Of a DNA stretch of 64,000 bases, positions 1-64,000 are shown one piece after another (the stretch's first letter is position 1; the number at the start of each line of letters is the position of its first letter). A program made the position numbers and the translations under genes. The stretch comes from Kitasatospora paranensis. Its GTDB lineage: Bacteria > Actinomycetota > Actinomycetes > Streptomycetales > Streptomycetaceae. Where the stretch lies: NCBI RefSeq assembly GCF_039544005.1, contig NZ_BAABKV010000001.1, positions 7,192,001-7,256,000 of the forward strand, written 5' to 3'. The notes below the pieces were generated by a model, which had not been told where the DNA came from, did no database searches, and worked only from the letters and a program-made list of their open reading frames with translations.

Positions 1-1
1 G

Positions 2-436
2 CTCTACCTGGAGGCGCTGGCCCGCTTCGACCCGCGCCAGGTGTGGCTGGGCGCCGGCGACCAGTGGATCGCCGCCGGTGCGCTCGCCATCTCGGCGCTG
101 GCCGGCTCGAAGCTGGTCGCCTCCGCGCTGTGGTCGCCGGGCGTGCACAACGCGCTGCGGACGACCACGCTCGTCCTGCTGGCCGTCGACCTCGGTGCCT
201 ATGCGCTGCTGCTCGCCGCGGAGCTCGTCCGGCCGCGACCGCGCTACGACGTCCGGCGCTGGTCCACCGTCTTCCCGCTCGGCATGAGCGCCGTCGCCGC
301 GCTCTCCACCGCCACGGCCGCGCACGTCGCCGGGCTGCGCACGGTCGGCGAGGTCCTGCTCTGGGTGGCCGTGGCCGGGTGGCTGCTCACCGCCGCGGGC
401 CTGGTCCGCACCGCCACCCGCGCGGAGGACTCCTGA
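2..436 (+). CDS. TehA/SLAC1-type (TDT family) membrane transporter, C-terminal part
   Basis: The reading frame is already open at the left edge of the window, so only about the last 144 residues are present. The segment is mostly hydrophobic, with roughly four membrane helices, and ends in a short charged tail. The stretch RRWSTVFPLGM followed by a helix resembles the end of tellurite-resistance/dicarboxylate (TDT, SLAC1-like) transporters, which move small anions across the cytoplasmic membrane. The assignment rests on this partial pattern, so the substrate cannot be stated. The gene ends 33 bp before a convergent ArsR gene. Confidence 0.6.
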   Translation, partial: LYLEALARFDPRQVWLGAGDQWIAAGALAISALAGSKLVASALWSPGVHNALRTTTLVLLAVDLGAYALLLAAELVRPRPRYDVRRWSTVFPLGMSAVAALSTATAAHVAGLRTVGEVLLWVAVAGWLLTAAGLVRTATRAEDS

Positions 437-469
437 CGGTGCGTCAGGTACGTGTCGTGCGGCCGCCCG

Positions 470-808
470 TCATCCGGCCGCGGCCGGACCGCTCTCGTAG
501 GCCGTCACGATCGAGTCGAGCAGGCCGGGGTAGCGCCCTTCGAGGTCCTCGTCGCGCAGCATCGTCCACCGGCGGTTGCCGTCCTCCCGCTGGCGGATGA
601 CCCCGGCCTCGCGCAGCACCCGGAAGTGGTGGGTGAGCGTGGACGGCGCGACCTCCACCGGGAAGGTGCCGCAGGCGCGTTCGGGCGCACCGCGCAGGGT
701 GCGGACGATCGTCATCCGGGTCGGGTCGGAGAGCGCGTGCAGGATGTCCAGCACCTGGAACTCCTCCGGCTCCGGGTGGGCGAGCGCCCTGCGCTGCGAT
801 CTCGGCAT
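470..808 (-). CDS. ArsR/SmtB-family transcriptional regulator
   Basis: A 112-residue protein with one winged-helix domain. The pattern LHALSDPTRMTIVRTL (from about residue 22) followed by STLTHHFRVLREAGVI (from about residue 56, the recognition helix) is diagnostic of ArsR-type repressors. No cysteine-rich metal site is evident, as there is a single Cys, so the ligand may be organic or redox-related rather than metal. It is divergent from the quinone reductase gene at 897, and the 88 bp between them hold a perfect 16-bp palindrome, which suggests it represses both itself and its neighbour. The start has a GGAG-like ribosome binding site. Confidence 0.9.
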   Translation of the reverse strand: MPRSQRRALAHPEPEEFQVLDILHALSDPTRMTIVRTLRGAPERACGTFPVEVAPSTLTHHFRVLREAGVIRQREDGNRRWTMLRDEDLEGRYPGLLDSIVTAYESGPAAAG

Positions 809-854
809 CTCCGACCTTCTCCTTCGACATCCATCGTACGTTCATGGTACTACT

Positions 855-870
855 TTCGTCGTACGACGAA
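855..870. promoter_or_regulatory. Perfect 16-bp palindrome, probable ArsR operator
   Basis: TTCGTCGTACGACGAA is its own reverse complement. It sits in the short divergent region between the ArsR gene and the oxidoreductase gene, about 26 bp before the oxidoreductase start. Related partial repeats (CATCGTACG, CGAACGTCGA) flank it. The position fits an operator controlling both promoters; the binding protein is inferred. Confidence 0.6.
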
Positions 871-896
871 CATCGAACGTCGAATCGGGAGGCACC

Positions 897-1886
897 ATGC
901 GCACGTTGATGATGACCGGGCCGTCGCAGGGAGTGGACGGCACCGAGATCCGCGAGATCGCCGAACCCCGGCCGGGCCCGGGCGAGGTGACCATCGACGT
1001 CGCGTACGCCGGGATCAACTTCGTCGATGTGATGGTCCGCCGCGGCGACACCGGGTACAGCGGTGGCTGGCCGCACGCACCGGGCGCCGAGGTGTCGGGG
1101 ACCGTCCGGGAGGTCGGCCCCGGCGTCGACGGCCTGACGGTGGGGCAGCGGGTGGCCGCCTACACCGGGAGCGGCGGCCTGGCGGAGGTGGCCGTCGCGC
1201 GGGCCGAGCGCACCGTGCCGGTGCCGGACGCGGTGCCGTCGGCCGTCGCGGCGGCGGCCCCGCTCATGCTCACGACCGCGCTGCTGCTGCTCACGGACGC
1301 CGCCCGGTTCCGGCCCGGCGACACCGTGCTGGTGCACTCGGCCAGCGGCGGCGTGGGAAGCGCCGTCGCCCAGCTCGTCCCGGCGCTCGGCGGCGGCCTG
1401 CGGGTCGGCACCGTGGGCCGCCCCGAGAAGGTCGCCTCGGCGCTCAAGAGCGGGTACGACCTGGCGGTGGCGCGGGGCGGGGACCTGGCCGGGGCGGTGC
1501 GGGCGGCCACCGGCGGCGCAGGGGCGGACATCGTGCTCGACCCGCTGGGCACCACGATGCTGGAGACCGACCTGGCCGTCACGGCGCCCGGCGGACGGAT
1601 CGTGCTGTTCGGCAACGCGGGCGGCGCCGAGCAGGCCCCGCTGCCGTCGTTCGGCCGGCTGATGGGCGGCAACGTCGCCATCGGCGGCTTCAGCGTCAGC
1701 GGCCTGTGGGCCACCGCGCCGCAGCGGGCCGCGGCCGGGCTGCGCCGGGTCCTCGGTCTGATCGCCGAGGGCCGGCTGGAGGCCGCGCCCGCCGAGGCCG
1801 GCTCGCTCGCGGAGGTGCCCGCCGTGCACCAGCTGCTCGCCGAGGGCCGCGGCGAGGGCAAGTACGTCGCCCGCGTCCGGGGCTGA
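897..1886 (+). CDS. Zinc-type alcohol dehydrogenase-like NADPH:quinone oxidoreductase
   Basis: A 329-residue medium-chain reductase of the quinone-oxidoreductase group. The N-terminal GroES-like fold includes GPGEVTIDVAYAGINFVDVM, and the nucleotide-binding fold contains SASGGVGSAVAQ (about residue 146 on). No structural or catalytic zinc ligands of classical alcohol dehydrogenases are visible, which fits a zinc-free quinone reductase using NADPH in the cytoplasm. The ATG at 897 is chosen because GGGAGG lies five bases upstream; the frame is open further upstream but runs through the ArsR promoter. Regulation by the divergent ArsR protein is likely, and electrophile or quinone stress is a reasonable inducer (inference). 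Confidence 0.88.
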   Translation: MRTLMMTGPSQGVDGTEIREIAEPRPGPGEVTIDVAYAGINFVDVMVRRGDTGYSGGWPHAPGAEVSGTVREVGPGVDGLTVGQRVAAYTGSGGLAEVAVARAERTVPVPDAVPSAVAAAAPLMLTTALLLLTDAARFRPGDTVLVHSASGGVGSAVAQLVPALGGGLRVGTVGRPEKVASALKSGYDLAVARGGDLAGAVRAATGGAGADIVLDPLGTTMLETDLAVTAPGGRIVLFGNAGGAEQAPLPSFGRLMGGNVAIGGFSVSGLWATAPQRAAAGLRRVLGLIAEGRLEAAPAEAGSLAEVPAVHQLLAEGRGEGKYVARVRG

Positions 1887-1924
1887 CCCGGCCGGGCGGC
1901 TGCGCGTCGGCCGCACGGGGACGC

Positions 1925-1964
1925 GCCCGGGGCGGGGGCGGCCTGTCGGGCCCCCGCCCCGGGC
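1925..1964. terminator. Bidirectional hairpin terminator
   Basis: Two perfect 15-bp arms (1925-1939 and 1950-1964) separated by 10 bases form a very GC-rich hairpin between two convergent genes. There is no U-tract, which is usual in streptomycetes. Confidence 0.7.
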
Positions 1965-1968
1965 GGCG

Positions 1969-2877
1969 TCACCGTCCGCCGTTGACCACCGCGCTGGAGA
2001 CGGCGCCGGTGTGCAGCCCCCAGGTGTCGAGGATCCGGTCGTACTCGCCGTTGCGGATCAGCTGGTCGACGGCCTTCGCCAGGGCGTCCCGCAGCCCGCC
2101 GTCCTGCTTGTTCACGGCGATCGCGTACGGGCTCGACTGCAGGCTGCCGCCGGTGAGCTGGAACTTGCCGCCGCGCTCCGCCGAGGTGTTGTACTGCGCG
2201 ACCGGGTAGTCGTTGAGATCGGCCACCGCGGCGCCGTTCGCCACCTCGGCCAGCGCCTGCTGGTCGGTGCCGAGCAGGTGGACGTCCAGCCTGTCGTTCG
2301 ACCGGCTGCAGGCGCCGACCTGCCGGGTGGCGATCTCCGCCTGGACGGTGCCGGTCTGCACGGCCACCGAGTGCCCGCAGAGACTGTCCAGCGTCGTGAT
2401 CCCGGCCGGGTTGCCGGCCTTGACCACCAGCGAACTGCTGGTGATGAAGTAGTCGACGAAGTCCACGCCCGGGCCCGTCTGCCGGCCGTTGTCGTCGAGG
2501 CCGTTCTGGCGCGGCACGGTGTCGATCACCGCCGACATCGCCAGGTCGACCGACCGGGCCTGGACGGCCGGGATCAGCTTGTCGAACGGCATGTCCACGA
2601 ACTCGACCTTGAGGCCGAGCAGTCTGCCGACCGCGTTCGCGATGTCTGGGTCCAGCCCGGCCGGCGCCCCGTCGGCGTCCCGGAAGTCGACCGGTGGGTA
2701 GTTGAGGTACGAGCCGATCCGCAGCACACCGGCCTTGCGGACGGCGGGCGGTACACGGTCGCGCAGCGCCGTCGAGCCGTCGGCCGCCCCGGTGGCGGAG
2801 CCGGCACAGCCGGAGATCAGCAGACCGCCCGCACTGACGGCCGCCAGAGCGCGTGCGGACATGGGGATGTCGTGCAT
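1969..2877 (-). CDS. ABC transporter substrate-binding lipoprotein, family 3 (amino-acid type)
   Basis: A 302-residue extracytoplasmic solute receptor. The start at 2877 gives a short signal peptide ending in a lipobox (LISGC, Cys24), so the mature protein should be lipid-anchored outside the membrane. The family 3 pattern is clear: GVLRIGSYLNYPPVDF, then AGLDPDIANAVGRLLGLKVEFVD, and a second-lobe region ending IRNGEYDRILDTWGL. Such proteins deliver polar amino acids or opines to a permease. No permease or ATPase gene adjoins it, so it is an orphan receptor here. The open frame extends 70 codons upstream, but that stretch lacks a credible signal sequence. Confidence 0.88.
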   Translation of the reverse strand: MHDIPMSARALAAVSAGGLLISGCAGSATGAADGSTALRDRVPPAVRKAGVLRIGSYLNYPPVDFRDADGAPAGLDPDIANAVGRLLGLKVEFVDMPFDKLIPAVQARSVDLAMSAVIDTVPRQNGLDDNGRQTGPGVDFVDYFITSSSLVVKAGNPAGITTLDSLCGHSVAVQTGTVQAEIATRQVGACSRSNDRLDVHLLGTDQQALAEVANGAAVADLNDYPVAQYNTSAERGGKFQLTGGSLQSSPYAIAVNKQDGGLRDALAKAVDQLIRNGEYDRILDTWGLHTGAVSSAVVNGGR

Positions 2878-3255
2878 GGTGAGGGATCTTCCTGAGGGAG
2901 GGAAGGAGGAGGGGCTGGCGGAGGGCGCACGAAGGGCACTCACGCCAGGGCACTCACGCCGCCGAGGCCGCAGGGTTACGCGACGCGGACCTGGTCCCGT
3001 TACCGGAGGCCGCCGCAGGATGGGCAGGCGGCCTGGTCGACCGAGGTACGCCACCGGGGGCGGATCGCCCATCCTTGCACTCCGCACCGCGGCCGGGCAG
3101 CCCCGGGCCCCCTACCAGCGGGTATGCGGAGGGGCGGGCAGCCCCCGGCGGCGCAGTCCGTACCCGGCCGGCCGAGCGGGGCGCGCCCGGACCGGCCCCT
3201 CGGAGCCGGGCATCCCTGCGCCTGCTCGCTGCCCGGCTCGCTGCTCCCCGGCTCC
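2878..3255. other. Non-coding stretch between two leftward genes
   Basis: About 380 bp of GC-rich DNA, presumably including the promoter of the solute-binding lipoprotein gene (which is read leftward from 2877). Open frames cross it, but none has a credible start or family resemblance. I found no strong repeat or RNA element. Confidence 0.5.
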
Positions 3256-4500
3256 CTACCTCTCGGTCTTCGACCCGGCGGTCCGCCGGGGCCCGGGCGC
3301 GGCGGAGGGCGGCCCGGCGAGGACGGTGAAGCGGATGCCCGCCGCCACCAGGCGCTCGATCAGCGCCGGGCCCATGGCCGCGGCCGTGGTGACCTGCCCG
3401 GCCGTCGCGGGCAGGTCGTCGAAGGCCAGGCAGAGCGCCGACTCGGCGAGCATCACCGACGTCTCCGTGTAGCCCGGGTCACCGCCCGACACCTCCGTGC
3501 ACACCCGGCCGTCGGCGCCGGTCGCCACGAACCTGACGGTGAACCAGGACCGCGCCCGCTGCTCCGCGGCCGGCCCCTGTCCCGCGGGTCGCAGCCCGGC
3601 CAGCGCCTTCCGGGCGACGGGCAGTTGGGCGGCCACCGCCAGCGCGGCGGCGGCCGCCACCCCGGCGAGGGCGATCGGCAGCCGCTTCACGGCCGCGAAG
3701 TGCCGGTAGGTGAAGTCCGGCCCGTACCGTTCGAGGGCGGCCGCTGACCGGGCGACCACCTGCGGGTCGATGGTCGGCAGCGGCACCCGCCAGGCGTGCG
3801 CCGTCCGGGACCAGCCCGGCAGCCCGGGGGCCGCCACCGTCCGCCGCCCGGCCGGGCGCGGTTCGGCGGCCCGCCGCTCCCGGGCCGCCCGGGCCATCGC
3901 CCGCGGACGCGAGAACGCGGTCAGCGCCGAGGCGAACGTCCCGCCGGAGATCGTGCCGCCGGCCCGGACGAAGCCCTCGACCGACACCCGCCCCGCGGGC
4001 CGTCCGGTGCGCCGGAGCAGCTCCTCCACGGTGAACAGCACCCCGAGGTCGTGCGGCACGGAGTCGAACCCGCAGGCGTGCACCAGCCGGGCGCCGGACG
4101 CGACCGCCGCGGCATGGTGCCGCAGGTACATCCGGTCGACGAACTCGGGCTCGCCGGTGAGGTCCACGTAGTCGGTGCCGGCCTCGGCGCAGGCCGCAAC
4201 CAGCGGCTCGCCGTGGCGGATGTAGGGCCCCACGGTGGAGATCACCACCCGCGCGGAGGCGGCCACCTCGCGCAGCGCGTCCGCGTCCGCGGCGTCCGCG
4301 ACGAGCAGCGGGAGATCGGCGCAGCCCGGGTCGATCGCGGTGAGCCCGTCCCGGACGGCCGCCAGCCGGGCGGCGTCCCGCCCGGCCAGCGCCCACCGGC
4401 AGCCGGGCGGGACGGCACGGGCCAGGTACTCGGCGGTCAGGCCCCCGGTGAAGCCGGTGGCCCCGAAGAGCACGAGGTCGTACGGGCGCGGCGCGGCCAT
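3256..4500 (-). CDS. Saccharopine dehydrogenase-like / trans-acting enoyl reductase family protein
   Basis: A 414-residue NAD(P)-binding protein. The Rossmann motif GATGFTG is at residues 13-19, followed by an arginine of the NADP type in LAGRDAARL. The middle contains GPYIRHGEPLVAACAEAGTDYVDLTGE, the signature of the saccharopine-dehydrogenase/enoyl-reductase superfamily, and VHACGFDSVPHDLG. Streptomycete members are usually annotated only as saccharopine dehydrogenase NADP-binding proteins. Mycobacterial relatives act as enoyl reductases in phthiocerol lipid synthesis. No lysine-pathway genes are nearby, so a lipid or polyketide role is as likely. The substrate is unknown. Confidence 0.8.
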   Translation of the reverse strand: MAAPRPYDLVLFGATGFTGGLTAEYLARAVPPGCRWALAGRDAARLAAVRDGLTAIDPGCADLPLLVADAADADALREVAASARVVISTVGPYIRHGEPLVAACAEAGTDYVDLTGEPEFVDRMYLRHHAAAVASGARLVHACGFDSVPHDLGVLFTVEELLRRTGRPAGRVSVEGFVRAGGTISGGTFASALTAFSRPRAMARAARERRAAEPRPAGRRTVAAPGLPGWSRTAHAWRVPLPTIDPQVVARSAAALERYGPDFTYRHFAAVKRLPIALAGVAAAAALAVAAQLPVARKALAGLRPAGQGPAAEQRARSWFTVRFVATGADGRVCTEVSGGDPGYTETSVMLAESALCLAFDDLPATAGQVTTAAAMGPALIERLVAAGIRFTVLAGPPSAAPGPRRTAGSKTER

Positions 4501-4590
4501 GGGTGATCCCTACTCACGGGTAATCGGCGACCCGCTCACGCTAGGAGCCGGGCGAACGGGTGTCAACGATTCCGCCCCGGGCCGGGCGCG

Positions 4591-5520
4591 TCAGTGCGCG
4601 ATGCCCTCGATCAGCTCCTGCGCGCCCTGCCGCTTCAGCGCCAGCGCGGTCGAGGTGCCGAGGTCCTCCGGGCTCAGCGCGCCGGCCCACTCGTGGGCGT
4701 CCAGCATCCGCTTGCCGTCCGGTGAGAAGACCCGGCCCCGCATCGACAGCCGTCCGTCCGCCTCGGCCCGGGCGTACCCGGCGATGGGGGCGTTGCAGTG
4801 CCCCTGCAGCACGTGCAGGAACATCCGCTCGGCGGCCGCCTCCCGCCAGGTGTCGCGGTGCCCGAGGCCGGCCACGGCCTCGATGGTCGCCGCGTCGTCC
4901 TCGCGGCACTGCAGGACGAGGATGCCGGCGCCGATCGGCGGACACATCGCCGCGACGTCGAGCACCTCGGTGATCCGGTCGGCCAGGCCGATCCGCTCCA
5001 GGCCGGACACGGCCAGCAGCAGCGCGTCCGCCTCGCCCGCGTCCAGCTTCGCCAGCCGGCTGTTCGCGTTGCCGCGGATCGGGACACAGGTCAGATGCGG
5101 GTGGGAGGCCGCGAGCTGGGCGATCCGGCGCACCGACGAGGTGCCGATCCGGGTGCCGGGCGGCAGCTCGTCCAGCGTCAGACCGCCCGGGTGCACCAGC
5201 GCGTCCCGGATGTCGTCGCGCTCCAGATAGGCGGCGAACACCGTGCCGGCCGGCAGCGGCCGGTCGGCCGGGACGTCCTTCAGGCAGTGCACGGCGAGAT
5301 CCGCCGCACCGGCGATCAGCGCCGCGTCGACCTCCTTGGTGAAGGCCCCCTTGCCGCCGAGCGCGGCCAGGTCGCCGAGCCAGCGGTCGCCCGACGTGGT
5401 CACCGGCAGGACCTCCGTCCCGATTCCGGGGTGCAGCGCCGCGAGTTCGGCGCGGACCCTCTCGACCTGGGCGAGAGCCATCGGGGAGGATCGGGTGACG
5501 ATGCGGATCGGATCGGCCAT
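4591..5520 (-). CDS. hemC: Hydroxymethylbilane synthase (porphobilinogen deaminase)
   Basis: A 309-residue protein, close to the usual 310. It should join four porphobilinogen units into hydroxymethylbilane for heme, siroheme and cobalamin synthesis in the cytoplasm. Key residues are in place: [12 protein letters not shown] at the N-terminus, catalytic Asp82 in HCLKDVP, GTSSVRR at 126-132, the arginine-rich [11 protein letters not shown] at 149-159 and the dipyrromethane-cofactor cysteine Cys242 in [10 protein letters not shown]. The usual HSLKDVP/HSMKDVP reads HCLKDVP here and the GNVxTR segment reads GNANSR, so the protein is slightly divergent. No other heme genes adjoin it; it may be a second, solitary copy. 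Confidence 0.92.
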
Positions 5521-5537
5521 GGGGAGATGATAGGCCG

Positions 5538-6272
5538 TCAGCTGTCGTGCTCCCGAACGCCGGTCGTTCGTTCGAATGGGCGACCGGTGGCGCCGTCAGG
5601 GCCCGGGGAGCCCGCACCCTGACGCGCCTCGGCCGGGCCGGCCGGCCCCGGCCCGCCGGCCCAGCCCAGGAGCAGTACGGCTGCCAGGGCGGCCAGGGCG
5701 CACCAGGTCGAGGCGAACGCCAGCCGCCACACCACCGCGCAGGCCGCGGCCCCCGCACCGACCAGCACGCCCAGGGTCCGCAGCGCCCGGTCACCGCTCA
5801 GCAGCAGCGCACCGACGGTCGCCACCAGATAGCCGGCGACCCAGAGGGGAGCCCACCGGAGCCCCACGGCGTACGCCAGCGTGTGGCCCCTGACCTGCAC
5901 CGTCACCGGGTGCCGCAGCACGGCGACCACCAGCGGCACGGCCACCGCGCAGCCGAGCACCAGGAGCGGGCCGATCCGCCTGCGGCGGGCCCCGGGCCCG
6001 GTCGCGCACCAGACGCCGAAGGGCACCAGCACCGGGAGCAACGGCAGCGCCATCAGGGCCCACACCGTCCGGGCCGTCTGGGCCGCTCCCGGACCGATCC
6101 GCCCGTCCGTACCGAGCCAGACAGCCGCCTCGACCAGCTGGTGCAGCCCGAGCAGCAACGGCAGCGCCGCCAGCGGAAGCCGCCGCGGATCCCGCACCTG
6201 GAGCAGGCAGGCGACGCCCAGTCCGCCGACCACCGCGCCCGCGACCGCGTCCGCCCCGGCACTCCAGCACAC
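5538..6272 (-). CDS. DUF6629-type multi-pass membrane protein
   Basis: About 244 residues with seven or so hydrophobic helices. The N-terminus reads [20 protein letters not shown] and is followed by [16 protein letters not shown], a combination typical of the uncharacterised DUF6629 membrane family. The GTG at 6272 is preferred over one nine bases upstream, because GGAGG then lies eight bases before the start and the protein begins at the conserved CWSA. The C-terminus is a hydrophilic Pro/Gly-rich tail. It lies 17 bp downstream of nothing similar and just upstream of hemC on the same strand. Function unknown. Confidence 0.7.
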
Positions 6273-6463
6273 CCGGCCCACCTCCGCCCACCCGCCCGGG
6301 ACGGGCGGTCCGCCGACGGCCGGGTACGTGTCCCCCGGTCAGCCCAGGGTCGGCCTCCCCGGCCCACTCCGCTGCGCGGCGACGCCGGGCCGTGCTGACC
6401 GGTCACCCGTTCGGCCGCCATTCCCGGACCCGCCACGGGCCTCCACCCGGGGGTCGGGTCGCG

Positions 6464-6757
6464 TCACGTCGGCGTACGCAGCGGCATCGGCGTGCTGCGG
6501 CCGTCCACCTCCAGGAAGCAGGCCGGCTCACCGTGCGCCCGGCCGGGCAGCTCGACCCGGGCGCTGACCGGCTTCGGCGGTTCCGTCGGCAGCGCCGCCG
6601 ACAGCAGGCGGACGTCCGCCCGGTGCCCGTGCTCCCGCTCCCGCGCGACCTCCTTGCCGTTCACCAGCATCTCCAGCTCGCGAACAACCCCGAGCCGTAC
6701 GGTCACCGTGACCGAGTGCCCGTCGTGCTCCCGGTGGAAGTGGTACTCGCGGCTCAT
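6464..6757 (-). CDS. Small conserved hypothetical protein
   Basis: A 97-residue protein starting MSREYHFHREHDGHSVTVTV, with a strong GGAGGG ribosome binding site just upstream of the ATG at 6757. The longer open frame upstream covers Arg/Ser-rich shadow sequence and is not credible. The composition suggests a small beta-rich cytoplasmic domain with no signal peptide or membrane helix. I do not recognise the family, and the neighbours give no functional hint. Confidence 0.55.
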   Translation of the reverse strand: MSREYHFHREHDGHSVTVTVRLGVVRELEMLVNGKEVAREREHGHRADVRLLSAALPTEPPKPVSARVELPGRAHGEPACFLEVDGRSTPMPLRTPT

Positions 6758-6953
6758 GGCAGCCCTCCGTCCCTCCGGCCCGGCCCGACCCCGCGGCCGG
6801 CCTTCCATCGTGGCACCGGAAGCGCCGGAACGGCGTCCCGATGCCGTTCCCCGGCGCTCAGCCCGGCGCGCGCCCGGTCCGCACGTCTGCGCGGCTCCGT
6901 GGGTCCGGGGCCGGTCGGCGGCAATTCCGTTGCTTTGGCCCTGCTCGACCCGT

Positions 6954-7110
6954 CGGGAGGTCCGCGCCGTCGTCCTGGCCGAGGTCGGCACCCGCGCACT
7001 GCTGGACGCCGAGATCGGCCTCGCGCTGCCGCCGGCCCGCTCAGTCGGCCTCGACGACCTGGTCATCGCAGGCCGCGGGTTCTGCTGGTCGGGGATCTGC
7101 GAAAGCGGCT
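6954..7110 (+). pseudogene. Remnant of an IS4-type transposase
   Basis: One frame reads REVRAVVLAEVGTRALLDAE and then VGLDDLVIAGRGFCWSG. This resembles the segment of streptomycete IS4-family transposases that normally reads as VAECGTRAL...LADRGFxxxxLW and carries the second catalytic aspartate. Here that aspartate region reads IAGRGF, so the active site is lost, and there is no open frame of transposase length around it. No terminal inverted repeats were found. The remnant sits in an otherwise gene-poor stretch (6758-7291). Confidence 0.45.
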
Positions 7111-7291
7111 CTGGCCGCGCTCCCGTGAAAGCCCAGGAAGACGTGCTGTCTTTCGGGATCGACGCGCGGCTGGAGAGCGTGTGCACCACCACATGGCGGC
7201 GAGAGCTGACGCCGGTGGCCGGATCATCCGGTGCGTGCGGGCCGAAATATCAAGGGCTGTGACGTCAACGTCAGGGCGTAGCCTCGCGGGT

Positions 7292-8263
7292 ATGGTTCGC
7301 ACCACTCCTCCGCGTCCGGTCGATGTCGGCGCGCATTTCCCGGAGCTCGCGCCGTTGGCCCGCACCGCTGTGCGGCTGCACCCTCGCGCGGGCAGTCCCA
7401 CAGCAGCGGACAGTTCGATCGGTGGCCCGCTGCTGTGGCCGTCCGAAGAGCCGTGGCCCGTGTGCCCGGACCATGCCGGTCCCACCCACCGCGGCACAAC
7501 GCCGGACAATGTCCGGCTGCGGAGAGGGCTTTACGCCCGGAGAGCACGGCGAGGCGAGGATGTGAGCGCCATCCTCAGGCGTATCCCGTACGAGGAAGAG
7601 ATTGCCCAGAACGGCCCGCTCCCGATGCTGCCGGTGGCTCAGCTCTACGCCGCGGACGTCCCCCTGCTCCCGCGGCCGGACGGCGCCGACCTCTTCCAGT
7701 TTCTCTGGTGCCCTTTCACCGATCACGCCGAGGGCTATGCGCCCCGGATCGTGCTGCGCTGGCGCACGGCTGCCGATATCCGTGACCCGCTCGCAGCCGC
7801 CCCGCAGCCCTCGGTGATCGGCAGCCCCGGCAATCTTCTGCCGGACCCGTGCGTGCTGCACCCCGAGACCGTCACGGAGTACCCCAACTCCTTCGAGCTA
7901 CCGCGCGACCTGAGGGAGCGGATCGATGCCTGGGAGAGCCGGCACGGGGTGGACTACCACGGTGAACTCAGCGTTGCTCCGGGCTGCAAGGTCGGCGGGC
8001 ACGTCCATTGGGAGGTGATCGGACCGGTTTCCATCGTGTGCGCCGAGTGCGGTTCAGACGTCCGTCCCCTGCTGACCATTGACAGCTATGACTGGGACGG
8101 CGAGGCGCCCAGCTGGCGGCCGATCGAGGAATTCGACGCCGAACTCCCGGACGACATCACCCCCGCCTGGTCCACAAAGCTCTACATCAGCCGCGGCTAC
8201 AGCCTTCAGCTGTACACCTGCGAGACTTCCTGGGACCACCCTCACGTGCAGAAGGTGCAGTGA
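7292..8263 (+). CDS. DUF1963 (YwqG-like) domain protein
   Basis: A 323-residue soluble protein with the recurring elements of actinobacterial DUF1963 proteins: GGPLLWPSEEPWPVC near residue 45, LPMLPVAQLYAADVPLLPRP, LFQFLWCPF, and a late GGHVHWEV and CAECGSDVRPLL. The C-terminal part keeps two cysteines in CAECG that could bind metal or be structural. No enzymatic activity is established for this family. The ATG at 7292 is chosen because the residues just after it begin the conserved region; the frame extends 300 codons further upstream through unrelated sequence. It has lower GC than the surrounding genes. Confidence 0.72.
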   Translation: MVRTTPPRPVDVGAHFPELAPLARTAVRLHPRAGSPTAADSSIGGPLLWPSEEPWPVCPDHAGPTHRGTTPDNVRLRRGLYARRARRGEDVSAILRRIPYEEEIAQNGPLPMLPVAQLYAADVPLLPRPDGADLFQFLWCPFTDHAEGYAPRIVLRWRTAADIRDPLAAAPQPSVIGSPGNLLPDPCVLHPETVTEYPNSFELPRDLRERIDAWESRHGVDYHGELSVAPGCKVGGHVHWEVIGPVSIVCAECGSDVRPLLTIDSYDWDGEAPSWRPIEEFDAELPDDITPAWSTKLYISRGYSLQLYTCETSWDHPHVQKVQ

Positions 8264-8404
8264 CGCGAAATCGCCCGTCCCCGTAGGGTCCGGCGTGGAT
8301 GGTCTTCGTCGGCCCCACTCGGACGGTCTGTCCGGCCCCGGCCCTCGAACGGTCAATGGGATGACTGCCTCGCCTGCTACCGGCGAGCAGTACTCGGGCA
8401 GCCG

Positions 8405-9256
8405 CTAGCGCTGAGATGGATCACGGTGTGAGGCTGTAGCACGGCCGGCGATGACAGCCTCGGTGCGGACACGCTCGTCAAACGGACCGCCGTTGGGAGC
8501 GAAGGTGTTCAGGGTCTGTCGGAGGTCATGCTCGAAGGCCGCCCGGTCGGGGCCGAGTGCGGCCGGGCTGGTGAAGCTGTAGGAGAGCTGAAGGCCGACG
8601 ACCTCGTCCACGCTGCGGCTGACCGTCCGGTCCCAGCGGACCTCCTCGATCCGGGAGAACGGCGAGCGGAGCAGGACCTCCTGGTGACGCACGTCGGGGT
8701 ACCCGGCCGGCCCGGATCCCTGCAGGCGTTCCGGATCCAGATGCCGTAGGCGGACCTCCTCGACCGCACGCAGCCAGGGCGGCGGTTCGAGGTCGTCGTG
8801 CCGGGCTCCGCAGGTCGCCAGTACCACCGCACCCCCGGGCTCGATCAGGGTGTCCAGGTCGCGCAGCAGCCGTTCCCGGTCCGTCCAGTGGAACGAGGCT
8901 CCCATCACCGTCAGCAGCACCGGTCCCACGTCCATCGCGAGAAGCGTGTCGGAGCTTCCGAGTCGCCAGTCGATATCGCTCACCCCTGCCCTGGCGGCGA
9001 GCCGGCGGCCCTCGGCGAGCATGGCAGGCTCCGGATCGACGGCGATCACCGTGCGCAGGAGGGGAGCCAGCGGCAGTGCGAGAGCCCCGCTGCCCGCCCC
9101 CAGGTCCAGCACGCGCTGGGAGCCGTCCAACGAAAAGCGCCGGCCGAGCAGGGCGAACAGGCGGGGATCGTACGCGGGCCGGAACCTCGCGTAGTACGGA
9201 ACTGTCGAGGCAAACAACCCACCGGGCGAGGGCTTCACAGCTCCATTGAAGACCAC
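8405..9256 (-). CDS. Class I SAM-dependent methyltransferase
   Basis: About 283 residues. Motif I is VLDLGAGSGALALPLA (about residues 49-64), followed by the acidic motif VIAVDPEPAML, and the preceding YYARFRPAYDPRLF is typical of the UbiE/Trm9-like small-molecule methyltransferases. FHWTDRERLLRDLDTLIEPGGAVVLAT gives the later strands. The substrate cannot be told. Start choice is uncertain: the GTG at 9256 is the longest option, but no strong ribosome binding site precedes it and a start near 9238 or 9220 would also keep the domain. It appears to overwrite the end of a small truncated frame (9303-9455), suggesting a local rearrangement. Confidence 0.8.
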   Translation of the reverse strand: MVFNGAVKPSPGGLFASTVPYYARFRPAYDPRLFALLGRRFSLDGSQRVLDLGAGSGALALPLAPLLRTVIAVDPEPAMLAEGRRLAARAGVSDIDWRLGSSDTLLAMDVGPVLLTVMGASFHWTDRERLLRDLDTLIEPGGAVVLATCGARHDDLEPPPWLRAVEEVRLRHLDPERLQGSGPAGYPDVRHQEVLLRSPFSRIEEVRWDRTVSRSVDEVVGLQLSYSFTSPAALGPDRAAFEHDLRQTLNTFAPNGGPFDERVRTEAVIAGRATASHRDPSQR

Positions 9257-9302
9257 CCGCCGGCGCGGGCCGATTGCGGCGACGACCGGACCGGCGGTCG
9301 GC

Positions 9303-9455
9303 CCGGTCGGTTCCGGTGTCCGCGACGCCGGACCAGAGGGTGGCGGCCACGTCCTTGGGGGTGATGTCTCCAGCGGTCAGCCGGGCTGCCAGATGGTGGA
9401 GCAGGCACCGTTCAGCCGTTTCGCCGTCCGGGACCGGGACGCGGAGTTCGCCCAT
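9303..9455 (-). pseudogene. Truncated small reading frame downstream of the PP2C gene
   Basis: About 51 residues (MGELRVPVPDGETAERCLLH, then LAARLTAGDITPKDVAATLW) look like real protein sequence. Beyond that point the frame turns into Arg/Pro-rich shadow of the methyltransferase gene. It begins 30 bp after the PP2C stop, with GGGAGG only two bases from the ATG. I read it as the 5' remains of a gene cut off where the methyltransferase begins; a frameshifted small gene is the alternative. Confidence 0.35.
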
Positions 9456-9485
9456 GGCCTCCCGAAGAGCAACGACCTTGCCCGG

Positions 9486-11404
9486 TCAGCGGGGGCGGAC
9501 CCGGGCGGCGAGGACGGCGATGTCGTCCTCGGCGGCTCGCGGGGCCAGTTCGTGCAGCACCGCGTCGAGCAGTCCGTCCAGGCTGCCCGCCACGGGCAGG
9601 TGGAGCCCGGCGAGCCGGGCGAGCGAGTCGTCGATGTCCTCCCCGCGCCGCTCCACCAGACCGTCGGTGTACAGCAGTACGACCTCGTCGGGGTTGAGCG
9701 TGCCGACGGCCGGTTCGTAGCCGCCGACACCGGTCCCGAGCGGCGGGCCGGTCGGGATCCGGACGAGTTCGGTCGGCCGTCCGGGGGCGATCAGTGCCGG
9801 GGGCAGGTGCCCCGCACTCGCGTAGGTGCACCGGTTGCGGGCGGGGTCGGCCAGGGCCAGCAGGCAGGTGGCCGGCCGGGCCGACTCGTTCTCCGAGATG
9901 AGCGCATCCAGCTGCCGGAGGATGCGATGCGGGGGCAGGTCGGCGCCGGCCACGTAGCGGAGCATCGACCGGTAGTCGCTCATGTCGACGGCAGCCTCCA
10001 CGCCGTGGCCCATCACATCCCCGATCACCAGCAGCGTGCGGCCGAACGGCAGGCGCACGGCCTCGAACCAGTCGCCGCCGACCACCGAGCTGGTGCCGGA
10101 GGGCAGGTAGCGGGAGGCCAGGTCCAGGTTGGGGTGCGGGTTGCCCGGCTCGGCGAGCAGGGCCCGCTGGAGCTCCAGGGTGATGCCCTGGGAACGCGCG
10201 TAGTGGCGGGCGTTGTCGATGGCCACGGCGGCCCTGCGGGCGAGGTCCTGCGCCAGCTCGATGTCGCCCGCCGAGAACTCGGGGGTGCCTGCCGTCCGCA
10301 TGAGTGTCAGCACGCCGATCGGTTTGTCCCGGGCCACCAGCGGAACGGCGAGCACGGCGCGGAGCCCGGCCCGGAGGCAGACCTCGCCCTCGGCGTCGGG
10401 ACGTCCGGGCCGGCCCCGCTCGCGGCCGGGGCCGCCGTCGCCGGCGCGGCCGTCCGTCCCCCGCGCGGACTCCACGGGGAGGAGTCCGCTGCCGCGGCAC
10501 CGAGGTCGGCCGGCACGGGCCGGCGCTCGGCAAGACTTCTCGCCGCGGCCGAACCCGCCCGGTGCCGCACGGGCTCGCCCGGGTTGGCGAGCGCGGCCGT
10601 CGGGCCGCCGAGCGCCGGAACGCGGGCGAGCCCGGCCCGGTGGAGACGCCCGGCCGCGGACAGCCCGGATGCCGACGGTCCGGCTGCTCCCGATCCCGGC
10701 TCGGTGATCGGCAGGACGTCGACGGTGGCGAGTTCGGACAGCCGCGGGACGGCGAACCGGGCGAGTTCCGCGCAGGTGGTGTCCATGTCGAGGGTGGTCC
10801 CGACCTCGGCGGTCGCCGCGTCCAGCAGGGTGATCCGGCGCCGGGCATGCCGGAGGTCCGCGGCCGGGTCGGTCGCCGTTCCGGCTGCCGCCCCGGTCGC
10901 GGCCGCGCCAGTAAGCATGTCGGCGGGCGCGTCCGCCACCAGGACGACGCCGAGCCCCAGCGCCCGTCCGCGCTCCGTCAGCCGGTGGCAGGTCCCGGTC
11001 GCCCCGGTGTTCCCGGCATCCCCGGTCCGACCCGTCGCCCCGGCCGGGCCCGGTGGTCCGGTGCGGACGTGGAACCGGCGGGTGCGGCCGTCGGCGAGTA
11101 CCGACCGCAGGAGCTCCTGGATCTCGGCGGCGGCCAGCGGTGGGAGGTCCTCGGATGCCAGGCCGACCACGCCCTCGGGCGTCTGCTGTCCGGCCATCCG
11201 GGCGAAGGCGTGGTTGGCCTCGCGCACCCGTAGGTCCCCGCCCAGTACGGCGCCGCCGGCGTCGCTGTCGTCGAGCAGGGACGGCAGGAGGCCGGGCGCC
11301 GTCCGCGGTCGCCGGACAGGGGTTCGCGCGGGCCCTGCGGTGTCCGGTTTCACGATTCCGGGGGCCACCGCCGACCGCCTCGTCCAGCGCCGTCCGATGT
11401 GCAT
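9486..11404 (-). CDS. PAS-GAF-PP2C (SpoIIE-type) serine/threonine phosphatase, frameshifted in this sequence
   Basis: Predicted 639 residues once one base is restored. A PAS-like sensor (residues about 40-130, DLRVREANHAFARMAG) is followed by a GAF domain starting near TTLDMDTTCAELARFAVPRL and a C-terminal PP2C phosphatase (GGDWFEAVRL with metal-binding Asp, IGDVMGHG, LLYTDGLVERR). Such phosphatases dephosphorylate STAS-domain anti-anti-sigma factors. The N-terminal half and the C-terminal half (from GTG 10475) lie in different frames; adding one base to the GGGG run at 10476-10479 joins them as ...DSSPVESARG... and gives a length divisible by three. The start at 11404 is approximate, and 11422 is an alternative. 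Confidence 0.78.
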
Positions 11405-11493
11405 GATGTCACCATGATTCACGCCGCCGGGGGTGGCCCGCACGCGGGGTGGGTATCGGGGCTGCCGGCAGCCGGGCCGGAGCCCTCCATATC

Positions 11494-11507
11494 TGGGAGC
11501 GCTCCCA
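11494..11507. promoter_or_regulatory. CebR-type operator (14-bp perfect palindrome), copy 1
   Basis: TGGGAGCGCTCCCA is identical to the known 14-bp CebR box that represses cellulose/cello-oligosaccharide genes in streptomycetes until cellobiose or cellotriose is taken up. It lies about 87 bp upstream of the leftward PP2C gene and 443 bp upstream of the GH5 gene. It may belong to a lost gene, control the phosphatase, or act with the second box. Confidence 0.85.
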
Positions 11508-11637
11508 TCTGACGCGTGCGAAGCACGCTGTGCGTGTCGAAGAGGTGCCGGATTCGGGGGCCCCGAACAGCTTCGACCGTTCACTGTTCATCCGCTCCGG
11601 CCTCGCCGGATGGCCGATTCCGGCCTCAACTGGCCCG

Positions 11638-11660
11638 CAGACTTCACGACATGAAGTCTG
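11638..11660. repeat. Perfect 9-bp inverted repeat (CAGACTTCA ... TGAAGTCTG)
   Basis: Arms 11638-11646 and 11652-11660 match perfectly with a 5-base loop. The repeat lies midway between the two CebR boxes. It could be an operator for another regulator or a weak terminator; the sequence does not decide. Confidence 0.5.
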
Positions 11661-11700
11661 TCGGGCATATTGACGTGCCGTTCGCTCTCTGGCTTGATGA

Positions 11701-13824
<2,124 letters not shown>

Positions 13825-13829
13825 CCCGC

Positions 13830-13911
13830 GGTGCACGGCGGCGCCCAGGGCCCGCCGTGCACCCGGCCCAACCCGCCGCCGCCCGGGCACCCGCTTTCCC
13901 GGGCGGCGGCG
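13830..13911 (+). terminator. Two consecutive hairpins after the GH5 gene
   Basis: The first hairpin has perfect 12-bp arms (13830-13841/13852-13863) and the second perfect 14-bp arms (13874-13887/13898-13911), each with a 10-base loop. They begin six bases after the stop codon and form a double terminator. Confidence 0.75.
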
Positions 13912-13964
13912 CCTCTGCGATGATCCCCGCACGGGACGGCGGACGGCACCGGGCGGAGGCGGCC

Positions 13965-14918
13965 ATGCGGGACGGCGGGGACAACCGAGGGAGCGGCCTT
14001 CCGGCCACGTTCCGCCCGGTCCGCGGCGGCGGTGCCGTGCAGCAGAGGCTCTTCGACCCCGCCCTCAAGCAGTTCGCCGAAGCCTTTCGCCCCAGTGACC
14101 CGCGGTTCCCCGATCCGGCCGCGGACGAGGCCTGGCGCGCGGCGCGGCGGGCGGCCCTGGACGTGGTGCTGGCCGCCGTCGCCGGCAACGGCCGGGCGGA
14201 TGCGCCGGTGCTCCGCGGCAGCGTCCTGCTCCGCACCTGGTACGGCGCGGCCGCGCGCGAGCCCGGAGACCTCGACTTCGTCGTCCCCGGCGACTGCGAC
14301 CCGCACGGCAGCAGGACGGCTGCCCTGCTGGACGCGGTCGCCGACGGGGCCGAGGCGGCGTCCACCGGCGCCGTGCGGTTCGCCGCCCGGGACGCGGTGA
14401 GCGAGGACATCTGGACGTACGAGCGCGTCCCGGGACGGCGGTTGGTGCTGCCGTGGGAGGCCGAGGGGACGCCGGGCGGCGTTGTCCAGCTGGACTTCGT
14501 GTTCGGTGAGTACCTGCCGGTGCCGGCCGAGCCCGTCCGGCTCGACCCGCTCTCGGGCACCGGCACGGGTGTCACGCTTCCCGCGGTCACGCCGGAGCTT
14601 TCGCTGGCCTGGAAGCTGCTGTGGCTGGTGACGGACATGTATCCGCAGGCCAAGGACCTCTTCGACGCCGTGGTGCTCGCCGAGAACTGCACCCTGGGAC
14701 GCGAGCTGCTCAGGGACGTCCTCGTCGACAGCGATCCCTACTACGCCTCGCATGAAGTCACGGCGGCCATGGTCGACGAGGCGGCCGCCGCCGTCGACTG
14801 GCGCTCCTTCGACACCGAGCACGGCGGGCTGCGGGCCACCGCGGGCGACCTGGCGGCCCGGCTGAACGCCGCCCTGGCCCCGACCTTCGCCGTGGCCGAC
14901 CCCTCCGATGCCGTGTAG
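13965..14918 (+). CDS. AbiEii/AbiGii-like nucleotidyltransferase family protein
   Basis: A 317-residue protein with the DUF1814-type nucleotidyltransferase signature: LRGSVLLRTWYG (from about residue 83) followed by REPGDLDFVV (about 98-107, the metal-binding DxD), then VQLDFVFGEY and a late K..L...YPQAKDLFDAVVLAE. In AbiE systems the toxin uses such a fold to modify tRNA and arrest growth during phage infection, with a separate AbiEi antitoxin. No antitoxin-like gene is adjacent, so this is a solitary member and may have another role. The start at 13965 is supported by GGAGG five bases upstream; an earlier ATG (13920) lies inside the preceding hairpin region. Confidence 0.8.
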   Translation: MRDGGDNRGSGLPATFRPVRGGGAVQQRLFDPALKQFAEAFRPSDPRFPDPAADEAWRAARRAALDVVLAAVAGNGRADAPVLRGSVLLRTWYGAAAREPGDLDFVVPGDCDPHGSRTAALLDAVADGAEAASTGAVRFAARDAVSEDIWTYERVPGRRLVLPWEAEGTPGGVVQLDFVFGEYLPVPAEPVRLDPLSGTGTGVTLPAVTPELSLAWKLLWLVTDMYPQAKDLFDAVVLAENCTLGRELLRDVLVDSDPYYASHEVTAAMVDEAAAAVDWRSFDTEHGGLRATAGDLAARLNAALAPTFAVADPSDAV

Positions 14919-15175
14919 CGGGAGCTCCGCTCCATGGCCGTGGGCGCACGCCGGGTCGGACACCCCGGGTGTCGTCGGGCAGCTCGGGCAGTACCGCGGA
15001 TGGGATGAGCCCAGGGCCGGAAGCACCCGGACCTCGCGTCGCACCAGGACGACCGGGCGGCACGCCCCCGGGATTCCCGGTCCCTGAACGGTGATCCACT
15101 CGTCCCGGCGCCGACGGGGCGCGGGTGATCCCCGTCGGCCGTCGCCGGCGTACGGACCGCAGCGCTTCGTGCAGG

Positions 15176-15631
15176 TCAGCGCAGGGCGAGGGTGAGGTAG
15201 GGCACGGTGTCGCCGGGCAGCAGGTCGCTGGCGACCTCGACGAATCCGCGGGCCCGGGCGAACTCCAGTCCGTCGTGGTTGGAGGCCAGGACGATCGTCT
15301 CGATCCCGTCGGCGGTGAGGTGTGCGGCCTGAGCCAGGGCGTGCTCGTACAGCGCGCGGCCGAGGCCCTGCCGTCGGTGGGCGGGCAGGATGCGGGCGAT
15401 CACGGTGGCGGCGGGCGTCTCGTCGTCCGGCGGCCGCACCGTGGAGCAGCCCACCAGGGTATCGCCGAGGTGGGCCACGTCGAGCCGGTTGCGGCGGCTG
15501 CGGGCCCGCACGTCGTCGGCCGACAGCGGGTCGGTCGGGATGATCGTGTTGTGGACGTGCCGCCAGTCCGCGAGCAGGGCATCGCCGTCCGGCGCGTCGG
15601 CGTCCACGCGGGTGAAGCGGAGTTCGGTCAT
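15176..15631 (-). CDS. GNAT-family N-acetyltransferase
   Basis: A 151-residue protein with one GNAT fold. Motif A is RILPAHRRQGLGRALYEHAL, whose RRQGLGR binds the acetyl-CoA pyrophosphate, and the C-terminal part ends NHDGLEFARARGFVEVASD. The N-terminal region LADWRHVHNTIIPTDPLSADDV resembles streptomycete acetyltransferases of unknown substrate. I take the ATG at 15631; an ATG at 15673 would add 14 residues, and neither has a strong ribosome binding site. It is separated from the GH6 gene by a terminator, so it is probably a separate unit. Confidence 0.8.
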   Translation of the reverse strand: MTELRFTRVDADAPDGDALLADWRHVHNTIIPTDPLSADDVRARSRRNRLDVAHLGDTLVGCSTVRPPDDETPAATVIARILPAHRRQGLGRALYEHALAQAAHLTADGIETIVLASNHDGLEFARARGFVEVASDLLPGDTVPYLTLALR

Positions 15632-15722
15632 GGCAGCAGGAAAGCGCTGCCGGTCGCGGTCCGTCAACTGCATTGCGCCCGGTGGGCGGCAGCGCCGGGC
15701 CGCCGCGGAGCCGCAGGCGGGC

Positions 15723-15755
15723 GGGCGCCGCACGGGAGCAGCCCGTGCGGCGCCC
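15723..15755 (-). terminator. Perfect 14-bp hairpin downstream of the GH6 gene
   Basis: Arms 15723-15736 and 15742-15755 are perfect complements with a 5-base loop. The hairpin lies about 80 bp after the GH6 stop codon on the minus strand and upstream of the GNAT gene. Confidence 0.7.
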
Positions 15756-15835
15756 GGGGCCGGTCCGGCGGGTGGGCCCGGACCGGCCAGGGGGAGTGGT
15801 GGGTGGGGGAGCCGGGCAGGAGCGACGGCGTGGTG

Positions 15836-17056
15836 TCAGTGTCCGTCGTTCACCGGGAGGTTGAAGCGCAGGGCGGGCGAGGCGTGGGCGGCCAGCGAGT
15901 GCGCCTGGTCGGCCCACCAGGCGCCGGCGGCGGGGTCGGCCGCTCCGTACTCGGGATCGGTGCCGCCGGTGGTGCCGCGGGTGCAGCTGCCGTCGGACTC
16001 GCCCGGTACCTTGACCCACAGGAAGGCGTCGAGCAGCGCGGTGTGCGTGTCCGCGGTGGGCCGGGTGCCGAGGCCGCGGCCGGGCGGGTTGCACCAGGTC
16101 TGGGCGTCCGGGTAGTCGGCGGTCGGAGTCCACGGTCCCTGGCCGTTGCGGCTGCTGTCGATGACGAAGTGCGGCAGCTTGGCGTCGGCGGGCACGTGGG
16201 CGGCGTACCAGGCGTCCGCATCCGCCTGCGGCCAGTACTGGTTGGCGCAGTCGTCGGGGGAGGCGCCGGCGGTGTTGGTCAGGTACCAGGTGCACTTGGC
16301 CACCTGGGTGCCGTAGCGCACCAGGTCGGCGTCCTTCTGGTAGTTGGAGACGTTGAGGAAGAAGCCCTGGGCCCGGTTCACGCCTCCGTCGACCAGGAGC
16401 CGGGCCATGGTGCCGGTGTTCTGCCAGGCGCTGTGGCCGGCGTCGAGGTAGACGGCGGCGTTGGGCTGGGCCACCAGCCGGTCGACGGCGCCGTTGATCT
16501 CGGCCAGCCGGTCGGTCTGCTGCTGGGCGGTGCCGCCGCAGAATGCGGGGCTGAGGGCCAGCCCGTCGGGCTCCAGGACGACCACCGTGCGGTGGTCGCC
16601 GATGCCCTGGGCGAGGGCGTCGACCCAGGCCGCGTACTCGGTGGCGTTGGAGGCGCCGCCGGCGGAGTACTGCGAGCAGTCGCGGCCGGGGACGTTGTAC
16701 GCGACCGCGACCGGGACCTGCCGTTGGAGAGCGGCGCGGCTCTGCAGCCGGGCCATCGCAGTGGTGGTCTCGCCGGGTGTCGCCGTGCCGTTGAACCACT
16801 GGGCGACCGGGTACGAGGCCATCCGGGCCATCGCCAGGGCGTCGCCGTAGTCGCCGGCGCGGAGGTCGGTGGCGGCCTGGTGCACGGCCTTGCTGTCGAG
16901 GTCGACGTAGAAGCTGCTGCCGGGGGCCGGAGCCCGGTCGGCACCCGCGGTCGTCCGGGTGGACGCGTCGGCGGTCGCGGGGAGGCAGCAGACCGCGGCG
17001 GTGGCGAGCACGGCGCTCACGGCCGCGATACGACGGCTGGGGCGGGGGCGGGACAC
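15836..17056 (-). CDS. Secreted GH6 endoglucanase (cellulase)
   Basis: A 406-residue secreted glycoside hydrolase of family 6, with a signal peptide of about 30 residues ending near TADAS. The two GH6 signatures are present: VAYNVPGRDCSQYSAGG (about residue 115-131) and VLEPDGL (about 160-166) with the catalytic aspartate; cysteines expected to form disulfides are conserved. There is no binding module, so it likely acts on amorphous cellulose together with the GH5 enzyme. The GTG at 17056 is preceded by AGGAG. A perfect CebR box 69 bp upstream predicts repression by CebR and induction by cello-oligosaccharides. Confidence 0.95.
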   Translation of the reverse strand: MSRPRPSRRIAAVSAVLATAAVCCLPATADASTRTTAGADRAPAPGSSFYVDLDSKAVHQAATDLRAGDYGDALAMARMASYPVAQWFNGTATPGETTTAMARLQSRAALQRQVPVAVAYNVPGRDCSQYSAGGASNATEYAAWVDALAQGIGDHRTVVVLEPDGLALSPAFCGGTAQQQTDRLAEINGAVDRLVAQPNAAVYLDAGHSAWQNTGTMARLLVDGGVNRAQGFFLNVSNYQKDADLVRYGTQVAKCTWYLTNTAGASPDDCANQYWPQADADAWYAAHVPADAKLPHFVIDSSRNGQGPWTPTADYPDAQTWCNPPGRGLGTRPTADTHTALLDAFLWVKVPGESDGSCTRGTTGGTDPEYGAADPAAGAWWADQAHSLAAHASPALRFNLPVNDGH

Positions 17057-17124
17057 GTGCGGCTCCTAGGGTGGGGTGGCGCCGGAACGGTACGAGGGGA
17101 GCGCCGTCGGGGTGGAATCACACA

Positions 17125-17138
17125 TGGGAGCGCTCCCA
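17125..17138. promoter_or_regulatory. CebR-type operator, copy 3 (perfect)
   Basis: TGGGAGCGCTCCCA lies 69 bp upstream of the GH6 start, within a stretch of lower GC that should hold the promoter. It is identical to copy 1. Confidence 0.88.
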
Positions 17139-17331
17139 TATCTGCGAGGCAGTTCTATTCCGCCACTGCCGCACCCGTCAAGGCTTTGCGCAGCCTTCGG
17201 GGCCTTCTCGACCTCCTCGGCCTGATCGGCCGCCCGGGTTTCGCGGCTTCCGCCACCCTTGCGCCAACTGACGGACCATCAGGCGGATGGTGTGCGCGCA
17301 GGGGCATGCCGCGGGCGTCCGGGCACGGGCG

Positions 17332-18201
17332 TCAGTCGGGCGGGCAGCACGGCGGCGCCGACCGGCTCGGTCGGCCGAAGCGGGCCAGACAGTGCCACAC
17401 CCGCTTGAGCGCCTGCGGGTCGTGCCGTCCGGTGTTGGCGGCGTCGCCGAGGATCCGCGGGTCCAGCAGGCCGTCCTGGGCGATCCGGGCGCCGAGCGCG
17501 ACGAACTCCGGCCCGCGGTAGTCGGGATGGCGCCGCAGGTGGTCCACGGTGAGCCGGAACCCGGGGTGCCACTCGACCGGGAACGGAAGCCGGCCGGCCG
17601 CCGTTTCGACGGCCGTGCCCCGGTGCCCGGGATCGAGGACCAGCGCCTCGACGTCGCCCGCGAGCCGCACGGGGCCGTGGACCTGGGCCTCGACGTAGTC
17701 GTCGAGGGTGTCCCGGTCGTCGGCCTCGGCCAGTGCGACGAGCGAACAGCGGTCGGCCACACCGAAGTCGGCAGGCTCGGCGGCGCTGTCCGGGTAGCAG
17801 AGGGTCGTCCGGGCGAGTGCCTCCGGACGCAGTCGGAGGTGTGCGGACCCGAACCGGGGTGCGGCCCCGAACGGGGAGCGGCGGAAGTCGAGGGCGCCGT
17901 AGACCGGCCGTTGGTGGGCGGCGGCGTTGTCGTAGGCGCCGCCGAAGATCCGGTTCTCCCAGCGCCACCGGTCGCCGCCCGGGTGGGCAGTGAGGCCGCC
18001 GTTGCTGGTCCCGGTGACGAACTGGGAGTGGTAGACGCCGTCGTCGGCCAGCCGCTCCAGGATCGGGCGGCCGTCGGCGGTGCGGTCCGGGTGGAAGTTC
18101 AGGGTGATCGACAGGGCCGGGTCGAGCGGGCCGCCGCGGGACAGCGACGCGACGTGCCGCAGGGCCCGCTCGTGCGGCGCGAAGGAGGTGTCGGCACTCA
18201 T
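17332..18201 (-). CDS. DUF3626 domain protein
   Basis: A 289-residue soluble protein. ALSITLNFHPDRTADGRPILE near residue 33, FVTGTSNGGLTAHPGGDRWRWE and GPVYGALDF-like segments are characteristic of DUF3626, a family of unknown function. The start at 18201 (MSADTSFAPHERALRHVAS) is chosen because GAAGGAGG-like sequence precedes it and conserved residues follow directly. There is no signal peptide or membrane helix. It lies between the cellulase island and the Rpf gene; nothing in the context suggests a role. Confidence 0.75.
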   Translation of the reverse strand: MSADTSFAPHERALRHVASLSRGGPLDPALSITLNFHPDRTADGRPILERLADDGVYHSQFVTGTSNGGLTAHPGGDRWRWENRIFGGAYDNAAAHQRPVYGALDFRRSPFGAAPRFGSAHLRLRPEALARTTLCYPDSAAEPADFGVADRCSLVALAEADDRDTLDDYVEAQVHGPVRLAGDVEALVLDPGHRGTAVETAAGRLPFPVEWHPGFRLTVDHLRRHPDYRGPEFVALGARIAQDGLLDPRILGDAANTGRHDPQALKRVWHCLARFGRPSRSAPPCCPPD

Positions 18202-18371
18202 CGGCGCAGTATGCCGGAGGGCGCCGCGCCCGGCTGCCGATTTTCTCGGCCCTGCTCGGCCCTGCTCGGGCGTCCGTGCGGGCCGGGGAGCACGCGCCGC
18301 GGCCCCGGTCCGGATGGTGCCGGAGCCGGGGCCGCCGCGTCGTCGGTGCCGCGGTGCTGCAGCGCTGACTG

Positions 18372-19427
18372 CTACTGGATGTCGAGGACCTGGCCCGGGT
18401 GGATCAGGTCGGGGTTGTCGCCGACGGTGCTCTGGTTCTGGTCGTAGAGGTGCTTCCAGCCGCCGAGCTTGTGGGTGTCGGAGATCCCGGAGAGGGTGTC
18501 TCCGGGGGCGACGGTGTAGGAGGTGGTGTCCGGGGCGGTGGCCGGGGCCGGCAGGGCCGTGCCGTCCGTGGTGGTCGGCGTGCCGGTGGCGGCCGTCGGG
18601 TCCCCGATGGGTGCACCCGGCGTGGTGCCCGTCGTGCCGGTGCCGGTGCCGGTGCCGGGAGCGGTGGTGGTGGTGCCGGTGCCGGTGCCCGGGGTGTCCG
18701 TCGTGGTGCCCGGGGCGGGCGTGCCCGGCGCCGGGGTGGTCGTCGTGGTCGGAGCGGGCGTGGCGCTGCCCGGTGCGGGGGTGCCGGTGGTGGGCGCCGG
18801 GGAGGCCGTGCCGGTGTTCTGCTCGTAGACCTGCTGGCTGGTCGTCCAGTACCAGGTGCCGTTCGCCTGGTACCAGTACACGCCGGTGGCGGCGTCCAGG
18901 CCCTGCATGCCGGGGAAGACGGGGGCGGCGCTGCCGCGCTGCGTCGGGACGTCCGGCGTGGTGGTGACCGGTGCCGACGGCGTGCCGGTGGTCGCCGGTG
19001 CGCTCGGCGTCGTGGTGGCGGGCGCGCTCGGCTGGGCGGTGGCCCGGCCCTCGCCGGTCAGCCCGGCGCCAGTGGCGCAGCTGCCCCAGACGGAGGCGCC
19101 GCGGTCGGCGAGGATGCGCTCGGCGACCGCGATCTGCTGCTCCTTGGTGGCGTGGTCGGGCTCGGCGGCGTACGCGTCGCCACCGTAGGCGACCCAGGAG
19201 CGAAGGTCGATCTGGAGGCCGCCGTAGGCCCCGTTGCCGGTGTCCTTGGACCAGTTGCCGGCGCTGGCGCACTGGGCGACCGCGTCCCAGGTGGTGGGCG
19301 CGACGGCGTGGGCGCCGGTGGCGGTGAGCAGTGGCAGGGCGATTCCCACGCCTGCCACGCCCGCCGCAGCGACGGCGCGCTCGGTCTGGGTGGGGCGGCG
19401 GTGGCGGCCGGAGCCGATGAAACCCAT
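18372..19427 (-). CDS. Secreted Rpf-like protein with C-terminal LysM; catalytic Glu replaced by Ala
   Basis: A 351-residue secreted protein: signal peptide ending near residue 41 (TGAHA), an Rpf domain (about 44-120), a long Thr/Pro/Gly linker and a C-terminal LysM domain (about 302-350, SYTVAPGDTLSGISDTHKLG) that binds peptidoglycan. Rpf enzymes cleave peptidoglycan and promote spore germination and regrowth. The Rpf motif normally reads CESxGNW with a catalytic Glu; here it reads CASAGNW, with Ala54 encoded by GCC. WDAVAQC before it and GAYGGLQID after it are intact. The protein may therefore be a non-catalytic binding protein or use another residue. Expression should be controlled by the c-di-AMP riboswitch directly upstream. 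Confidence 0.9.
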   Translation of the reverse strand: MGFIGSGRHRRPTQTERAVAAAGVAGVGIALPLLTATGAHAVAPTTWDAVAQCASAGNWSKDTGNGAYGGLQIDLRSWVAYGGDAYAAEPDHATKEQQIAVAERILADRGASVWGSCATGAGLTGEGRATAQPSAPATTTPSAPATTGTPSAPVTTTPDVPTQRGSAAPVFPGMQGLDAATGVYWYQANGTWYWTTSQQVYEQNTGTASPAPTTGTPAPGSATPAPTTTTTPAPGTPAPGTTTDTPGTGTGTTTTAPGTGTGTGTTGTTPGAPIGDPTAATGTPTTTDGTALPAPATAPDTTSYTVAPGDTLSGISDTHKLGGWKHLYDQNQSTVGDNPDLIHPGQVLDIQ

Positions 19428-19441
19428 CGAGTTCCCTCTCC

Positions 19442-19606
19442 GCACGCCTGCGAGGTGAGCTGTCGGGTTCGGACCGGGAGGTGGCCCGGCCGCGCGAGGC
19501 GGCTTCACCCCTAGCCGTGGAGGACGGCGTGGTACGTGTGGGTCCCCCGTCCCTGCCCAGGGTCTGGTCGGTGACCCGGTGACGCGGTGGGCAGGGTTCG
19601 GCGTGC
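19442..19606 (-). ncRNA. ydaO-type c-di-AMP riboswitch (5' UTR of the Rpf/LysM gene)
   Basis: On the minus strand the leader carries conserved ydaO blocks in order: ACGCCGAACCC, AGGGACGGGGGACCCA, AGGGGTGAAGCC, GAACCCGACAGCTCACCTCG and AGGCGTG. The outer stem pairs GCACGCC (19600-19606) with GGCGTGC (19442-19448), closing the element 14 bases before the coding start. In Streptomyces this riboswitch class is known upstream of rpf and other cell-wall hydrolase genes, where c-di-AMP turns expression off. The position and blocks make this assignment firm. Confidence 0.93.
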
Positions 19607-20084
19607 CGCGTTTCGGGCGCCCGTGCTGTCGGGCTGCTCCGGAGATTAGAGGGAATGGTGCCTCAGTAACAAGCTGGCATCCCGACAATCACACAACCAT
19701 CACGAGTGATCGGTTGGCTCGCGCCGTCCGCAGGGCGGCGCGCGCCCGGTCGGGGCGGGCCCGCGGTGGCCGGAGTGCGGCCGGCGTCCGGCTGTTGCAG
19801 GGCTGCGGCGCAGGTGGCGCGGCCCGTGGGCGGCCCGCCCGGGCCGACGGCCGACCTTTCCTGTCGTGTCCGCGACGGTTGGCCTCTCCGCCTTTTCCGC
19901 ACAAAGGCCGGAATGCGGTGTCCGGAATTCCCCGCATTGTGCCGGGGGTGGCGGCGGGAATTCACCGGTCGGCGCCGGGAGCCTTGCGAACAGCGGATGA
20001 TCATGGCACGAACGGCGGGTGTCCGTGGACGGTTCGTGGGCCGACTCCGGCGCCCCGCGCCTCGTCCGCCGTCCGGCCGTCGGC
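19607..20084. other. Promoter region of the Rpf/LysM unit and downstream end of gltD
   Basis: 478 bp without a credible gene. The part at 19640-19710 is notably AT-richer than its surroundings and should contain the promoter of the riboswitch leader. The rest is GC-rich with no clear element. Confidence 0.45.
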
Positions 20085-21614
20085 CTACCGCGGGCCCGGG
20101 GGCCGGACCGCGGCCGGGGTGTCCTCCGCCGTGATCGGGCGTGCGCCGGGAGTGATCGGCGAGGGCAGTTCGTCCCGTCCGGTCAGGTACCGGTGCACCG
20201 CGGCTGCCGCGGCACGGCCCTCGGCGATGGCCCAGACCACCAGCGACTGGCCGCGCCCGGCGTCACCGGCGACGAAGACCCCGTCGGGGCCGGCCGCGAA
20301 GCCGTCGTCCCGGGCGAGGTTCCCGTGCCCGTCCAGGTCGAGGCCGAGCTGGCGCACCAGGGCGGTACCGGGCTCCGGGCCGGAGAAGCCGAGGGCGAGC
20401 AGGACGAGGTCGGCCTCCAGGGTGTGCTCGGTGCCGGGCAGTGGGGCGCGGGTGCCCGGCGCCGCGTCGGCGATCCGCACGGCGGAGACCCGGCCCCGGG
20501 CGTCCGTGTCGAAGCGGACGGTCGCCGAGGCGTAGCACCGGATGTCCGGCCCGTCGCCGTCCGCCGGCTGCCGGCAGGCGCAGGCCTCCTCGTGCGAGGT
20601 GGTCTCGTGGTGCACCTTGGGGTGCACGGGCCACGGCTGCGCGCCCGGGCGGCCGTCCGGCGGCCGCGGGTTGATGTCGAGCTGCCGGACACCGGCGGCC
20701 TGCTGGCGGACGGCGGTGCCCACGCAGTCGGCCGCGGTGTCGCCGCCGCCGATCACCACCACCCGGCGGTCGAGGGCGCTGACCGGCGAGGCCGCCAGGT
20801 CCCCGGCGGCCACCCGGTTGGCCAGCGGCAGGTACTCCATGGCCTGGTGGATCCCGGTCGATCCCCGCCCCGGTACTGGCAGTTCCCGCCACGCGGTGGC
20901 GCCGACCGCGATCACCACCGCGTCGTGGCCGGCCCGCAGCTCCGCGGCCGACAGGTCCTCGCCGACCGTGACGCCGGTACGGAACTCCGTCCCCTCGGCA
21001 CGCAGTTGCTGGATCCGGCGGTCCACCCGGTGCTTCTCCAGGCGGAAGTCCGGGATGCCGTACCGCAGCAGGCCGCCCGGGCGGTCGGCGCGCTCGTACA
21101 CCGTGACGTGGTGCCCGGCCCGGGTGAGTTGCTGGGCGGCGGCCAGCCCGGCGGGACCGGAGCCGACCACGGCGACCGTCCGGCCGCTCCGGCGGTCGGG
21201 CGGGCAGGGTACTTCCCAGCCCTGCTCCCAGGCCCGGTCGACGACGGCCAGTTCGACGTTGCGGATGGTCACCGGCTCCGCGTCGATACCCAGCACGCAG
21301 GCGCTCTCGCAGGGGGCGGGGCAGACCCGGCCGGTGAACTCGGGGAAGTTGTCGGTGGCGTGCAGCCGGTCGGCGGCGTCCCGCCAGTCGTCGTCGGCGA
21401 CCAGCCGGTTCCACTCCGGGACGAGGTTCCCGAGCGGGCACGCCTGGTGGCAGAACGGGAGCCCGCAGTCCATGCAGCGCGCCGCTTGGCCGCCGATGAT
21501 CGGGAGCAGCGCCCCGGGCTGGTAGACCTCCTGCCAGTCCCGCACCCGGGCCCGGGCGGCGCGCCGGGCGCGGAGCAGCCGCGGCGTGGTCAGGAACGCC
21601 TTGGGGTCGGCCAT
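20085..21614 (-). CDS. gltD: Glutamate synthase small subunit (NADPH-dependent)
   Basis: A 509-residue iron-sulfur flavoprotein. An N-terminal double 4Fe-4S region (CMDCGLPFCHQACP, Cys47/50/55/59, and CPAPCESAC later) is followed by FAD- and NADPH-binding folds (GSGPAGLAAA near 148, GGGDTAADCVGTA). It transfers electrons from NADPH to the large subunit in glutamate synthesis from glutamine and 2-oxoglutarate. No gltB lies beside it, whereas streptomycetes usually have gltBD together. It could be a second copy serving another electron acceptor, or a homologue acting with a distant gltB. The ATG at 21614 is chosen over an upstream start at 21701 because of conserved MADPKAFL. Confidence 0.9.
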   Translation of the reverse strand: MADPKAFLTTPRLLRARRAARARVRDWQEVYQPGALLPIIGGQAARCMDCGLPFCHQACPLGNLVPEWNRLVADDDWRDAADRLHATDNFPEFTGRVCPAPCESACVLGIDAEPVTIRNVELAVVDRAWEQGWEVPCPPDRRSGRTVAVVGSGPAGLAAAQQLTRAGHHVTVYERADRPGGLLRYGIPDFRLEKHRVDRRIQQLRAEGTEFRTGVTVGEDLSAAELRAGHDAVVIAVGATAWRELPVPGRGSTGIHQAMEYLPLANRVAAGDLAASPVSALDRRVVVIGGGDTAADCVGTAVRQQAAGVRQLDINPRPPDGRPGAQPWPVHPKVHHETTSHEEACACRQPADGDGPDIRCYASATVRFDTDARGRVSAVRIADAAPGTRAPLPGTEHTLEADLVLLALGFSGPEPGTALVRQLGLDLDGHGNLARDDGFAAGPDGVFVAGDAGRGQSLVVWAIAEGRAAAAAVHRYLTGRDELPSPITPGARPITAEDTPAAVRPPGPR

Positions 21615-21855
21615 CGACGGCCTCCGCGGTGCGGTTCGGCGCTGGACGTTCGGGGAGCGGGCGAGCGGGTGGCACGTATGCGCACAGTGCCGTGTCGCCA
21701 CCGTACGCCTGCCCGGGGCGCGGGGGAAGCGGGCGTGTCGGAAGCCTCCGGCCGGGCGTGGCGGAAGCCTCCGGAGGGTTGTGGCGGAGGTGCCCGGGCG
21801 GGTGTCCCGGGGTCGCGCGGGCCGGCCCTGGCGCGGTGTCCCGGGGCGCGCTAAT

Positions 21856-21873
21856 TTAGTTGATGTCAGCTAA
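21856..21873. promoter_or_regulatory. Probable MarR operator, 18-bp near-perfect palindrome
   Basis: TTAGTTGATGTCAGCTAA is palindromic except for one base pair (TTAGTTGA against TCAGCTAA). It lies in an unusually AT-rich patch 40 bp upstream of the exporter-MarR pair. The size and symmetry are typical of MarR binding sites; the link to the downstream MarR protein is inferred. Confidence 0.65.
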
Positions 21874-21913
21874 CTATCGTGGTTGACGGCGCGCGACCGG
21901 GGAGGGACGGGCG

Positions 21914-23712
21914 ATGACCGCAGGGAAGCAGGAGTCCGCACAGGAGGGTGGCCCGGGCGGCGCCCGGCGGGGCCGGATAGGGGCCGAGCACCCGCACTAC
22001 AAGTGGGTGGCGCTCTCCAACACCACCCTCGGCATGCTGATCGCCACGATCAACTCCTCGATCGTGCTGATCTCCCTGCCGGCCATCTTCAACGGCATCC
22101 ACCTCGACCCGCTCCAGCCGGGCAACGTGAGCTACCTGCTGTGGATGCTCATGGGCTACATGCTGGTGACCGCCGTCCTGGTGGTGACCCTCGGCCGGCT
22201 CGGCGACATCTGGGGCCGCGTGCGGATCTACAACGCCGGCTTCCTGATCTTCACGGTCACCTCGGTGGTGCTCTCGCTCGACCCGATGCAGGGCGGCGGC
22301 GGTGCGCTCTGGCTGATCGGCTGGCGGGTGGTGCAGGCGATCGGCGGTGCGATGCTGATGGCCAACTCCGCGGCGATCATCACCGACGCGTTCCCGGCCC
22401 GGCAGCGCGGCATGGCCCTCGGGGTCAACATGGTGGCGGCGATCGCCGGTTCGTTCGTCGGCCTGGTGCTCGGCGGCCTGCTCGCCGAGTGGAACTGGCG
22501 GTCGATCTTCTGGGTCAACGTGCCGATCGGCATCATCGGCACGGTGTGGGCCTACCGCTCGCTGCACGAGACCGGCGTGCGCCGACCCGGCCGGATCGAC
22601 TGGTGGGGCAACGTCACGTTCGCCGTCGGCCTGACCGCCCTGCTCGCCGCGATCACGTACGGCATCCAGCCCTACGGCGGCCACACCATGGGCTGGACCA
22701 ACCCGTGGGTGCTGGCCGGTCTGATCGGCGGTACCGCGGTGCTCGGCGTGTTCTGCGTCGTGGAGACGAAGGTCGCCGAACCGATGTTCCCGCTGCGGCT
22801 CTTCCGGGACCCGGTCTTCGCCGGCGGCAACGCGGCCACCCTGCTCGGGTCGATCGCCCGCGGTGGCCTGCAGTTCATGCTGATCGTCTGGCTGCAGGGC
22901 ATCTGGCTGCCGCTGCACGGCTACGACTACGCGGACACCCCGCTCTGGGCGGGCATCTACCTCGTCCCGCTCACGGTGGGCTTCCTCGCCGCCGGGCCGA
23001 TCGCCGGGCACCTCTCCGACCGCTTCGGCGCCCGGCTCTTCGCGGCGGGCGGCCTGGTGGTGATGGCCGCCTCGTTCGCCGGACTGCTCGCGCTGCCCAC
23101 CGACTTCGGCTACCCGGCCTTCGCCCTGCTGGTCTTCCTCAACGGACTGGGCGGCGGCCTCTTCGCGGCGCCGAACACCGCGCTGGTGATGTCCAGCGTG
23201 CCGGCCGCCGACCGGGGAGCCGCCTCCGGCATGCGCGCCACCTTCCAGAACGCCGGCATGGTGCTCTCCATCGGCGTCTTCTTCTCCCTCATGGTCGCCG
23301 GTCTCGCGGGCTCGCTGCCGCAGGCCCTCGACAGCGGCCTCACCGCGCAGGGCGTGCCCGTTGCGGACGCCCACGCGATCGCGCAACTCCCCCGGTGGGG
23401 ACGCTCTTCGCCGCCTTCCTGGGCTACAACCCGATCCGTGAGCTGCTCGGCCCGCACGTGCTGTCCGGCCTGCCGGCCGGCAACGCGCAGACCCTGACCG
23501 GCCGCGAGTTCTTCCCGCACCTGATCTCCGGGCCGTTCCACGACGGTCTGATGGTGGTGTTCTCCCTCGCCATCGTGATGTCCCTGGTGGCGGCCGCCGC
23601 TTCGCTGCTCCGCGGCCGCAAGGGCCGCGCGGACGAGGCCGGGACGGACACCGGCGACCGCGGTGACGTGGCGGCCGGTGCGGGCACCGGGGCCGGTCAG
23701 GGCACCGCATGA
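21914..23712 (+). CDS. MFS drug exporter, DHA2 (14-helix) family, frameshifted in this sequence
   Basis: Predicted 599 residues after one base is restored. The protein shows the motif A loop [17 protein letters not shown], the antiporter region [20 protein letters not shown] and 14 hydrophobic helices, as in proton-driven multidrug exporters. The frame breaks in the CCCCC run at 23389-23393: as read the protein ends in a short false tail, while adding one C yields ...[19 protein letters not shown]..., as expected for this family, through to 23712. It shares ATGA with the following MarR gene, so the two form an operon, presumably autoregulated through the palindrome at 21856. Its substrate is unknown. 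Confidence 0.85.
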
Positions 23713-24200
23713 CCGCCCCGGATCCGGCCGGCCGGGCGCCTGCGGACATCGCCGGGGTGTCGGATCCGGCCGTGCCCGATCCGGCGGCCGTGGCCCGGCT
23801 GCGCCTGGTGATCGCCAGGCTGCACCGGCAGTTGGCCCAGGCATCCGCCGGGCAGGACCTCACCTTCGCGCAGCAGTCGGCGCTGGCCCGGATCGAGCAG
23901 CACGGCCCGCTCCGGCTCGGCGAGTTGGCCGCGCTGGAGCGGGTGGCCGCGCCCTCGATGACCCGGACGGTCGGACCGCTCGTCGTCGCCGGGCTGGTCA
24001 CCCGCCTGCCGGACCCGAGCGACGGCCGCTCCTCACTGGTCGAACTGGCCCCGCCCGGGCACCGGTTGCTCGCCACCATCCGCCAGGAGCGCTCCGAGCT
24101 GCTGGCGGGCCGGGTGGCCGCGCTCACCCCGGGCGAGCAGGCGGTGCTCCAGGACGCCCTCCCCGTCCTCGAACACCTGCTGGCGGACACCGAGTCCTGA
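23709..24200 (+). CDS. MarR-family transcriptional regulator
   Basis: A 163-residue protein with the MarR winged helix (about residues 55-125): FAQQSALARIEQHGPLRLGE, then APSMTRTVGPLVVAGLVTRL as recognition helix and wing DPSDGRSSLVEL. The N-terminal 30 residues are Ala/Pro-rich and probably unstructured. The start overlaps the exporter's stop codon (ATGA), so the two proteins are translationally coupled. It most likely represses the exporter operon and releases on binding an exported compound. Confidence 0.9.
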   Translation: MTAPDPAGRAPADIAGVSDPAVPDPAAVARLRLVIARLHRQLAQASAGQDLTFAQQSALARIEQHGPLRLGELAALERVAAPSMTRTVGPLVVAGLVTRLPDPSDGRSSLVELAPPGHRLLATIRQERSELLAGRVAALTPGEQAVLQDALPVLEHLLADTES

Positions 24201-24290
24201 GGCCGCGCACCGGCCGTCGGGTTCCGGTCCCGGTCCCGGCCCTGGCCCCGGCCCGGACGGGCGCCCTGCCGCGGCCGGCCGGCCGGCCGG

Positions 24291-25711
24291 TCAGTCGGCG
24301 GCGGTCACAGGGGCCCCGGCCGGCTCCTGCCGCCTCAGCGGCCGGTCGGGCAGCAGTCCGGCGGGCACCAGCCCGAGGGCGGCTACCCCGGCCAGCGCCA
24401 GCAGCGTCCCTCCCGCTCCGGCCCCGGACTGGGCGCCGGGTGCGGCGGCGCCGGACGGGCCGCCGGTGCCCGTGGCGACGGCGATGCCGAGCAGGGGCCC
24501 GATGTTCACGGCCGTCTGCTTGAGGCCCCCGACCACGCCGGCGTACTCCGGCGGGGCGTCCCCGACGACCGTCCCGGTGGCGGTGACCATCACCGCGGCG
24601 AACCCGGCGCCCAGCAGGGCGAAGGCGGCGCCGGTCGGCGCCCATGGGCCGTCCGCGGCGGCCTGCGACAGCCCGAGGATGCCCAGCACCACCAGTCCGG
24701 TGCCGGTGAGCGCGGTGCGGCGCGGTCCGTACCGGCGCAGCGCCGCTCCGGCGGCCGGGGCGCCGACCACCATGAGGGCGGTGAGCGGCAGGACGCGCAG
24801 CCCGGCGGCCAGGGGCCGAGCCCGAGCGAGTCCTGGAGCAGGAACGTGGCGGTGAACAGGGTCCCGAACAGTCCGGCGCCCAGCGCCAGGAGGAGTGCCA
24901 TCGAGGCCGCCACCGCACGCGACCGGGCGACGGCCCGTGGTACGAACGCGTCCGGGGTGCGGCGTTCGTGGGCGACCAGCCCCGCGGTGAGGGCCGCGAC
25001 GGCGCCCAGCCCCCGGAGGGTCGGGACGGACGTCCAGCCGTGGGCGGGCACCCCGGCCAGGGTGTGCACCAGCAGTGCCGAGGAGGCGGCGAGCAGGGCC
25101 GCGCCGGCCAGGTCGAGCCGCCGGTCCGGCCTGCGCGTCGGTTCCGGGAGCCGGACGGCGAGGGCGAGCACGGCGATCACCGCCGCGGCCGGGACGTTGA
25201 TCCAGAACACCGAACGCCAGCCCAGGTGCGCGACCAGCAGGCCGCCGAGGACCGGTCCGGAGCCGGCGGCCACCGCGATCGCGCCGGTGCGGACGGCGAC
25301 GGCGCCGGCCAGCCGGTCCGCCGGGTGGGCCAGGCGCAGCAGCGCGAGAGTGGCCGGCTGCAGCAGGGCGCCGAACAGGCCCTGGACGACGCGCAGTGCG
25401 ATCACCCGGCCGACGTCCGGGGCGAGCGCGATGCCGGCCGAGGCGGCGCCGAATCCGAGGACGCCGGCGACCAGTAGCCGCCGGTGGCCGTGGCGGTCGC
25501 CGAGGCGTCCGGCGATCACCAGCAGGGCGGCCACCGCGAGCAGGTAGCCGGTGCTCGTCCACTGCACCTCCGCCAGGCCGGCGCCGAGGTCACGTCGCAG
25601 AGCGGGCTGGGCCACCAGCAGTACGGTGCCGTCCAGGGCGACGACCATCGCGCCGCCCGCACTGGCCGCCAGGGCCAGGCCCTCCCGGTGCCGGCGCGGG
25701 ATCGCCGTCAC
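24291..25711 (-). CDS. MFS transporter, DHA2-like, frameshifted in this sequence
   Basis: Predicted 473 residues after restoring one base. The N-terminal half shows GRLGDRHGHRRLLVAGVLGFG (motif A) and LRVVQGLFGALLQPATLALL, and the second half continues with RVLPLTALMVVGAPAAG and an Ala/Gly-rich end. The frame breaks at the GGGG run 24812-24815; adding one base gives DSLGLGPLAAGLRVLP, the expected reading. The GTG start at 25711 overlaps the stop of the TetR gene, so the two are coupled. It is likely an exporter induced through that TetR protein; the substrate is unknown. Confidence 0.83.
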
Positions 25712-26355
25712 GGGGCCACCGGGCCGAGGTGGGCGTCCAGAACGGCGGTCACCAGGGTGTCGAGCGGGCCGGTGGTCGGGCCGTGTCCGGGATCCCCGGC
25801 CGACTCCGGTGCGCCGAGGACGAGTTGCAGGCTGCCCCAGGTCCACAGCTGGGCCACGCCGTGCAGGTTCGCCCAGAGCGCCGCGGCGGTCACGGCGGGT
25901 GCCCCGGCGGCCTGCCCGTCGTGCCGTGCGGCCGTGCACTCGGCGACCAGGGCGACGATGCGCTCGAAGAGCGGGACGGTCGAGTCCCGCAGCCTGGGTC
26001 CGGCCGAGGGGTGCGGGCCGCTGTCGAGCAGGTCGTGCCGGTACATCAGCTCGAACATGCCGCGCTGCTCCAGCGCGTAGCCCACGTACACCCGGGCGAG
26101 GGCCTGCAGGCGGTCGCGGGCCGGCGCCGGTGCGCCGGTCGCCGCGGTGAACCTGGCCCCCAGGTCGGCGAAGCCGCGCCGGGCGATGGCGGCGAGCAGG
26201 CTGTGGTGGGTGGGGAAGTGGCGGCGCGGTGCACCGTGCGACACCCCGGCCCTGCGGGCGATCTCGCGCAGCCCCAGCGAGGCCGTGCCCTCGGCCGTCA
26301 CCAGGTCCACCCCGGCATCGATCAACCGCTCCCTGAGGGAGCCCTCGTCGTTCAC
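25708..26355 (-). CDS. TetR-family transcriptional regulator
   Basis: A 215-residue regulator. The N-terminal helix-turn-helix is LGLREIARRAGVSHGAPRRHFPTHHSLLAAI (about residues 27-57). The C-terminal ligand domain ends LHGVAQLWTWGSLQLVLG, resembling the WHG domain of TetR proteins. It starts with GTG at 26355 and is coupled to the downstream exporter. A promoter reading TAGACA-N18-TAGACA ends only six bases before the start codon, so the transcript is probably leaderless. The promoter overlaps the repeated TGTCTAC/GTAGACA sites, which suits autorepression. Confidence 0.88.
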   Translation of the reverse strand: MNDEGSLRERLIDAGVDLVTAEGTASLGLREIARRAGVSHGAPRRHFPTHHSLLAAIARRGFADLGARFTAATGAPAPARDRLQALARVYVGYALEQRGMFELMYRHDLLDSGPHPSAGPRLRDSTVPLFERIVALVAECTAARHDGQAAGAPAVTAAALWANLHGVAQLWTWGSLQLVLGAPESAGDPGHGPTTGPLDTLVTAVLDAHLGPVAP

Positions 26356-26361
26356 GGGCCC

Positions 26362-26392
26362 TGTCTACCAGCACGGCGTAGACAGTGTCTAC
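26362..26392. promoter_or_regulatory. Triple half-site operator for the TetR regulator
   Basis: Three identical 7-bp half sites alternate in orientation: TGTCTAC (26362-26368), GTAGACA (26378-26384) and TGTCTAC (26386-26392). The last two form a perfect palindrome with a one-base centre, and the first two form one with a 9-base spacer. They coincide with the -35 and -10 boxes of the TetR gene. Confidence 0.72.
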
Positions 26393-26448
26393 GCACGCTG
26401 TGGAAGCAGGGGCCGCGCGAAGAATTGCGGATCCGGAGGCTCCGGTTC

Positions 26449-26473
26449 GCATATGACGATCCGTATCGGGTAC
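26449..26473 (+). promoter_or_regulatory. Sigma-B-type promoter before the GH16-like gene
   Basis: GCAT-N15-GGGTAC matches the streptomycete sigma-B consensus GNNT-N14-16-GGGTAC/T. It places transcription start roughly 45 bases before the coding start at 26526. No other promoter-like sequence is evident nearby. Confidence 0.55.
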
Positions 26474-26525
26474 ATCACGTTCAGTGATTGGCGCGCGTGT
26501 GTCAACAACCCTTCGGGAGGCGGCG

Positions 26526-27176
26526 ATGGCAACGGTCTTCAGTGCGGACTTCGGGTCCGGCCGGCAGTGGATCGCGGGGCGCAGCAGCGCCTATCCGCGG
26601 ATGGGGCCGACCAACCGCAGCGACCACAAACTCGACTACCTGAGCGGGGCGTACTGCCCCGACGGCGTCCTCGCCGCCACCCGCAGGCCCGGCAGCGACC
26701 TGTGGGACACCAACCTGCTGACCACCGAGGGCAGCCCGGACGCCTTCCAGGTGGTGACCGGCGACACCCTGTCCGCCCGGGTCACCCTGCCGACCGCGCT
26801 GGGCGCCTGGCCCGCGATCTGGACGTGGCGCGACGGCGGCAACGAGGTGGACGTCTTCGAGTACCACCCCGACAACCCGGATCTGCTGGAGGTCTCCAAC
26901 CACGTCCACGGCGGATACCGCTACTGGCACGGCGGCGCCGCTGGCATATCGCCCGGCGCCACCGTCGACCTCCGCACGGTCTTCGGCCGCCGCTCGGTGG
27001 ACTGGTACGCCAACGGGGTCCCGGTGTACTCCGACCACCGGGGCGTCGGCGCCGGGTGGCACGCCTACCTGATCGTCAACCTCTCGGTCTCCGACGGCAC
27101 GTACCACCCGAGGCCGCCCGCGGACGGCCCCGGCCGGCTGAGCTGGACGTGCCACAGCCTGTCGGTCGACCGCTGA
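26526..27176 (+). CDS. GH16-like beta-glucanase family protein without signal peptide
   Basis: A 216-residue beta-sandwich protein. ARVTLPTALGAWPAIWTW followed by GGNEVDVFEYHPDNP matches the GH16 core, whose active site is E-x-D-x-x-E (here Glu-Val-Asp-Val-Phe-Glu). Related streptomycete proteins are annotated as beta-glucanases. There is no signal peptide; the start at 26526 has GGGAGG five bases upstream and the sequence goes straight into the fold, so the protein may be cytoplasmic, released by another route, or act inside the cell. The upstream promoter suggests stress-sigma control. Substrate untested; beta-1,3 or mixed-linkage glucans are likely. Confidence 0.72.
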   Translation: MATVFSADFGSGRQWIAGRSSAYPRMGPTNRSDHKLDYLSGAYCPDGVLAATRRPGSDLWDTNLLTTEGSPDAFQVVTGDTLSARVTLPTALGAWPAIWTWRDGGNEVDVFEYHPDNPDLLEVSNHVHGGYRYWHGGAAGISPGATVDLRTVFGRRSVDWYANGVPVYSDHRGVGAGWHAYLIVNLSVSDGTYHPRPPADGPGRLSWTCHSLSVDR

Positions 27177-27195
27177 CGCGGGCGCCGGACGCGGT

Positions 27196-27219
27196 GCGGC
27201 CGCCCTCCACGGCGGCCGC
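27196..27219. terminator. Hairpin between convergent genes
   Basis: GCGGCCGCC and GGCGGCCGC arms (27196-27204, 27211-27219) with a 6-base loop lie between the GH16-like gene and the convergent ogt gene, and should serve both. Confidence 0.65.
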
Positions 27220-27224
27220 GGCGG

Positions 27225-27737
27225 TCACGGCGTGGCGGCGCGGACGGCTGCCTCGTGGCCGAGCAGGTACTCCTTGCGGTCGAGGCCGCCCGCGTAGCCG
27301 GTCAGCGAACCGTCCGCGCCGATCACCCGGTGGCAGGCGCGGACGACCAGCAGCGGGTTGGCCCCGATCGCCGTCCCGAGGGCCCGCACGGCCGCCCGCG
27401 GGATCCCGGCCCGCTCCGCCAGCGCGCCGTAACTGGTGGTGGTGCCGTACGGGACGGCCTCCAGGGCGCGCCACACCGTGCGCTGGAACTCCGTTCCCGC
27501 GGCGGTGTGTTCGAGGTCGAACGTGCGCAGCTCGCCGGCGAAGTAGGCGTGCAGTTGTCGGACGGGCTCCACGAACGCCTCGGGTGCCCGCTGCCAATCG
27601 GCTCGGACGGCGGGCGCCCGGCGCTGGCCGGTCATCGACACCGAGGCCAGTGCCGTCCCGCCCGCTGCGGTCGCGGACTCCTCGCCGACCAGGAGCAGGT
27701 CGCCCACCGGGCTGTCGATGGTGGTGTACACGGTCAC
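27225..27737 (-). CDS. ogt: Methylated-DNA--[protein]-cysteine S-methyltransferase
   Basis: A 170-residue suicide repair protein that takes the alkyl group from O6-methylguanine onto its own cysteine. The C-terminal domain has FQRTVWRALEAVPYGTTTSY, the helix-turn-helix RAAVRALGTAIGANP and the active-site segment ACHRVIGADGSLTGYAGGL with Cys135. The usual Pro before the cysteine (PCHRV) is Ala134 here; the Cys-His-Arg-Val core is intact, so activity is expected but perhaps altered. The start is the GTG at 27737 with GGGAG eight bases upstream. It is divergent from the LacI gene and convergent with the GH16-like gene. Confidence 0.9.
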   Translation of the reverse strand: MTVYTTIDSPVGDLLLVGEESATAAGGTALASVSMTGQRRAPAVRADWQRAPEAFVEPVRQLHAYFAGELRTFDLEHTAAGTEFQRTVWRALEAVPYGTTTSYGALAERAGIPRAAVRALGTAIGANPLLVVRACHRVIGADGSLTGYAGGLDRKEYLLGHEAAVRAATP

Positions 27738-27996
27738 GGTCGGATCTCCCACACTCGTCGTTCTGCGGTACGACCCCACTGTGCGGCATCGGGCCCCGGC
27801 CCGTCCGGCGGGAATCGGACATCGCACCGCAGGCGGCCCGGCCACCCCGGGCCGGGCCTGCCACCTGCGAGGCAGCGGCCGCGGCGGGCAGCGGGAGGCT
27901 TCGTGGACACCACCGTGCCCAGCGCCTAGATTGAGGGCCGATCTTCGCACGGCAGCGGGCCTGCGGAGCGGACCGCGAGGCGAGAGGGGTGCCCCG

Positions 27997-29055
27997 GTGG
28001 GCGAGACCCGCAACGGGCCGGGCGGAGGGCGCCGCGGGGCCGGCGGACGGGTGACCATCCGCGACGTCGCCGCCCGGGCCGGGGTCTCCACCGCGGCGGT
28101 GTCGCTGGCCCTGAACGACCGACCGGGCGTCTCCGCCGACACCAGGGAGCGCATCCTCGCCGTCGCCCGCGAACTCGGCTGGACCCCGAGCACGGCCGCC
28201 CGCTCGCTCTCCGGCCGGCAGGTGGGCACCGTCGGCCTGGTGCTGGCCCGGCCGGCGCCGATGCTCGGACGCGAGCCGTTCTACATGGAGTTCATCGCGG
28301 GCGTCGAGAGCGTGCTGGTGCAGCACCGCTGCTCGCTGCTGCTCCGCCTGGTCGACAGCGTCCAGGAGGAGGTGGCCGTCCAGCGCGAGTGGTGGCAGGG
28401 CCGGCAGGTGGACGGGTCGATCCTGGTCGACCTCCAGGTCGACGATCCGCGGATCCCCGCGCTGGCCGCGATCGGACTGCCCGCGGTGGCGGTCGGCGAC
28501 CCCGCGCTGGCCGGCCCGTTCACCGCGGTCTGGACGGACGACGGACAGGCCGTCCACGAGGCCGTCCGCTACCTCGCGGCGCTCGGCCACCGCCGGATCG
28601 CCCGGGTCGGCGGCCCCGCCGAACTCGGCCACAGTGCCATCCGCAGCCGCGCGTTCGAGGAGGCTGCGCGCGAGCTGGGGCTGGAGGACGCGGTGACCGT
28701 GCCGGCGGACTTCTCCGGCGAGGGCGGTGCCCGGGCCACCCGGTCGCTGCTCACCTCGGGCCGGCGTCCCACCGCCATCGTCTACGACAACGACCTGATG
28801 GCGGTCGCCGGGCTGTCGGTCGCCGCCGAGATGGGTGTCCAGGTGCCGGGCCGGCTCTCCCTGCTCGCTTGGGACGACTCGCAGTTGTGCCTGCTGACCA
28901 GGCCGAGGCTGTCCGCGATGGGCCACGACGTCTTCGCCTTCGGGGCGGAGGTCGCGCGGCGGCTGTTCGATGTGCTCTCGGGCGGCGACACCGGGTCCAG
29001 GCCGGCGCCCGCGCCCGTGCTGCTGCCCCGCGAGTCGACCGCCCCGCCGCTCTGA
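27997..29055 (+). CDS. LacI-family transcriptional regulator
   Basis: A 352-residue regulator. The N-terminal helix-turn-helix is VTIRDVAARAGVSTAAVSLAL (about residues 19-39) with the hinge helix near STAARSLSG, followed by a periplasmic-binding-protein-like effector domain (about 60-345) with YDNDLMAVAGLSVAAEMGVQ. Members usually sense sugars. There is no transporter or glycosidase operon beside it, so the target is unknown. It is probably not CebR, as it is far from the cellulase genes and not next to a ceb operon. The GTG at 27997 follows GAGAGG. Confidence 0.87.
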   Translation: MGETRNGPGGGRRGAGGRVTIRDVAARAGVSTAAVSLALNDRPGVSADTRERILAVARELGWTPSTAARSLSGRQVGTVGLVLARPAPMLGREPFYMEFIAGVESVLVQHRCSLLLRLVDSVQEEVAVQREWWQGRQVDGSILVDLQVDDPRIPALAAIGLPAVAVGDPALAGPFTAVWTDDGQAVHEAVRYLAALGHRRIARVGGPAELGHSAIRSRAFEEAARELGLEDAVTVPADFSGEGGARATRSLLTSGRRPTAIVYDNDLMAVAGLSVAAEMGVQVPGRLSLLAWDDSQLCLLTRPRLSAMGHDVFAFGAEVARRLFDVLSGGDTGSRPAPAPVLLPRESTAPPL

Positions 29056-29187
29056 CGCCCGGTTCGCCTCGTCCGCCGGCGCCGCCGCCGGGCTGCCGGA
29101 GGGCTTCAGCGAGGCTTCAGCCGTCGTACGCGAGGCTCTGGCCCCGAGAGGCCGGGCGGGTGCCCGGACCGGGAGAGGAGTGCGGCG

Positions 29188-29817
29188 ATGTCCGAGCCTG
29201 TGGGGCCGTTCGACGGACCGAGCGTGGACGCGGCGGAGCAGACCGGAGGGCCTGCGGGCCGCCGGGTGAAGGCCGGCCGCTGGGTGCGCCGCCGCGGCGT
29301 GCGCTGGGTGGCCGCCGGCGCCGTCGTGGTGGTGCTCGGCGGGGCCGCTGCGGCCGCGGTGCACCACCGCGAGGAGGGCCACGGCCACATGATGGCGGAT
29401 CGGGTGCTCGACGGCCCCGACGGTGCGGCCCCCGGTGGCAAGCGGATCGCCAAGGGCGACGGCGAGGGCAGGCACGGTGCCAGGGCCGACGGCGGGCACG
29501 GTGGCAAGGCCGGGGCCGGGCGCTACGGCAGGTTCGACGGGCCCATAGGTGACGCGGCTGTCGGCCCCGACCGCAGCGGGCGTGCCGCCCTCGCTCCGGC
29601 CCCGCTGCCCGCGGTGGCGGCCCAGCAGGCCGTGGAGAAGGCCGCGGGCGCGGTGCCCGGCGGCCGGGTGGAGTCGCTGTCCGTGGTCGCCGAGCAGGGC
29701 GGCGGCTCGGCCTGGCAGGCCGTCGTGGTCGGTACGGACGGCGTCCGCCACCTGGTCACCGTGGACGGCGCGGGCGGTTCGATCACCGGCAACACCGTCG
29801 TCGGCGCCACGCGCTGA
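29188..29817 (+). CDS. Membrane-anchored protein with PepSY-like C-terminus
   Basis: A 209-residue protein. A cytoplasmic Arg-rich N-terminus leads to one membrane helix (about residues 48-64) and a low-complexity extracellular region rich in Gly, His, Lys and Arg. The C-terminal 70 residues (QQAVEKAAGAVPGGRVESLS, then WQAVVVGTDGVRHLVTVD) resemble the two-strand PepSY motif, which often inhibits or senses proteases. It is probably a surface protein. Ribosome binding by GAGAGGAG just upstream supports the start. Function unknown. Confidence 0.6.
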   Translation: MSEPVGPFDGPSVDAAEQTGGPAGRRVKAGRWVRRRGVRWVAAGAVVVVLGGAAAAAVHHREEGHGHMMADRVLDGPDGAAPGGKRIAKGDGEGRHGARADGGHGGKAGAGRYGRFDGPIGDAAVGPDRSGRAALAPAPLPAVAAQQAVEKAAGAVPGGRVESLSVVAEQGGGSAWQAVVVGTDGVRHLVTVDGAGGSITGNTVVGATR

Positions 29818-29880
29818 CACCCGGTCGGCGGCCGCCCCGGGCACGCGTCCCGGGTGGCCGCCGCATGCCAGGATGGGCCG

Positions 29881-30600
29881 GTGCGCACCCTCCCCGAACT
29901 GACCGACGTACCCGACCCCGCCTGGCCGCTCCTGCTCCGGGAGTGTGCCGGCAGCCCCGCGGCGCCCGAGGTGCTGACGGGCGATCCGGCGCAGGGCGCC
30001 GCCTGCCTGCTCCAACTCCAGGTCACCGCACGGTCGTACCTCGGGGCGATGGCGCTGAACTGCGGCGGTCTGCGGTTCGGCGGCGGCTGGCTGCGGGTCT
30101 ACGGCGGGGCGGGCGGCGCGGGCCTGCCGGGCCTGGCCGAGGTGAACGGTTTCCCCACGGAGGTCGACCCCGCCTGGCGGCCCGACGACGCCCTGGTGCT
30201 CGGCCACGACGTGCTCGGCGGCGTCTTCGCCCTCAACGGGCCCGACCCGGCGGCGCTTGGCCGCCCCGGTGCGCCCGGACAGGTCCGCTACCTGGCGCCC
30301 GACACCCTGGAGTGGGAGGCGCTGGAGATGGGCCACGGGGCGTGGCTCGGCTGGCTGCTCTCCGGTGCGGTGGACAGCTTCTACCAGGGGCTGCGCTGGC
30401 CGGGATGGCAGCAGGAGACGGCCGCACTGAGCCCCGACCAGGGCATCACCGTGTACCCGTTCCTGTGGTCCAAGGAGGCGCGCGCCGATCTCGCCGGGAC
30501 CACCCGCAGGCCCGCCCGGATGGCCGAACTGCTGGGCATCACCGCGGAGTTCTGCGCACAGTTCGGCCTTCCCGACCCCGGCTTCCTGGGCCGCGTCTGA
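29881..30600 (+). CDS. DUF2625 family protein
   Basis: A 239-residue soluble protein. RTLPELTDVPDPAWPLLLRE at the N-terminus, then LQVTARSYLGAMALNCGGLRF and GWLRVYGG, are typical of DUF2625, followed by VLGHDVLGGVFALNG and YLAPDTLEWEALEMGHGAWL. The GTG at 29881 is preferred because the conserved region begins there, although an ATG nine codons earlier is possible. The family has no known activity. It lies 63 bp after the membrane-anchored gene and may be co-transcribed with it. Confidence 0.72.
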   Translation: MRTLPELTDVPDPAWPLLLRECAGSPAAPEVLTGDPAQGAACLLQLQVTARSYLGAMALNCGGLRFGGGWLRVYGGAGGAGLPGLAEVNGFPTEVDPAWRPDDALVLGHDVLGGVFALNGPDPAALGRPGAPGQVRYLAPDTLEWEALEMGHGAWLGWLLSGAVDSFYQGLRWPGWQQETAALSPDQGITVYPFLWSKEARADLAGTTRRPARMAELLGITAEFCAQFGLPDPGFLGRV

Positions 30601-30630
30601 GCCGCCCGGCCGGGCCCGCGGCCGGCCCGG

Positions 30631-31872
30631 TCAGCCGGCCGTGGCCGGCGAGCTCCGGCGGGCGCCGAGGTGGAGGCCGGCGGCCACCGCGGCTGTCGCC
30701 ACGGCCAGCACCCCGACCGCCCCCGCCAGACCGCCGACCGCGGCGGACACCCCGAGCAGCACCAGCGGGCAGACGAACTCGCCCAGGAAGAACGCGGCGT
30801 TCCACAACCCGGTGCCCCGCCCGCGGTCCTCGTGACCCAGCAGGGCCATCGCCCGGGTGAGCAGGGTCGGCAGCAGCACGCCGGTGCCCAGGCAGTTGAC
30901 CACCGCCCCGGCGATCAGCACCGGGGCGGCGGTCGCCACCGCCATCACCCCGAACCCGGCCGCGCACAGCGCCAGCACGTACGGCAGGTAGCGCTGCGCG
31001 CCGTCCGCGAACCGGGCGAAGCCGGCTGCGCCCGCGACGGTGGCCGCACTCGCGACCGCCGTCGCGAGGCCGATCACGGCCGGGGCGCTGATCCCCAGGT
31101 CGTCCAGCAGGAAGGACATCTCGACCGGGACGGTGTAGAAGACCACCGCACCGAAGAAGGTCAGCGTGCACGTCCCGGCCAGCCGCCGGAACGGGAACGG
31201 GCGCCGCTCCGCAGCCCCGGCCCCGGAACCGGGCGCCGCACCGCCGGCCGGGTCCTGCCCGGTCGCGGTCTCCTTCGGCGCCCTCAGGACCACGGCCATC
31301 ATCGGTGCCAGCAGCAGGCTCACCGCGTACGCCCAGAACGGGGCCCGCCAGCCGGCCGAGCCGACCGCCCCGCCGACCACGAAGAACGCGGTCGCGGACA
31401 GGGCCGCGCAGACCGTCTGCAGGGCCAGGAAGCGGTCGCGGGCCCGGCCCGTCCAGTAGTCGCCGATCAGGGTCGTGCAGGAGGTCATGATGACGGCCTC
31501 GGTCACGCCGACCAGTGCCCGGCTGGCGACGATCGCCGGCAGCGAGTCCAGCCACAGCGGCGCGGTGCCGACCACGGCGTACGCGACGGTCGCGCCGACC
31601 AGCAGACGGCGCCGTCCGAGCCGGTCGATCAGCACCCCGGCGAACGGGGCCAGCAGGCCGAGCGCGAGCGCGGGCACCGTCAGCGCGACCGGCACCAGCG
31701 CCTCGGCCCCCGCGCTGTGGGCGAAGTGGTCCTGCATCCGGGGGAGGACCGGGGCGATCAGGACGGCACCCAGGATCGGCAGGCAGCTGCCCGCCATCAG
31801 CAGCACGGCTCTCAGCAGCCGGCGCGGTGGCGCCGCGGTGTCCGGACGGGCGTCGACGGTCAGGGCGGACAC
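30631..31872 (-). CDS. MFS transporter (12-helix type)
   Basis: A 413-residue membrane protein with about 12 helices. Motif A appears as GVLIDRLGRRRLLVGATVAYA and the central loop contains ATGQDPAGGAAPGSGAG. SRALVGVTEAVIMTSCTTLIGDYW suits the helix 4-5 region of drug-exporter-like transporters. It is convergent with the DUF2625 gene, with only 30 bp between them. The start codon is GTG at 31872. The substrate is unknown, and no regulator is directly linked. Confidence 0.85.
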   Translation of the reverse strand: MSALTVDARPDTAAPPRRLLRAVLLMAGSCLPILGAVLIAPVLPRMQDHFAHSAGAEALVPVALTVPALALGLLAPFAGVLIDRLGRRRLLVGATVAYAVVGTAPLWLDSLPAIVASRALVGVTEAVIMTSCTTLIGDYWTGRARDRFLALQTVCAALSATAFFVVGGAVGSAGWRAPFWAYAVSLLLAPMMAVVLRAPKETATGQDPAGGAAPGSGAGAAERRPFPFRRLAGTCTLTFFGAVVFYTVPVEMSFLLDDLGISAPAVIGLATAVASAATVAGAAGFARFADGAQRYLPYVLALCAAGFGVMAVATAAPVLIAGAVVNCLGTGVLLPTLLTRAMALLGHEDRGRGTGLWNAAFFLGEFVCPLVLLGVSAAVGGLAGAVGVLAVATAAVAAGLHLGARRSSPATAG

Positions 31873-32114
31873 GGTGGTCTCCGATCACGGGGGACGGTTC
31901 GGCCGGTGGGGCGGCCGGGGTTCCGGCGTGGAGCGGCCCCTTTGTACCAGGCGGCCGTGAAATCCCGTACGCCGTCCTCACTGCGAGACGCGCCGCCGCC
32001 CGGCGGTCCGTCAGCAGCGCTTGTCCGCAACGGCTTCGGGGCACGGACGATCCGTCAATCACCCGTGGGTGCGCGCGGCTTCGCCGCCGTCCTGAACGGG
32101 CATCACCTCCCCGA

Positions 32115-32154
32115 CGGCACGACACGACACGGCACGGCACGGCACGGCACGGCG
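32115..32154. repeat. Tandem pentanucleotide repeat, 8 units of CGGCA/CGACA
   Basis: Eight consecutive five-base units (six CGGCA-like, two CGACA) lie 53 bp before the operator at 32207. The repeat is non-coding and could vary in copy number. Confidence 0.7.
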
Positions 32155-32206
32155 CGCACCGCCCGCCGGCGCGTCCGCCGCCCGCTGCGGCGCCGACCGG
32201 TGACCC

Positions 32207-32225
32207 GGTGCACGAACGATGCACC
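32207..32225. promoter_or_regulatory. 19-bp operator copy 1 (putative LitR-like MerR site)
   Basis: GGTGCA-CGAACGA-TGCACC has perfect 6-bp arms. Two more copies with the same architecture and a similar spacer occur at 33568 and 46161, each 70-110 bp before the first gene of a transcription unit. The shape (dyad with 7-base spacer) suits a MerR-type regulator, and the MerR gene at 33888 lies under one copy. The assignment is inferred. Confidence 0.6.
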
Positions 32226-32334
32226 GCGCCGGATCCGGCCGGCGGGGCACGCTGGAGACGTCCGCCGGCAGCGCCCCGCAGTCGCCGACGCCCGCACCGA
32301 CGGACACGAACGGACGGAAGGAGGCCGGGCCGCC

Positions 32335-32688
32335 ATGGGCGCACTCCTCCCCGAGCCGGAGCGGCTGATCCTCGACGACATCGAGCGCCGCCTGCGGCGG
32401 CAGGACCCGGGCCTGGACCGCCGGTTGCGGCACCGGCACGGCCCGCTGCGCGCATTGGCCTGGCGGCCCGGCGTCCTCGTCGCCGCGGTCGGCGTCCTCA
32501 CCGCGGCGGCCGCCGCCGGCGTGCTCTGGGCCGCGGCCGGCGGGCGGGCGGCCGTCGTGCCCGCGGCCGGCGTCGCCACCGCCGCAGCGCTGGGCACCGC
32601 CGCGACCTTCCGCCGGCTCGCGGCGATCCGGGCCGCCCGCACGGCCCGGCCGCTGACACCCGGCCGCGTGCGCAGGGGGTGGCGGTGA
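32335..32688 (+). CDS. DUF3040 membrane protein
   Basis: A 117-residue protein that begins with the DUF3040 hallmark LPEPERLILDDIERRLRRQDP, followed by two hydrophobic helices (about residues 48-66 and 72-90) and a basic tail. DUF3040 proteins are small actinobacterial membrane proteins of unknown function. GGAGG lies upstream of the ATG at 32335. It is the first gene after operator copy 1 and is likely co-transcribed with the P-loop gene. Confidence 0.78.
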   Translation: MGALLPEPERLILDDIERRLRRQDPGLDRRLRHRHGPLRALAWRPGVLVAAVGVLTAAAAAGVLWAAAGGRAAVVPAAGVATAAALGTAATFRRLAAIRAARTARPLTPGRVRRGWR

Positions 32689-32837
32689 CCACGGCGAACG
32701 CCCTGGGACCGGCCCTCCGGGCGGGTCTTGCTATCGTCCCGCACGCCGGGCCCGCACACGGGCCCGGTCTGCGGTTCCCGCAGGCCGCGCAGCCCGTACC
32801 GGAGGGCCCGCGGCGCGCACCGAGGGGAGGGCCCGAC

Positions 32838-33530
32838 ATGCCAGGACCGCGCGCGGCGGACGAACGCCGCACCGCCCCACCGGCCTCGACCGCGCCGCCG
32901 GACACCATCCCTCTGCTGCCGACCACCCCGCTGCACCCCGCCGGCCTGGTCGACCTGCGCGGGCGGCCCGGACCGGCGCTGTCCGTGCACTACCCCGCGG
33001 ACGCAGTGGTGGTCGTCTCCGGCCTGCCCGGCAGCGGCAAGAGCACGCTGCTCGGCCGCTGGTCCGACCGGGCCCGGGTGGTCGACCCGCGGGTGACGCA
33101 CCTCGACTGCGAGGCCGTGATGCCCGGCTGGCTGCCGTACGCCGCCTACCGGCCCTGGGCGCGGCTGCGCCACCTGGCCCGGCTGCGGGCCGCCGTCCGG
33201 GCCGGCGGGCCGCTGCTCGTCCACGACTGCGGCAGCCGGCCGTGGCTGCGCCGGTGGCTGGCGCGCGGCGCCGCCCGCCGTGGCCGCACCCTGCACCTGG
33301 TGCTGCTGGACGTCGGTGCGGACGTGGCCCTGACCGGTCAGGAGTCCCGGCAGCGGTGGGCCTCCGGCCGGGTGTTCGCCGGGCACCGCCGAGGGCTCGG
33401 CCGACTGCTCGCCGCGCTCGCCGTCGACGGCCGCGGTGCGGTGCCCGAGGCCGCCTCGCTGCTGCTGCTCGACCGGGTCTCGCGGGAGCGCGCGGCCGAC
33501 GTCGGCTTCGCCGGACCCGGTGCGGGCTGA
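32838..33530 (+). CDS. P-loop ATPase/kinase-like protein
   Basis: A 230-residue protein with a Walker A motif GLPGSGKST at residues 62-70 and an LLVHDCGSRPWLRRWLARGA segment (about 126-145), resembling small AAA/zeta-toxin-like kinases. QRWASGRVFAGHRRGLGRLL suggests a nucleotide-binding lid with several arginines. The first 50 residues are Pro/Ala-rich. The start at 32838 follows GGGGAGGG. Streptomycete relatives are annotated only as ATP-binding proteins. A role as a small-molecule or protein kinase in the light/oxidative cluster is possible but not shown. Confidence 0.68.
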   Translation: MPGPRAADERRTAPPASTAPPDTIPLLPTTPLHPAGLVDLRGRPGPALSVHYPADAVVVVSGLPGSGKSTLLGRWSDRARVVDPRVTHLDCEAVMPGWLPYAAYRPWARLRHLARLRAAVRAGGPLLVHDCGSRPWLRRWLARGAARRGRTLHLVLLDVGADVALTGQESRQRWASGRVFAGHRRGLGRLLAALAVDGRGAVPEAASLLLLDRVSRERAADVGFAGPGAG

Positions 33531-33567
33531 CCGGCCGGGGGACGTCCGGCGGGCCGGCCGCGGAGCC

Positions 33568-33586
33568 GATGCACAAGCGGTGCAAC
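33568..33586. promoter_or_regulatory. 19-bp operator copy 2, upstream of the MerR operon
   Basis: GATGCA-CAAGCGG-TGCAAC has the same 6-7-6 layout as the copies at 32207 and 46161. It lies 69 bp before the small membrane gene that is coupled to the MerR regulator, which suits autoregulation. Confidence 0.58.
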
Positions 33587-33654
33587 GTGCGGTCGGCACG
33601 TCCCCGGCGGCAGAGTGGGGGAGACCGGGCAGATCCGTCGCACCGGAGGTCGCC

Positions 33655-33891
33655 ATGTCCGTCGCATCCCACCCCGCCGCAGCCCCCGCCGCCGGTCCCG
33701 CCCTGCGGGTCGTCGGCCGGTCCGCGCCCACCGAGACGCCGGAGTGCGAATCCTCCACCGGGCACGGCATCTCGACGCCGGAGGCCGTCGAACTCCACAC
33801 CGCCTGGCCGGGCTGGGCGCCGATGCTGGTCATCGCCGTCCTGGTGCTGTGCACGGTCGGTTTCATGGTCGGCCGGATCCTCGCGTGGTGA
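33655..33891 (+). CDS. Small single-helix membrane protein coupled to the MerR regulator
   Basis: A 78-residue protein: an Ala/Pro-rich cytoplasmic N-terminus and one C-terminal membrane helix (about 56-74, WAPMLVIAVLVLCTVGFMVG), ending at the very tail. CCGGAGG precedes the ATG. Its stop codon overlaps the start of the MerR gene as GTGA, so the two are translationally coupled. I do not recognise the family. A tail-anchored partner that recruits or modulates the regulator is one possibility. Confidence 0.62.
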   Translation: MSVASHPAAAPAAGPALRVVGRSAPTETPECESSTGHGISTPEAVELHTAWPGWAPMLVIAVLVLCTVGFMVGRILAW

Positions 33892-35038
33892 CCCGCACGG
33901 CGCCCGACCCGGCCGACTCCGGTCCGGCGGCGGCGGGCCTGTCCACCGGCGGGGTCGCCCGCCGGCTCGGGGTGTCGCCCACCACCGTCCGCTCGTGGGA
34001 GCGCCGCTACGGCATCGGACCCGCGGAGCACCGGGCCGGCCGGCACCGCCGCTGGGCGCCGGAGGACGTCGCCGTGCTGGAGGCGATGTGCGACCTCACG
34101 GCGCGCGGCGTGCCGCCCGGCGAGGCCGCGCGGACGGCGCAGGCGGCGGCCCGGCAGGGATCGGCCGCCCCGCCCCCGACACCCCGCCCCCCGACGGGGC
34201 CGGGCCGTCCACGGCCCCGGCACCGCCCGGTGGGGCGCCCGGCGGACCGAACCTGCTGCCGATGGGTCCCGTCCGTCCGGAGTGCCGCGGCCTGGCCCGG
34301 GCGGCCGTCCGGCTGGACGCGCCCGCGGTGGAGCGCACCCTGGAGCGTGCCGTCGCGGAGCTCGGGGTGGTCACCTCCTGGGAGGAGGTGATGGTGCCCG
34401 CGCTGCGCGCGGTCGGCCGCAAGTGGGCCGCCGAGGGCGAGAAGTACGTGGAGGTCGAGCACCTGCTGTCCTGGCACGTGTCCACGGCGCTGCGGAGTGT
34501 CGCGCGCAGCCCCGGGGCGGCCGCCGGGCCCGCCCTGCCGGTGCTGCTGGCCGGGATGCCGGGCGAGCAGCACTCGCTGCCGCTGGACGCGGCGGCCGCC
34601 GGACTCTCCAGCCGGGAGCTGCCGTACCGGATGTTCGGCCCGGCGGTGCCGGCCGACGCGCTATTGGCCGCCGTCGGCCGTACGGGCCCGTCGGCGGTGC
34701 TGCTGTGGGCGCAGTCCCGGGCCACGGCGGACCGGCGGCTGGTGCTGCAGGCCGCGACGACGGGCTGGGGTGTGCGCGGGGCGCGGTCCCGGCCGGCCGT
34801 CGTGCTGGCCGGTCCGGGCTGGGCCGGTCTGCCGCGCACGGCGGGCACCCTGCGCCCGCGCAGTCTCGGCCAGGCCCTGGACCTGCTGGCGGGCCTGGCC
34901 TCCCCTGAGACGTGGGGAGGGCCCGGCCGTCAGCCGGCGGCCGCGGCGCCCGCCGCCTCCGCGCGGGCCCGCTCGGTGATGTTGCGGGCCATGCCGCCGA
35001 ACACCACCCCGTGGAACGGGGCCACCGCCCACCAGTAG
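33888..35038 (+). CDS. LitR/CarH-like MerR regulator with B12-binding-type domain, frameshifted in this sequence
   Basis: The N-terminal MerR helix-turn-helix reads STGGVARRLGVSPTTVRSWE. The C-terminal part has a four-helix-bundle region with KWAAEGEKYVEVEHLLSW, similar to the W-x9-EH light/B12 motif but with one extra residue, then LLAGMPGEQHSLPL in place of a canonical DxHxxG. LitR and CarH use adenosylcobalamin to sense light. The two parts lie in different frames; the break is in C-rich runs near 34171-34200. The end is also doubtful: one more base in the CCCC run before 34906 gives a stop at 34908 and removes overlap with the convergent gene. Cobalamin binding cannot be asserted. Confidence 0.78.
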
Positions 35039-36444
35039 GCATGCCCGGCCAGACCGTGCGGGTGGAACAGCGCCCGCTGGCGGTAGCGGGTGCCGGTGGC
35101 GCCGTCCGGGGTGACGGTCAGTTCGAGCCAGGCCAGCCCCGGCAGCCGCATCTCGGCCCGGAGTCTGAGCAGCCGCCCCGGCCGGATCTCCTCGACCCGC
35201 CAGAAGTCCAGCGAGTCGCCGACCCGCAGCCGGTCCGGGTCGCGGCGGCCCCGGCGCAGCCCGACGCCGCCCACGAAGCGGTCCATCCAGCCGCGCACCG
35301 CCCAGGCGAGCGGCAAGGAGTACCAGCCGTTGTCGCCGCCGATCCCCTCGACGACCCGCCACACGGCGTCCGGCGGGACGTCCACCCTGCTCTCCTTGAC
35401 GTCCTCGTACAGGCTGCCGCCCGCCCAGTCGGGGTCGGTGGGCAGCGGGTCGCTGGGCGCGCCGGCCAGGCTGGCGGAGGACCAGCGGGTGGCGACGTCG
35501 GCGTCCCGGATCCTCCGCAGCGCGAGCCGGACGGCGTCGTCGAAGCCGATCAGGCCGCCGGGCGGGTCCGGCACGTACCGGGCGATGTCGTTCTCCCCGC
35601 AGACCACCTCGTGCCGCAGCGACTCCACCAACGGGCGGGCGATGGCGTTGGGGACGGGCGTGACCAGGCCCACCCAGTGGCTGGACAGCCGCGGGGTGAG
35701 GACGGGTACGGGCACGATCACCCGGCGGGGCAGGCCCGCCACCGCGGCGTACCGCGTCATCATCTCCCGGTAGGTCAGCACGTCGGGTCCGCCGATGTCG
35801 AGGCTCCGGTCGACGTCGGGCGGCAGCAGGGCCGCGCCGACCAGGTATCGGAGCACGTCGCGGACGGCGATCGGCTGGATCCGGGTGTCGACCCAGTTCG
35901 GGGTGACCATGACGGGCAGCCGCTCGGTGAGGTAGCGGAGCATCTCGAAGGAGGCCGAGCCCGAGCCGAGGATGACGGCGGCCCGCAGCTCCGCGGTTGG
36001 CACGCCGCCCGCCCGCAGGACCCGGCCGACCTCGGCCCGGGAGCGCAGGTGGGCGGAGAGTTCCGCGGGCGGTACGGCGGCGGGGGTCAGGCCGCCGAGA
36101 TACACGATCCGGCCGACGCCCGCCTGCGCGGCGGCGGCGCCGAACGCCCGGGCGGCGTCCCGGTCGGTCCGTTCGAAGCCGGCGCCGGTGCCGAGCGAGT
36201 GCACGAGGTAGTACGCCACGTCGATGCCGTCGAAGGCGCCCGCGAGGGTCGCGGGCCGGGTGACGTCGCCGGTCGCGGTCTCCACCTCGGCCCGCCACGG
36301 ATGGTCGCGCAGCCGTCCGGGTTCGCGGACCAGGCAGCGGACGGTGTGCCCGGCCCGCAGCAGTTCGGGCACCAGGCGGCCGCCGATGTAGCCGGTCGCG
36401 CCGGTGACCAGGCAGCGCAGCGGGGGTGCGGTCGGCTGGGACAT
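34930..36444 (-). CDS. NAD(P)-binding SDR with C-terminal DUF2867 domain
   Basis: A 504-residue protein. The N-terminal extended-SDR fold has CLVTGATGYIGGRLVPELLR (GATGYIG nucleotide motif) and YLGGLTP in place of the usual catalytic segment, as in NmrA-like sensors. The C-terminal 170 residues, including GGDNGWYSLPLAWAVRGWMD and YWWAVAPFHGVVFGGMARNI, match the DUF2867/SRPBCC-like extension seen in gene clusters with photolyases and CFA-type enzymes. It follows the SPL gene by 36 bp and is probably in the same SigK-driven operon. Its substrate is unknown; a lipid or quinone is plausible. Confidence 0.85.
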   Translation of the reverse strand: MSQPTAPPLRCLVTGATGYIGGRLVPELLRAGHTVRCLVREPGRLRDHPWRAEVETATGDVTRPATLAGAFDGIDVAYYLVHSLGTGAGFERTDRDAARAFGAAAAQAGVGRIVYLGGLTPAAVPPAELSAHLRSRAEVGRVLRAGGVPTAELRAAVILGSGSASFEMLRYLTERLPVMVTPNWVDTRIQPIAVRDVLRYLVGAALLPPDVDRSLDIGGPDVLTYREMMTRYAAVAGLPRRVIVPVPVLTPRLSSHWVGLVTPVPNAIARPLVESLRHEVVCGENDIARYVPDPPGGLIGFDDAVRLALRRIRDADVATRWSSASLAGAPSDPLPTDPDWAGGSLYEDVKESRVDVPPDAVWRVVEGIGGDNGWYSLPLAWAVRGWMDRFVGGVGLRRGRRDPDRLRVGDSLDFWRVEEIRPGRLLRLRAEMRLPGLAWLELTVTPDGATGTRYRQRALFHPHGLAGHAYWWAVAPFHGVVFGGMARNITERARAEAAGAAAAG

Positions 36445-36480
36445 CGGGTCTCCCGGGGGTCGGCGGGCGGGGCGGTCGGG

Positions 36481-37555
36481 TCAGAAGGCATAGCGCACCC
36501 GCAGCCAGGGGGCGTGCGCCGCGATCAGGCCGCGGAGTTCGGCGAGCGCGCCGGCCTTGAGACCGGCCCGGTAGCGGACGTTCCAGGCGCCGTTCCCGGA
36601 GCGCTTGGCCTCCTGCAGACCGGGGCGCCACAACAGGTCCTCGGCCCGCGGGTGCCAGCCGAGATTGACCTGATGCAGCTCCTGGTTGTGGGTCAGCATG
36701 ATGATCTCCGCCGCGGCCTGTGCCTTCACGGCGGCCGGCAGCAGGTCGTCCATCCGGCGCAGCAGGTCCGCCCAGTCCGCCTGCCAGCCCTCGCGCAGCA
36801 CGACGGGGGAGAGGTTGAAGTGGACCTCGTACCCGGCGGCCAAAAGTCGCCCGCGGCGGCGACCCGTTCCGGGACGGGGCTGGTGCGCACGTCCAGCAGC
36901 CGGGCGTCGGCGGGCGGCATCAGGGAGAAGCGGATCCGGGTGCGGCCGCGCGGGTCGAGGGCGAGCAGGTCGCGGTTGACCCACTTGGTGGCGAAGGAGG
37001 CCTTGGCGGTCGGCCAGTGCCGGAAGGCGCGTACGAGGTCGGCCGTGTTGTCGCAGATCAGGGCGTCCACCGAGCAGTCGTTGTTCTCGCCGATGTCGTA
37101 CACCCAGGCCGTCGGGTCGCACTGGTCGGGCTCGCGCTTGCGGCCCTGGCGGCGGACGTGGCCGGCCAGGTAGGCGACGATCCGGTCGATGTTGGTGAAG
37201 ACGGTGATCGGGTTGGCGTAGCCCTTGCGCCGCGGCACGTAGCAGTAGGCGCAGGCCAGCGCGCAGCCGTTGGCCGAGCTGGGGGCGATGAAGTCGGCGG
37301 AGCGGCCGTTGGGGCGCGCCGCGAGGACTTCTTCTCGCCGAGGACGACGACCTCGCTCTTGATCCGCGCCCACCGCTCGACGTTGCCCGCGTTGCCGTGC
37401 AGGTGCGGGATCCGCCAGTGCGAGGGCACCTCGACCACCCGGGCGTCGGGGAAGCGGGCCAGCACCTGCCGGCCGCGCGGCGATGCCGCGGCGGCGGGCT
37501 CGGCGTAGATCTCCCGGACGTCGAAGAGTCTCGGCGGGCGGTGGGCGGCCGGCAT
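36481..37555 (-). CDS. Spore photoproduct lyase family radical SAM protein, two frame breaks in this sequence
   Basis: Predicted 358 residues once two bases are restored, giving a length divisible by three. The radical SAM motif CALACAYC (about residue 100-107) binds a 4Fe-4S cluster and SAM. SPL enzymes repair the UV lesion 5-thyminyl-5,6-dihydrothymine, and this actinobacterial branch is annotated as SPL-family. NGRSADFIAPSSANG precedes the motif, and YEVHFNLSPVVLREGWQADW and HNQELHQVNLGWHP follow it. The breaks are near 37325-37330 and at the AAAA run 36842-36845. It is divergent from sigK under a SigK-type promoter. Confidence 0.85.
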
Positions 37556-37588
37556 ACGGCGGACCTCCTCGTGGTGCGCTCGCCGGTG

Positions 37589-37615
37589 CTTCGGAGCCGC
37601 GACCGGCCCGGATTG
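37589..37615 (-). promoter_or_regulatory. SigK-type promoter of the SPL-SDR operon
   Basis: On the minus strand CAATCC (37610-37615), a 15-base spacer and CCGAAG (37589-37594). The spacer also carries CGCGGCT at the same place as the divergent promoter for sigK. The reported mycobacterial SigK consensus is CCATCC at -35 and CCGAAT at -10, which this resembles. Confidence 0.7.
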
Positions 37616-37678
37616 GTCCGGTTCGCCCGATGTGGAAGGCTCGGCGCGCCGGGGCCGGCCGATTTCCGCAGCCGGGAC

Positions 37679-37705
37679 CAATCCGCCGCCCCCGCGGCTT
37701 CGAAC
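37679..37705 (+). promoter_or_regulatory. SigK-type promoter of sigK-rskA
   Basis: CAATCC (37679-37684), a 15-base spacer and TCGAAC (37700-37705) face right. GGACCAATCCG is shared letter for letter with the divergent promoter, forming an 11-bp inverted repeat about 60 bp apart. It implies sigma autoregulation. Confidence 0.7.
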
Positions 37706-37857
37706 GCCTGATGCCGTGGTCGCCCCAACACCTGCCGGGCGGCGCAGACCCGTGGTACCTGGAGGTCCCGTATGTCCGCCAACCGCCCGACGGGCGGGCC
37801 CAGCGCCCGACCCGTACGACCGGTGGCCCCTGCCGCCTGCTGCCGGGAGGCGGCGGG

Positions 37858-38442
37858 ATGAACACGGTGGTGCACCTGTCCGGCCCGCAGCGGCGGGGAC
37901 CGGACCTGAAGGAGTTGATCGCCAAGGTCTCCTTCGGCGACCAGGACGCGTTCTCCCGGCTGTACGACGCGGTGGCCGGCCCCGTCCTCGGGCTGGTCCG
38001 CCGGGTGCTGCGCGACCCGGCCCAGTCCGAGGAGGTCGCGCAGGAGGTCATGCTGGAGGTGTGGCGCACCGCGTCCCGCTACCAGCCCGAGCGCGGCGAG
38101 GTGATGGCCTGGGTGCTGACCATGGCGCACCGCCGCGCCGTCGACCGGGTCCGCTCGGCGCAGGCGGCCGCGGACCGCGACCGGCGGGCCGCGGCGCAGG
38201 CGCACACCCCGGTGTACGACGAGGTGGCCGAGCAGGTCGAGGGCCGCCTCGAACGCGAGCAGGTGAGGCGCTGCCTCAGGATGCTCACCGAGATCCAGCG
38301 GGAGTCGGTCACCCTGGCGTACTACCGCGGATACTCCTACCGCGAGGTGGCCGACATGCTCGGCACGCCGCTCGGTACCGTCAAGACCCGGATGCGGGAC
38401 GGCCTGATCCGGCTGCGCGACTGCCTGGGGGTGGGGTCATGA
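37858..38442 (+). CDS. sigK: ECF sigma factor, SigK type
   Basis: A 194-residue ECF sigma factor. Region 2 has DAFSRLYDAVAGPVLGLVRR and EEVAQEVMLEVW (core binding and -10 recognition), and region 4 has LAYYRGYSYREVADMLGTPL and GTVKTRMRDGLIRLRD (-35 recognition). It is followed by an RskA-type anti-sigma gene with ATGA overlap. The gene order with FAD oxidoreductase, DUF1365, UfaA1-like and DUF1295 genes mirrors the mycobacterial sigK locus, as does the promoter sequence. It should direct transcription of the three CAATCC-N15-CGAA promoters in this window when RskA is inactivated. GGGAGG precedes the ATG at 37858. Confidence 0.92.
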   Translation: MNTVVHLSGPQRRGPDLKELIAKVSFGDQDAFSRLYDAVAGPVLGLVRRVLRDPAQSEEVAQEVMLEVWRTASRYQPERGEVMAWVLTMAHRRAVDRVRSAQAAADRDRRAAAQAHTPVYDEVAEQVEGRLEREQVRRCLRMLTEIQRESVTLAYYRGYSYREVADMLGTPLGTVKTRMRDGLIRLRDCLGVGS

Positions 38443-39191
38443 CCATCGGGGCCGACCTGCACACGCTCACCGGCGCCTACGCGGCGCACGCCCTGGACGG
38501 GGCCGAGCGCACCGACTTCGAACGCCACCTGGCCCAGTGCGGGGCGTGCGCGGCCGAGGTGGCCGAGTTCACCGCCACCCTGGCGAGGCTCGGGTCGGCG
38601 GAGGCGCTGCTCCCGCCGCCCGACCTGAAGGCCCGGGTGATGGCCGGTCTGCCGACCGTCCGTCAACTCGCCCCGGCCGGCGAGCACGCGGCCGCCGGGC
38701 GCTCCGGCCGCCGGCACCGGCGCCTCGCCCGGCAGTGGCCGAAGTTCGCGCTGGCCGCCTCCGTCGCGGTGGCCGCCGGCTTCGGCGGAATCGCCGTGCA
38801 GCAGCACGACCAGGCCGACCGGGCCCGCGCCCAGGCGTCCCGGATGGCCGACCAGCAGGCCCGCCTCGGCGCACTGCTGACGGCCCCCGACGCCCGGACG
38901 GCGACCGGCACCGACGGCTCCGGCGTGGGCACCGTGGTCTGGTCGCAGAGCCGCGGCGAGGCGGGTTTCCTCGCGGCCGGGCTGCCGCCGCTGCCCGAGG
39001 GCAAGGTGTACCAGCTCTGGTTCAACGATGCCGGGACGATGCGCCCGGCGGGGCTGCTGCCCGCCACCGACGGCTCCCTGGTGCTGAAGGGCGCCATCGA
39101 CGGCGCGGCCGGAATCGGCGTCACCGTCGAGCCGCAGGGCGGTTCCCAGCACCCGAGCGGCAACCCGGTGCTGCTGCTGCCGTTCACCTGA
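38439..39191 (+). CDS. rskA: Membrane anti-sigma factor, RskA type
   Basis: A 250-residue protein. The N-terminal zinc-type anti-sigma fold has H-x3-C-x2-C (His30, Cys34, Cys37 in HLAQCGAC), which holds the sigma factor. A membrane helix (about 107-125, WPKFALAASVAVAAGFGGIA) leads to an extracytoplasmic RskA domain with KVYQLWFNDAGTMRPAGLLP. The system is normally turned on by regulated proteolysis of the membrane anchor; mycobacterial RskA responds to redox conditions. The start overlaps sigK (ATGA). The combination with photolyases suggests that light-driven oxidants are the trigger here (inference). Confidence 0.92.
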   Translation: MTIGADLHTLTGAYAAHALDGAERTDFERHLAQCGACAAEVAEFTATLARLGSAEALLPPPDLKARVMAGLPTVRQLAPAGEHAAAGRSGRRHRRLARQWPKFALAASVAVAAGFGGIAVQQHDQADRARAQASRMADQQARLGALLTAPDARTATGTDGSGVGTVVWSQSRGEAGFLAAGLPPLPEGKVYQLWFNDAGTMRPAGLLPATDGSLVLKGAIDGAAGIGVTVEPQGGSQHPSGNPVLLLPFT

Positions 39192-39275
39192 CGGCGCCCG
39201 TCGGCGACCCGTTCCGGCGACCGCGGCAGCCCGCCGCGGTCGCCGGAACGGGTGGCGAAATTCTTCCGAACGGAG

Positions 39276-39302
39276 CAATCCGCTTCTGCAACCGCCCCGA
39301 AT
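39276..39302 (+). promoter_or_regulatory. SigK-type promoter of the lipid/photolyase operon
   Basis: CAATCC (39276-39281), a 15-base spacer and CCGAAT (39297-39302), the closest of the three to the mycobacterial consensus. It precedes the FAD oxidoreductase gene by about 68 bp and should drive all six coupled genes up to 46152. Confidence 0.75.
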
Positions 39303-39369
39303 GCGGGGTGACATGCAGGACACCCGGCCCGCGCGCCAGCGCAGGCCCGGTCGATCGGAGGGGCCCGTC

Positions 39370-40704
39370 GTGACCATGCCCGCAACCGTCTCCACCGCCG
39401 TGCCCGAGCCCGCCCGGTCGGGCGGCCGGACACCCCGGACGGTGGCCGTCGTCGGCGCCGGCGTGGCGGGTCTGACCGCCGCGTACGAGCTCCGGCGGGC
39501 CGGGGCGCGGATCGAGCTTTTCGAGGCGGACGACCGGCTCGGCGGCCATGCGCACACCCAGGAGGCCACCGGCGCGGACGGCCGGACGATCCCGCTGGAC
39601 ACCGGCTTCCTGGTCCACAACGAGCGCACCTACCCGCACCTGATCAAGCTCTTCCGCGAGCTCGGGGTGGAGACCCGCGACAGCGACATGAGCATGTCCG
39701 TGCGGTGCGACGGCTGCGGCCTGGAGTACGCGGGCGCCCGCGGCCCGGCCGGCCTGCTCGCCCAGCCGTCCGCCGCCGTGCGCGGCCGCTACCTGCGGAT
39801 GCTCGCCGAGGTGCCGCGCTTCCACCGCCGGGCCCGGCGGCTGCTCGCCGACCCGGGCGCCGGCGACCCCTCGCTCGCCGAGTTCCTCGCCCGTGGCGGC
39901 TTCTCCCGCTACTTCGTCCACCACTTCATGCACCCCGTCGTCGCCGCGGTCTGGTCCTGCGCCCCCGACCTGGCCGGCGACTACCCCGCCCGGTACCTGT
40001 TCGCGTTCCTGGAGAACCACGGAATGCTCGGCATCACCGGCTCACCCACCTGGCGCACGGTGGTCGGCGGCTCGCGCACGTACGTCGAGCGGATCGCCGC
40101 ACGGCTCGACACCGTCCACCGCGCCGCCCCCGTCCGGGCCGTCCACCGGCACCCGGACGGCGTGACGGTCACCACCGCGGACGGCAGGCGGACGGATGCC
40201 GACGCCGTGGTGGTGGCCACCCACGCGGACCAGGCGCTGCGCCTGCTGGCCGACCCCACCGACGACGAGCGCGCCGTCCTCGGCGCGTTCCGCTACTCCC
40301 GCAACCCGACCGTGCTGCACCGCGACGCCTCCCGGCTGCCGCGCGCCACCCGCGCCCGTGCCTCCTGGAACTACCGGATGCCGGACTGCACCGGCCGCGC
40401 CGACGCCGTCCAGGTCAGCTACCACCTCAACCGGCTGCTCGGTCTCGACACCGCCGAGGACTACCTGGTCACCCTCAACGAGGACCGCCACCACCCCGTC
40501 CCCGCCGAGCAGGTCGTCTCCCGCACCGTCTACGAGCACCCCGTGTACACCGGCGAGAGCGTCGCCGCCCAGCGCCGGCTGCCCGGGCTCTCCACCGGCC
40601 GCACCGCCTTCGCCGGCGCCTACCACGGCTGGGGCTTCCACGAGGACGGCTGCCGCTCCGGCGTCCGGGCAGCCGGCGCCCTGCTGGGCGCGGTCGCGCC
40701 ATGA
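39370..40704 (+). CDS. FAD-dependent oxidoreductase of the SigK lipid operon
   Basis: A 444-residue flavoprotein. The FAD dinucleotide motif VAVVGAGVAGLTAAYELRR (GAGVAG at 29-34) is followed by the ATG-like segment GGHAHTQE and LDTGFLVHNERTYPHLIKLF. The family is the NAD(P)/FAD-dependent protein that starts the sigK-linked operon (Rv0449c type in mycobacteria). Related proteins in the furan/methyl-branched fatty acid pathway of Rhodobacter work as fatty-acyl desaturases or oxidases on membrane lipids, so a fatty acyl substrate is likely (inference). The GTG at 39370 is chosen since GGAGGGG is six bases upstream; its stop overlaps the next start (ATGA). Confidence 0.88.
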   Translation: MTMPATVSTAVPEPARSGGRTPRTVAVVGAGVAGLTAAYELRRAGARIELFEADDRLGGHAHTQEATGADGRTIPLDTGFLVHNERTYPHLIKLFRELGVETRDSDMSMSVRCDGCGLEYAGARGPAGLLAQPSAAVRGRYLRMLAEVPRFHRRARRLLADPGAGDPSLAEFLARGGFSRYFVHHFMHPVVAAVWSCAPDLAGDYPARYLFAFLENHGMLGITGSPTWRTVVGGSRTYVERIAARLDTVHRAAPVRAVHRHPDGVTVTTADGRRTDADAVVVATHADQALRLLADPTDDERAVLGAFRYSRNPTVLHRDASRLPRATRARASWNYRMPDCTGRADAVQVSYHLNRLLGLDTAEDYLVTLNEDRHHPVPAEQVVSRTVYEHPVYTGESVAAQRRLPGLSTGRTAFAGAYHGWGFHEDGCRSGVRAAGALLGAVAP

Positions 40705-41456
40705 CCGCCGCCCTGCCCGGCCCCTGGGGCGCCGCCCTGTACGAGTGCCGGATCGGTCACGCCCGGACGACCCCGCTGCGGCACTCCTTCGGGCACCGCA
40801 CCTACCTGTGGCTGGTCGACCTCGACCGGCTGCCGCGGCTGCCCGCCGTGCTGCGACCGCTCGCCCGCTTCCGCGCCGCCGACCACCCCGGCGACCCGCG
40901 GCTGACCCTCCGGCAGAACCTCGATGCCTACCTCGCCGGCCAGGGTGTCGACCTGGCCGGCGGCCGCGTCCTGATGCTCGCCCAGGCCCGGTCGCTCGGC
41001 CACGTGTTCAACCCGCTCACCGTCTACTGGTGCCACGACACCGCCGGCCGGCCCGTCTGCACGGTGGCCGAGGTGCACAACACCTACGGCGGCCACCACC
41101 GCTACCTGCTCCACCCGGACGACACCGGCCGTGCCCGGACGCCCAAGGAGTTCTACGTCTCGCCGTTCTTCCCCGTCGACGGCGGCTACCGGATGACGCT
41201 GCCCGAACCCGGCGCGGACCTCCGGCTCACCGTCCGGCTCGACCGCGAGGGGCGTCCCGCCTTCACCGCGACCGTGCACGGCGAGCGCCGCCCCGCCTCC
41301 GTCCGCGCCCTCCTCCGGGCGGCCCTGCGCCACCCGTTCGCCACCTACGCCGTCCCGCTGCACATCCGATACCAGGGCATCCGGCTGCTGCTGCGCGGCC
41401 TGCCCGTGCACCCCCGTCCCGACCGGATCACCCGAGAAGAGGTCCCCGCCCCGTGA
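40701..41456 (+). CDS. DUF1365 family protein
   Basis: A 251-residue protein. LYECRIGHARTTPLRHSFGHRTYLW, SLGHVFNPLTVYWCHD and VAEVHNTYGGHHRYLL are conserved in DUF1365, which always travels with FAD oxidoreductase and CFA-type methyltransferase genes. The His-rich conserved positions could hold metal or bind lipid. It is translationally coupled on both sides (ATGA at the start, GTGA at the end). No activity has been shown for the family, and a lipid-modification step is inferred from context. Confidence 0.88.
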   Translation: MTAALPGPWGAALYECRIGHARTTPLRHSFGHRTYLWLVDLDRLPRLPAVLRPLARFRAADHPGDPRLTLRQNLDAYLAGQGVDLAGGRVLMLAQARSLGHVFNPLTVYWCHDTAGRPVCTVAEVHNTYGGHHRYLLHPDDTGRARTPKEFYVSPFFPVDGGYRMTLPEPGADLRLTVRLDREGRPAFTATVHGERRPASVRALLRAALRHPFATYAVPLHIRYQGIRLLLRGLPVHPRPDRITREEVPAP

Positions 41457-42735
41457 CCCGCACCGCCACCGAGACCCTCCCGCTGCACGCCGTCGACGCC
41501 TGCCGGTGGCCCGACGTCGCCCGCGTCCCGAACGTCCCGCTGCGCGCCGCCGTCGCCGGACGCCTGCTCCGCCGGGTCGCCCGCCGGCGCGGCCTGCGCG
41601 TCGAACTCCCCGGCGGCCGGGCCCTGGTGAGCGCACCCGCCGGCGCACCCGTGCTGCGCCTGCACCGCCCCGAGGCCTTCCTGCACCGGGTCGGCGCGAG
41701 CGGCCTGATCGGCTTCGGCGAGTCCTACCAGGCCGGCGACTGGGACGCCCCCGACCTCGTCGCCCTGCTGACCGCGCTCGCCACCGCCCCCGAGACCCTC
41801 GTCCCCACCGGCGCGCAGTGGCTGCGCCGCCTCTACGTGCAGCGCCCGCCGGACGCCGAACTCTCCACCGCCGACAACGCCCAGCAGAACATCCGCCGCC
41901 ACTACGACCTGTCGAACGAGCTGTTCGCGCTCTTCCTCGACCCGACCATGACCTACTCCTCGGCGGTCTTCCCGACCGGTGCGGACGGCCGGCCCGAGGC
42001 GGCCTGGGACACCCTCCCCGAGGCCCAGCACCGGAAGATCGACCGGCTGCTCGACCTCGCCGCCGTCGGTCCCGGCAGCCGCGTCCTGGAGATCGGCACC
42101 GGCTGGGGCGAACTCGCCCTGCGCGCCGCCGCCCGCGGCGCCCGCGTCGTCAGCCTCACCCTCTCCGAGGAGCAGCTCGCCCTCGCCCGCCGCCGGATCG
42201 CCGACGCCGGACAGAGCGACCGCGCCGAGGTGCGGCTGTGCGACTACCGCGCCGCCGACGGCGAGTACGACGCCGTGGTCAGCGTCGAGATGATCGAGGC
42301 CGTCGGCCGCCCCTTCTGGCCCGACTACTTCGCCACCCTGGACCGCGTGCTGGCCCCCGGCGGCAAGGTCGCCCTGCAGGCCATCACCATGCCGCACGAC
42401 CGGATGCTCGCCAGCAGCGAGACCTACACCTGGATCCTCAAGTACATCTTCCCGGGCGGACTCATCCCCTCCGTCGCCGCCATCCGGCAGACCGCCGAGA
42501 AGCACACCACCCTGCGCCTGGCCGAGGCCCACGGCTACGGCCCGCACTACGCCGAGACCCTCCGGCTGTGGCGGGAGCGTTTCACCGACCGGGCCGAACA
42601 GGTCTCCGCGCTCGGCTTCGACCGGGTCTTCCGCCGCATGTGGGAGCTCTACCTCGCCTACTCCGAGGCCGGCTTCCGCACCGGCTACCTCGACGTCCAG
42701 CAGCTGCTCCTGACCCGCGAGGGGAGACCCGATGA
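41453..42735 (+). CDS. UfaA1-like cyclopropane-fatty-acid-synthase family methyltransferase, C-terminal frame break
   Basis: Predicted 427 residues. SAM motif VLEIGTGWGELAL (about residue 205) and the segments QNIRRHYDLSNELF and YSSAVF are CFA-like, and LQAITMPHDRM plus TWILKYIFPGG match the UfaA1 (Rv0447c) branch. The YSCAYW cysteine of typical CFA synthases is Ser here. It should transfer a methyl from SAM to unsaturated acyl chains of phospholipids, giving branched or methylene products. As read, the frame misses its stop and runs on; one base added to the GGGG run at 42721-42724 gives ...LTREGETR and a stop at 42733-42735, overlapping the next ATG. Confidence 0.88.
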
Positions 42736-44000
42736 CCGCCGCCGCCCAGCTCGAACCCCTGCTCACCGGCCTCCTCGACGGCCCGCTGCCGTTCCGGCTG
42801 CGCGCCTGGGACGGCTCCACCGCGGGCCCGGCCGACGCGCCCGTGGTCGTGCTGCGCAACCGCCGGGCGCTGCGCCGGCTGCTCTGGCAGCCCGGCGAAC
42901 TCGGCCTCGCCGACGCCTACATCACCGGCGACCTCGACGTGGAGGGCGACCTCGCCGGCGGCCTGAGCAGCGTCCGCGCCGCCCTCGCCGGCCGCGGCCC
43001 CCTCCGCCCCCGCCTCGCCGACTGGCCCGGCCTGCTCGCCGCCGCCGCGCGGCTCGGCGTCCTCGGTCCGCGCCCCGTCCCGCCGGCCGGGCGGGCCCGG
43101 GTCGGCGGCGCGCTGCACAGCCGCTCCCGGGACCGCGCCGTCATCAGCCACCACTACGACCTCTCCAACGAGTTCTACGCCCTGCTGCTCGGCCCCGCGA
43201 CGGCCTACTCCTGCGCCTACTGGACGCCCAAGGCGGACACACTGGCCGCCGCGCAGACGGCCAAGTTCGACCTGATCTGCCGCAAGCTCGGCCTGGAGCC
43301 CGGCAGCAGGCTGCTCGACGTCGGCTGCGGCTGGGGAGCCCTCGCCCTGCACGCCGCCCGGGAGTACGGTGCCCGGGTCACCGGTGTCACCCTCTCCGCC
43401 CGTCAGCACGCCCACGCCACGGCCGCGGTGGCCGAGGCGGGCCTCACCGACCGGGTCGGGATCCGGCTCCAGGACTACCGCGAACTCGCCGACGGCCCGT
43501 ACGACGCGATCAGCTGCGTCGAGATGGGCGAACACGTCGGCGACGGCCGGTACCCGGAGTTCGCCGCCCGCCTGCACGGACTGCTCCGCCCCGAGGGGCG
43601 GCTGCTCGTCCAGCAGATGTCCCGCGGCGCGAACGCTCCCGGCGGCGGCGCCTTCATCGAGACCTACATCGCCCCGGACATGTCGATGCGGCCGGTCGGC
43701 GCCACCGTCGCGATGCTGGAGGACGCCGGCCTGGAGGTGCGCAACGTCGAGGCGATGCGAGAGCACTACGCCCGGACGATCGACGCCTGGCACGACCGGC
43801 TGGAGGAGCACCTCGCCGACTTCACCGACCTGGTCGGCGAGCCGACCGTGCGGCTCTGGCGGCTCTACATGGCCGGCAGCTCCCTCGCGTTCGCCGAGCG
43901 CCGGATGGGCGTCGACCAGATCCTCGCCGTCCGCCCCACCACGGCCGGAGCCTCCGGCGCACCGGCCACCCCGGCCGAGTGGTACGCGGAGGCGCCGTGA
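42732..44000 (+). CDS. Second CFA-family methyltransferase
   Basis: A 422-residue SAM methyltransferase. It has the canonical segments SHHYDLSNEFYALLLGPATA with YSCAYW, LLDVGCGWGALALHA (SAM motif I) and SCVEMGEHVGDGRYPEF. FIETYIAPDMSMRPVG places it in a different branch from its neighbour. The two enzymes are only distantly alike, so they probably act on different substrates or make successive modifications of membrane acyl chains. It is translationally coupled to the genes on both sides. Confidence 0.88.
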   Translation: MTAAAQLEPLLTGLLDGPLPFRLRAWDGSTAGPADAPVVVLRNRRALRRLLWQPGELGLADAYITGDLDVEGDLAGGLSSVRAALAGRGPLRPRLADWPGLLAAAARLGVLGPRPVPPAGRARVGGALHSRSRDRAVISHHYDLSNEFYALLLGPATAYSCAYWTPKADTLAAAQTAKFDLICRKLGLEPGSRLLDVGCGWGALALHAAREYGARVTGVTLSARQHAHATAAVAEAGLTDRVGIRLQDYRELADGPYDAISCVEMGEHVGDGRYPEFAARLHGLLRPEGRLLVQQMSRGANAPGGGAFIETYIAPDMSMRPVGATVAMLEDAGLEVRNVEAMREHYARTIDAWHDRLEEHLADFTDLVGEPTVRLWRLYMAGSSLAFAERRMGVDQILAVRPTTAGASGAPATPAEWYAEAP

Positions 44001-44827
44001 ACGGCAGCGCGTTCGCGGTCAACCTGGCGGCCACGCTCGGTGCCTCGCTCCTCGTCATGCTGGCCGCCTTCGCCGTGGGCGTGCGGACGGGCCGGCACCG
44101 CGGCGTCGACGTCGCCTGGGGGATCGGCTTCACCGCCGTCGCCCTCACCGGCTACGGCCTGTCCGCCGGGCACGGCGACGACGGGCGGCGGCTGCTGGCC
44201 ACCGTCCTGGTCACCGTCTGGGGCCTGCGGCTGTCCGCCCACATCGGGCACCGCTCGCGGGGCACGGACGAGGACCCGCGCTACGCGAAGATGCTCTCGC
44301 GCGCCCCCGCCGGCCCGCGCCGCACCTGGTACGCCCTGCGGATGGTCTACCTGCTCCAGGCGGGCCTCGTCTGGTTCGTCTCCCTGCCCGTGCAGGTCGC
44401 GCAGTACCTGCCCGACCCGCTCGGCCCGCTCGCCTGGGCGGGCACCGCCCTGTGGGCCGTCGGCCTGTTCTTCGAGGCCGTCGGCGACCGCCAGCTGAGC
44501 CGCTTCAAGGCCGACCCGGCCAACCGCGGCCGGGTGATGGACCGCGGGCTGTGGCGCTACACCCGCCACCCCAACTACTTCGGCGACGCCTGCGTCTGGT
44601 GGGGCCTGTTCCTGCTCTCCGCCGACACGCCGATCGGCTGGGCCTTCGTCCTCAGCCCCGTCCTGATGACGTATCTGTTGGCCTTCGGCAGCGGCAAGCC
44701 GATGCTGGAGCGCCAGATGGGTGCCAGCAAGCCGGGCTGGGCCGAGTACACCGCCCGGACCAGCGGCTTCCTCCCGCTGCCACCCCGCAACCGTCCGCAT
44801 CCACCGACCCCTGGGCCCTCCCGATGA
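43997..44827 (+). CDS. DUF1295 (steroid 5-alpha-reductase-like) membrane protein
   Basis: A 276-residue protein with about six membrane helices. The C-terminal motif GLWRYTRHPNYFGDACVWWG is the signature of the steroid-reductase/isoprenylcysteine-methyltransferase-like membrane family, which binds NADPH or SAM. In the sigK locus of mycobacteria the same family (Rv0446c) follows the UfaA1 gene. It may reduce a double bond made or kept by the upstream enzymes. The start is a GTG overlapping the preceding stop, and its end overlaps the photolyase start (ATGA). Confidence 0.88.
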   Translation: MNGSAFAVNLAATLGASLLVMLAAFAVGVRTGRHRGVDVAWGIGFTAVALTGYGLSAGHGDDGRRLLATVLVTVWGLRLSAHIGHRSRGTDEDPRYAKMLSRAPAGPRRTWYALRMVYLLQAGLVWFVSLPVQVAQYLPDPLGPLAWAGTALWAVGLFFEAVGDRQLSRFKADPANRGRVMDRGLWRYTRHPNYFGDACVWWGLFLLSADTPIGWAFVLSPVLMTYLLAFGSGKPMLERQMGASKPGWAEYTARTSGFLPLPPRNRPHPPTPGPSR

Positions 44828-46152
44828 CCGTCTCCGTCGCCCTGCTCAGCCAGGACCTCCGGCTGCACGACAACCCCGTGCTGCACGCCGCCCACGCCGC
44901 CGCCGACGAGGTGGTGCCGCTGTTCGTCCTCGACCCCGACATCGCCGCCGCGGGCTTCGCCGCCGCCAACCGGCAGGCCTTCCTCGGCGACTGCCTCGCC
45001 GACCTCGACGCCTCGCTGCGCCGGATCGGCGGCCGGCTGGTGCTGCGCCGCGGCCGCGCCGCCGAGGAGACCGCCCGACTAGCCCGCGAGGTCGACGCCG
45101 TCTCGGTGCACGTCGCCGCCGGGGTCAGCGCCTTCGCCCACCGCCGCGAGAGCGAGCTGCGCAAGGAGTTCGGCGACCGGCTGCACGTGCACGACGCCTC
45201 GCTGACGGCCGCTGCTCCCGGCGCCGTCACCCCCGCCGGCAAGGACCACTACGCGGTCTTCACCCCGTACTTCCGTGCCTGGCAGCAGACCGCGCGGCGC
45301 GTCCCGCACGCCGCGCCGCGCGCCCTGCGCACCCCGGACGGCCCGCGCAGCGAGCCGATCCCGCGGGTGCGGCCCGACTCGCCCGGGCTGCCCGAGGGCG
45401 GCGAGGGCGCCGCCCGTCGGCTCTGGCGCGACTGGGACGTGGACGGCTACGCCGACCTGCACGACGACCTCGCCGCCGACGGCACCTCCCACCTCTCGCC
45501 GTACCTGCACTTCGGCTGCCTCTCGGCCGCGGAGCTCGTCCACCTCGCCTCCGGGCGCGGCGGCGAGGGCGCCGAGGCGTTCGTCCGGCAGCTGGTCTGG
45601 CGGGACTTCCACCACCAGGTGCTCGCCGCGCGGCCGTCCGCCGCCTGGCAGAACTACCGGGGCAAGGGCGACCGGTGGCGCCACGACGAGGCCGAGACCG
45701 AGGCCTGGCGGCAGGGCCGCACCGGCTTCCCGATCGTCGACGCGGGCATGCGCCAGCTCGCCCACGAGGGCTGGATGCACAACCGGGCCCGGCTGCTGAC
45801 GGCCTGCTTCCTCACCAAGACGCTCTACCAGGACTGGCGGATCGGCGCCCGGCACTTCCTGTCCCTGCTGGTCGACGGCGACCTCGCCAACAACCAGCTG
45901 AACTGGCAGTGGGTGGCCGGCACCGGCACCGACACCCGCCCCAACCGGGTGCTCAACCCGACCGTCCAGGCCGACCGCTTCGACCCGGACGGCACCTACG
46001 TGCGCCGCTGGGTGCCGGAGCTCGCCGATGTGCCCGGCCGGGCCGTGCACCGCCCCTGGAAGCTGCCCGAGCCCCCGGCCGGCTACCCGGCACCCATCGT
46101 CGACCCGCAGGACACCTCCGCCCGGCTGCGCCACGCCCGCGGCCTGGACTGA
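44824..46152 (+). CDS. phr: Class I CPD photolyase (deoxyribodipyrimidine photo-lyase)
   Basis: A 442-residue flavoprotein that repairs cyclobutane pyrimidine dimers using blue/near-UV light. The N-terminal antenna domain opens with LLSQDLRLHDNPVLHAA, and the FAD-binding half has TSHLSPYLHFGCLSAAELV, FVRQLVWRDFHHQVL, GFPIVDAGMRQL and ANNQLNWQWVAGTGTD. It is the last gene of the SigK-driven operon and coupled to DUF1295, an arrangement that ties DNA repair to lipid modification. The spacing to the next gene contains a palindrome and operator copy 3. Confidence 0.93.
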   Translation: MTVSVALLSQDLRLHDNPVLHAAHAAADEVVPLFVLDPDIAAAGFAAANRQAFLGDCLADLDASLRRIGGRLVLRRGRAAEETARLAREVDAVSVHVAAGVSAFAHRRESELRKEFGDRLHVHDASLTAAAPGAVTPAGKDHYAVFTPYFRAWQQTARRVPHAAPRALRTPDGPRSEPIPRVRPDSPGLPEGGEGAARRLWRDWDVDGYADLHDDLAADGTSHLSPYLHFGCLSAAELVHLASGRGGEGAEAFVRQLVWRDFHHQVLAARPSAAWQNYRGKGDRWRHDEAETEAWRQGRTGFPIVDAGMRQLAHEGWMHNRARLLTACFLTKTLYQDWRIGARHFLSLLVDGDLANNQLNWQWVAGTGTDTRPNRVLNPTVQADRFDPDGTYVRRWVPELADVPGRAVHRPWKLPEPPAGYPAPIVDPQDTSARLRHARGLD

Positions 46153-46160
46153 GCCGAAGC

Positions 46161-46179
46161 GGTGCGCGAACGCTGCAAC
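46161..46179. promoter_or_regulatory. 19-bp operator copy 3
   Basis: GGTGCG-CGAACGC-TGCAAC shares the arms and the CGAACG spacer with copy 1. It lies 73 bp before the DUF4383 gene and just past the end of the photolyase operon, predicting that the DUF4383-photolyase pair is controlled with the MerR operon. Confidence 0.58.
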
Positions 46180-46180
46180 A

Positions 46181-46206
46181 CGTGGGCCGCCCGCGGGCGG
46201 CCCACG
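46181..46206. terminator. 26-bp perfect palindrome between operons
   Basis: The half CGTGGGCCGCCCG (46181-46193) is followed directly by its reverse complement. It could be the terminator of the SigK operon or an attenuating hairpin in the leader of the next operon; it starts one base after operator copy 3. Confidence 0.55.
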
Positions 46207-46251
46207 ATGGCGGTACCGGGGCGACGAGCCCCTCCGGATCGGAGCAGCACC

Positions 46252-46764
46252 ATGGATCTCCGCGATGAGCTCCCCGTCGACCACCGGCTGGCCCGGGTCT
46301 ACCGGATCGGCGCCGGCCTCTGCGGCGCGGCCCTGCTGGTCTTCGGCTGCCTCGGCCTCGCCGACGGCCTGGACTTCTTCTCCACCCACGGTGAACAGGT
46401 CGCCGGCCTCTCCAGCAACGGCCTGCTCAGCCTCGTCTCTATCGTCGTCGCCCTGGTGCTGATCGCCGGTGCGGCGATCGGCGGCAACACCGCCTCGACC
46501 GTCAACATCGTGGTCGGTGCGCTGTTCGTCCTCAGCGGCTTCGTCAACCTGGCGCTGCTGGACTCGGGCGCCAACCTCCTCGCCTTCCGGATCCCCAACG
46601 TGGTCTTCAGCTTCGTCATGGGCTTCGTCATCGCCACCTTCGGCATGTACGGCCGGGTGTCCGGCAAGCTGCCGCTCGACAACCCGTACTGGCGCAGCCG
46701 GCACCCGGACGCGGCCCCCGCCGCTCGGCCGCCGCGCACGGCGATCGGTGGCCGCGCCTCGTGA
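46252..46764 (+). CDS. DUF4383 membrane protein
   Basis: A 170-residue protein with four hydrophobic helices. VYRIGAGLCGAALLVFGCLG, ASTVNIVVGALFVLSGFVNL and IPNVVFSFVMGFVIATFGMY are typical of DUF4383, small actinobacterial membrane proteins of unknown function. The start at 46252 is the first ATG after the leader; an earlier one would read through the operator. Its stop overlaps the next start codon as GTGA, so it is coupled to the photolyase-like gene. Confidence 0.75.
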   Translation: MDLRDELPVDHRLARVYRIGAGLCGAALLVFGCLGLADGLDFFSTHGEQVAGLSSNGLLSLVSIVVALVLIAGAAIGGNTASTVNIVVGALFVLSGFVNLALLDSGANLLAFRIPNVVFSFVMGFVIATFGMYGRVSGKLPLDNPYWRSRHPDAAPAARPPRTAIGGRAS

Positions 46765-48274
46765 CGTCGCCCCGCCCGCACTGGGTCTTCGCCGACCAGC
46801 TGGGACCGCACTTCACCGACCCGTCGGAGCACGGACCGGCCGAGCACGCCGAGATCGTCCTGATCGAGGCCCGGTCCGTGTTCCGGCGCCGCCGCTTCCA
46901 CCGCGCCAAGGCCCATCTCGTCCTGTCGGCCCTGCGGCACCGTGCGGCCGAACTCGGCGACCGGGCCCGCCACGTGCGGGCCGACACCTACCGGGAGGGC
47001 CTGCGGCAGGCCGTCGGCCGCCGCCGCACGACCGTTCACCACCCCACCTCGCGGGCCGCGCTCGGCCTCGTCGAGCGGCTGCCGCAGACGGAGGTCCTCG
47101 GGCCGCGCGGGTTCCTGGTGGACTTCGCCGACTTCCGCCGCTGGGCCGACGGACGGGGTGAGCGACGTCTGCTCATGGAGGACTTCTACCGCCGGGTCCG
47201 GCGCGCCCACGGCCTGCTGCTGGACGGTGCCGGGGAGCCGGCCGGCGGCCGCTGGAACCTGGACCACGACAACCGGGAACCGCCGCCGCGCGGCGCCGGC
47301 ACCCTGCCGGTCGAGCCGCCCCGGTGGCCCGAGGAGGACGCGATCGACGAGGAGGTCCGGGCCGACCTGGACCGCTGGGAGCGGGCCGGCGAGGTGTCCT
47401 TCGTGGGCCGCGACGGCCCGCGGCGCTTCGCGGCCACCCGGGCCGAGGCCCTGGAGGCCCTGGAGCACTTCGTCACCGCCCGGCTGCCGCACTTCGGCCG
47501 GTGGGAGGACGCCATGCTGCACGACGACCCGTGGATGGCGCACAGCCTGCTGTCCGTCCCGCTGAACCTCGGCCTCCTCGACCCCGAGGAGTGCGTGCGC
47601 CGCGCCGAACTGGCGTACCGCGCGGGCGCGGCGCCGCTGAACAGCGTCGAGGGCTTCGTCCGCCAGGTGGCGGGCTGGCGCGAGTACGTCTGGCAGCTCT
47701 ACTGGTACCTCGGCGAGGAGTACCGCACGGCGGACGCGCTGGGCCACCGCACCCCGCTGCCCGACTGGTTCGCCGACCTGGACGCCGAGGCGGTCGACGC
47801 CCGGTGCCTGTCCCGCACCCTCGCAGAGGTCCGCGACACCGGCTGGGTGCACCACATCCCGCGGCTGATGGTGCTCGGCAACTGGGCGCTGCAGCACGGC
47901 TGGGACCCGCGGGCCGTCACCGACTGGTTCCACCGGTGCTTCGTCGACGGCTACGACTGGGTGATGCTGCCCAACGTGGTCGGCATGTCCCAGTACGCCG
48001 ACGGCGGCCGGATGACCACCAAGCCGTACGCGGCGGGCGGCGCCTACCTGCACCGGATGAGCGACTTCTGCGGGCCCTGCCGCTACCGGCCGGGGACCGG
48101 CTCGGCGCGCACGCCTGCCCGTTCACCGCCGGCTACTGGGCGTTCGTCCACCGCCACCGCGGCCTGCTCGCCGCCAACCCCCGCACCGCCCGCGCGGCCG
48201 CCGGGCTCGACCGGCTGAGCGGGCTGCCGGAGCTGCTGGCCCAGGAACGCGACCGCGGCCAGGACCCGCCGTGA
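46761..48274 (+). CDS. Fe-S-type (6-4) photolyase/cryptochrome, C-terminal frame break in this sequence
   Basis: Predicted 504 residues after restoring one base. It belongs to the FeS-BCP branch of photolyases: PHWVFADQLGPHF at the N-terminus, WREYVWQLYWYL and YDWVMLPNVVGMSQYADGG later. Cys349, Cys437 and Cys440 (CGPC) and a later Cys in ACPF match the four ligands of the 4Fe-4S cluster of Agrobacterium PhrB, which repairs (6-4) photoproducts. The C-terminal frame is broken at GGGG 48092-48095; adding one G restores RYRPGDRLGAHACPFTAGYW to a stop at 48274. The start is GTG. FAD and light dependence are expected. Confidence 0.88.
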
Positions 48275-48380
48275 CCGCAGCCCGGGACGACCGCGGCCCG
48301 CCGTGACCGCGGCCCGGGACGACCGCGGCCCGCCGTGACCGCGGCCCGGGACGACCGCAGCCAGCCGTGACCGCGGCCCG
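48269..48380. repeat. 32-bp tandem repeat, about 3.5 copies
   Basis: GTGACCGC recurs every 32 bp at 48271, 48303, 48335 and 48367. Each unit ends with a CCGCRGCCCG-like block; there is no unique spacer between units, so it is not a CRISPR array. It starts inside the last codons of the photolyase-like gene and fills the space to the convergent FAD oxidoreductase gene. Internal complementarity (CGGCCC...GGGCCG-like) could let it act as a terminator. Confidence 0.8.
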
Positions 48381-48389
48381 GCGGGGGCG

Positions 48390-49625
48390 TCAGCGCAGCC
48401 CGAGGTCGGCCAGTACCTCGCGGGCGGCCCGGGCACCGGAGCCCAGCGCCCCCTGCACCGAGCCGGTCGCCCGGTGGTCCCCGCAGACGTAGCGGCCGGG
48501 CCCGAACCGGGTGCTCCGCGACAGCGGGTGCGGCGCCGGCATGGCGGGCAGCGCCGCCGCGATCGGGTAGTCGGCCAGGTGCTCCCAACCGGAGGTGTCC
48601 GCCTCGTACAGCTCGGCCAGCCGCGCCCGCACCGTCGGCTCGTCCGCGGCCGTGCCGAGCACCGACGTCGACACCAGCGCCCGCCCGTCGCCCGCGCAGC
48701 CCGGCACCACCTCGGACAGCACCACCGAGTTGAGCACCACCCCGTCGGAGTCGACCACCAGCGTCGGCTCGGCCAGCGGGCTCACCGGCGCCGCGTGGTA
48801 CAGCGTCGTGACGGAGCGGGCGGGAGGCACCGCCAGACCCGGCAGCAGCCTGGCCGCCGCGGCCGCCTCGGTGGCCACCACCACCGTCCGCGCCGCCAGT
48901 TCGGTGCCGTCGCCCAGGACCACCCCGTCGGCCGTCAGCGCCGCGACCGGCGCCTCCAGCCGGACGGTGCCCGGCGGCAGCGCCGCCGCCAGTGCCCGCG
49001 GCACCGCGCCGATGCCCTGCTCGGGCAGGCAGAGCGTGCCGCGCAGCATGCTGCGCCACACCAGGTGGAAGTACCGGCTGGAGGTCTCCAGGCCGTTCTC
49101 CAGGAACACTCCGGCGAGGAACGGCCGCATCACCTCGTCCACCGTGCGGGCCGACAGCACGCGACGGAGCGCACGCTCGGTGGGGACGTCCGGGCCGCAC
49201 CGCAGCAGCGCCGCCGGCAGCACCATGTCGCGGGCGCCGAGCAGCCCCAGCGCGAGGACGTCGCGCAGCGGCGCGAGGCGGCCCGGCAGCAGGTCCGCGG
49301 CCTGGTCGGGCCGACGGGTCGGGTCGGCGAACCGGTACCGGCCGCGGGCGCCGGACAGCACGAAACCGGGGGTGAACGGGTGCAGCCGCAGGTCCTTCAG
49401 GGCCAGCCGGCGGCGCACCTGCGGATAGGCGGTGTTGAAGACCTGGAAGCCGCGGTCGAGCCGGAACCCGCGGAGGGCGTCGGTGCGCATCCGGCCGCCG
49501 ACGGCGTCCGAGGCCTCGACCACCAGGACCCGCAGCCCGGCCGCGTACAGGTCCTGCGCGCAGGCCAGCCCGGCGGCCCCCGCGCCCGCCACGATCACGT
49601 CCACCGCTGCTGTGCCGGGCGCCAT
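48390..49625 (-). CDS. FAD-dependent amine-oxidase-family oxidoreductase
   Basis: A 411-residue flavoprotein. VIVAGAGAAGLACAQDLYAA binds the ADP part of FAD, and VVEASDAVGGRMRTD is the following GG motif. FRLDRGFQVFNTAYPQVRR is typical of the protoporphyrinogen-oxidase/phytoene-desaturase-like group found in light-stress gene clusters. The C-terminal FAD motif appears as GRYVCGDHRATGSVQGALGSG. A substrate among carotenoids, lipids or amines cannot be chosen from sequence. It is convergent with the Fe-S photolyase and upstream of nothing obviously related on its own strand. Confidence 0.85.
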   Translation of the reverse strand: MAPGTAAVDVIVAGAGAAGLACAQDLYAAGLRVLVVEASDAVGGRMRTDALRGFRLDRGFQVFNTAYPQVRRRLALKDLRLHPFTPGFVLSGARGRYRFADPTRRPDQAADLLPGRLAPLRDVLALGLLGARDMVLPAALLRCGPDVPTERALRRVLSARTVDEVMRPFLAGVFLENGLETSSRYFHLVWRSMLRGTLCLPEQGIGAVPRALAAALPPGTVRLEAPVAALTADGVVLGDGTELAARTVVVATEAAAAARLLPGLAVPPARSVTTLYHAAPVSPLAEPTLVVDSDGVVLNSVVLSEVVPGCAGDGRALVSTSVLGTAADEPTVRARLAELYEADTSGWEHLADYPIAAALPAMPAPHPLSRSTRFGPGRYVCGDHRATGSVQGALGSGARAAREVLADLGLR

Positions 49626-49730
49626 ACCGTCTCCTCGTCAGGTCCGTCGGTTTCCGGGGCCGGCCGGACGCCCGGTCACCCGGACGGCACCGCTCCCCGG
49701 CCAGTCAAGCGGCTCGGCCCGGCCGTCCGA

Positions 49731-49790
49731 GGACGCCACGCGGGCCCGCCGCTCCGCTTCGCGGGGGCGGCGGGCCCGCCGGTGGCGTCC
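49731..49790 (-). terminator. Long hairpin downstream of the fasciclin gene
   Basis: GGACGCCAC and CGGGCCCGCCGC on the left are matched by GCGGCGGGCCCG and GTGGCGTCC on the right, interrupted by one or two unpaired bases. The hairpin lies ten bases after the fasciclin stop codon on the minus strand. Confidence 0.7.
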
Positions 49791-49799
49791 GACCCGGTG

Positions 49800-50447
49800 T
49801 CAGGAGGTCGGCATCAGCACGGTGTCGACGATGTACACCGTAGCGTTGGCAGTCTTCACGTTGCCGCACAGCACCTTGGAGTTGTCGTTGACGGTGAAGT
49901 TCTCGCCGGAGCCGGTGACCTTCACCTCGCTGCCCTCCAGGGTCTTGTGACTGCCGGCCAGCGCGGCCGGGGCCAGCGGCTGCGGCACGACGTGGTAGGT
50001 GAGCACCTTGGTGAGCTTGGCCTTGTCGGCGAGCAGGGCGTCCAGGTCGGCCTTCGGGATCTTCGCGAAGGCGTCGTTGGTCGGTGCGAACACGGTGATG
50101 TTCTGGGCCGAGTTGAGGGTGTCGACGAGGCCGGCCTGCTGGACGGCGGTGACCAGGGTGGACAGCAGCGGGTTGTGCGACGCGGCCGTGGCGACCGGGT
50201 CCTGGGCCATCCCGGTGAAGGAGCCGGCGCCGTCCTTCGGTACCGCGGCGCAGGCCGCGCCGAACGGCTGGTCGGCCACGGCCGACCCGGTCGCCGCGGA
50301 CGGCGACGCGGCGGCGGACGTGGTCGCGGCGGGCGAGGCGGCCGACGTCGACCCGGATCCGCTGCTGCACGCGGTCAGGCCGGCGGCGAGCGCACCGGCG
50401 CAGGCCAGCGCGACGAGGGAGGAACGGCGGGTGGTGGTGCGGAACAT
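49800..50447 (-). CDS. Fasciclin-domain lipoprotein (MPT70/MPT83-like)
   Basis: A 215-residue secreted protein with a lipobox (AGLTAC, Cys27), a Ser/Ala/Thr-rich spacer and one fasciclin domain (about 80-214): NPLLSTLVTAVQQAGLVDTL, NITVFAPTNDAFAKIP, LTYHVVPQPL and a conserved YIVDTVLMP end. It resembles MPT83/MPT70, major targets of SigK in mycobacteria. It should be anchored on the outer face of the membrane. AGGAG precedes the ATG at 50447. I see no CAATCC promoter before it, so SigK control is not supported by sequence here. Confidence 0.9.
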   Translation of the reverse strand: MFRTTTRRSSLVALACAGALAAGLTACSSGSGSTSAASPAATTSAAASPSAATGSAVADQPFGAACAAVPKDGAGSFTGMAQDPVATAASHNPLLSTLVTAVQQAGLVDTLNSAQNITVFAPTNDAFAKIPKADLDALLADKAKLTKVLTYHVVPQPLAPAALAGSHKTLEGSEVKVTGSGENFTVNDNSKVLCGNVKTANATVYIVDTVLMPTS

Positions 50448-50536
50448 CGGGTACTCCTCGGGATTCGGCGAGCGGCCGGTGGGCCGGTCGGTGCGGGGTG
50501 TTCCGGGCACGGCGGTGCCGCCGTCCGGACCGCCGC

Positions 50537-50587
50537 GGGTCGGGCGTGGTGTCGGGTCGGGCGTGGTGTCGGGTCGGGTCGGGTCGG
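50537..50587. repeat. Short tandem repeats (17-bp unit twice, then GGGTC three times)
   Basis: GGGTCGGGCGTGGTGTC occurs at 50537-50553 and again at 50554-50570, followed by a run of GGGTC units. They sit between the molybdoenzyme and fasciclin genes, in the leader or promoter region of the fasciclin gene. Confidence 0.7.
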
Positions 50588-50616
50588 CCCTGTGGGGCCG
50601 GTCGTCGGTACGGGGG

Positions 50617-52215
50617 TCAGGTGACCGTCACCACGGTGCTGTGCCAGCCCGTGGCTCCGGCCGGGAAGGGGGCGGCCCGGGCCTCGGTCTGGACGGCGCC
50701 GGTGGTGTCGGTGGCGCGCACCTCGATGCGGTGGGTGCCGGGCTTCGCGCCCGTCCAGGTGTGGCTCCACTGGCGCCACAGGTCGGGGCCGGCGTCGGCG
50801 GCGAGGAGGCACTCCTCCCAGCCGCCGCCGTCCACCCGGACCTCCACGGCGGCGATCCCGCGGTGGGTGGCCCAGGCGGTGCCGGCGACCGTGACGTCCC
50901 CGGCGGGTACTCGGGCGAACGGGGCCGGGACCTCGATCCGGGAGGCCGTCCGGACGGTGCCCGTCCGGTCCCAGCCGCGCTTGACCCAGTACGGGTCGAA
51001 GGCGGCGAAGGTGGTGACCTCCAGGTCGACCAGCCACTTGGTGGCGGAGGTGTAGCCGTAGAAGCCGGGCACCACCGTCCGGCACGGGAACCCGTGCGGG
51101 ATCGGCAGCGCCTCGCCGTCCATGGCCACCGCCAGCAGTGCGCGCCGGCCGTCCAGGACGGACTCCAGCGGCGTGCCGATGGTCATCCCGTCCTTGGAAC
51201 GGCCCACCAGTTGGTCGGCGCCGCGCTGCACCCCGGCCCGCCGCAGCAGGGCCGGCAGCGAGGCGCCGAGCCAGCGGGTGGTGGACGCGTACCGCCCGCC
51301 CACCTCGTTGGAGACGCAGGTCAGCGTGGAGTCCAGCTCCTCCAGCGGCATCGCGAGCAGCTCGTCGAAGCCGATCAGCAGCGGGTGGTCGACCAGCCCG
51401 TGCACCCGCAGCGACCAGCGGCGCGGGTCGATCCGGGGCAGCGTCAGCGCGGTGTCCACCCGGTAGAAGTCACCGGTCGGTGTGGCGAAGGGGGACAGGC
51501 CGGGTACTCGCGGGTGGGCCGCGGCCGGGAGCGGGGCCGCCCGGACGGCGGGGGCGGGCAGTCGGACGGCGGCCCGGGCCTTCGCCACGTCGTAGCGGCG
51601 GTCGGACAGCGCCCGCCCGCCGGTGGTGCCGAGCGCGGCCACCGCCACGGTGCCGCCCGCGGCGGCCAGCACCGCGCGCCGGCTCGGCCCCGCTGTTCCG
51701 TCCTCCTCCGGGCCGGGCCCCGCGGTCGCCCGGCGCCAGGCGCGGGCGAGCAGGTACACCGTGGCGGCGGCGGCCAGGCCGGCCACCACGGACGGTGCCG
51801 CGTCCGCGGTGGCCGCACTGGGCCGGGACAGGGCGGCCCAGGTCCCGACCCCGCCGAACGCCGCGAACACGGCGGCCCCGACGGCGGGTCGGCGCACCGC
51901 GAGCAGCCCGCCGAGGGCCGCGAGGGCGGCCACCGTCAGGTAGATGCCGCCGAGCAGCACCTCCTTGTCGCGGGTGCCGAAGGTGCGGACGGCGTACTCC
52001 TTGAGCGGAGTCGGCGTCAGGTCGATCGCGGCGGAGCCGACCGCCACCACCGGCGCGCCGTCGGGGCCGCTGAACGCGGCGACGAGTTCGCCGGCTCCGA
52101 CCGCCACCGCAGCGGCCGCCAGGCCGATCAGGGCTGCCCCGGCGGTGCGGGCGAGGCGCCCGGTCGGGCGTCGCGCTGCGGGGGGCCTCGCGGTGGAGGT
52201 CGTCGGGTTGCTCAC
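50617..52215 (-). CDS. Membrane-bound molybdopterin-dependent oxidoreductase (sulfite-oxidase/YedY fold)
   Basis: About 532 residues. The N-terminal 190 residues carry four membrane helices; the rest is the molybdopterin fold with LTCVSNEVGG, whose Cys (near residue 300) should bind molybdenum, HGFPCRTVVPGFYGYTSATKWLVDLEV and a C-terminal dimerisation domain. It likely faces outside the membrane and may reduce oxidised methionines in surface proteins, as YedY/MsrP does, or oxidise sulfite. It is followed by the fasciclin lipoprotein on the same strand, a pairing that suggests joint action on the cell surface. Start: GTG at 52215; the longer frame upstream is not convincing. Confidence 0.85.
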   Translation of the reverse strand: MSNPTTSTARPPAARRPTGRLARTAGAALIGLAAAAVAVGAGELVAAFSGPDGAPVVAVGSAAIDLTPTPLKEYAVRTFGTRDKEVLLGGIYLTVAALAALGGLLAVRRPAVGAAVFAAFGGVGTWAALSRPSAATADAAPSVVAGLAAAATVYLLARAWRRATAGPGPEEDGTAGPSRRAVLAAAGGTVAVAALGTTGGRALSDRRYDVAKARAAVRLPAPAVRAAPLPAAAHPRVPGLSPFATPTGDFYRVDTALTLPRIDPRRWSLRVHGLVDHPLLIGFDELLAMPLEELDSTLTCVSNEVGGRYASTTRWLGASLPALLRRAGVQRGADQLVGRSKDGMTIGTPLESVLDGRRALLAVAMDGEALPIPHGFPCRTVVPGFYGYTSATKWLVDLEVTTFAAFDPYWVKRGWDRTGTVRTASRIEVPAPFARVPAGDVTVAGTAWATHRGIAAVEVRVDGGGWEECLLAADAGPDLWRQWSHTWTGAKPGTHRIEVRATDTTGAVQTEARAAPFPAGATGWHSTVVTVT

Positions 52216-52312
52216 ACCCCCGTTCGGCGCCGTCGGCCGCCCGGATGGGTGACGATTGCGGAACGGACCCCGCCCCGGGCGTGGAACGCGCCGCCCCGGA
52301 CACACGTCCGGC

Positions 52313-53290
52313 ATGGGACCACTGAGTGAAACCGGCCCGGCCGGCCCGCCGCCCGCCCTGCCCGCGGACGGCGCCCCGCGGCGGTACGGCGCGGCCGCGC
52401 GCCGGTGGGCGGCCGTGCGCCGGGTGGCCGTCGGCCTGTGGGACGGCGAACTCACCGACCGGGCGGCCGCACTGACGTACTACGGGGTGCTGGCCGCCTT
52501 CCCGGCGACGGCGGTGCTGCTGGCCGTGCTCCTGGCCGTGCCCGGCGCGGCGTCCTCGACGGACCGGCTGCCGGGCGTGCTCGATCGGATCGCCCCGGGC
52601 GCGGTCGGGGACCTGCTGCGGACGGCCGCCCGCCAGTCGGAGGGCCACGGCGGCCTCGGCTGGCTGGCGGTGGCCGGGCTGCTCACCGCGCTCTGGTCCG
52701 CCTCCGGGTACGTCGGCGCGTTCGTCCGCACCGCGAACGCGGTGCTCGGCGTGACCGAGGGCCGGCCGTGGTGGAAGGTCCTGACGCTGCGGTTGGGGCT
52801 GACCCTGGCCCCTGCGGTCCTGCTGGGCTGCGCGGCGCTGGCGGTCGTGGTGAGCGGGCCGACGACGGCCGCCCTGGGCGACGCGCTCGGTCTCGGCCGG
52901 GCCGTGCAGGCCGTCTGGCAGGTCGCTCGCTGGCCCGTGCTCGCCGTGGTCGCCGTGTTCGCGGTCGCCGCGCTCTACCGGGTGGCGCCGGACGCCCCGC
53001 GCGGCGGGCGGCGGTTCGTGTCGGCGGGCAGTGTCCTGGCGGTGCTGTCCTGGCTGGCGGCGTCCGCCGGGTTCGGCTGGTTCGTCCGCGCGGTGGGGTC
53101 GTTCGACCGCATGTACGGGGCGCTCGCGGGCGTTGCGGTCAGCCTGGTGTGGCTCTGGCTCTCCAACGTCGCCCTGCTGCTCGGTCTGGCGCTGGACGCG
53201 GCCCGCCGGGAGGCGGACGGGGGTGACGGTCATGGAGGAGATGTGAAGGAGTCGGACTCCTTCCGTGCCGATCGGCGCCCGGGTGTCTGA
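52313..53290 (+). CDS. YihY/BrkB-family membrane protein
   Basis: A 325-residue protein with about six membrane helices. LTDRAAALTYYGVLAAFPATAVLLAV is the family hallmark, with ALWSASGYVGAFVRTANAVLGVTE and VSLVWLWLSNVALLLGLALDAA later. Some family members were once called ribonuclease BN; most are of unknown membrane function. The N-terminus is Pro/Arg-rich. The start at 52313 lacks a strong ribosome binding site. It is divergent from the molybdoenzyme and 53 bp ahead of the sigma factor gene. Confidence 0.85.
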   Translation: MGPLSETGPAGPPPALPADGAPRRYGAAARRWAAVRRVAVGLWDGELTDRAAALTYYGVLAAFPATAVLLAVLLAVPGAASSTDRLPGVLDRIAPGAVGDLLRTAARQSEGHGGLGWLAVAGLLTALWSASGYVGAFVRTANAVLGVTEGRPWWKVLTLRLGLTLAPAVLLGCAALAVVVSGPTTAALGDALGLGRAVQAVWQVARWPVLAVVAVFAVAALYRVAPDAPRGGRRFVSAGSVLAVLSWLAASAGFGWFVRAVGSFDRMYGALAGVAVSLVWLWLSNVALLLGLALDAARREADGGDGHGGDVKESDSFRADRRPGV

Positions 53291-53294
53291 GGCG

Positions 53295-53312
53295 CGCATG
53301 CCCGGGCATGCG
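53295..53312. promoter_or_regulatory. 18-bp perfect palindrome before the SigB-type sigma gene
   Basis: CGCATGCCCGGGCATGCG lies between the YihY stop and the sigma start. It could be an operator or a short terminator. The symmetry is exact, and its site (32 bp before the start codon) would overlap promoter or leader. Confidence 0.55.
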
Positions 53313-53343
53313 AGCCGCCGACGAACCCACGGAAGGGACGGCC

Positions 53344-54237
53344 ATGGCAGTGATGAGTGAAGTGTCGACGATCGGGACTGTTCCGCCGGCAGCCGGCCGG
53401 TGCGCCGGGGCCGAGCAGCAGCCCGCCCCCGTACTGGACGGGCCGGTGATCGACGACCCGTCCGCGGTTGCCCCTGCGGACGCCAAGGCACTCTCGGCGA
53501 GCCTGCTGGAGCGCCTCCGGACCCTGGAGGAGGGCTCCGCCGAGTACTCGTACGTCCGCGGCACCCTGATCGAACTGAACGTCTCCCTGGTGCGCTACGT
53601 CGCCCGCCGGTTCCGGCAGAGCGGCGAGCCGATGGAGGACATCGTCCAGGTCGGCACCATCGGCCTGATCAAGGCGATCGACCGGTTCGACCCGACCCGC
53701 GGACTGGAGTTCGTGACCTTCGCGATCCCGACCGTGGTCGGCGAGATCAAGCGCTTCTTCCGCGACACCACCTGGGCCGTGCACGTGCCCCGGCGGCTGC
53801 AGGAGCTGCGGCTCGCGATCGCCAAGGGCCGCGACCACCTGGAGCAGACCCTCGGCCGCCCGGCGACCGTCGCCGAGCTCGCCGCCCACCTCGGCATCAC
53901 CGAGGAAGAGGTCGTCGAGGGCATGGTGGCCGGCAACGCGCACACCGCCGGCTCCCTCGACCTGCGCGAGGAGGGCGAGGGCGGCGACGGCTCCCTGCTC
54001 CAGCGGCTCGGCCGGCACGACCCCGGTCTCGAGAAGGTCGACAACCTGCAGACCCTCAAGCCGATGGTCGCCGCGCTCGGCGAACGGGACCGCCGGATCC
54101 TGCACATGCGCTTCGTCGAGGAGATGACGCAGGCGGAGATCGGCGCCGAACTCGGCGTCTCCCAGATGCACGTCTCGCGGCTGCTGGCCCGCATCCTGGC
54201 CGGTCTGCGCGCGGGGCTGCTCGGCGACGCCGCCTGA
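53344..54237 (+). CDS. SigB/SigF/SigG-family RNA polymerase sigma factor
   Basis: A 297-residue alternative sigma factor. Region 2 has RYVARRFRQSGEPMEDIVQVGTIGLIKAIDRFDPTRG, region 3 VHVPRRLQELRLAIAKGRDHL, and region 4 MRFVEEMTQAEIGAELGVSQMHVSRLLARIL. This pattern is that of the stress and sporulation sigma group controlled by partner switching through anti-sigma kinases. Such sigmas recognise GNNT-N14-16-GGGTAC/T promoters, candidates for which occur at 26449, 57464 and 58822. A GGAAGGG lies upstream of the ATG at 53344. Confidence 0.93.
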   Translation: MAVMSEVSTIGTVPPAAGRCAGAEQQPAPVLDGPVIDDPSAVAPADAKALSASLLERLRTLEEGSAEYSYVRGTLIELNVSLVRYVARRFRQSGEPMEDIVQVGTIGLIKAIDRFDPTRGLEFVTFAIPTVVGEIKRFFRDTTWAVHVPRRLQELRLAIAKGRDHLEQTLGRPATVAELAAHLGITEEEVVEGMVAGNAHTAGSLDLREEGEGGDGSLLQRLGRHDPGLEKVDNLQTLKPMVAALGERDRRILHMRFVEEMTQAEIGAELGVSQMHVSRLLARILAGLRAGLLGDAA

Positions 54238-54243
54238 TCGACC

Positions 54244-54317
54244 GCCGGCGGGTCCTGCGGCCCGCCGGCACCACCCGCACACCCCGGTCCCCCGGCGGCC
54301 CCGACCGCCGGGGGACC
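54244..54317. terminator. Two hairpins between convergent genes
   Basis: GCCGGCGGG/CCCGCCGGC (54244-54252/54261-54269) and GGTCCCCCGGCGG/CCGCCGGGGGACC (54286-54298/54305-54317) separate the sigma factor gene from the convergent SsgA-like gene. Confidence 0.7.
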
Positions 54318-54361
54318 GGCGCGTGTCCCCGCCGGGGGACGCGGGCGGGCCCGGCGGGCGC

Positions 54362-54805
54362 TCAGTACGCCCGCCCGAGGAACTCCTCCGCCGTCCGCGG
54401 CCAGTCGACGGCAGCCGACTCGGTGCCCATCGGGACGAGCTGGTAGCTGCCCTCCAGGAAGGCGGTCAGATCCCGCTCGTCCAGCCGGACGCTGGCCTCG
54501 CCCCCGGCGGACCGGAACGCCAGCCGGACGCCGCCGACACCGTCCGGCCGCACCCGCAGGTCCCCGATCCCGGCCTCGCCGAACCGGCCCTCCCGCAGCA
54601 GGTCCCGGCCCACCGTCCACTGCGGGCCGTCCTCGACCGCGCCGCCGTCCTCCACGACCAGGGTGGCCGTCAGCCGGGCCGGCCCGGGGAAGCACAGCTC
54701 GACCGCATACGGGTCGTCCGTGCGGTAGCGCAGGACCACCCGCACGGTCCGCGGATGCGGCGGCCCGAAGCGTGCGGTCGTGTGCCACTCGATGATGTCC
54801 ACCAT
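54362..54805 (-). CDS. SsgA-like (SALP) sporulation/cell-division regulator
   Basis: A 147-residue protein. VRVVLRYRTDDPYAVELCFPG and GRDLLREGRFGEAGIGDLRV are hallmarks of the SsgA-like family, found only in morphologically complex actinomycetes, where they guide septum placement and spore wall synthesis. It ends with the characteristic VDWPRTAEEFLGRA. GGAGGGA precedes the ATG at 54805. It is divergent from the next gene and convergent with the sigma factor. Confidence 0.9.
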   Translation of the reverse strand: MVDIIEWHTTARFGPPHPRTVRVVLRYRTDDPYAVELCFPGPARLTATLVVEDGGAVEDGPQWTVGRDLLREGRFGEAGIGDLRVRPDGVGGVRLAFRSAGGEASVRLDERDLTAFLEGSYQLVPMGTESAAVDWPRTAEEFLGRAY

Positions 54806-54984
54806 GCTGCGTCCCTCCGGGGCGTACGGCGTTTCGGGTGCCCGTCGCCTGCCCCCGCGCACGGGATCCATGCCGGGGTGTTTGCGCGGCGCCACAGCGG
54901 CAAGGCGGCCGACGAACCGGCGCCGCGCGGGGCATGACGCCCTGTCCGGCGCAGCCCGCGCACCACTCCCGGAAGGAGAACGGC

Positions 54985-55620
54985 ATGACAACCGTGGCCA
55001 TCGTCCTCGTGGTCCTGGTGGCCGCCGCCCTGGCGGTGACCCCGCTCGTCCTGCGCCGGCTCAGAACACGCCGCCTGCGCAGCCGCTTCGGCCCCGAGTA
55101 CGACCGCGCCGTCCGCGGCCACAAGGGCGACACCGCCGCCGCCGAACGCGAACTCGGCGAGCGGGTCGCCCTGCACCGCGGACTGGACCTGAAGCGCCTG
55201 CCGCAGCCCGACCGGGCCGAGGCGGAGGACGAACTCCGCCGTCTGCAGGTCCTGTTCGTCGACGACCCGCTGCGGGCCGCCGCCGACACCGAGCGGCTGC
55301 TCCAGTCCGTGCTGGACCGGGCGGGCTACCCGCAGCAGGGCAGGATCCAGGCGCTCTCCGTCGACCACGCGGACCTCCTGACGGCCTACCGCGGCGCCCA
55401 CTCCACCCTGGACCAGGCCCGCACGGCGACCGCCGGGACGGAGGACCTGCGCACCGCCCTGCTGGCCGTCCGCACCCTCACCCGCGCCGTCCTCGACCGC
55501 GACCCCGGCCGCCCCGGACCGGCCGGCAAGGGCCGCGCGTCCGCCGGCACGAGCCCCGCGCCCGCCGCGCAGCGTCCTGCCGACGGCGTCGCCCGCACCC
55601 CGGTCCCCGGGCACGGCTGA
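54985..55620 (+). CDS. Single-helix membrane protein, paralogue of the next gene
   Basis: A 211-residue protein with one N-terminal membrane helix (about 3-22), a charged linker with FGPEYDRAVRGHKGDTAAAERELGER and an alpha-helical domain LQVLFVDDPLRAAADTERLL with LTAYRGAHSTLDQARTATAG. The FVDDP..A...A..L core recurs in the next gene (55668), so the two are distant paralogues. Relatives in streptomycetes are annotated as secreted or membrane proteins without function. GAAGGAG precedes the ATG. It is probably in an operon with 55668 and the MscS gene. Confidence 0.72.
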   Translation: MTTVAIVLVVLVAAALAVTPLVLRRLRTRRLRSRFGPEYDRAVRGHKGDTAAAERELGERVALHRGLDLKRLPQPDRAEAEDELRRLQVLFVDDPLRAAADTERLLQSVLDRAGYPQQGRIQALSVDHADLLTAYRGAHSTLDQARTATAGTEDLRTALLAVRTLTRAVLDRDPGRPGPAGKGRASAGTSPAPAAQRPADGVARTPVPGHG

Positions 55621-55667
55621 CGGCCCGACCGAACCCCACGACCAGCACTGCCACCCGAGGGAGAGAG

Positions 55668-56267
55668 ATGACCGCCGACCGCCCCCAGAACCCCGACCGC
55701 CGATCCGCCGAGCCGGCCCGCGGCCGCTTCGTCGACGCCTCGCCCGCGCCGTCCGCCGGACCGGAGAAGACCCCGGCGGGCCCGCTGCGCACGACCGTCC
55801 CGCGCCAGCCGGACGCCTCCTCGCCCCGCACCGCGGCCCCCGCCCGCCCCGAGCCCGCCGACCCCCGCCCCGAGCCCGCCGACCCCGGGTCCGAGCCCGC
55901 CGACCTCGACCGCACCGCCCGCGAGCGCGACCGTGACCGTGCCGACCGTGACCGTGACCGCGCCGGGCAGCCCGACCGTCCGGACGGCGCCTTGGGCAGC
56001 TGGCTGGAACCGCAGCGGGTCGAGGTGCTGTCCGCCGAGTGGAGCTCCGTCCAGGCGGGCTTCGTCGACGACCCGGCCGGCGCGGTCGAGCAGGCCGACG
56101 CACTCGTCGCCCGGGCCGCGGACCTGGTCGCCGAGGCCGTCCGGCGCCGCCGGGAGGGCCTGCGCGCGGGCCAGGACGGCCCGGCCGGCCACCCGACCGG
56201 CACCGAGGAGCTCCGGCTCGCCCTGCGCGACTACCGCAGCGTCCTGGACCGCCTCCTCGCGTCCTGA
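55668..56267 (+). CDS. Hypothetical protein with disordered N-terminus, paralogous helical domain
   Basis: A 199-residue protein. The first 120 residues are Pro/Ala/Glu/Asp/Arg-rich and repetitive, with PEPADP and RDRDR-like repeats. The C-terminal 80 residues hold VQAGFVDDPAGAVEQADALV followed by LRLALRDYRSVLDRLL. This helical domain resembles that of the upstream membrane protein, so both may bind the same partner. It starts 48 bp after the upstream stop with GAGGGAGAGAG before the ATG. No known function. Confidence 0.7.
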   Translation: MTADRPQNPDRRSAEPARGRFVDASPAPSAGPEKTPAGPLRTTVPRQPDASSPRTAAPARPEPADPRPEPADPGSEPADLDRTARERDRDRADRDRDRAGQPDRPDGALGSWLEPQRVEVLSAEWSSVQAGFVDDPAGAVEQADALVARAADLVAEAVRRRREGLRAGQDGPAGHPTGTEELRLALRDYRSVLDRLLAS

Positions 56268-56340
56268 CCGACCCCCGCGGCCCGGGCCCCGGCGCGCCGA
56301 CCGGCCGCCGGGACCCGGGCCGCTGCACGGAAGGAGAACC

Positions 56341-57378
56341 ATGTCCCTGTGGAGCGCCCTGCGGCCCGTCGCCGTCGCCGCGGCGGTCGTCCTCACGGCC
56401 CTCGTCCTGGACCGCACTGCCCTGCGCCTCTCCCGCCGCCTCGCCCCGCGGATGGCCACCAGCCCGCTGCGCGGCCTGCTGCGGCCGTGCCGGGTGCCGG
56501 TGCTGCTCACCTTCGGCGCCCTCCTGATGCTCGCCGCCGAGCCGGGCGCAGGGCTGCCGGACCCGGTCCGCGGCCCCGTCCGGCACGGCCTGGTGCTGTT
56601 CGCGCTGGCCTCCGGCAGCTGGCTGCTGGCCCGCGTGGTCGCCCTGCTGATCGACACCTCGCTGGCCCGCTACGCCACCGAGCGCCGCGACCCGGCACGG
56701 ATCCGCCGGGTGCGGACCCAGACCGGCATGCTGCGCCGGCTGGCCAGCGCGGGCATCGCGGTGGTGGCCCTGGCGGCGGCACTGATGACCTTCCCGGCCG
56801 TCCGCTCGGTCGGCGCCAGCCTGCTGGCCTCGGCCGGGATCCTCGGCCTGGTGGTCGGCGTCGCCGCCCAGAGCACCCTGGCCAACCTGTTCGCCGGGAT
56901 CCAGCTGGCCTTCGGCGACATGGTCCGGCTCGGCGACGAGGTCGTGGTCGCCGGGGACTGGGGCACCGTCGAGGAGATCACCCTCACCTACGTGGTGATC
57001 ACGACCTGGGACCAGCGGCGCATCGTGATGCCGGTGTCCTACTTCGTCGGCAAGCCCTTCGAGAACTGGTCCCGCCGCGATCCCGCCATCACCGGCACCG
57101 CCGTGCTGCACCTCGACCACCGCACGCCCATGGACGACCTGCGGGCGGAGTTCGGCCGGCTGCTGAAGGAGAGCGAGTGGTGGGACGGCCGGGGCAGCGC
57201 GCTCCAGGTGGTGGACACCACCCCGAGCACCATCGTGGTCCGGGCGTTGATGACGGCGCGCAGCGCCTCCGACGCCTTCGAACTGCGCTGCTGGATGCGC
57301 GAGCGGCTGATCGGCTTCCTGCGCGAGGCGCACCCGGAGGCCCTGCCGCGGGTGACCCTCGACCGGACGGCCGCCTGA
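56341..57378 (+). CDS. MscS-family mechanosensitive ion channel
   Basis: A 345-residue channel. Four hydrophobic helices precede the pore-lining segment ASLLASAGILGLVVGVAAQSTLANLFAG, the MscS signature, followed by LGDEVVVAGDWGTVEEITLTYVVITTWDQRRIVMPVSYF of the cytoplasmic beta domain. It opens on membrane tension to release solutes under osmotic downshock. GAAGGAG precedes the ATG at 56341. The position after two genes of a helical-domain family suggests one osmotic or envelope stress unit. Confidence 0.92.
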   Translation: MSLWSALRPVAVAAAVVLTALVLDRTALRLSRRLAPRMATSPLRGLLRPCRVPVLLTFGALLMLAAEPGAGLPDPVRGPVRHGLVLFALASGSWLLARVVALLIDTSLARYATERRDPARIRRVRTQTGMLRRLASAGIAVVALAAALMTFPAVRSVGASLLASAGILGLVVGVAAQSTLANLFAGIQLAFGDMVRLGDEVVVAGDWGTVEEITLTYVVITTWDQRRIVMPVSYFVGKPFENWSRRDPAITGTAVLHLDHRTPMDDLRAEFGRLLKESEWWDGRGSALQVVDTTPSTIVVRALMTARSASDAFELRCWMRERLIGFLREAHPEALPRVTLDRTAA

Positions 57379-57463
57379 CCGCGAGCCCGGTCCCGGGCCC
57401 GGTCGCAGGCCCGACCGCGGCCCGCTGCCGTCGACGTCCCGTCAGCGGACCGGGAACCGGCAC

Positions 57464-57488
57464 GGATACGGGTGCGGGCAGCGGGTAG
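57464..57488 (+). promoter_or_regulatory. Sigma-B-type promoter before the DUF6458 gene
   Basis: GGAT-N15-GGGTAG agrees with GNNT-N14-16-GGGTAC/T except in the last base. It lies about 55 bp before the coding start at 57543. Its likely partner is the sigma factor at 53344. Confidence 0.45.
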
Positions 57489-57542
57489 ACGCGCCGCGGG
57501 CCCCGCCGGGGGCCGTGACCCACCCCCACGGAGGGACCCATC

Positions 57543-57773
57543 ATGGGCATCGGCGGCTGCATCATCCTCTTCGCCATCGGCGCGATTCTCACCTTCGGCG
57601 TGAACTGGCACTTCTCCGGCGTCGACCTGACCGTGGTCGGCATCGTCCTGATGGCGGCCGGCCTGCTCGGCGTCGTCGTGTACGCCAGCGTGCTGGGCCG
57701 CCGGCGGGTGCTCGGCGGCCGCCCGGTGGACGACGTCGTGGTCGAGGAACGCCGCTACCACGAGGGCATCTGA
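57543..57773 (+). CDS. DUF6458 small membrane protein
   Basis: A 76-residue protein with two membrane helices (about 2-22 and 28-49) and a short polar tail ending VVVEERRYHEG. MGIGGCIILFAIGAILTFGV followed by VDLTVVGIVLMAAG is the DUF6458 pattern of small actinobacterial membrane proteins, often in sigma-B-linked stress operons. GGAGGG precedes the ATG at 57543. Function unknown. Confidence 0.78.
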   Translation: MGIGGCIILFAIGAILTFGVNWHFSGVDLTVVGIVLMAAGLLGVVVYASVLGRRRVLGGRPVDDVVVEERRYHEGI

Positions 57774-57845
57774 CCCGTCGCCACGACGCGGACGACGCAC
57801 GGCAGGGCCTGCGGCACGACACCCGACGCACGAACGGAGACGACG

Positions 57846-58193
57846 ATGAAGGACGAGCTGTGGAACCACCGCCCGGAGACCGGCTGGACGGTCGGCGCGG
57901 ACCTCACCGGGTACGCGGTGGAGGCGGCGGACGGCCGGATCGGCAAGGTCGACCGGCACTCGGCCGACACCGACGGTGCCCACCTGGTGGTGGACACCGG
58001 TCCGTGGATCTTCGGTCACCAGGTGCTGCTGCCGGCGGGCACGGTGACCGGGATCGACCACGAGGCGCGGACCGTCCACGTCGGCCGGACGAAGGACGAG
58101 ATCAAGGCCGCGCCGGAGTACGTCCACCTGACGGCGGTGCTGTCGCCGGACTACGTGCGGACGCTCGGCGCGTACTACCGCCCGCTGATCTGA
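57846..58193 (+). CDS. PRC-barrel domain protein
   Basis: A 115-residue protein. DLTGYAVEAADGRIGKVDRH near residue 20 and HLVVDTGPWIFGHQVLLPAG make up the PRC-barrel fold known from photosynthetic reaction centre H chains and RimM. KDEIKAAPEYVH follows. In streptomycetes such small proteins are often induced by osmotic or general stress. It lies 72 bp after the DUF6458 gene and ends at the long terminator, so the two are probably co-transcribed. Confidence 0.82.
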   Translation: MKDELWNHRPETGWTVGADLTGYAVEAADGRIGKVDRHSADTDGAHLVVDTGPWIFGHQVLLPAGTVTGIDHEARTVHVGRTKDEIKAAPEYVHLTAVLSPDYVRTLGAYYRPLI

Positions 58194-58197
58194 GGAC

Positions 58198-58248
58198 GTG
58201 CGGGTGTGCAGCGGGGCCGGGGAACCCGGCCCCGCTGCACACCCGCAC
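58198..58248. terminator. Long perfect bidirectional hairpin
   Basis: Arms of 24 bp (58198-58221 and 58225-58248) pair without mismatch around a 3-base loop. It occupies the whole gap between the PRC-barrel gene and the convergent WhiB gene and should terminate transcription from both sides. Confidence 0.85.
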
Positions 58249-58250
58249 GG

Positions 58251-58559
58251 TCAGGCCGGGGTGCGGTGCCCGGAACGGCGGCGGGCCCGGCTGAGCAGCG
58301 CGTGCCGCTCCTCCTCGGTGAGGCCGCCCCAGACCCCGTAGGTCTCCCGGGTGCGCAGCGAGAAGGCCAGGCAGTGCTCGCGGACGGGGCAGCGGGCACA
58401 GACCCGCTTGGCGCGGGAGTCCCGGGCGTCGTGGTCGGCACCGCGCTCGCCGGCCGGGTGGTAGAACAGGTCGCCGTCGGTCTCCCGGCAGGCGGCCCGG
58501 CGCTGCCACTGCCGGGTGGACCCGGCGGGCCCGGGCAGCCGTGCGATGTTCTTCGTCAT
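58251..58559 (-). CDS. WhiB-family Fe-S transcriptional regulator
   Basis: A 102-residue protein with the four conserved cysteines Cys24, Cys54, Cys57 and Cys63 (C-x29-C-x2-C-x5-C) that hold a 4Fe-4S cluster, followed by the turn GVWGG and the basic tail RARRRSGHR that contacts DNA or sigma. WhiB-like proteins act with the principal sigma factor in development and redox or antibiotic responses. The start at 58559 overlaps the stop of a short upstream frame (ATGA). Confidence 0.92.
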   Translation of the reverse strand: MTKNIARLPGPAGSTRQWQRRAACRETDGDLFYHPAGERGADHDARDSRAKRVCARCPVREHCLAFSLRTRETYGVWGGLTEEERHALLSRARRRSGHRTPA

Positions 58560-58717
58560 GACGTCTCCTTCGGGCGGCAGGCGGGAAGGGGCGACGGGCG
58601 GTCCGGCCCGGGCACCCGGGCGACGGCGAGCCAGACGCCGTGCCGGAGGGCGAAACCGAGCCGGTCCACGAGTTCGCGGCCGGAGGGTCGGCGGGCCATG
58701 TCGGCGGGGAAGGTCAT
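58556..58717 (-). CDS. Possible small protein coupled to the WhiB gene
   Basis: A 53-residue frame starting MTFPADMARRPSGRELVDRL and ending CRPKETS. Its stop codon overlaps the WhiB start as ATGA, the arrangement of coupled genes, and GGGGGTG lies upstream of its ATG. The composition is basic. I do not know the family; the frame could also be a translated leader that regulates WhiB. A sigma-B-like promoter at 58822 faces it. Confidence 0.42.
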   Translation of the reverse strand: MTFPADMARRPSGRELVDRLGFALRHGVWLAVARVPGPDRPSPLPACRPKETS

Positions 58718-58821
58718 CGGGCACCCCCGCCGCGGGCCGGTTCCGGACGTGCTCCGTGCGCCATCGTCGTGCTCCCTCCCGAACGGTGCGGCCGCGGTCC
58801 CGCGGCCACAGTGCGGCGCGT

Positions 58822-58846
58822 CTACCCCCGTTCGCGGCGGTGACAC
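58822..58846 (-). promoter_or_regulatory. Sigma-B-type promoter candidate for the WhiB unit
   Basis: On the minus strand GTGT-N15-GGGTAG, close to GNNT-N14-16-GGGTAC/T except for the last base, about 105 bp before the small frame at 58717. Weak evidence on its own. Confidence 0.35.
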
Positions 58847-59009
58847 CGGTGGATCCGGGAGGTTTCGTCGGCCTGATGGGGGTGAGAAGAAGCCCGCCAC
58901 CGGGTACCGTGCCCCTGGTCGGCCGATCGAAGTCGGCGGGCCGGGTGCACCTGAGGAACGGGGCCGGTCGGCAGCATGCCGGCGGCAGCTTGTGGAGGAC
59001 TGGGAGACG

Positions 59010-59402
59010 ATGGGCAGCGGTGAGCCGGGCACTGGTCCGGAAGCGGTTCGCACCTCCGAGGTCGAGGGGGCGGTGCGTACCGCCCCCGGCCCGGACGGGG
59101 CGCTGGTCTGCTCCCTGGCGGGCGACCTCGACCTGGACGGACTGGCCGGGGTCGAGGGGCCGCTGAGGGAGATCGTGGCCTCCGCGCCGGGTCTGCTCTG
59201 CGTCGACCTCTCCGGGGTCGGCTTCTGCGACTCCTCCGGCCTCAACCTGCTGCTGCGGCTTCGGCTGGACGCCGAAGGGGCCGGGGTGCCGCTCGTGCTG
59301 GCCGAGCCCCGGCCGCAGTTGAGCAGGCTGTTCGAACTGACCGGGGCCGGGGCGGTCTTCCGGGTCTTCGACTCGGTGGAGGAGGCGTGTGCAGCCGGAT
59401 GA
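59010..59402 (+). CDS. STAS-domain anti-sigma factor antagonist
   Basis: A 130-residue SpoIIAA-like protein. The phosphorylatable serine lies in GFCDSSGLNLLL (Ser75/Ser76). LVCSLAGDLDLDGLAGVEGP is the first strand-helix of the STAS fold. It should bind an anti-sigma kinase and free a sigma factor when dephosphorylated. A GGGAG three bases before the ATG at 59010 is closer than usual; GGAGG 11 bases away is an alternative. It is followed directly by an ATPase gene and lies within the partner-switching group. Confidence 0.88.
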   Translation: MGSGEPGTGPEAVRTSEVEGAVRTAPGPDGALVCSLAGDLDLDGLAGVEGPLREIVASAPGLLCVDLSGVGFCDSSGLNLLLRLRLDAEGAGVPLVLAEPRPQLSRLFELTGAGAVFRVFDSVEEACAAG

Positions 59403-59485
59403 GCACCACGCCGGGCCGCCCTGGGACAGGAGGCCCCCGGGCAGGGCATTCCAGGGACGTGCCGGATTTCCACCAGGGTGAGGAC

Positions 59486-59916
59486 ATGAGCAGCAGTTCG
59501 CAGACCGCCGACGGGCCCGTCGTGGGGCAGCGGCGCCGCTACCGCTTCGGCCCCGCCGGGCAGGTCGGTCTCGGCCGGGAGTTCACCGCCAAGGCGCTGC
59601 GCGACTGGGGGCTGGCCGACGACGAGCTGCTGGACGAGGACGTCCGGTTGATCGTCTCCGAGCTGGTCTCCAACGCGTGCCTGCACGCCGGGGGCCGATC
59701 GAGCTCGTGGTGACGCTGAAGCAGACCGCCGTACGGGTCGAGGTGTTCGACGCGGGCCAGGGCGCGCCGCAGCCGCGCAGCCCGCACCAGTCGTCGCGGC
59801 CGGGCGGCCACGGCCTGCACATCGTCGGCCGGCTCAGCTCGCAGTGGGGCGTGGAGCCGACCGACGGCGGCAAGGCCGTCTGGGCCGAGATCGCCCGGCC
59901 CGCGGACGTCGGCTGA
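59486..59916 (+). CDS. Anti-sigma-type HATPase_c protein, frame break in this sequence
   Basis: Predicted 143 residues once one base is restored. The ATP fold shows the N box LIVSELVSNACLHA, G1 FDAGQG and G2 GGHGLHIV, as in SpoIIAB/RsbW kinases that phosphorylate a STAS antagonist or hold a sigma factor. The break is at the GGGGG run 59690-59694; adding one G gives HAGGPIELVVTLKQT, the usual continuation. It follows the STAS gene; a start at 59399 overlapping that gene's stop (ATGA) is possible, but I chose 59486 after AGGAC. Confidence 0.82.
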
Positions 59917-60047
59917 CCGGACGCGGGGCCGCCCGGTCAGGGGGCGACCACGCGCGTACCGCCGGCACGGATCCGGAGCTCGGCATGGACCGGGAGATCG
60001 GGGGCAGACGGCCGCCGACCGCTTCGGACGTCCCTGGGGAGTCGAAC

Positions 60048-60491
60048 GTGAGGATCGCGCAGGCCGGCGCCGCATGCATACCCGTTCCCGTGCCGAGCGT
60101 GGTGCCGCTCGTGCTGCGCTACGACTCCGAGGACCCGTACGCGGTCGTGCTCGACTTTCCCACCGCGGCCGCCGAGTTGTCGGCACCCGCTGCGGTCGGC
60201 CCGGAGGTCGCCGAAGGCGGTGAGGTCAGCTGGCGGGTCTCCCGGGAGCTGCTGTGGGCCGGTGTCCGGGGCCCGGCGGGCGAGGGGGACTTCCGGCTGT
60301 TCCCGTTCGACGAGCGCCTCACCGAGCTGGAGTTCCACCACCCGCTGGGGGTCGCGCTGGCGCTGGTCGGGACGGCCGATCTCCGCTCCTTCCTGAGTGC
60401 CACCGCCGACGCGGTGCGGCCCGGGACGGAGCACCGGCACGTCCACTGGCCCGACACCGTCGAGGCACTGCTGCGGATCGCCGACTCCTGA
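60048..60491 (+). CDS. Second SsgA-like protein
   Basis: A 147-residue protein, the same length as the SsgA-like protein at 54362. It shares VPLVLRYDSEDPYAVVLDFP and VSRELLWAGVRGPAGEGDFR and the ending HVHWPDTVEALLRIADS. The start is GTG at 60048 with GGGGAG six bases upstream; an in-frame ATG at 59985 with GGAG would add 21 residues. Two SALP genes within 6 kb of a SigB-type sigma factor and partner-switching genes suggest a developmental role. Confidence 0.87.
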   Translation: MRIAQAGAACIPVPVPSVVPLVLRYDSEDPYAVVLDFPTAAAELSAPAAVGPEVAEGGEVSWRVSRELLWAGVRGPAGEGDFRLFPFDERLTELEFHHPLGVALALVGTADLRSFLSATADAVRPGTEHRHVHWPDTVEALLRIADS

Positions 60492-60518
60492 CCGCTCCGC
60501 GACCCGGTGGTCGTGCGG

Positions 60519-60946
60519 TCAGGCGGCCGCCGGAGCCCGGCGCAGCAGCAGCGTGGCGTGCACGACCTTGCCCGCACCGTCCTGCCGCACCCCCACTCCT
60601 CGGCCACCGCCCGGACGAGGGCGAGCCCGCGGCCGGACACCGCGTCGGCGTCCGGCCGGCGCAGCACCGGGTGCCCGTTCCCGCCGTCGCGCACCTCGAT
60701 GCTCACCCGGTCGTCGGTCACCACCAGCCGCAGGGCGATCGGCGGGCCGCCGTGCCGGACGGCGTTGGTGACCAGCTCGGAGACGGCGAGCTCGGCGTCG
60801 TCCACGACCGCGGCCGGCATGCCGCGGCCGTCGTCCCGCAGCACCTCGTGGAGGGTCCGCCGGACGAGTTCGCGGGCCGCCCGCGGGGCCGGCTCCGCCA
60901 TCGGCACGGCCACCGTCCGCCGTGCCGTCCTGTGCTCCGTCGTCAT
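60519..60946 (-). CDS. Anti-sigma-type HATPase_c protein, frame break in this sequence
   Basis: Predicted 142 residues after one base is restored. N box LAVSELVTNAVRHG, G1 EVRDGGNGHP and G2 GRGLALVRAVAEEWG identify an RsbW-like ATP-binding protein. The break is at the CCCCC run 60590-60594; with one more base the end reads EEWGVRQDGAGKVVHATLLL, as usual for this family, and stops at 60519-60521. MTTEHRTARRTVAVPM begins at 60946. It is divergent from nothing and follows the phosphatase gene on the same strand by 92 bp. Confidence 0.83.
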
Positions 60947-61037
60947 CGCCCGCACCTTCCCTCTCGTGTTCGCGGCCCTCTCCTGTCTGCTTGCCGCGTT
61001 CGCCGACGGCACACCTGCCGCCTGCCGCCCGGGGCGG

Positions 61038-62261
61038 TCAGGTCCCCCAGGCGAGGTGCAGGATCGCCAGGTCGTCGGAGTGCCGGCCGCGGTTGAGCGC
61101 GTCGGCGGTGGTGACCAGGTGGTCCAGCAGGCGGTCGGGCGCCAGCGGGCCGGCGTCGCGGACGAGCGCGACCAGCCCCTCGGTGCCGAGCCGGTCGGGG
61201 CCGTCCCCGACGTGGCCCTCGATCAGGCCGTCGGTGAACAGCAGCAGGGCGCCGCTCGGCGGCAGCCGGAACTCGGCCGCCTCCCAGCCGCCGTGCCCGG
61301 GCAGCATGCCCAGCGCGATGCCGTTCGGGGCGTCCGCGTCGCGCCACCCCTGTTCGCTCCGCAGCAGCGGGGCGTGGTGGCCCGCGAGGTGGACGACGGC
61401 CCGCCCGCGGTCCGGGGAGAGGGTGAGCGTGGCACAGGTGGCGAAGACGTCCGGCCGGGTGCGTTCGGCGACCAGCACCTGTTCCAGCAGGGCGAGCAGC
61501 TCGGTGTCGCGGTGCCCGGCCAGGGTCAGGGCGCGCCAGGTGATGCGCAGGCAGACGCCGAGTGCGGCCTCGTCCGGGCCGTGCCCGCTGACGTCGCCGA
61601 TGAGGGCGTGCAGGCAGCCGTCCGAGGTCTGCACGACGTCGAGGAAGTCGCCGCCCAGCAGGGCGCGTTCGCGCCCGGGAAGGTAGCGGCTGGCGACGGT
61701 GACGTCGGCGGAGGTGAGCAGTGGTGCCGGCAGCAGGCCGCGTTCCAGGCGGGCGTTCTCCTGGGCGCGGATCTGGTTCTCCCGCAGCTCGGCGGCGGCC
61801 CGGCCGGCCTCCTTGCGGTGCACGGCGTACCGGACGGCGCGCTGCAGCAGCTGGGCGTCGACCAGGCCCTTGACGAGGTAGTCCTGGGCGCCGGTGGCCA
61901 CCGCACGGGAGCCGGCGCCCGCGTCCACCAGCCCGGTCAGGACGATGACGGCGGTGTCGGGCGCGGCGCGCAGCACCGAGTCGACGCCCTCCACGCCGGA
62001 GGCGTCGGTGAGGTGGAGGTCCAGCAGGACGCAGTCGGCCGCCTCCCGTGCCAGGTGGGCGAGCGCCTGCGCCATGGTCGTCCGGTGCCGGAGCGTGTAC
62101 CGCAGGTCGGTGTCGGTGAGCATCTCCTCGACGAGCAGCGCGTCGCCGGGATCGTCCTCGATGAGCAGGATGCGGTAGTGCTCGTCCACCGGGGCGGGCA
62201 CCGGCGGTGCGGAGGTGGGCCGGGGCCGCGGGAGCGGCGGCGCCGGGTCGGTCCGGGTCAT
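61038..62261 (-). CDS. Response regulator with PP2C (SpoIIE-type) phosphatase domain
   Basis: A 407-residue protein. An N-terminal receiver domain (about 28-150) has ILLIEDDPGDALLVEEML and the phosphorylatable Asp in CVLLDLHLTD, and a C-terminal PP2C domain (about 185-405) has GGDFLDVV, IGDVSGHGPDEAAL and LLLFTDGLIEG. The pair with the histidine kinase directly upstream (ATGA overlap) should let a signal control dephosphorylation of STAS antagonists and so activate a sigma factor. Confidence 0.92.
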   Translation of the reverse strand: MTRTDPAPPLPRPRPTSAPPVPAPVDEHYRILLIEDDPGDALLVEEMLTDTDLRYTLRHRTTMAQALAHLAREAADCVLLDLHLTDASGVEGVDSVLRAAPDTAVIVLTGLVDAGAGSRAVATGAQDYLVKGLVDAQLLQRAVRYAVHRKEAGRAAAELRENQIRAQENARLERGLLPAPLLTSADVTVASRYLPGRERALLGGDFLDVVQTSDGCLHALIGDVSGHGPDEAALGVCLRITWRALTLAGHRDTELLALLEQVLVAERTRPDVFATCATLTLSPDRGRAVVHLAGHHAPLLRSEQGWRDADAPNGIALGMLPGHGGWEAAEFRLPPSGALLLFTDGLIEGHVGDGPDRLGTEGLVALVRDAGPLAPDRLLDHLVTTADALNRGRHSDDLAILHLAWGT

Positions 62262-63936
62262 CGCAGGGCCTCCTGCGGCCCGGCACCGTGCTCGCCGCCC
62301 TGCCCGGCGGACTCCGCCCGTGCGGCCGGCACGGCAGCCGGCGCGTCCGGACCGGCTTCCTCGGTGGCGGGCAGCGTGAACACCAGGCGGGTCCCGGGGG
62401 AGTGGGCGCGGTCGATGCCGATCGTGCCGCCGTGGAACTCGACGATCTTCTTGCACATCGCCAGCCCGATCCCGTTGCCCGGGTAGGCGTCGCGGGTGTG
62501 CAGTCGCTGGAAGATGACGAACACCTTGTCCGCGAACTCGGGGGCGATCCCGATGCCGTTGTCCGCGACGGCGAACGTCCAGCCCGCCGCGGAGCGCTCG
62601 GCGGACAGGTGGACCTGTGCCGGCCGGTCGGGGAGTGGAACTTCACCGCGTTGCTGACCAGGTTCTGCAGCAGGATGCCGAGCTGGGTGGCGTCGCCCTC
62701 GACGGTCGGCAGCGGGTCGTGGGTGACCGTCGCACCGGTCTCCTCGATCTGGACGCCGAGGCCGTCCTCGGTGGCGCGCAGCAGCGCCTCCAGGTCGACC
62801 GGCGCCTGTCCGCTGTGGACGCGCCCGACCCGGGAGAACTCCAGCAGGTCGTTGATCAGCGTCTGCATCCGGTTCGCGCCGTCCACCGCGAAGGCGATGT
62901 ACTGCCGGGCCCGGTCGTCGAGCTGCTCGGCGTAGCGGCGCTCCAGCAGCTGGCAGAAGCTGGCGACCTTGCGCAGCGGCTCCTGGAGGTCATGGGAGGC
63001 CACGTAGGCGAACTGTTCCAGCTCCGCGTTGGACCGCTGGAGGTCGGCCGTCTGGTCGGCGAGCAGCGCCCGCGCGTGGTCGGCGGAGGCCACCTCGTCG
63101 ACCAGGCGCCGGCGCATGGCCTCCACGCTGGCGGCCAGGCTGCGCAGGTCCGCCGGCCCGCTCTCGCCGATCTGCCGGTCGAAGACGCCGCCGGCCACCG
63201 CGTCGGTGTCCTCGGCGAGTCGGCCGAGCGGCGTGGTCACCCCGCGCCGCAGCGCCTCGAAGATCAGGGCGGCGAGCGCCACGATCACGGCCATGATGCA
63301 GCCGAAGACCACGTTGCGCTGCACCCGGACGGTCTCCAGGGCGGCCCGGTCGACCGCCCGCTCGTGCCGCAGTCCGTCCTGGAGGCGGGTGGAGGCGGCC
63401 CGGACGGCGTCGAAGGAGCGTTTGGCGTCGGTGGCGTTCCGTTCCGCCTCGGCGACCGGTGCGCCCGCCGGGGCGGCGGCCACGGGCCGCGCGGCCGTCC
63501 GCTGCCAGGAGTCGGCGGCCGCGGTCAGCGTGGCGAGGTCCGCCGCCGACGGGTCGTCACCGGTCAGCAGGCCGGACAGCTCGGACTCGCTCTCCTGCTG
63601 GAGCGCGAGTCCGCGGGTGTACGGCTCCAGGAACTCGGTGCGCCCGGTGAGCCCGTAGCCGCGGACACCGGACTCCTGGTCGACCAGGGCGGTCTCCATG
63701 CGCCCGGCCGCGATCAGCGCGGGGGACGTCCGGTCGACCAGGCGGTTGTTGACCGTGCCGGCGTGGACGAGGACGGCCCAGCCGAGCACGCTGAGCGAGG
63801 TCAGCACGGCGAGGGCGCCGGCGACCCCGACCCGCAGCCACCGCCGGGTCGTCCACGGGGCCCGTCGGCCCGGTGGGGCGGGACGGGGCCGGGCGCCGTC
63901 GGGCGCGGCGGCGCCTGCCGCCGGGGACTGTGCCAC
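62258..63936 (-). CDS. Membrane sensor histidine kinase with CHASE3-like and HAMP domains, frame break in this sequence
   Basis: Predicted 559 residues after one base is restored. A first helix (about 33-58) and a second (about 213-235) flank an extracellular four-helix CHASE3-like sensor, with a HAMP segment after the second. The kinase part has FAYVASHDLQEPLRKVASFC with the phosphorylatable His, NLVSNAVKF and GNGIGLAMCKKIVEFHGG. The break at GGGG 62630-62633 disrupts the ATP domain; adding one base restores it. The SHDLQEP type is phytochrome-like, and such kinases partner single response regulators. Its stop overlaps the response regulator start (ATGA). Confidence 0.85.
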
Positions 63937-64000
63937 GCTGTGTGCCTTCCGTCGTCTTCCGCCCCTGGCGTGGCGGGAGGTCGCCTAACGCCGGTGTGCA

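Follow-up and report, generated by a model that had tools for sequence, protein, structure and literature searches.

The gene considered here lies on the minus strand of a 64,000-nucleotide stretch of the Kitasatospora paranensis genome (contig NZ_BAABKV010000001.1, positions 7,192,001 to 7,256,000), hereafter the window, whose own numbering is used unless genome positions are indicated. The open reading frame extends from 18372 to 19427, with the ATG at 19427 and the stop codon ending at 18372, and its translation is an Rpf-like protein of 351 residues. Two neighbours on the same strand, both named from sequence, serve as markers of the orthologous locus: a gene resembling that for the small subunit of glutamate synthase (gltD, 20085 to 21701) and a GH6-like secreted glycosidase gene (15836 to 17056).

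The protein is modular. A GRHRR-type signal peptide (MGFIGSGRHRRPTQTE...LLTATGAHA), recognized from the sequence, covers approximately residues 1–46 (19290 to 19427); its spacing is fixed and it is kept in nearly all paralogues. The Rpf (Transglycosylas) domain, PF06737, occupies residues 45–117 (19077 to 19295) according to Pfam and an AF2 model, and its match of 94.9 bits against a curated cut-off of 27 places the protein in the Rpf family by homology. The low-complexity linker between this domain and the LysM carries a YWYQANGTWYWT module of the form YWYQxxGxWYWT (18819 to 18917, limits approximate), delineated from the sequence and the AF2 model, in which it consists of strands plus a helix. 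A Pfam search of the window protein gave no match for this module, which is possibly a wall- or glycan-binding element; it is missing from part of the divergent group described below. The LysM domain (PF01476, 27.4 bits) is identified by Pfam at residues 304–350 (18378 to 18518). The Rpf, YWY and LysM parts are all predicted confidently, with pLDDT mostly 76–94 across the Rpf domain. The predicted Rpf part matches RpfB (4emn) with a TM-score of 0.96 (target length) and an rmsd of 0.8 Å, and the crystal structures of RpfB, RpfC and RpfE within 0.7–1.3 Å for most chains.

Upstream of the gene, a c-di-AMP (ydaO/yuaA) riboswitch aptamer, RF00379, spans 19429 to 19580 on the same strand: the covariance model is matched in full (positions 1–134) with 56.7 bits against a gathering threshold of 38. 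The 3′ end of the riboswitch adjoins the start codon and includes a Shine–Dalgarno-like GGAGAGGGA just upstream of the ATG; this sequence (19427–19445, minus strand) is located directly 3′ of the closing stem. No intrinsic terminator was found between the aptamer and the start codon. The Shine–Dalgarno-like sequence next to the closing stem, combined with the missing terminator, would fit translational or factor-dependent control. The riboswitch of Streptomyces coelicolor rpfA acts by premature transcription termination (PMC10117811). The interval initially assigned to gene and riboswitch together, 18372–19606, runs slightly beyond the end of the riboswitch at 19580.

The catalytic position

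The codon at 19266 to 19268 is GCC and, by translation and alignment, encodes Ala54 at the position where the solved Rpf structures among the alignments listed have the catalytic Glu; the numbering coincides with that of E54 in Micrococcus Rpf. The remaining Rpf domains of the K. paranensis genome, a frameshifted one among them, all show C-E-S at this site. The disulphide cysteine pair, Cys53 and Cys117, is present in the window protein, which also retains Asp48 and Gln72; Thr77 in the cleft is replaced by Ser. The original prediction had proposed an Ala (GCC) in place of the catalytic Glu of a protein that keeps its signal peptide and LysM under a full ydaO riboswitch, and each of these features holds. 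It had also called for a survey of orthologues: at the corresponding locus of three further species (copies L089, L091 and L092), gltD and GH6 genes lie nearby and the catalytic position is again Ala. A sequencing error is ruled out by the recurrence of Ala in this four-species syntenic group and by further Glu losses elsewhere.

A divergent lineage within Kitasatospora

A scan of one genome each for ∼85,000 species, based on an Rpf motif with C, G or T as second base of the catalytic codon, returned three records, two from Kitasatospora and one from Streptomyces sp. NRRL B-24484, and this is the only group represented. A widespread feature is thus rejected for codons of this kind, to which the scan was confined outside the genus. 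A relaxed motif was detected in 10 of 395 Streptomycetaceae genomes, all ten belonging to Kitasatospora. A plasmid origin was likewise rejected, as the best two plasmid relatives are ordinary Glu-containing Rpf proteins with ∼51–53% identity. Searches of the open-licence literature turned up no description of a naturally Glu-less Rpf, whether in Kitasatospora or elsewhere; as far as searches show, the natural group of Glu-less Rpf proteins is previously undescribed.

When 70 genomes of the genus were searched for the GRHRR signal sequence at its fixed spacing from the Rpf domain, 67 proved to contain at least one Rpf protein of the riboswitch type. Canonical copies have Glu54 without exception (57 of 57). 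A divergent copy occurs in 18 of the 70 genomes, accompanied by a canonical one in 17; in G010 the divergent copy was found and the canonical copy was not. Residue 54 of the divergent copies is Ala in seven (G000, the genome of the window, G029, G038, G049, G053, G006 and G057), Val in two (G019 and G059), Met in one (G050) and Glu in eight (G005, G054, G061, G066, G068, G033, G067 and G010). All ten genomes with a Glu-less protein harbour a Glu-containing copy of the same type as well. In K. paranensis this canonical paralogue is L003 (genome position 5039261), with the same type of signal peptide, YWY module and LysM, and with a riboswitch.

Other Rpf genes of K. paranensis display features of their own. 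Three short genes at genome positions 877161, 943198 and 7609787 (L005, L006 and L007) are near-identical, with 98.5–98.7% DNA identity over 456–868 bp, which suggests recent duplication. A tandem pair, L002 and L009, is found at 6194707 and 6195783, ∼1 kb apart, and at 4865838–4866061 an Rpf domain is split across two frames (L011/L012), apparently by a frameshift.

In a maximum-likelihood tree of 75 proteins, computed with the catalytic column left out, the divergent copies form one side of a branch whose support, 87/91, is not decisive. Six changes between Glu and non-Glu are needed on this tree, and five or six in 99.9% of 1000 bootstrap trees; a single loss, with the Glu-less proteins as one clade, is rejected (p-AU 0.0003). 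Change counts alone do not separate loss of Glu from gain. Glu is taken as ancestral, being present in every canonical copy and in the solved Rpfs, and it would have been lost about six separate times within the genus.

The rest of the domain shows both relaxation and constraint. Glu54, Gln72 and Thr77 occur together in all 57 canonical copies and in none of the 18 divergent ones: the three relatives of the window protein in its clade have Gln72 and Thr77 and are deprived of Glu only, and the eight divergent copies that keep Glu have lost Gln72, Thr77 or both. Gln72 is lost in seven of these eight and kept in seven of the ten Glu-less proteins, an opposite pattern that is only suggestive given the shared ancestry. 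By alignment Gln72 is equivalent to Gln69 of Rhodococcus Rpf-1, the residue with the greatest effect on muralytic activity in that study (PMC6534110). Around the cleft, Gln72, Phe73 and Thr77 are relaxed across the divergent group. Of 42 positions invariant in the canonical copies, 24 show no variation among the ten Glu-less proteins either; they include both cysteines, Cys53 and Cys117, together with Trp47, Trp59, Gly69-Gly70-Leu71, Trp78, Gln98-Ile99, Glu103 and Trp114.

Selection, possible residual activity and a possible regulatory role

The reading frame is intact in all ten Glu-less copies, which are full length and include the LysM. Among the Ala orthologues L089, L091 and L092 the dN/dS of the Rpf domain is 0.22–0.26, reaching 1 or more in 0–1.3% of resamples: the close Ala pairs are under purifying selection after the loss of Glu. 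The Val pair gives 0.38 and canonical pairs 0.03–0.35 for the same domain. Comparisons of the window protein with its orthologues give 0.52–0.67, with wider intervals reaching ∼1, values compatible with partly relaxed constraint. The two hallmarks of a pseudoenzyme, loss of the catalytic residue and purifying selection on the domain, are both found, the latter more weakly for the window protein against its orthologues.

A separate case is L086, the Glu-containing divergent copy of G005, whose frame is lost before the LysM through either decay or sequencing error.

It appears rather probable that the window protein is a member of a recurrent Rpf pseudoenzyme lineage, binding the wall and possibly modulating active Rpf. 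The alternative that it is a slowly decaying enzyme, made redundant by approximately ten other Rpf domains and retaining riboswitch and fold as leftovers with no present role, is unlikely. Decay would accommodate the variation of cleft residues even among Glu-containing divergent members, the raised dN/dS against canonical copies, the LysM frame lost in L086 and the presence of a divergent copy in just 18 of 70 genomes. It is at odds with the full-length Glu-less copies and the low dN/dS of the close Ala pairs, with a scaffold of 24 positions, both cysteines among them, that is invariant after about six separate losses, and with the riboswitch, which scores above the RF00379 threshold in all 18 divergent copies (44–65 bits).

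Similarly improbable is the alternative that the window protein retains full or weak muralytic activity, perhaps on a different substrate, with catalysis depending on another acid: Asp48, or the lineage-specific residues at 74 or 84. Asp48 is present in all ten Glu-less proteins and Asp84 in nine. However, Asp84 is also found in six of the eight Glu-containing divergent copies and so did not arise to replace Glu, and Asp74, shared by the four proteins of the window clade, does not occur in the remaining Glu-less proteins; the relaxed cleft residues Gln72, Phe73 and Thr77 also speak against activity. The literature on Glu-to-Ala mutants is conflicting: E54A abolished the resuscitating effect of Micrococcus Rpf (PMC12090717), and M. 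luteus Rpf E54A and E54K are reported as essentially inactive, as cited in PMC6534110, whereas Rhodococcus Rpf-1 E51A lost just 11% of its muralytic activity and kept ∼89%, and the D45A and E51K double mutant lost 84% (PMC6534110). As the Rhodococcus mutant kept so much activity and the window protein keeps Asp48 and Gln72, residual activity is possible. Its loss of hydrolysis is inferred.

On the pseudoenzyme interpretation, the window protein probably serves as a helper or competitor that does not itself cut, as opposed to being a damaged enzyme. In a divergent riboswitch-controlled paralogue, wall cleavage would have been repeatedly given up and the domain retained; the secreted protein would still sit on peptidoglycan through its LysM and Rpf fold, with little or no cutting, and may compete for glycan sites or act as a partner modulating active Rpf and endopeptidase enzymes. 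Precedents exist in DipM, in which an inactive hydrolase domain regulates autolysins (PMC10336132), and in RpfB, which binds RipA and synergizes with it (PMC2912383); the regulator model rests on these, on the common riboswitch family and on the presence of an active-type paralogue. Because the riboswitches of the two paralogues belong to the same family, c-di-AMP would move both together, and the speed of wall remodelling in spores or hyphae could consequently be set by the proportion of active to inactive protein. A more far-reaching proposal is tentative: a c-di-AMP-controlled Rpf paralogue may have turned about six times into a non-cutting wall-bound regulator, one messenger balancing active and inactive Rpf in germination or osmotic stress. 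Selection for a non-hydrolytic role, as first suggested for this gene, finds support in the maintained domain (intact frames, invariant scaffold, dN/dS of 0.22–0.26), in the riboswitch of every divergent copy and in the repeated loss of Glu; the decoy or regulator part is a plausible best guess only, based on precedent and on the occurrence of a canonical paralogue in each Glu-less genome.

Relation to known systems

Dormancy in actinobacteria is ended by Rpf proteins, and whether wall cleavage suffices to explain the awakening, or binding and partners also play a part, is still debated. A natural lineage with repeated loss of the catalytic Glu that retains the fold, a wall-binding domain and c-di-AMP control would offer ready-made separation-of-function proteins for this question.

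The window protein has PF06737, the predicted fold (TM-score of 0.96 to RpfB 4emn), the disulphide cysteines and a secretion signal in common with Mycobacterium tuberculosis RpfB, RpfC and RpfE, Micrococcus Rpf and S. coelicolor RpfA, and a LysM as in Micrococcus Rpf. It departs from the known Rpfs in having Ala in place of Glu54 and in its altered Phe73, Thr77 and other cleft positions. As in Streptomyces, where c-di-AMP riboswitches control rpfA and other wall hydrolases (PMC10117811), the Rpf gene of the window is immediately preceded by a ydaO riboswitch; the targets published for Streptomyces are presented as hydrolases, whereas the window protein is devoid of the catalytic residue. Like DipM of Caulobacter, a LytM-type protein, it combines a wall-hydrolase fold lacking catalytic residues with a location outside the membrane at the wall (PMC10336132). 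Fold and enzyme class are unrelated, LytM endopeptidase in one case and lysozyme-like in the other, and regulation, which has been shown for DipM, is inferred for the window protein.
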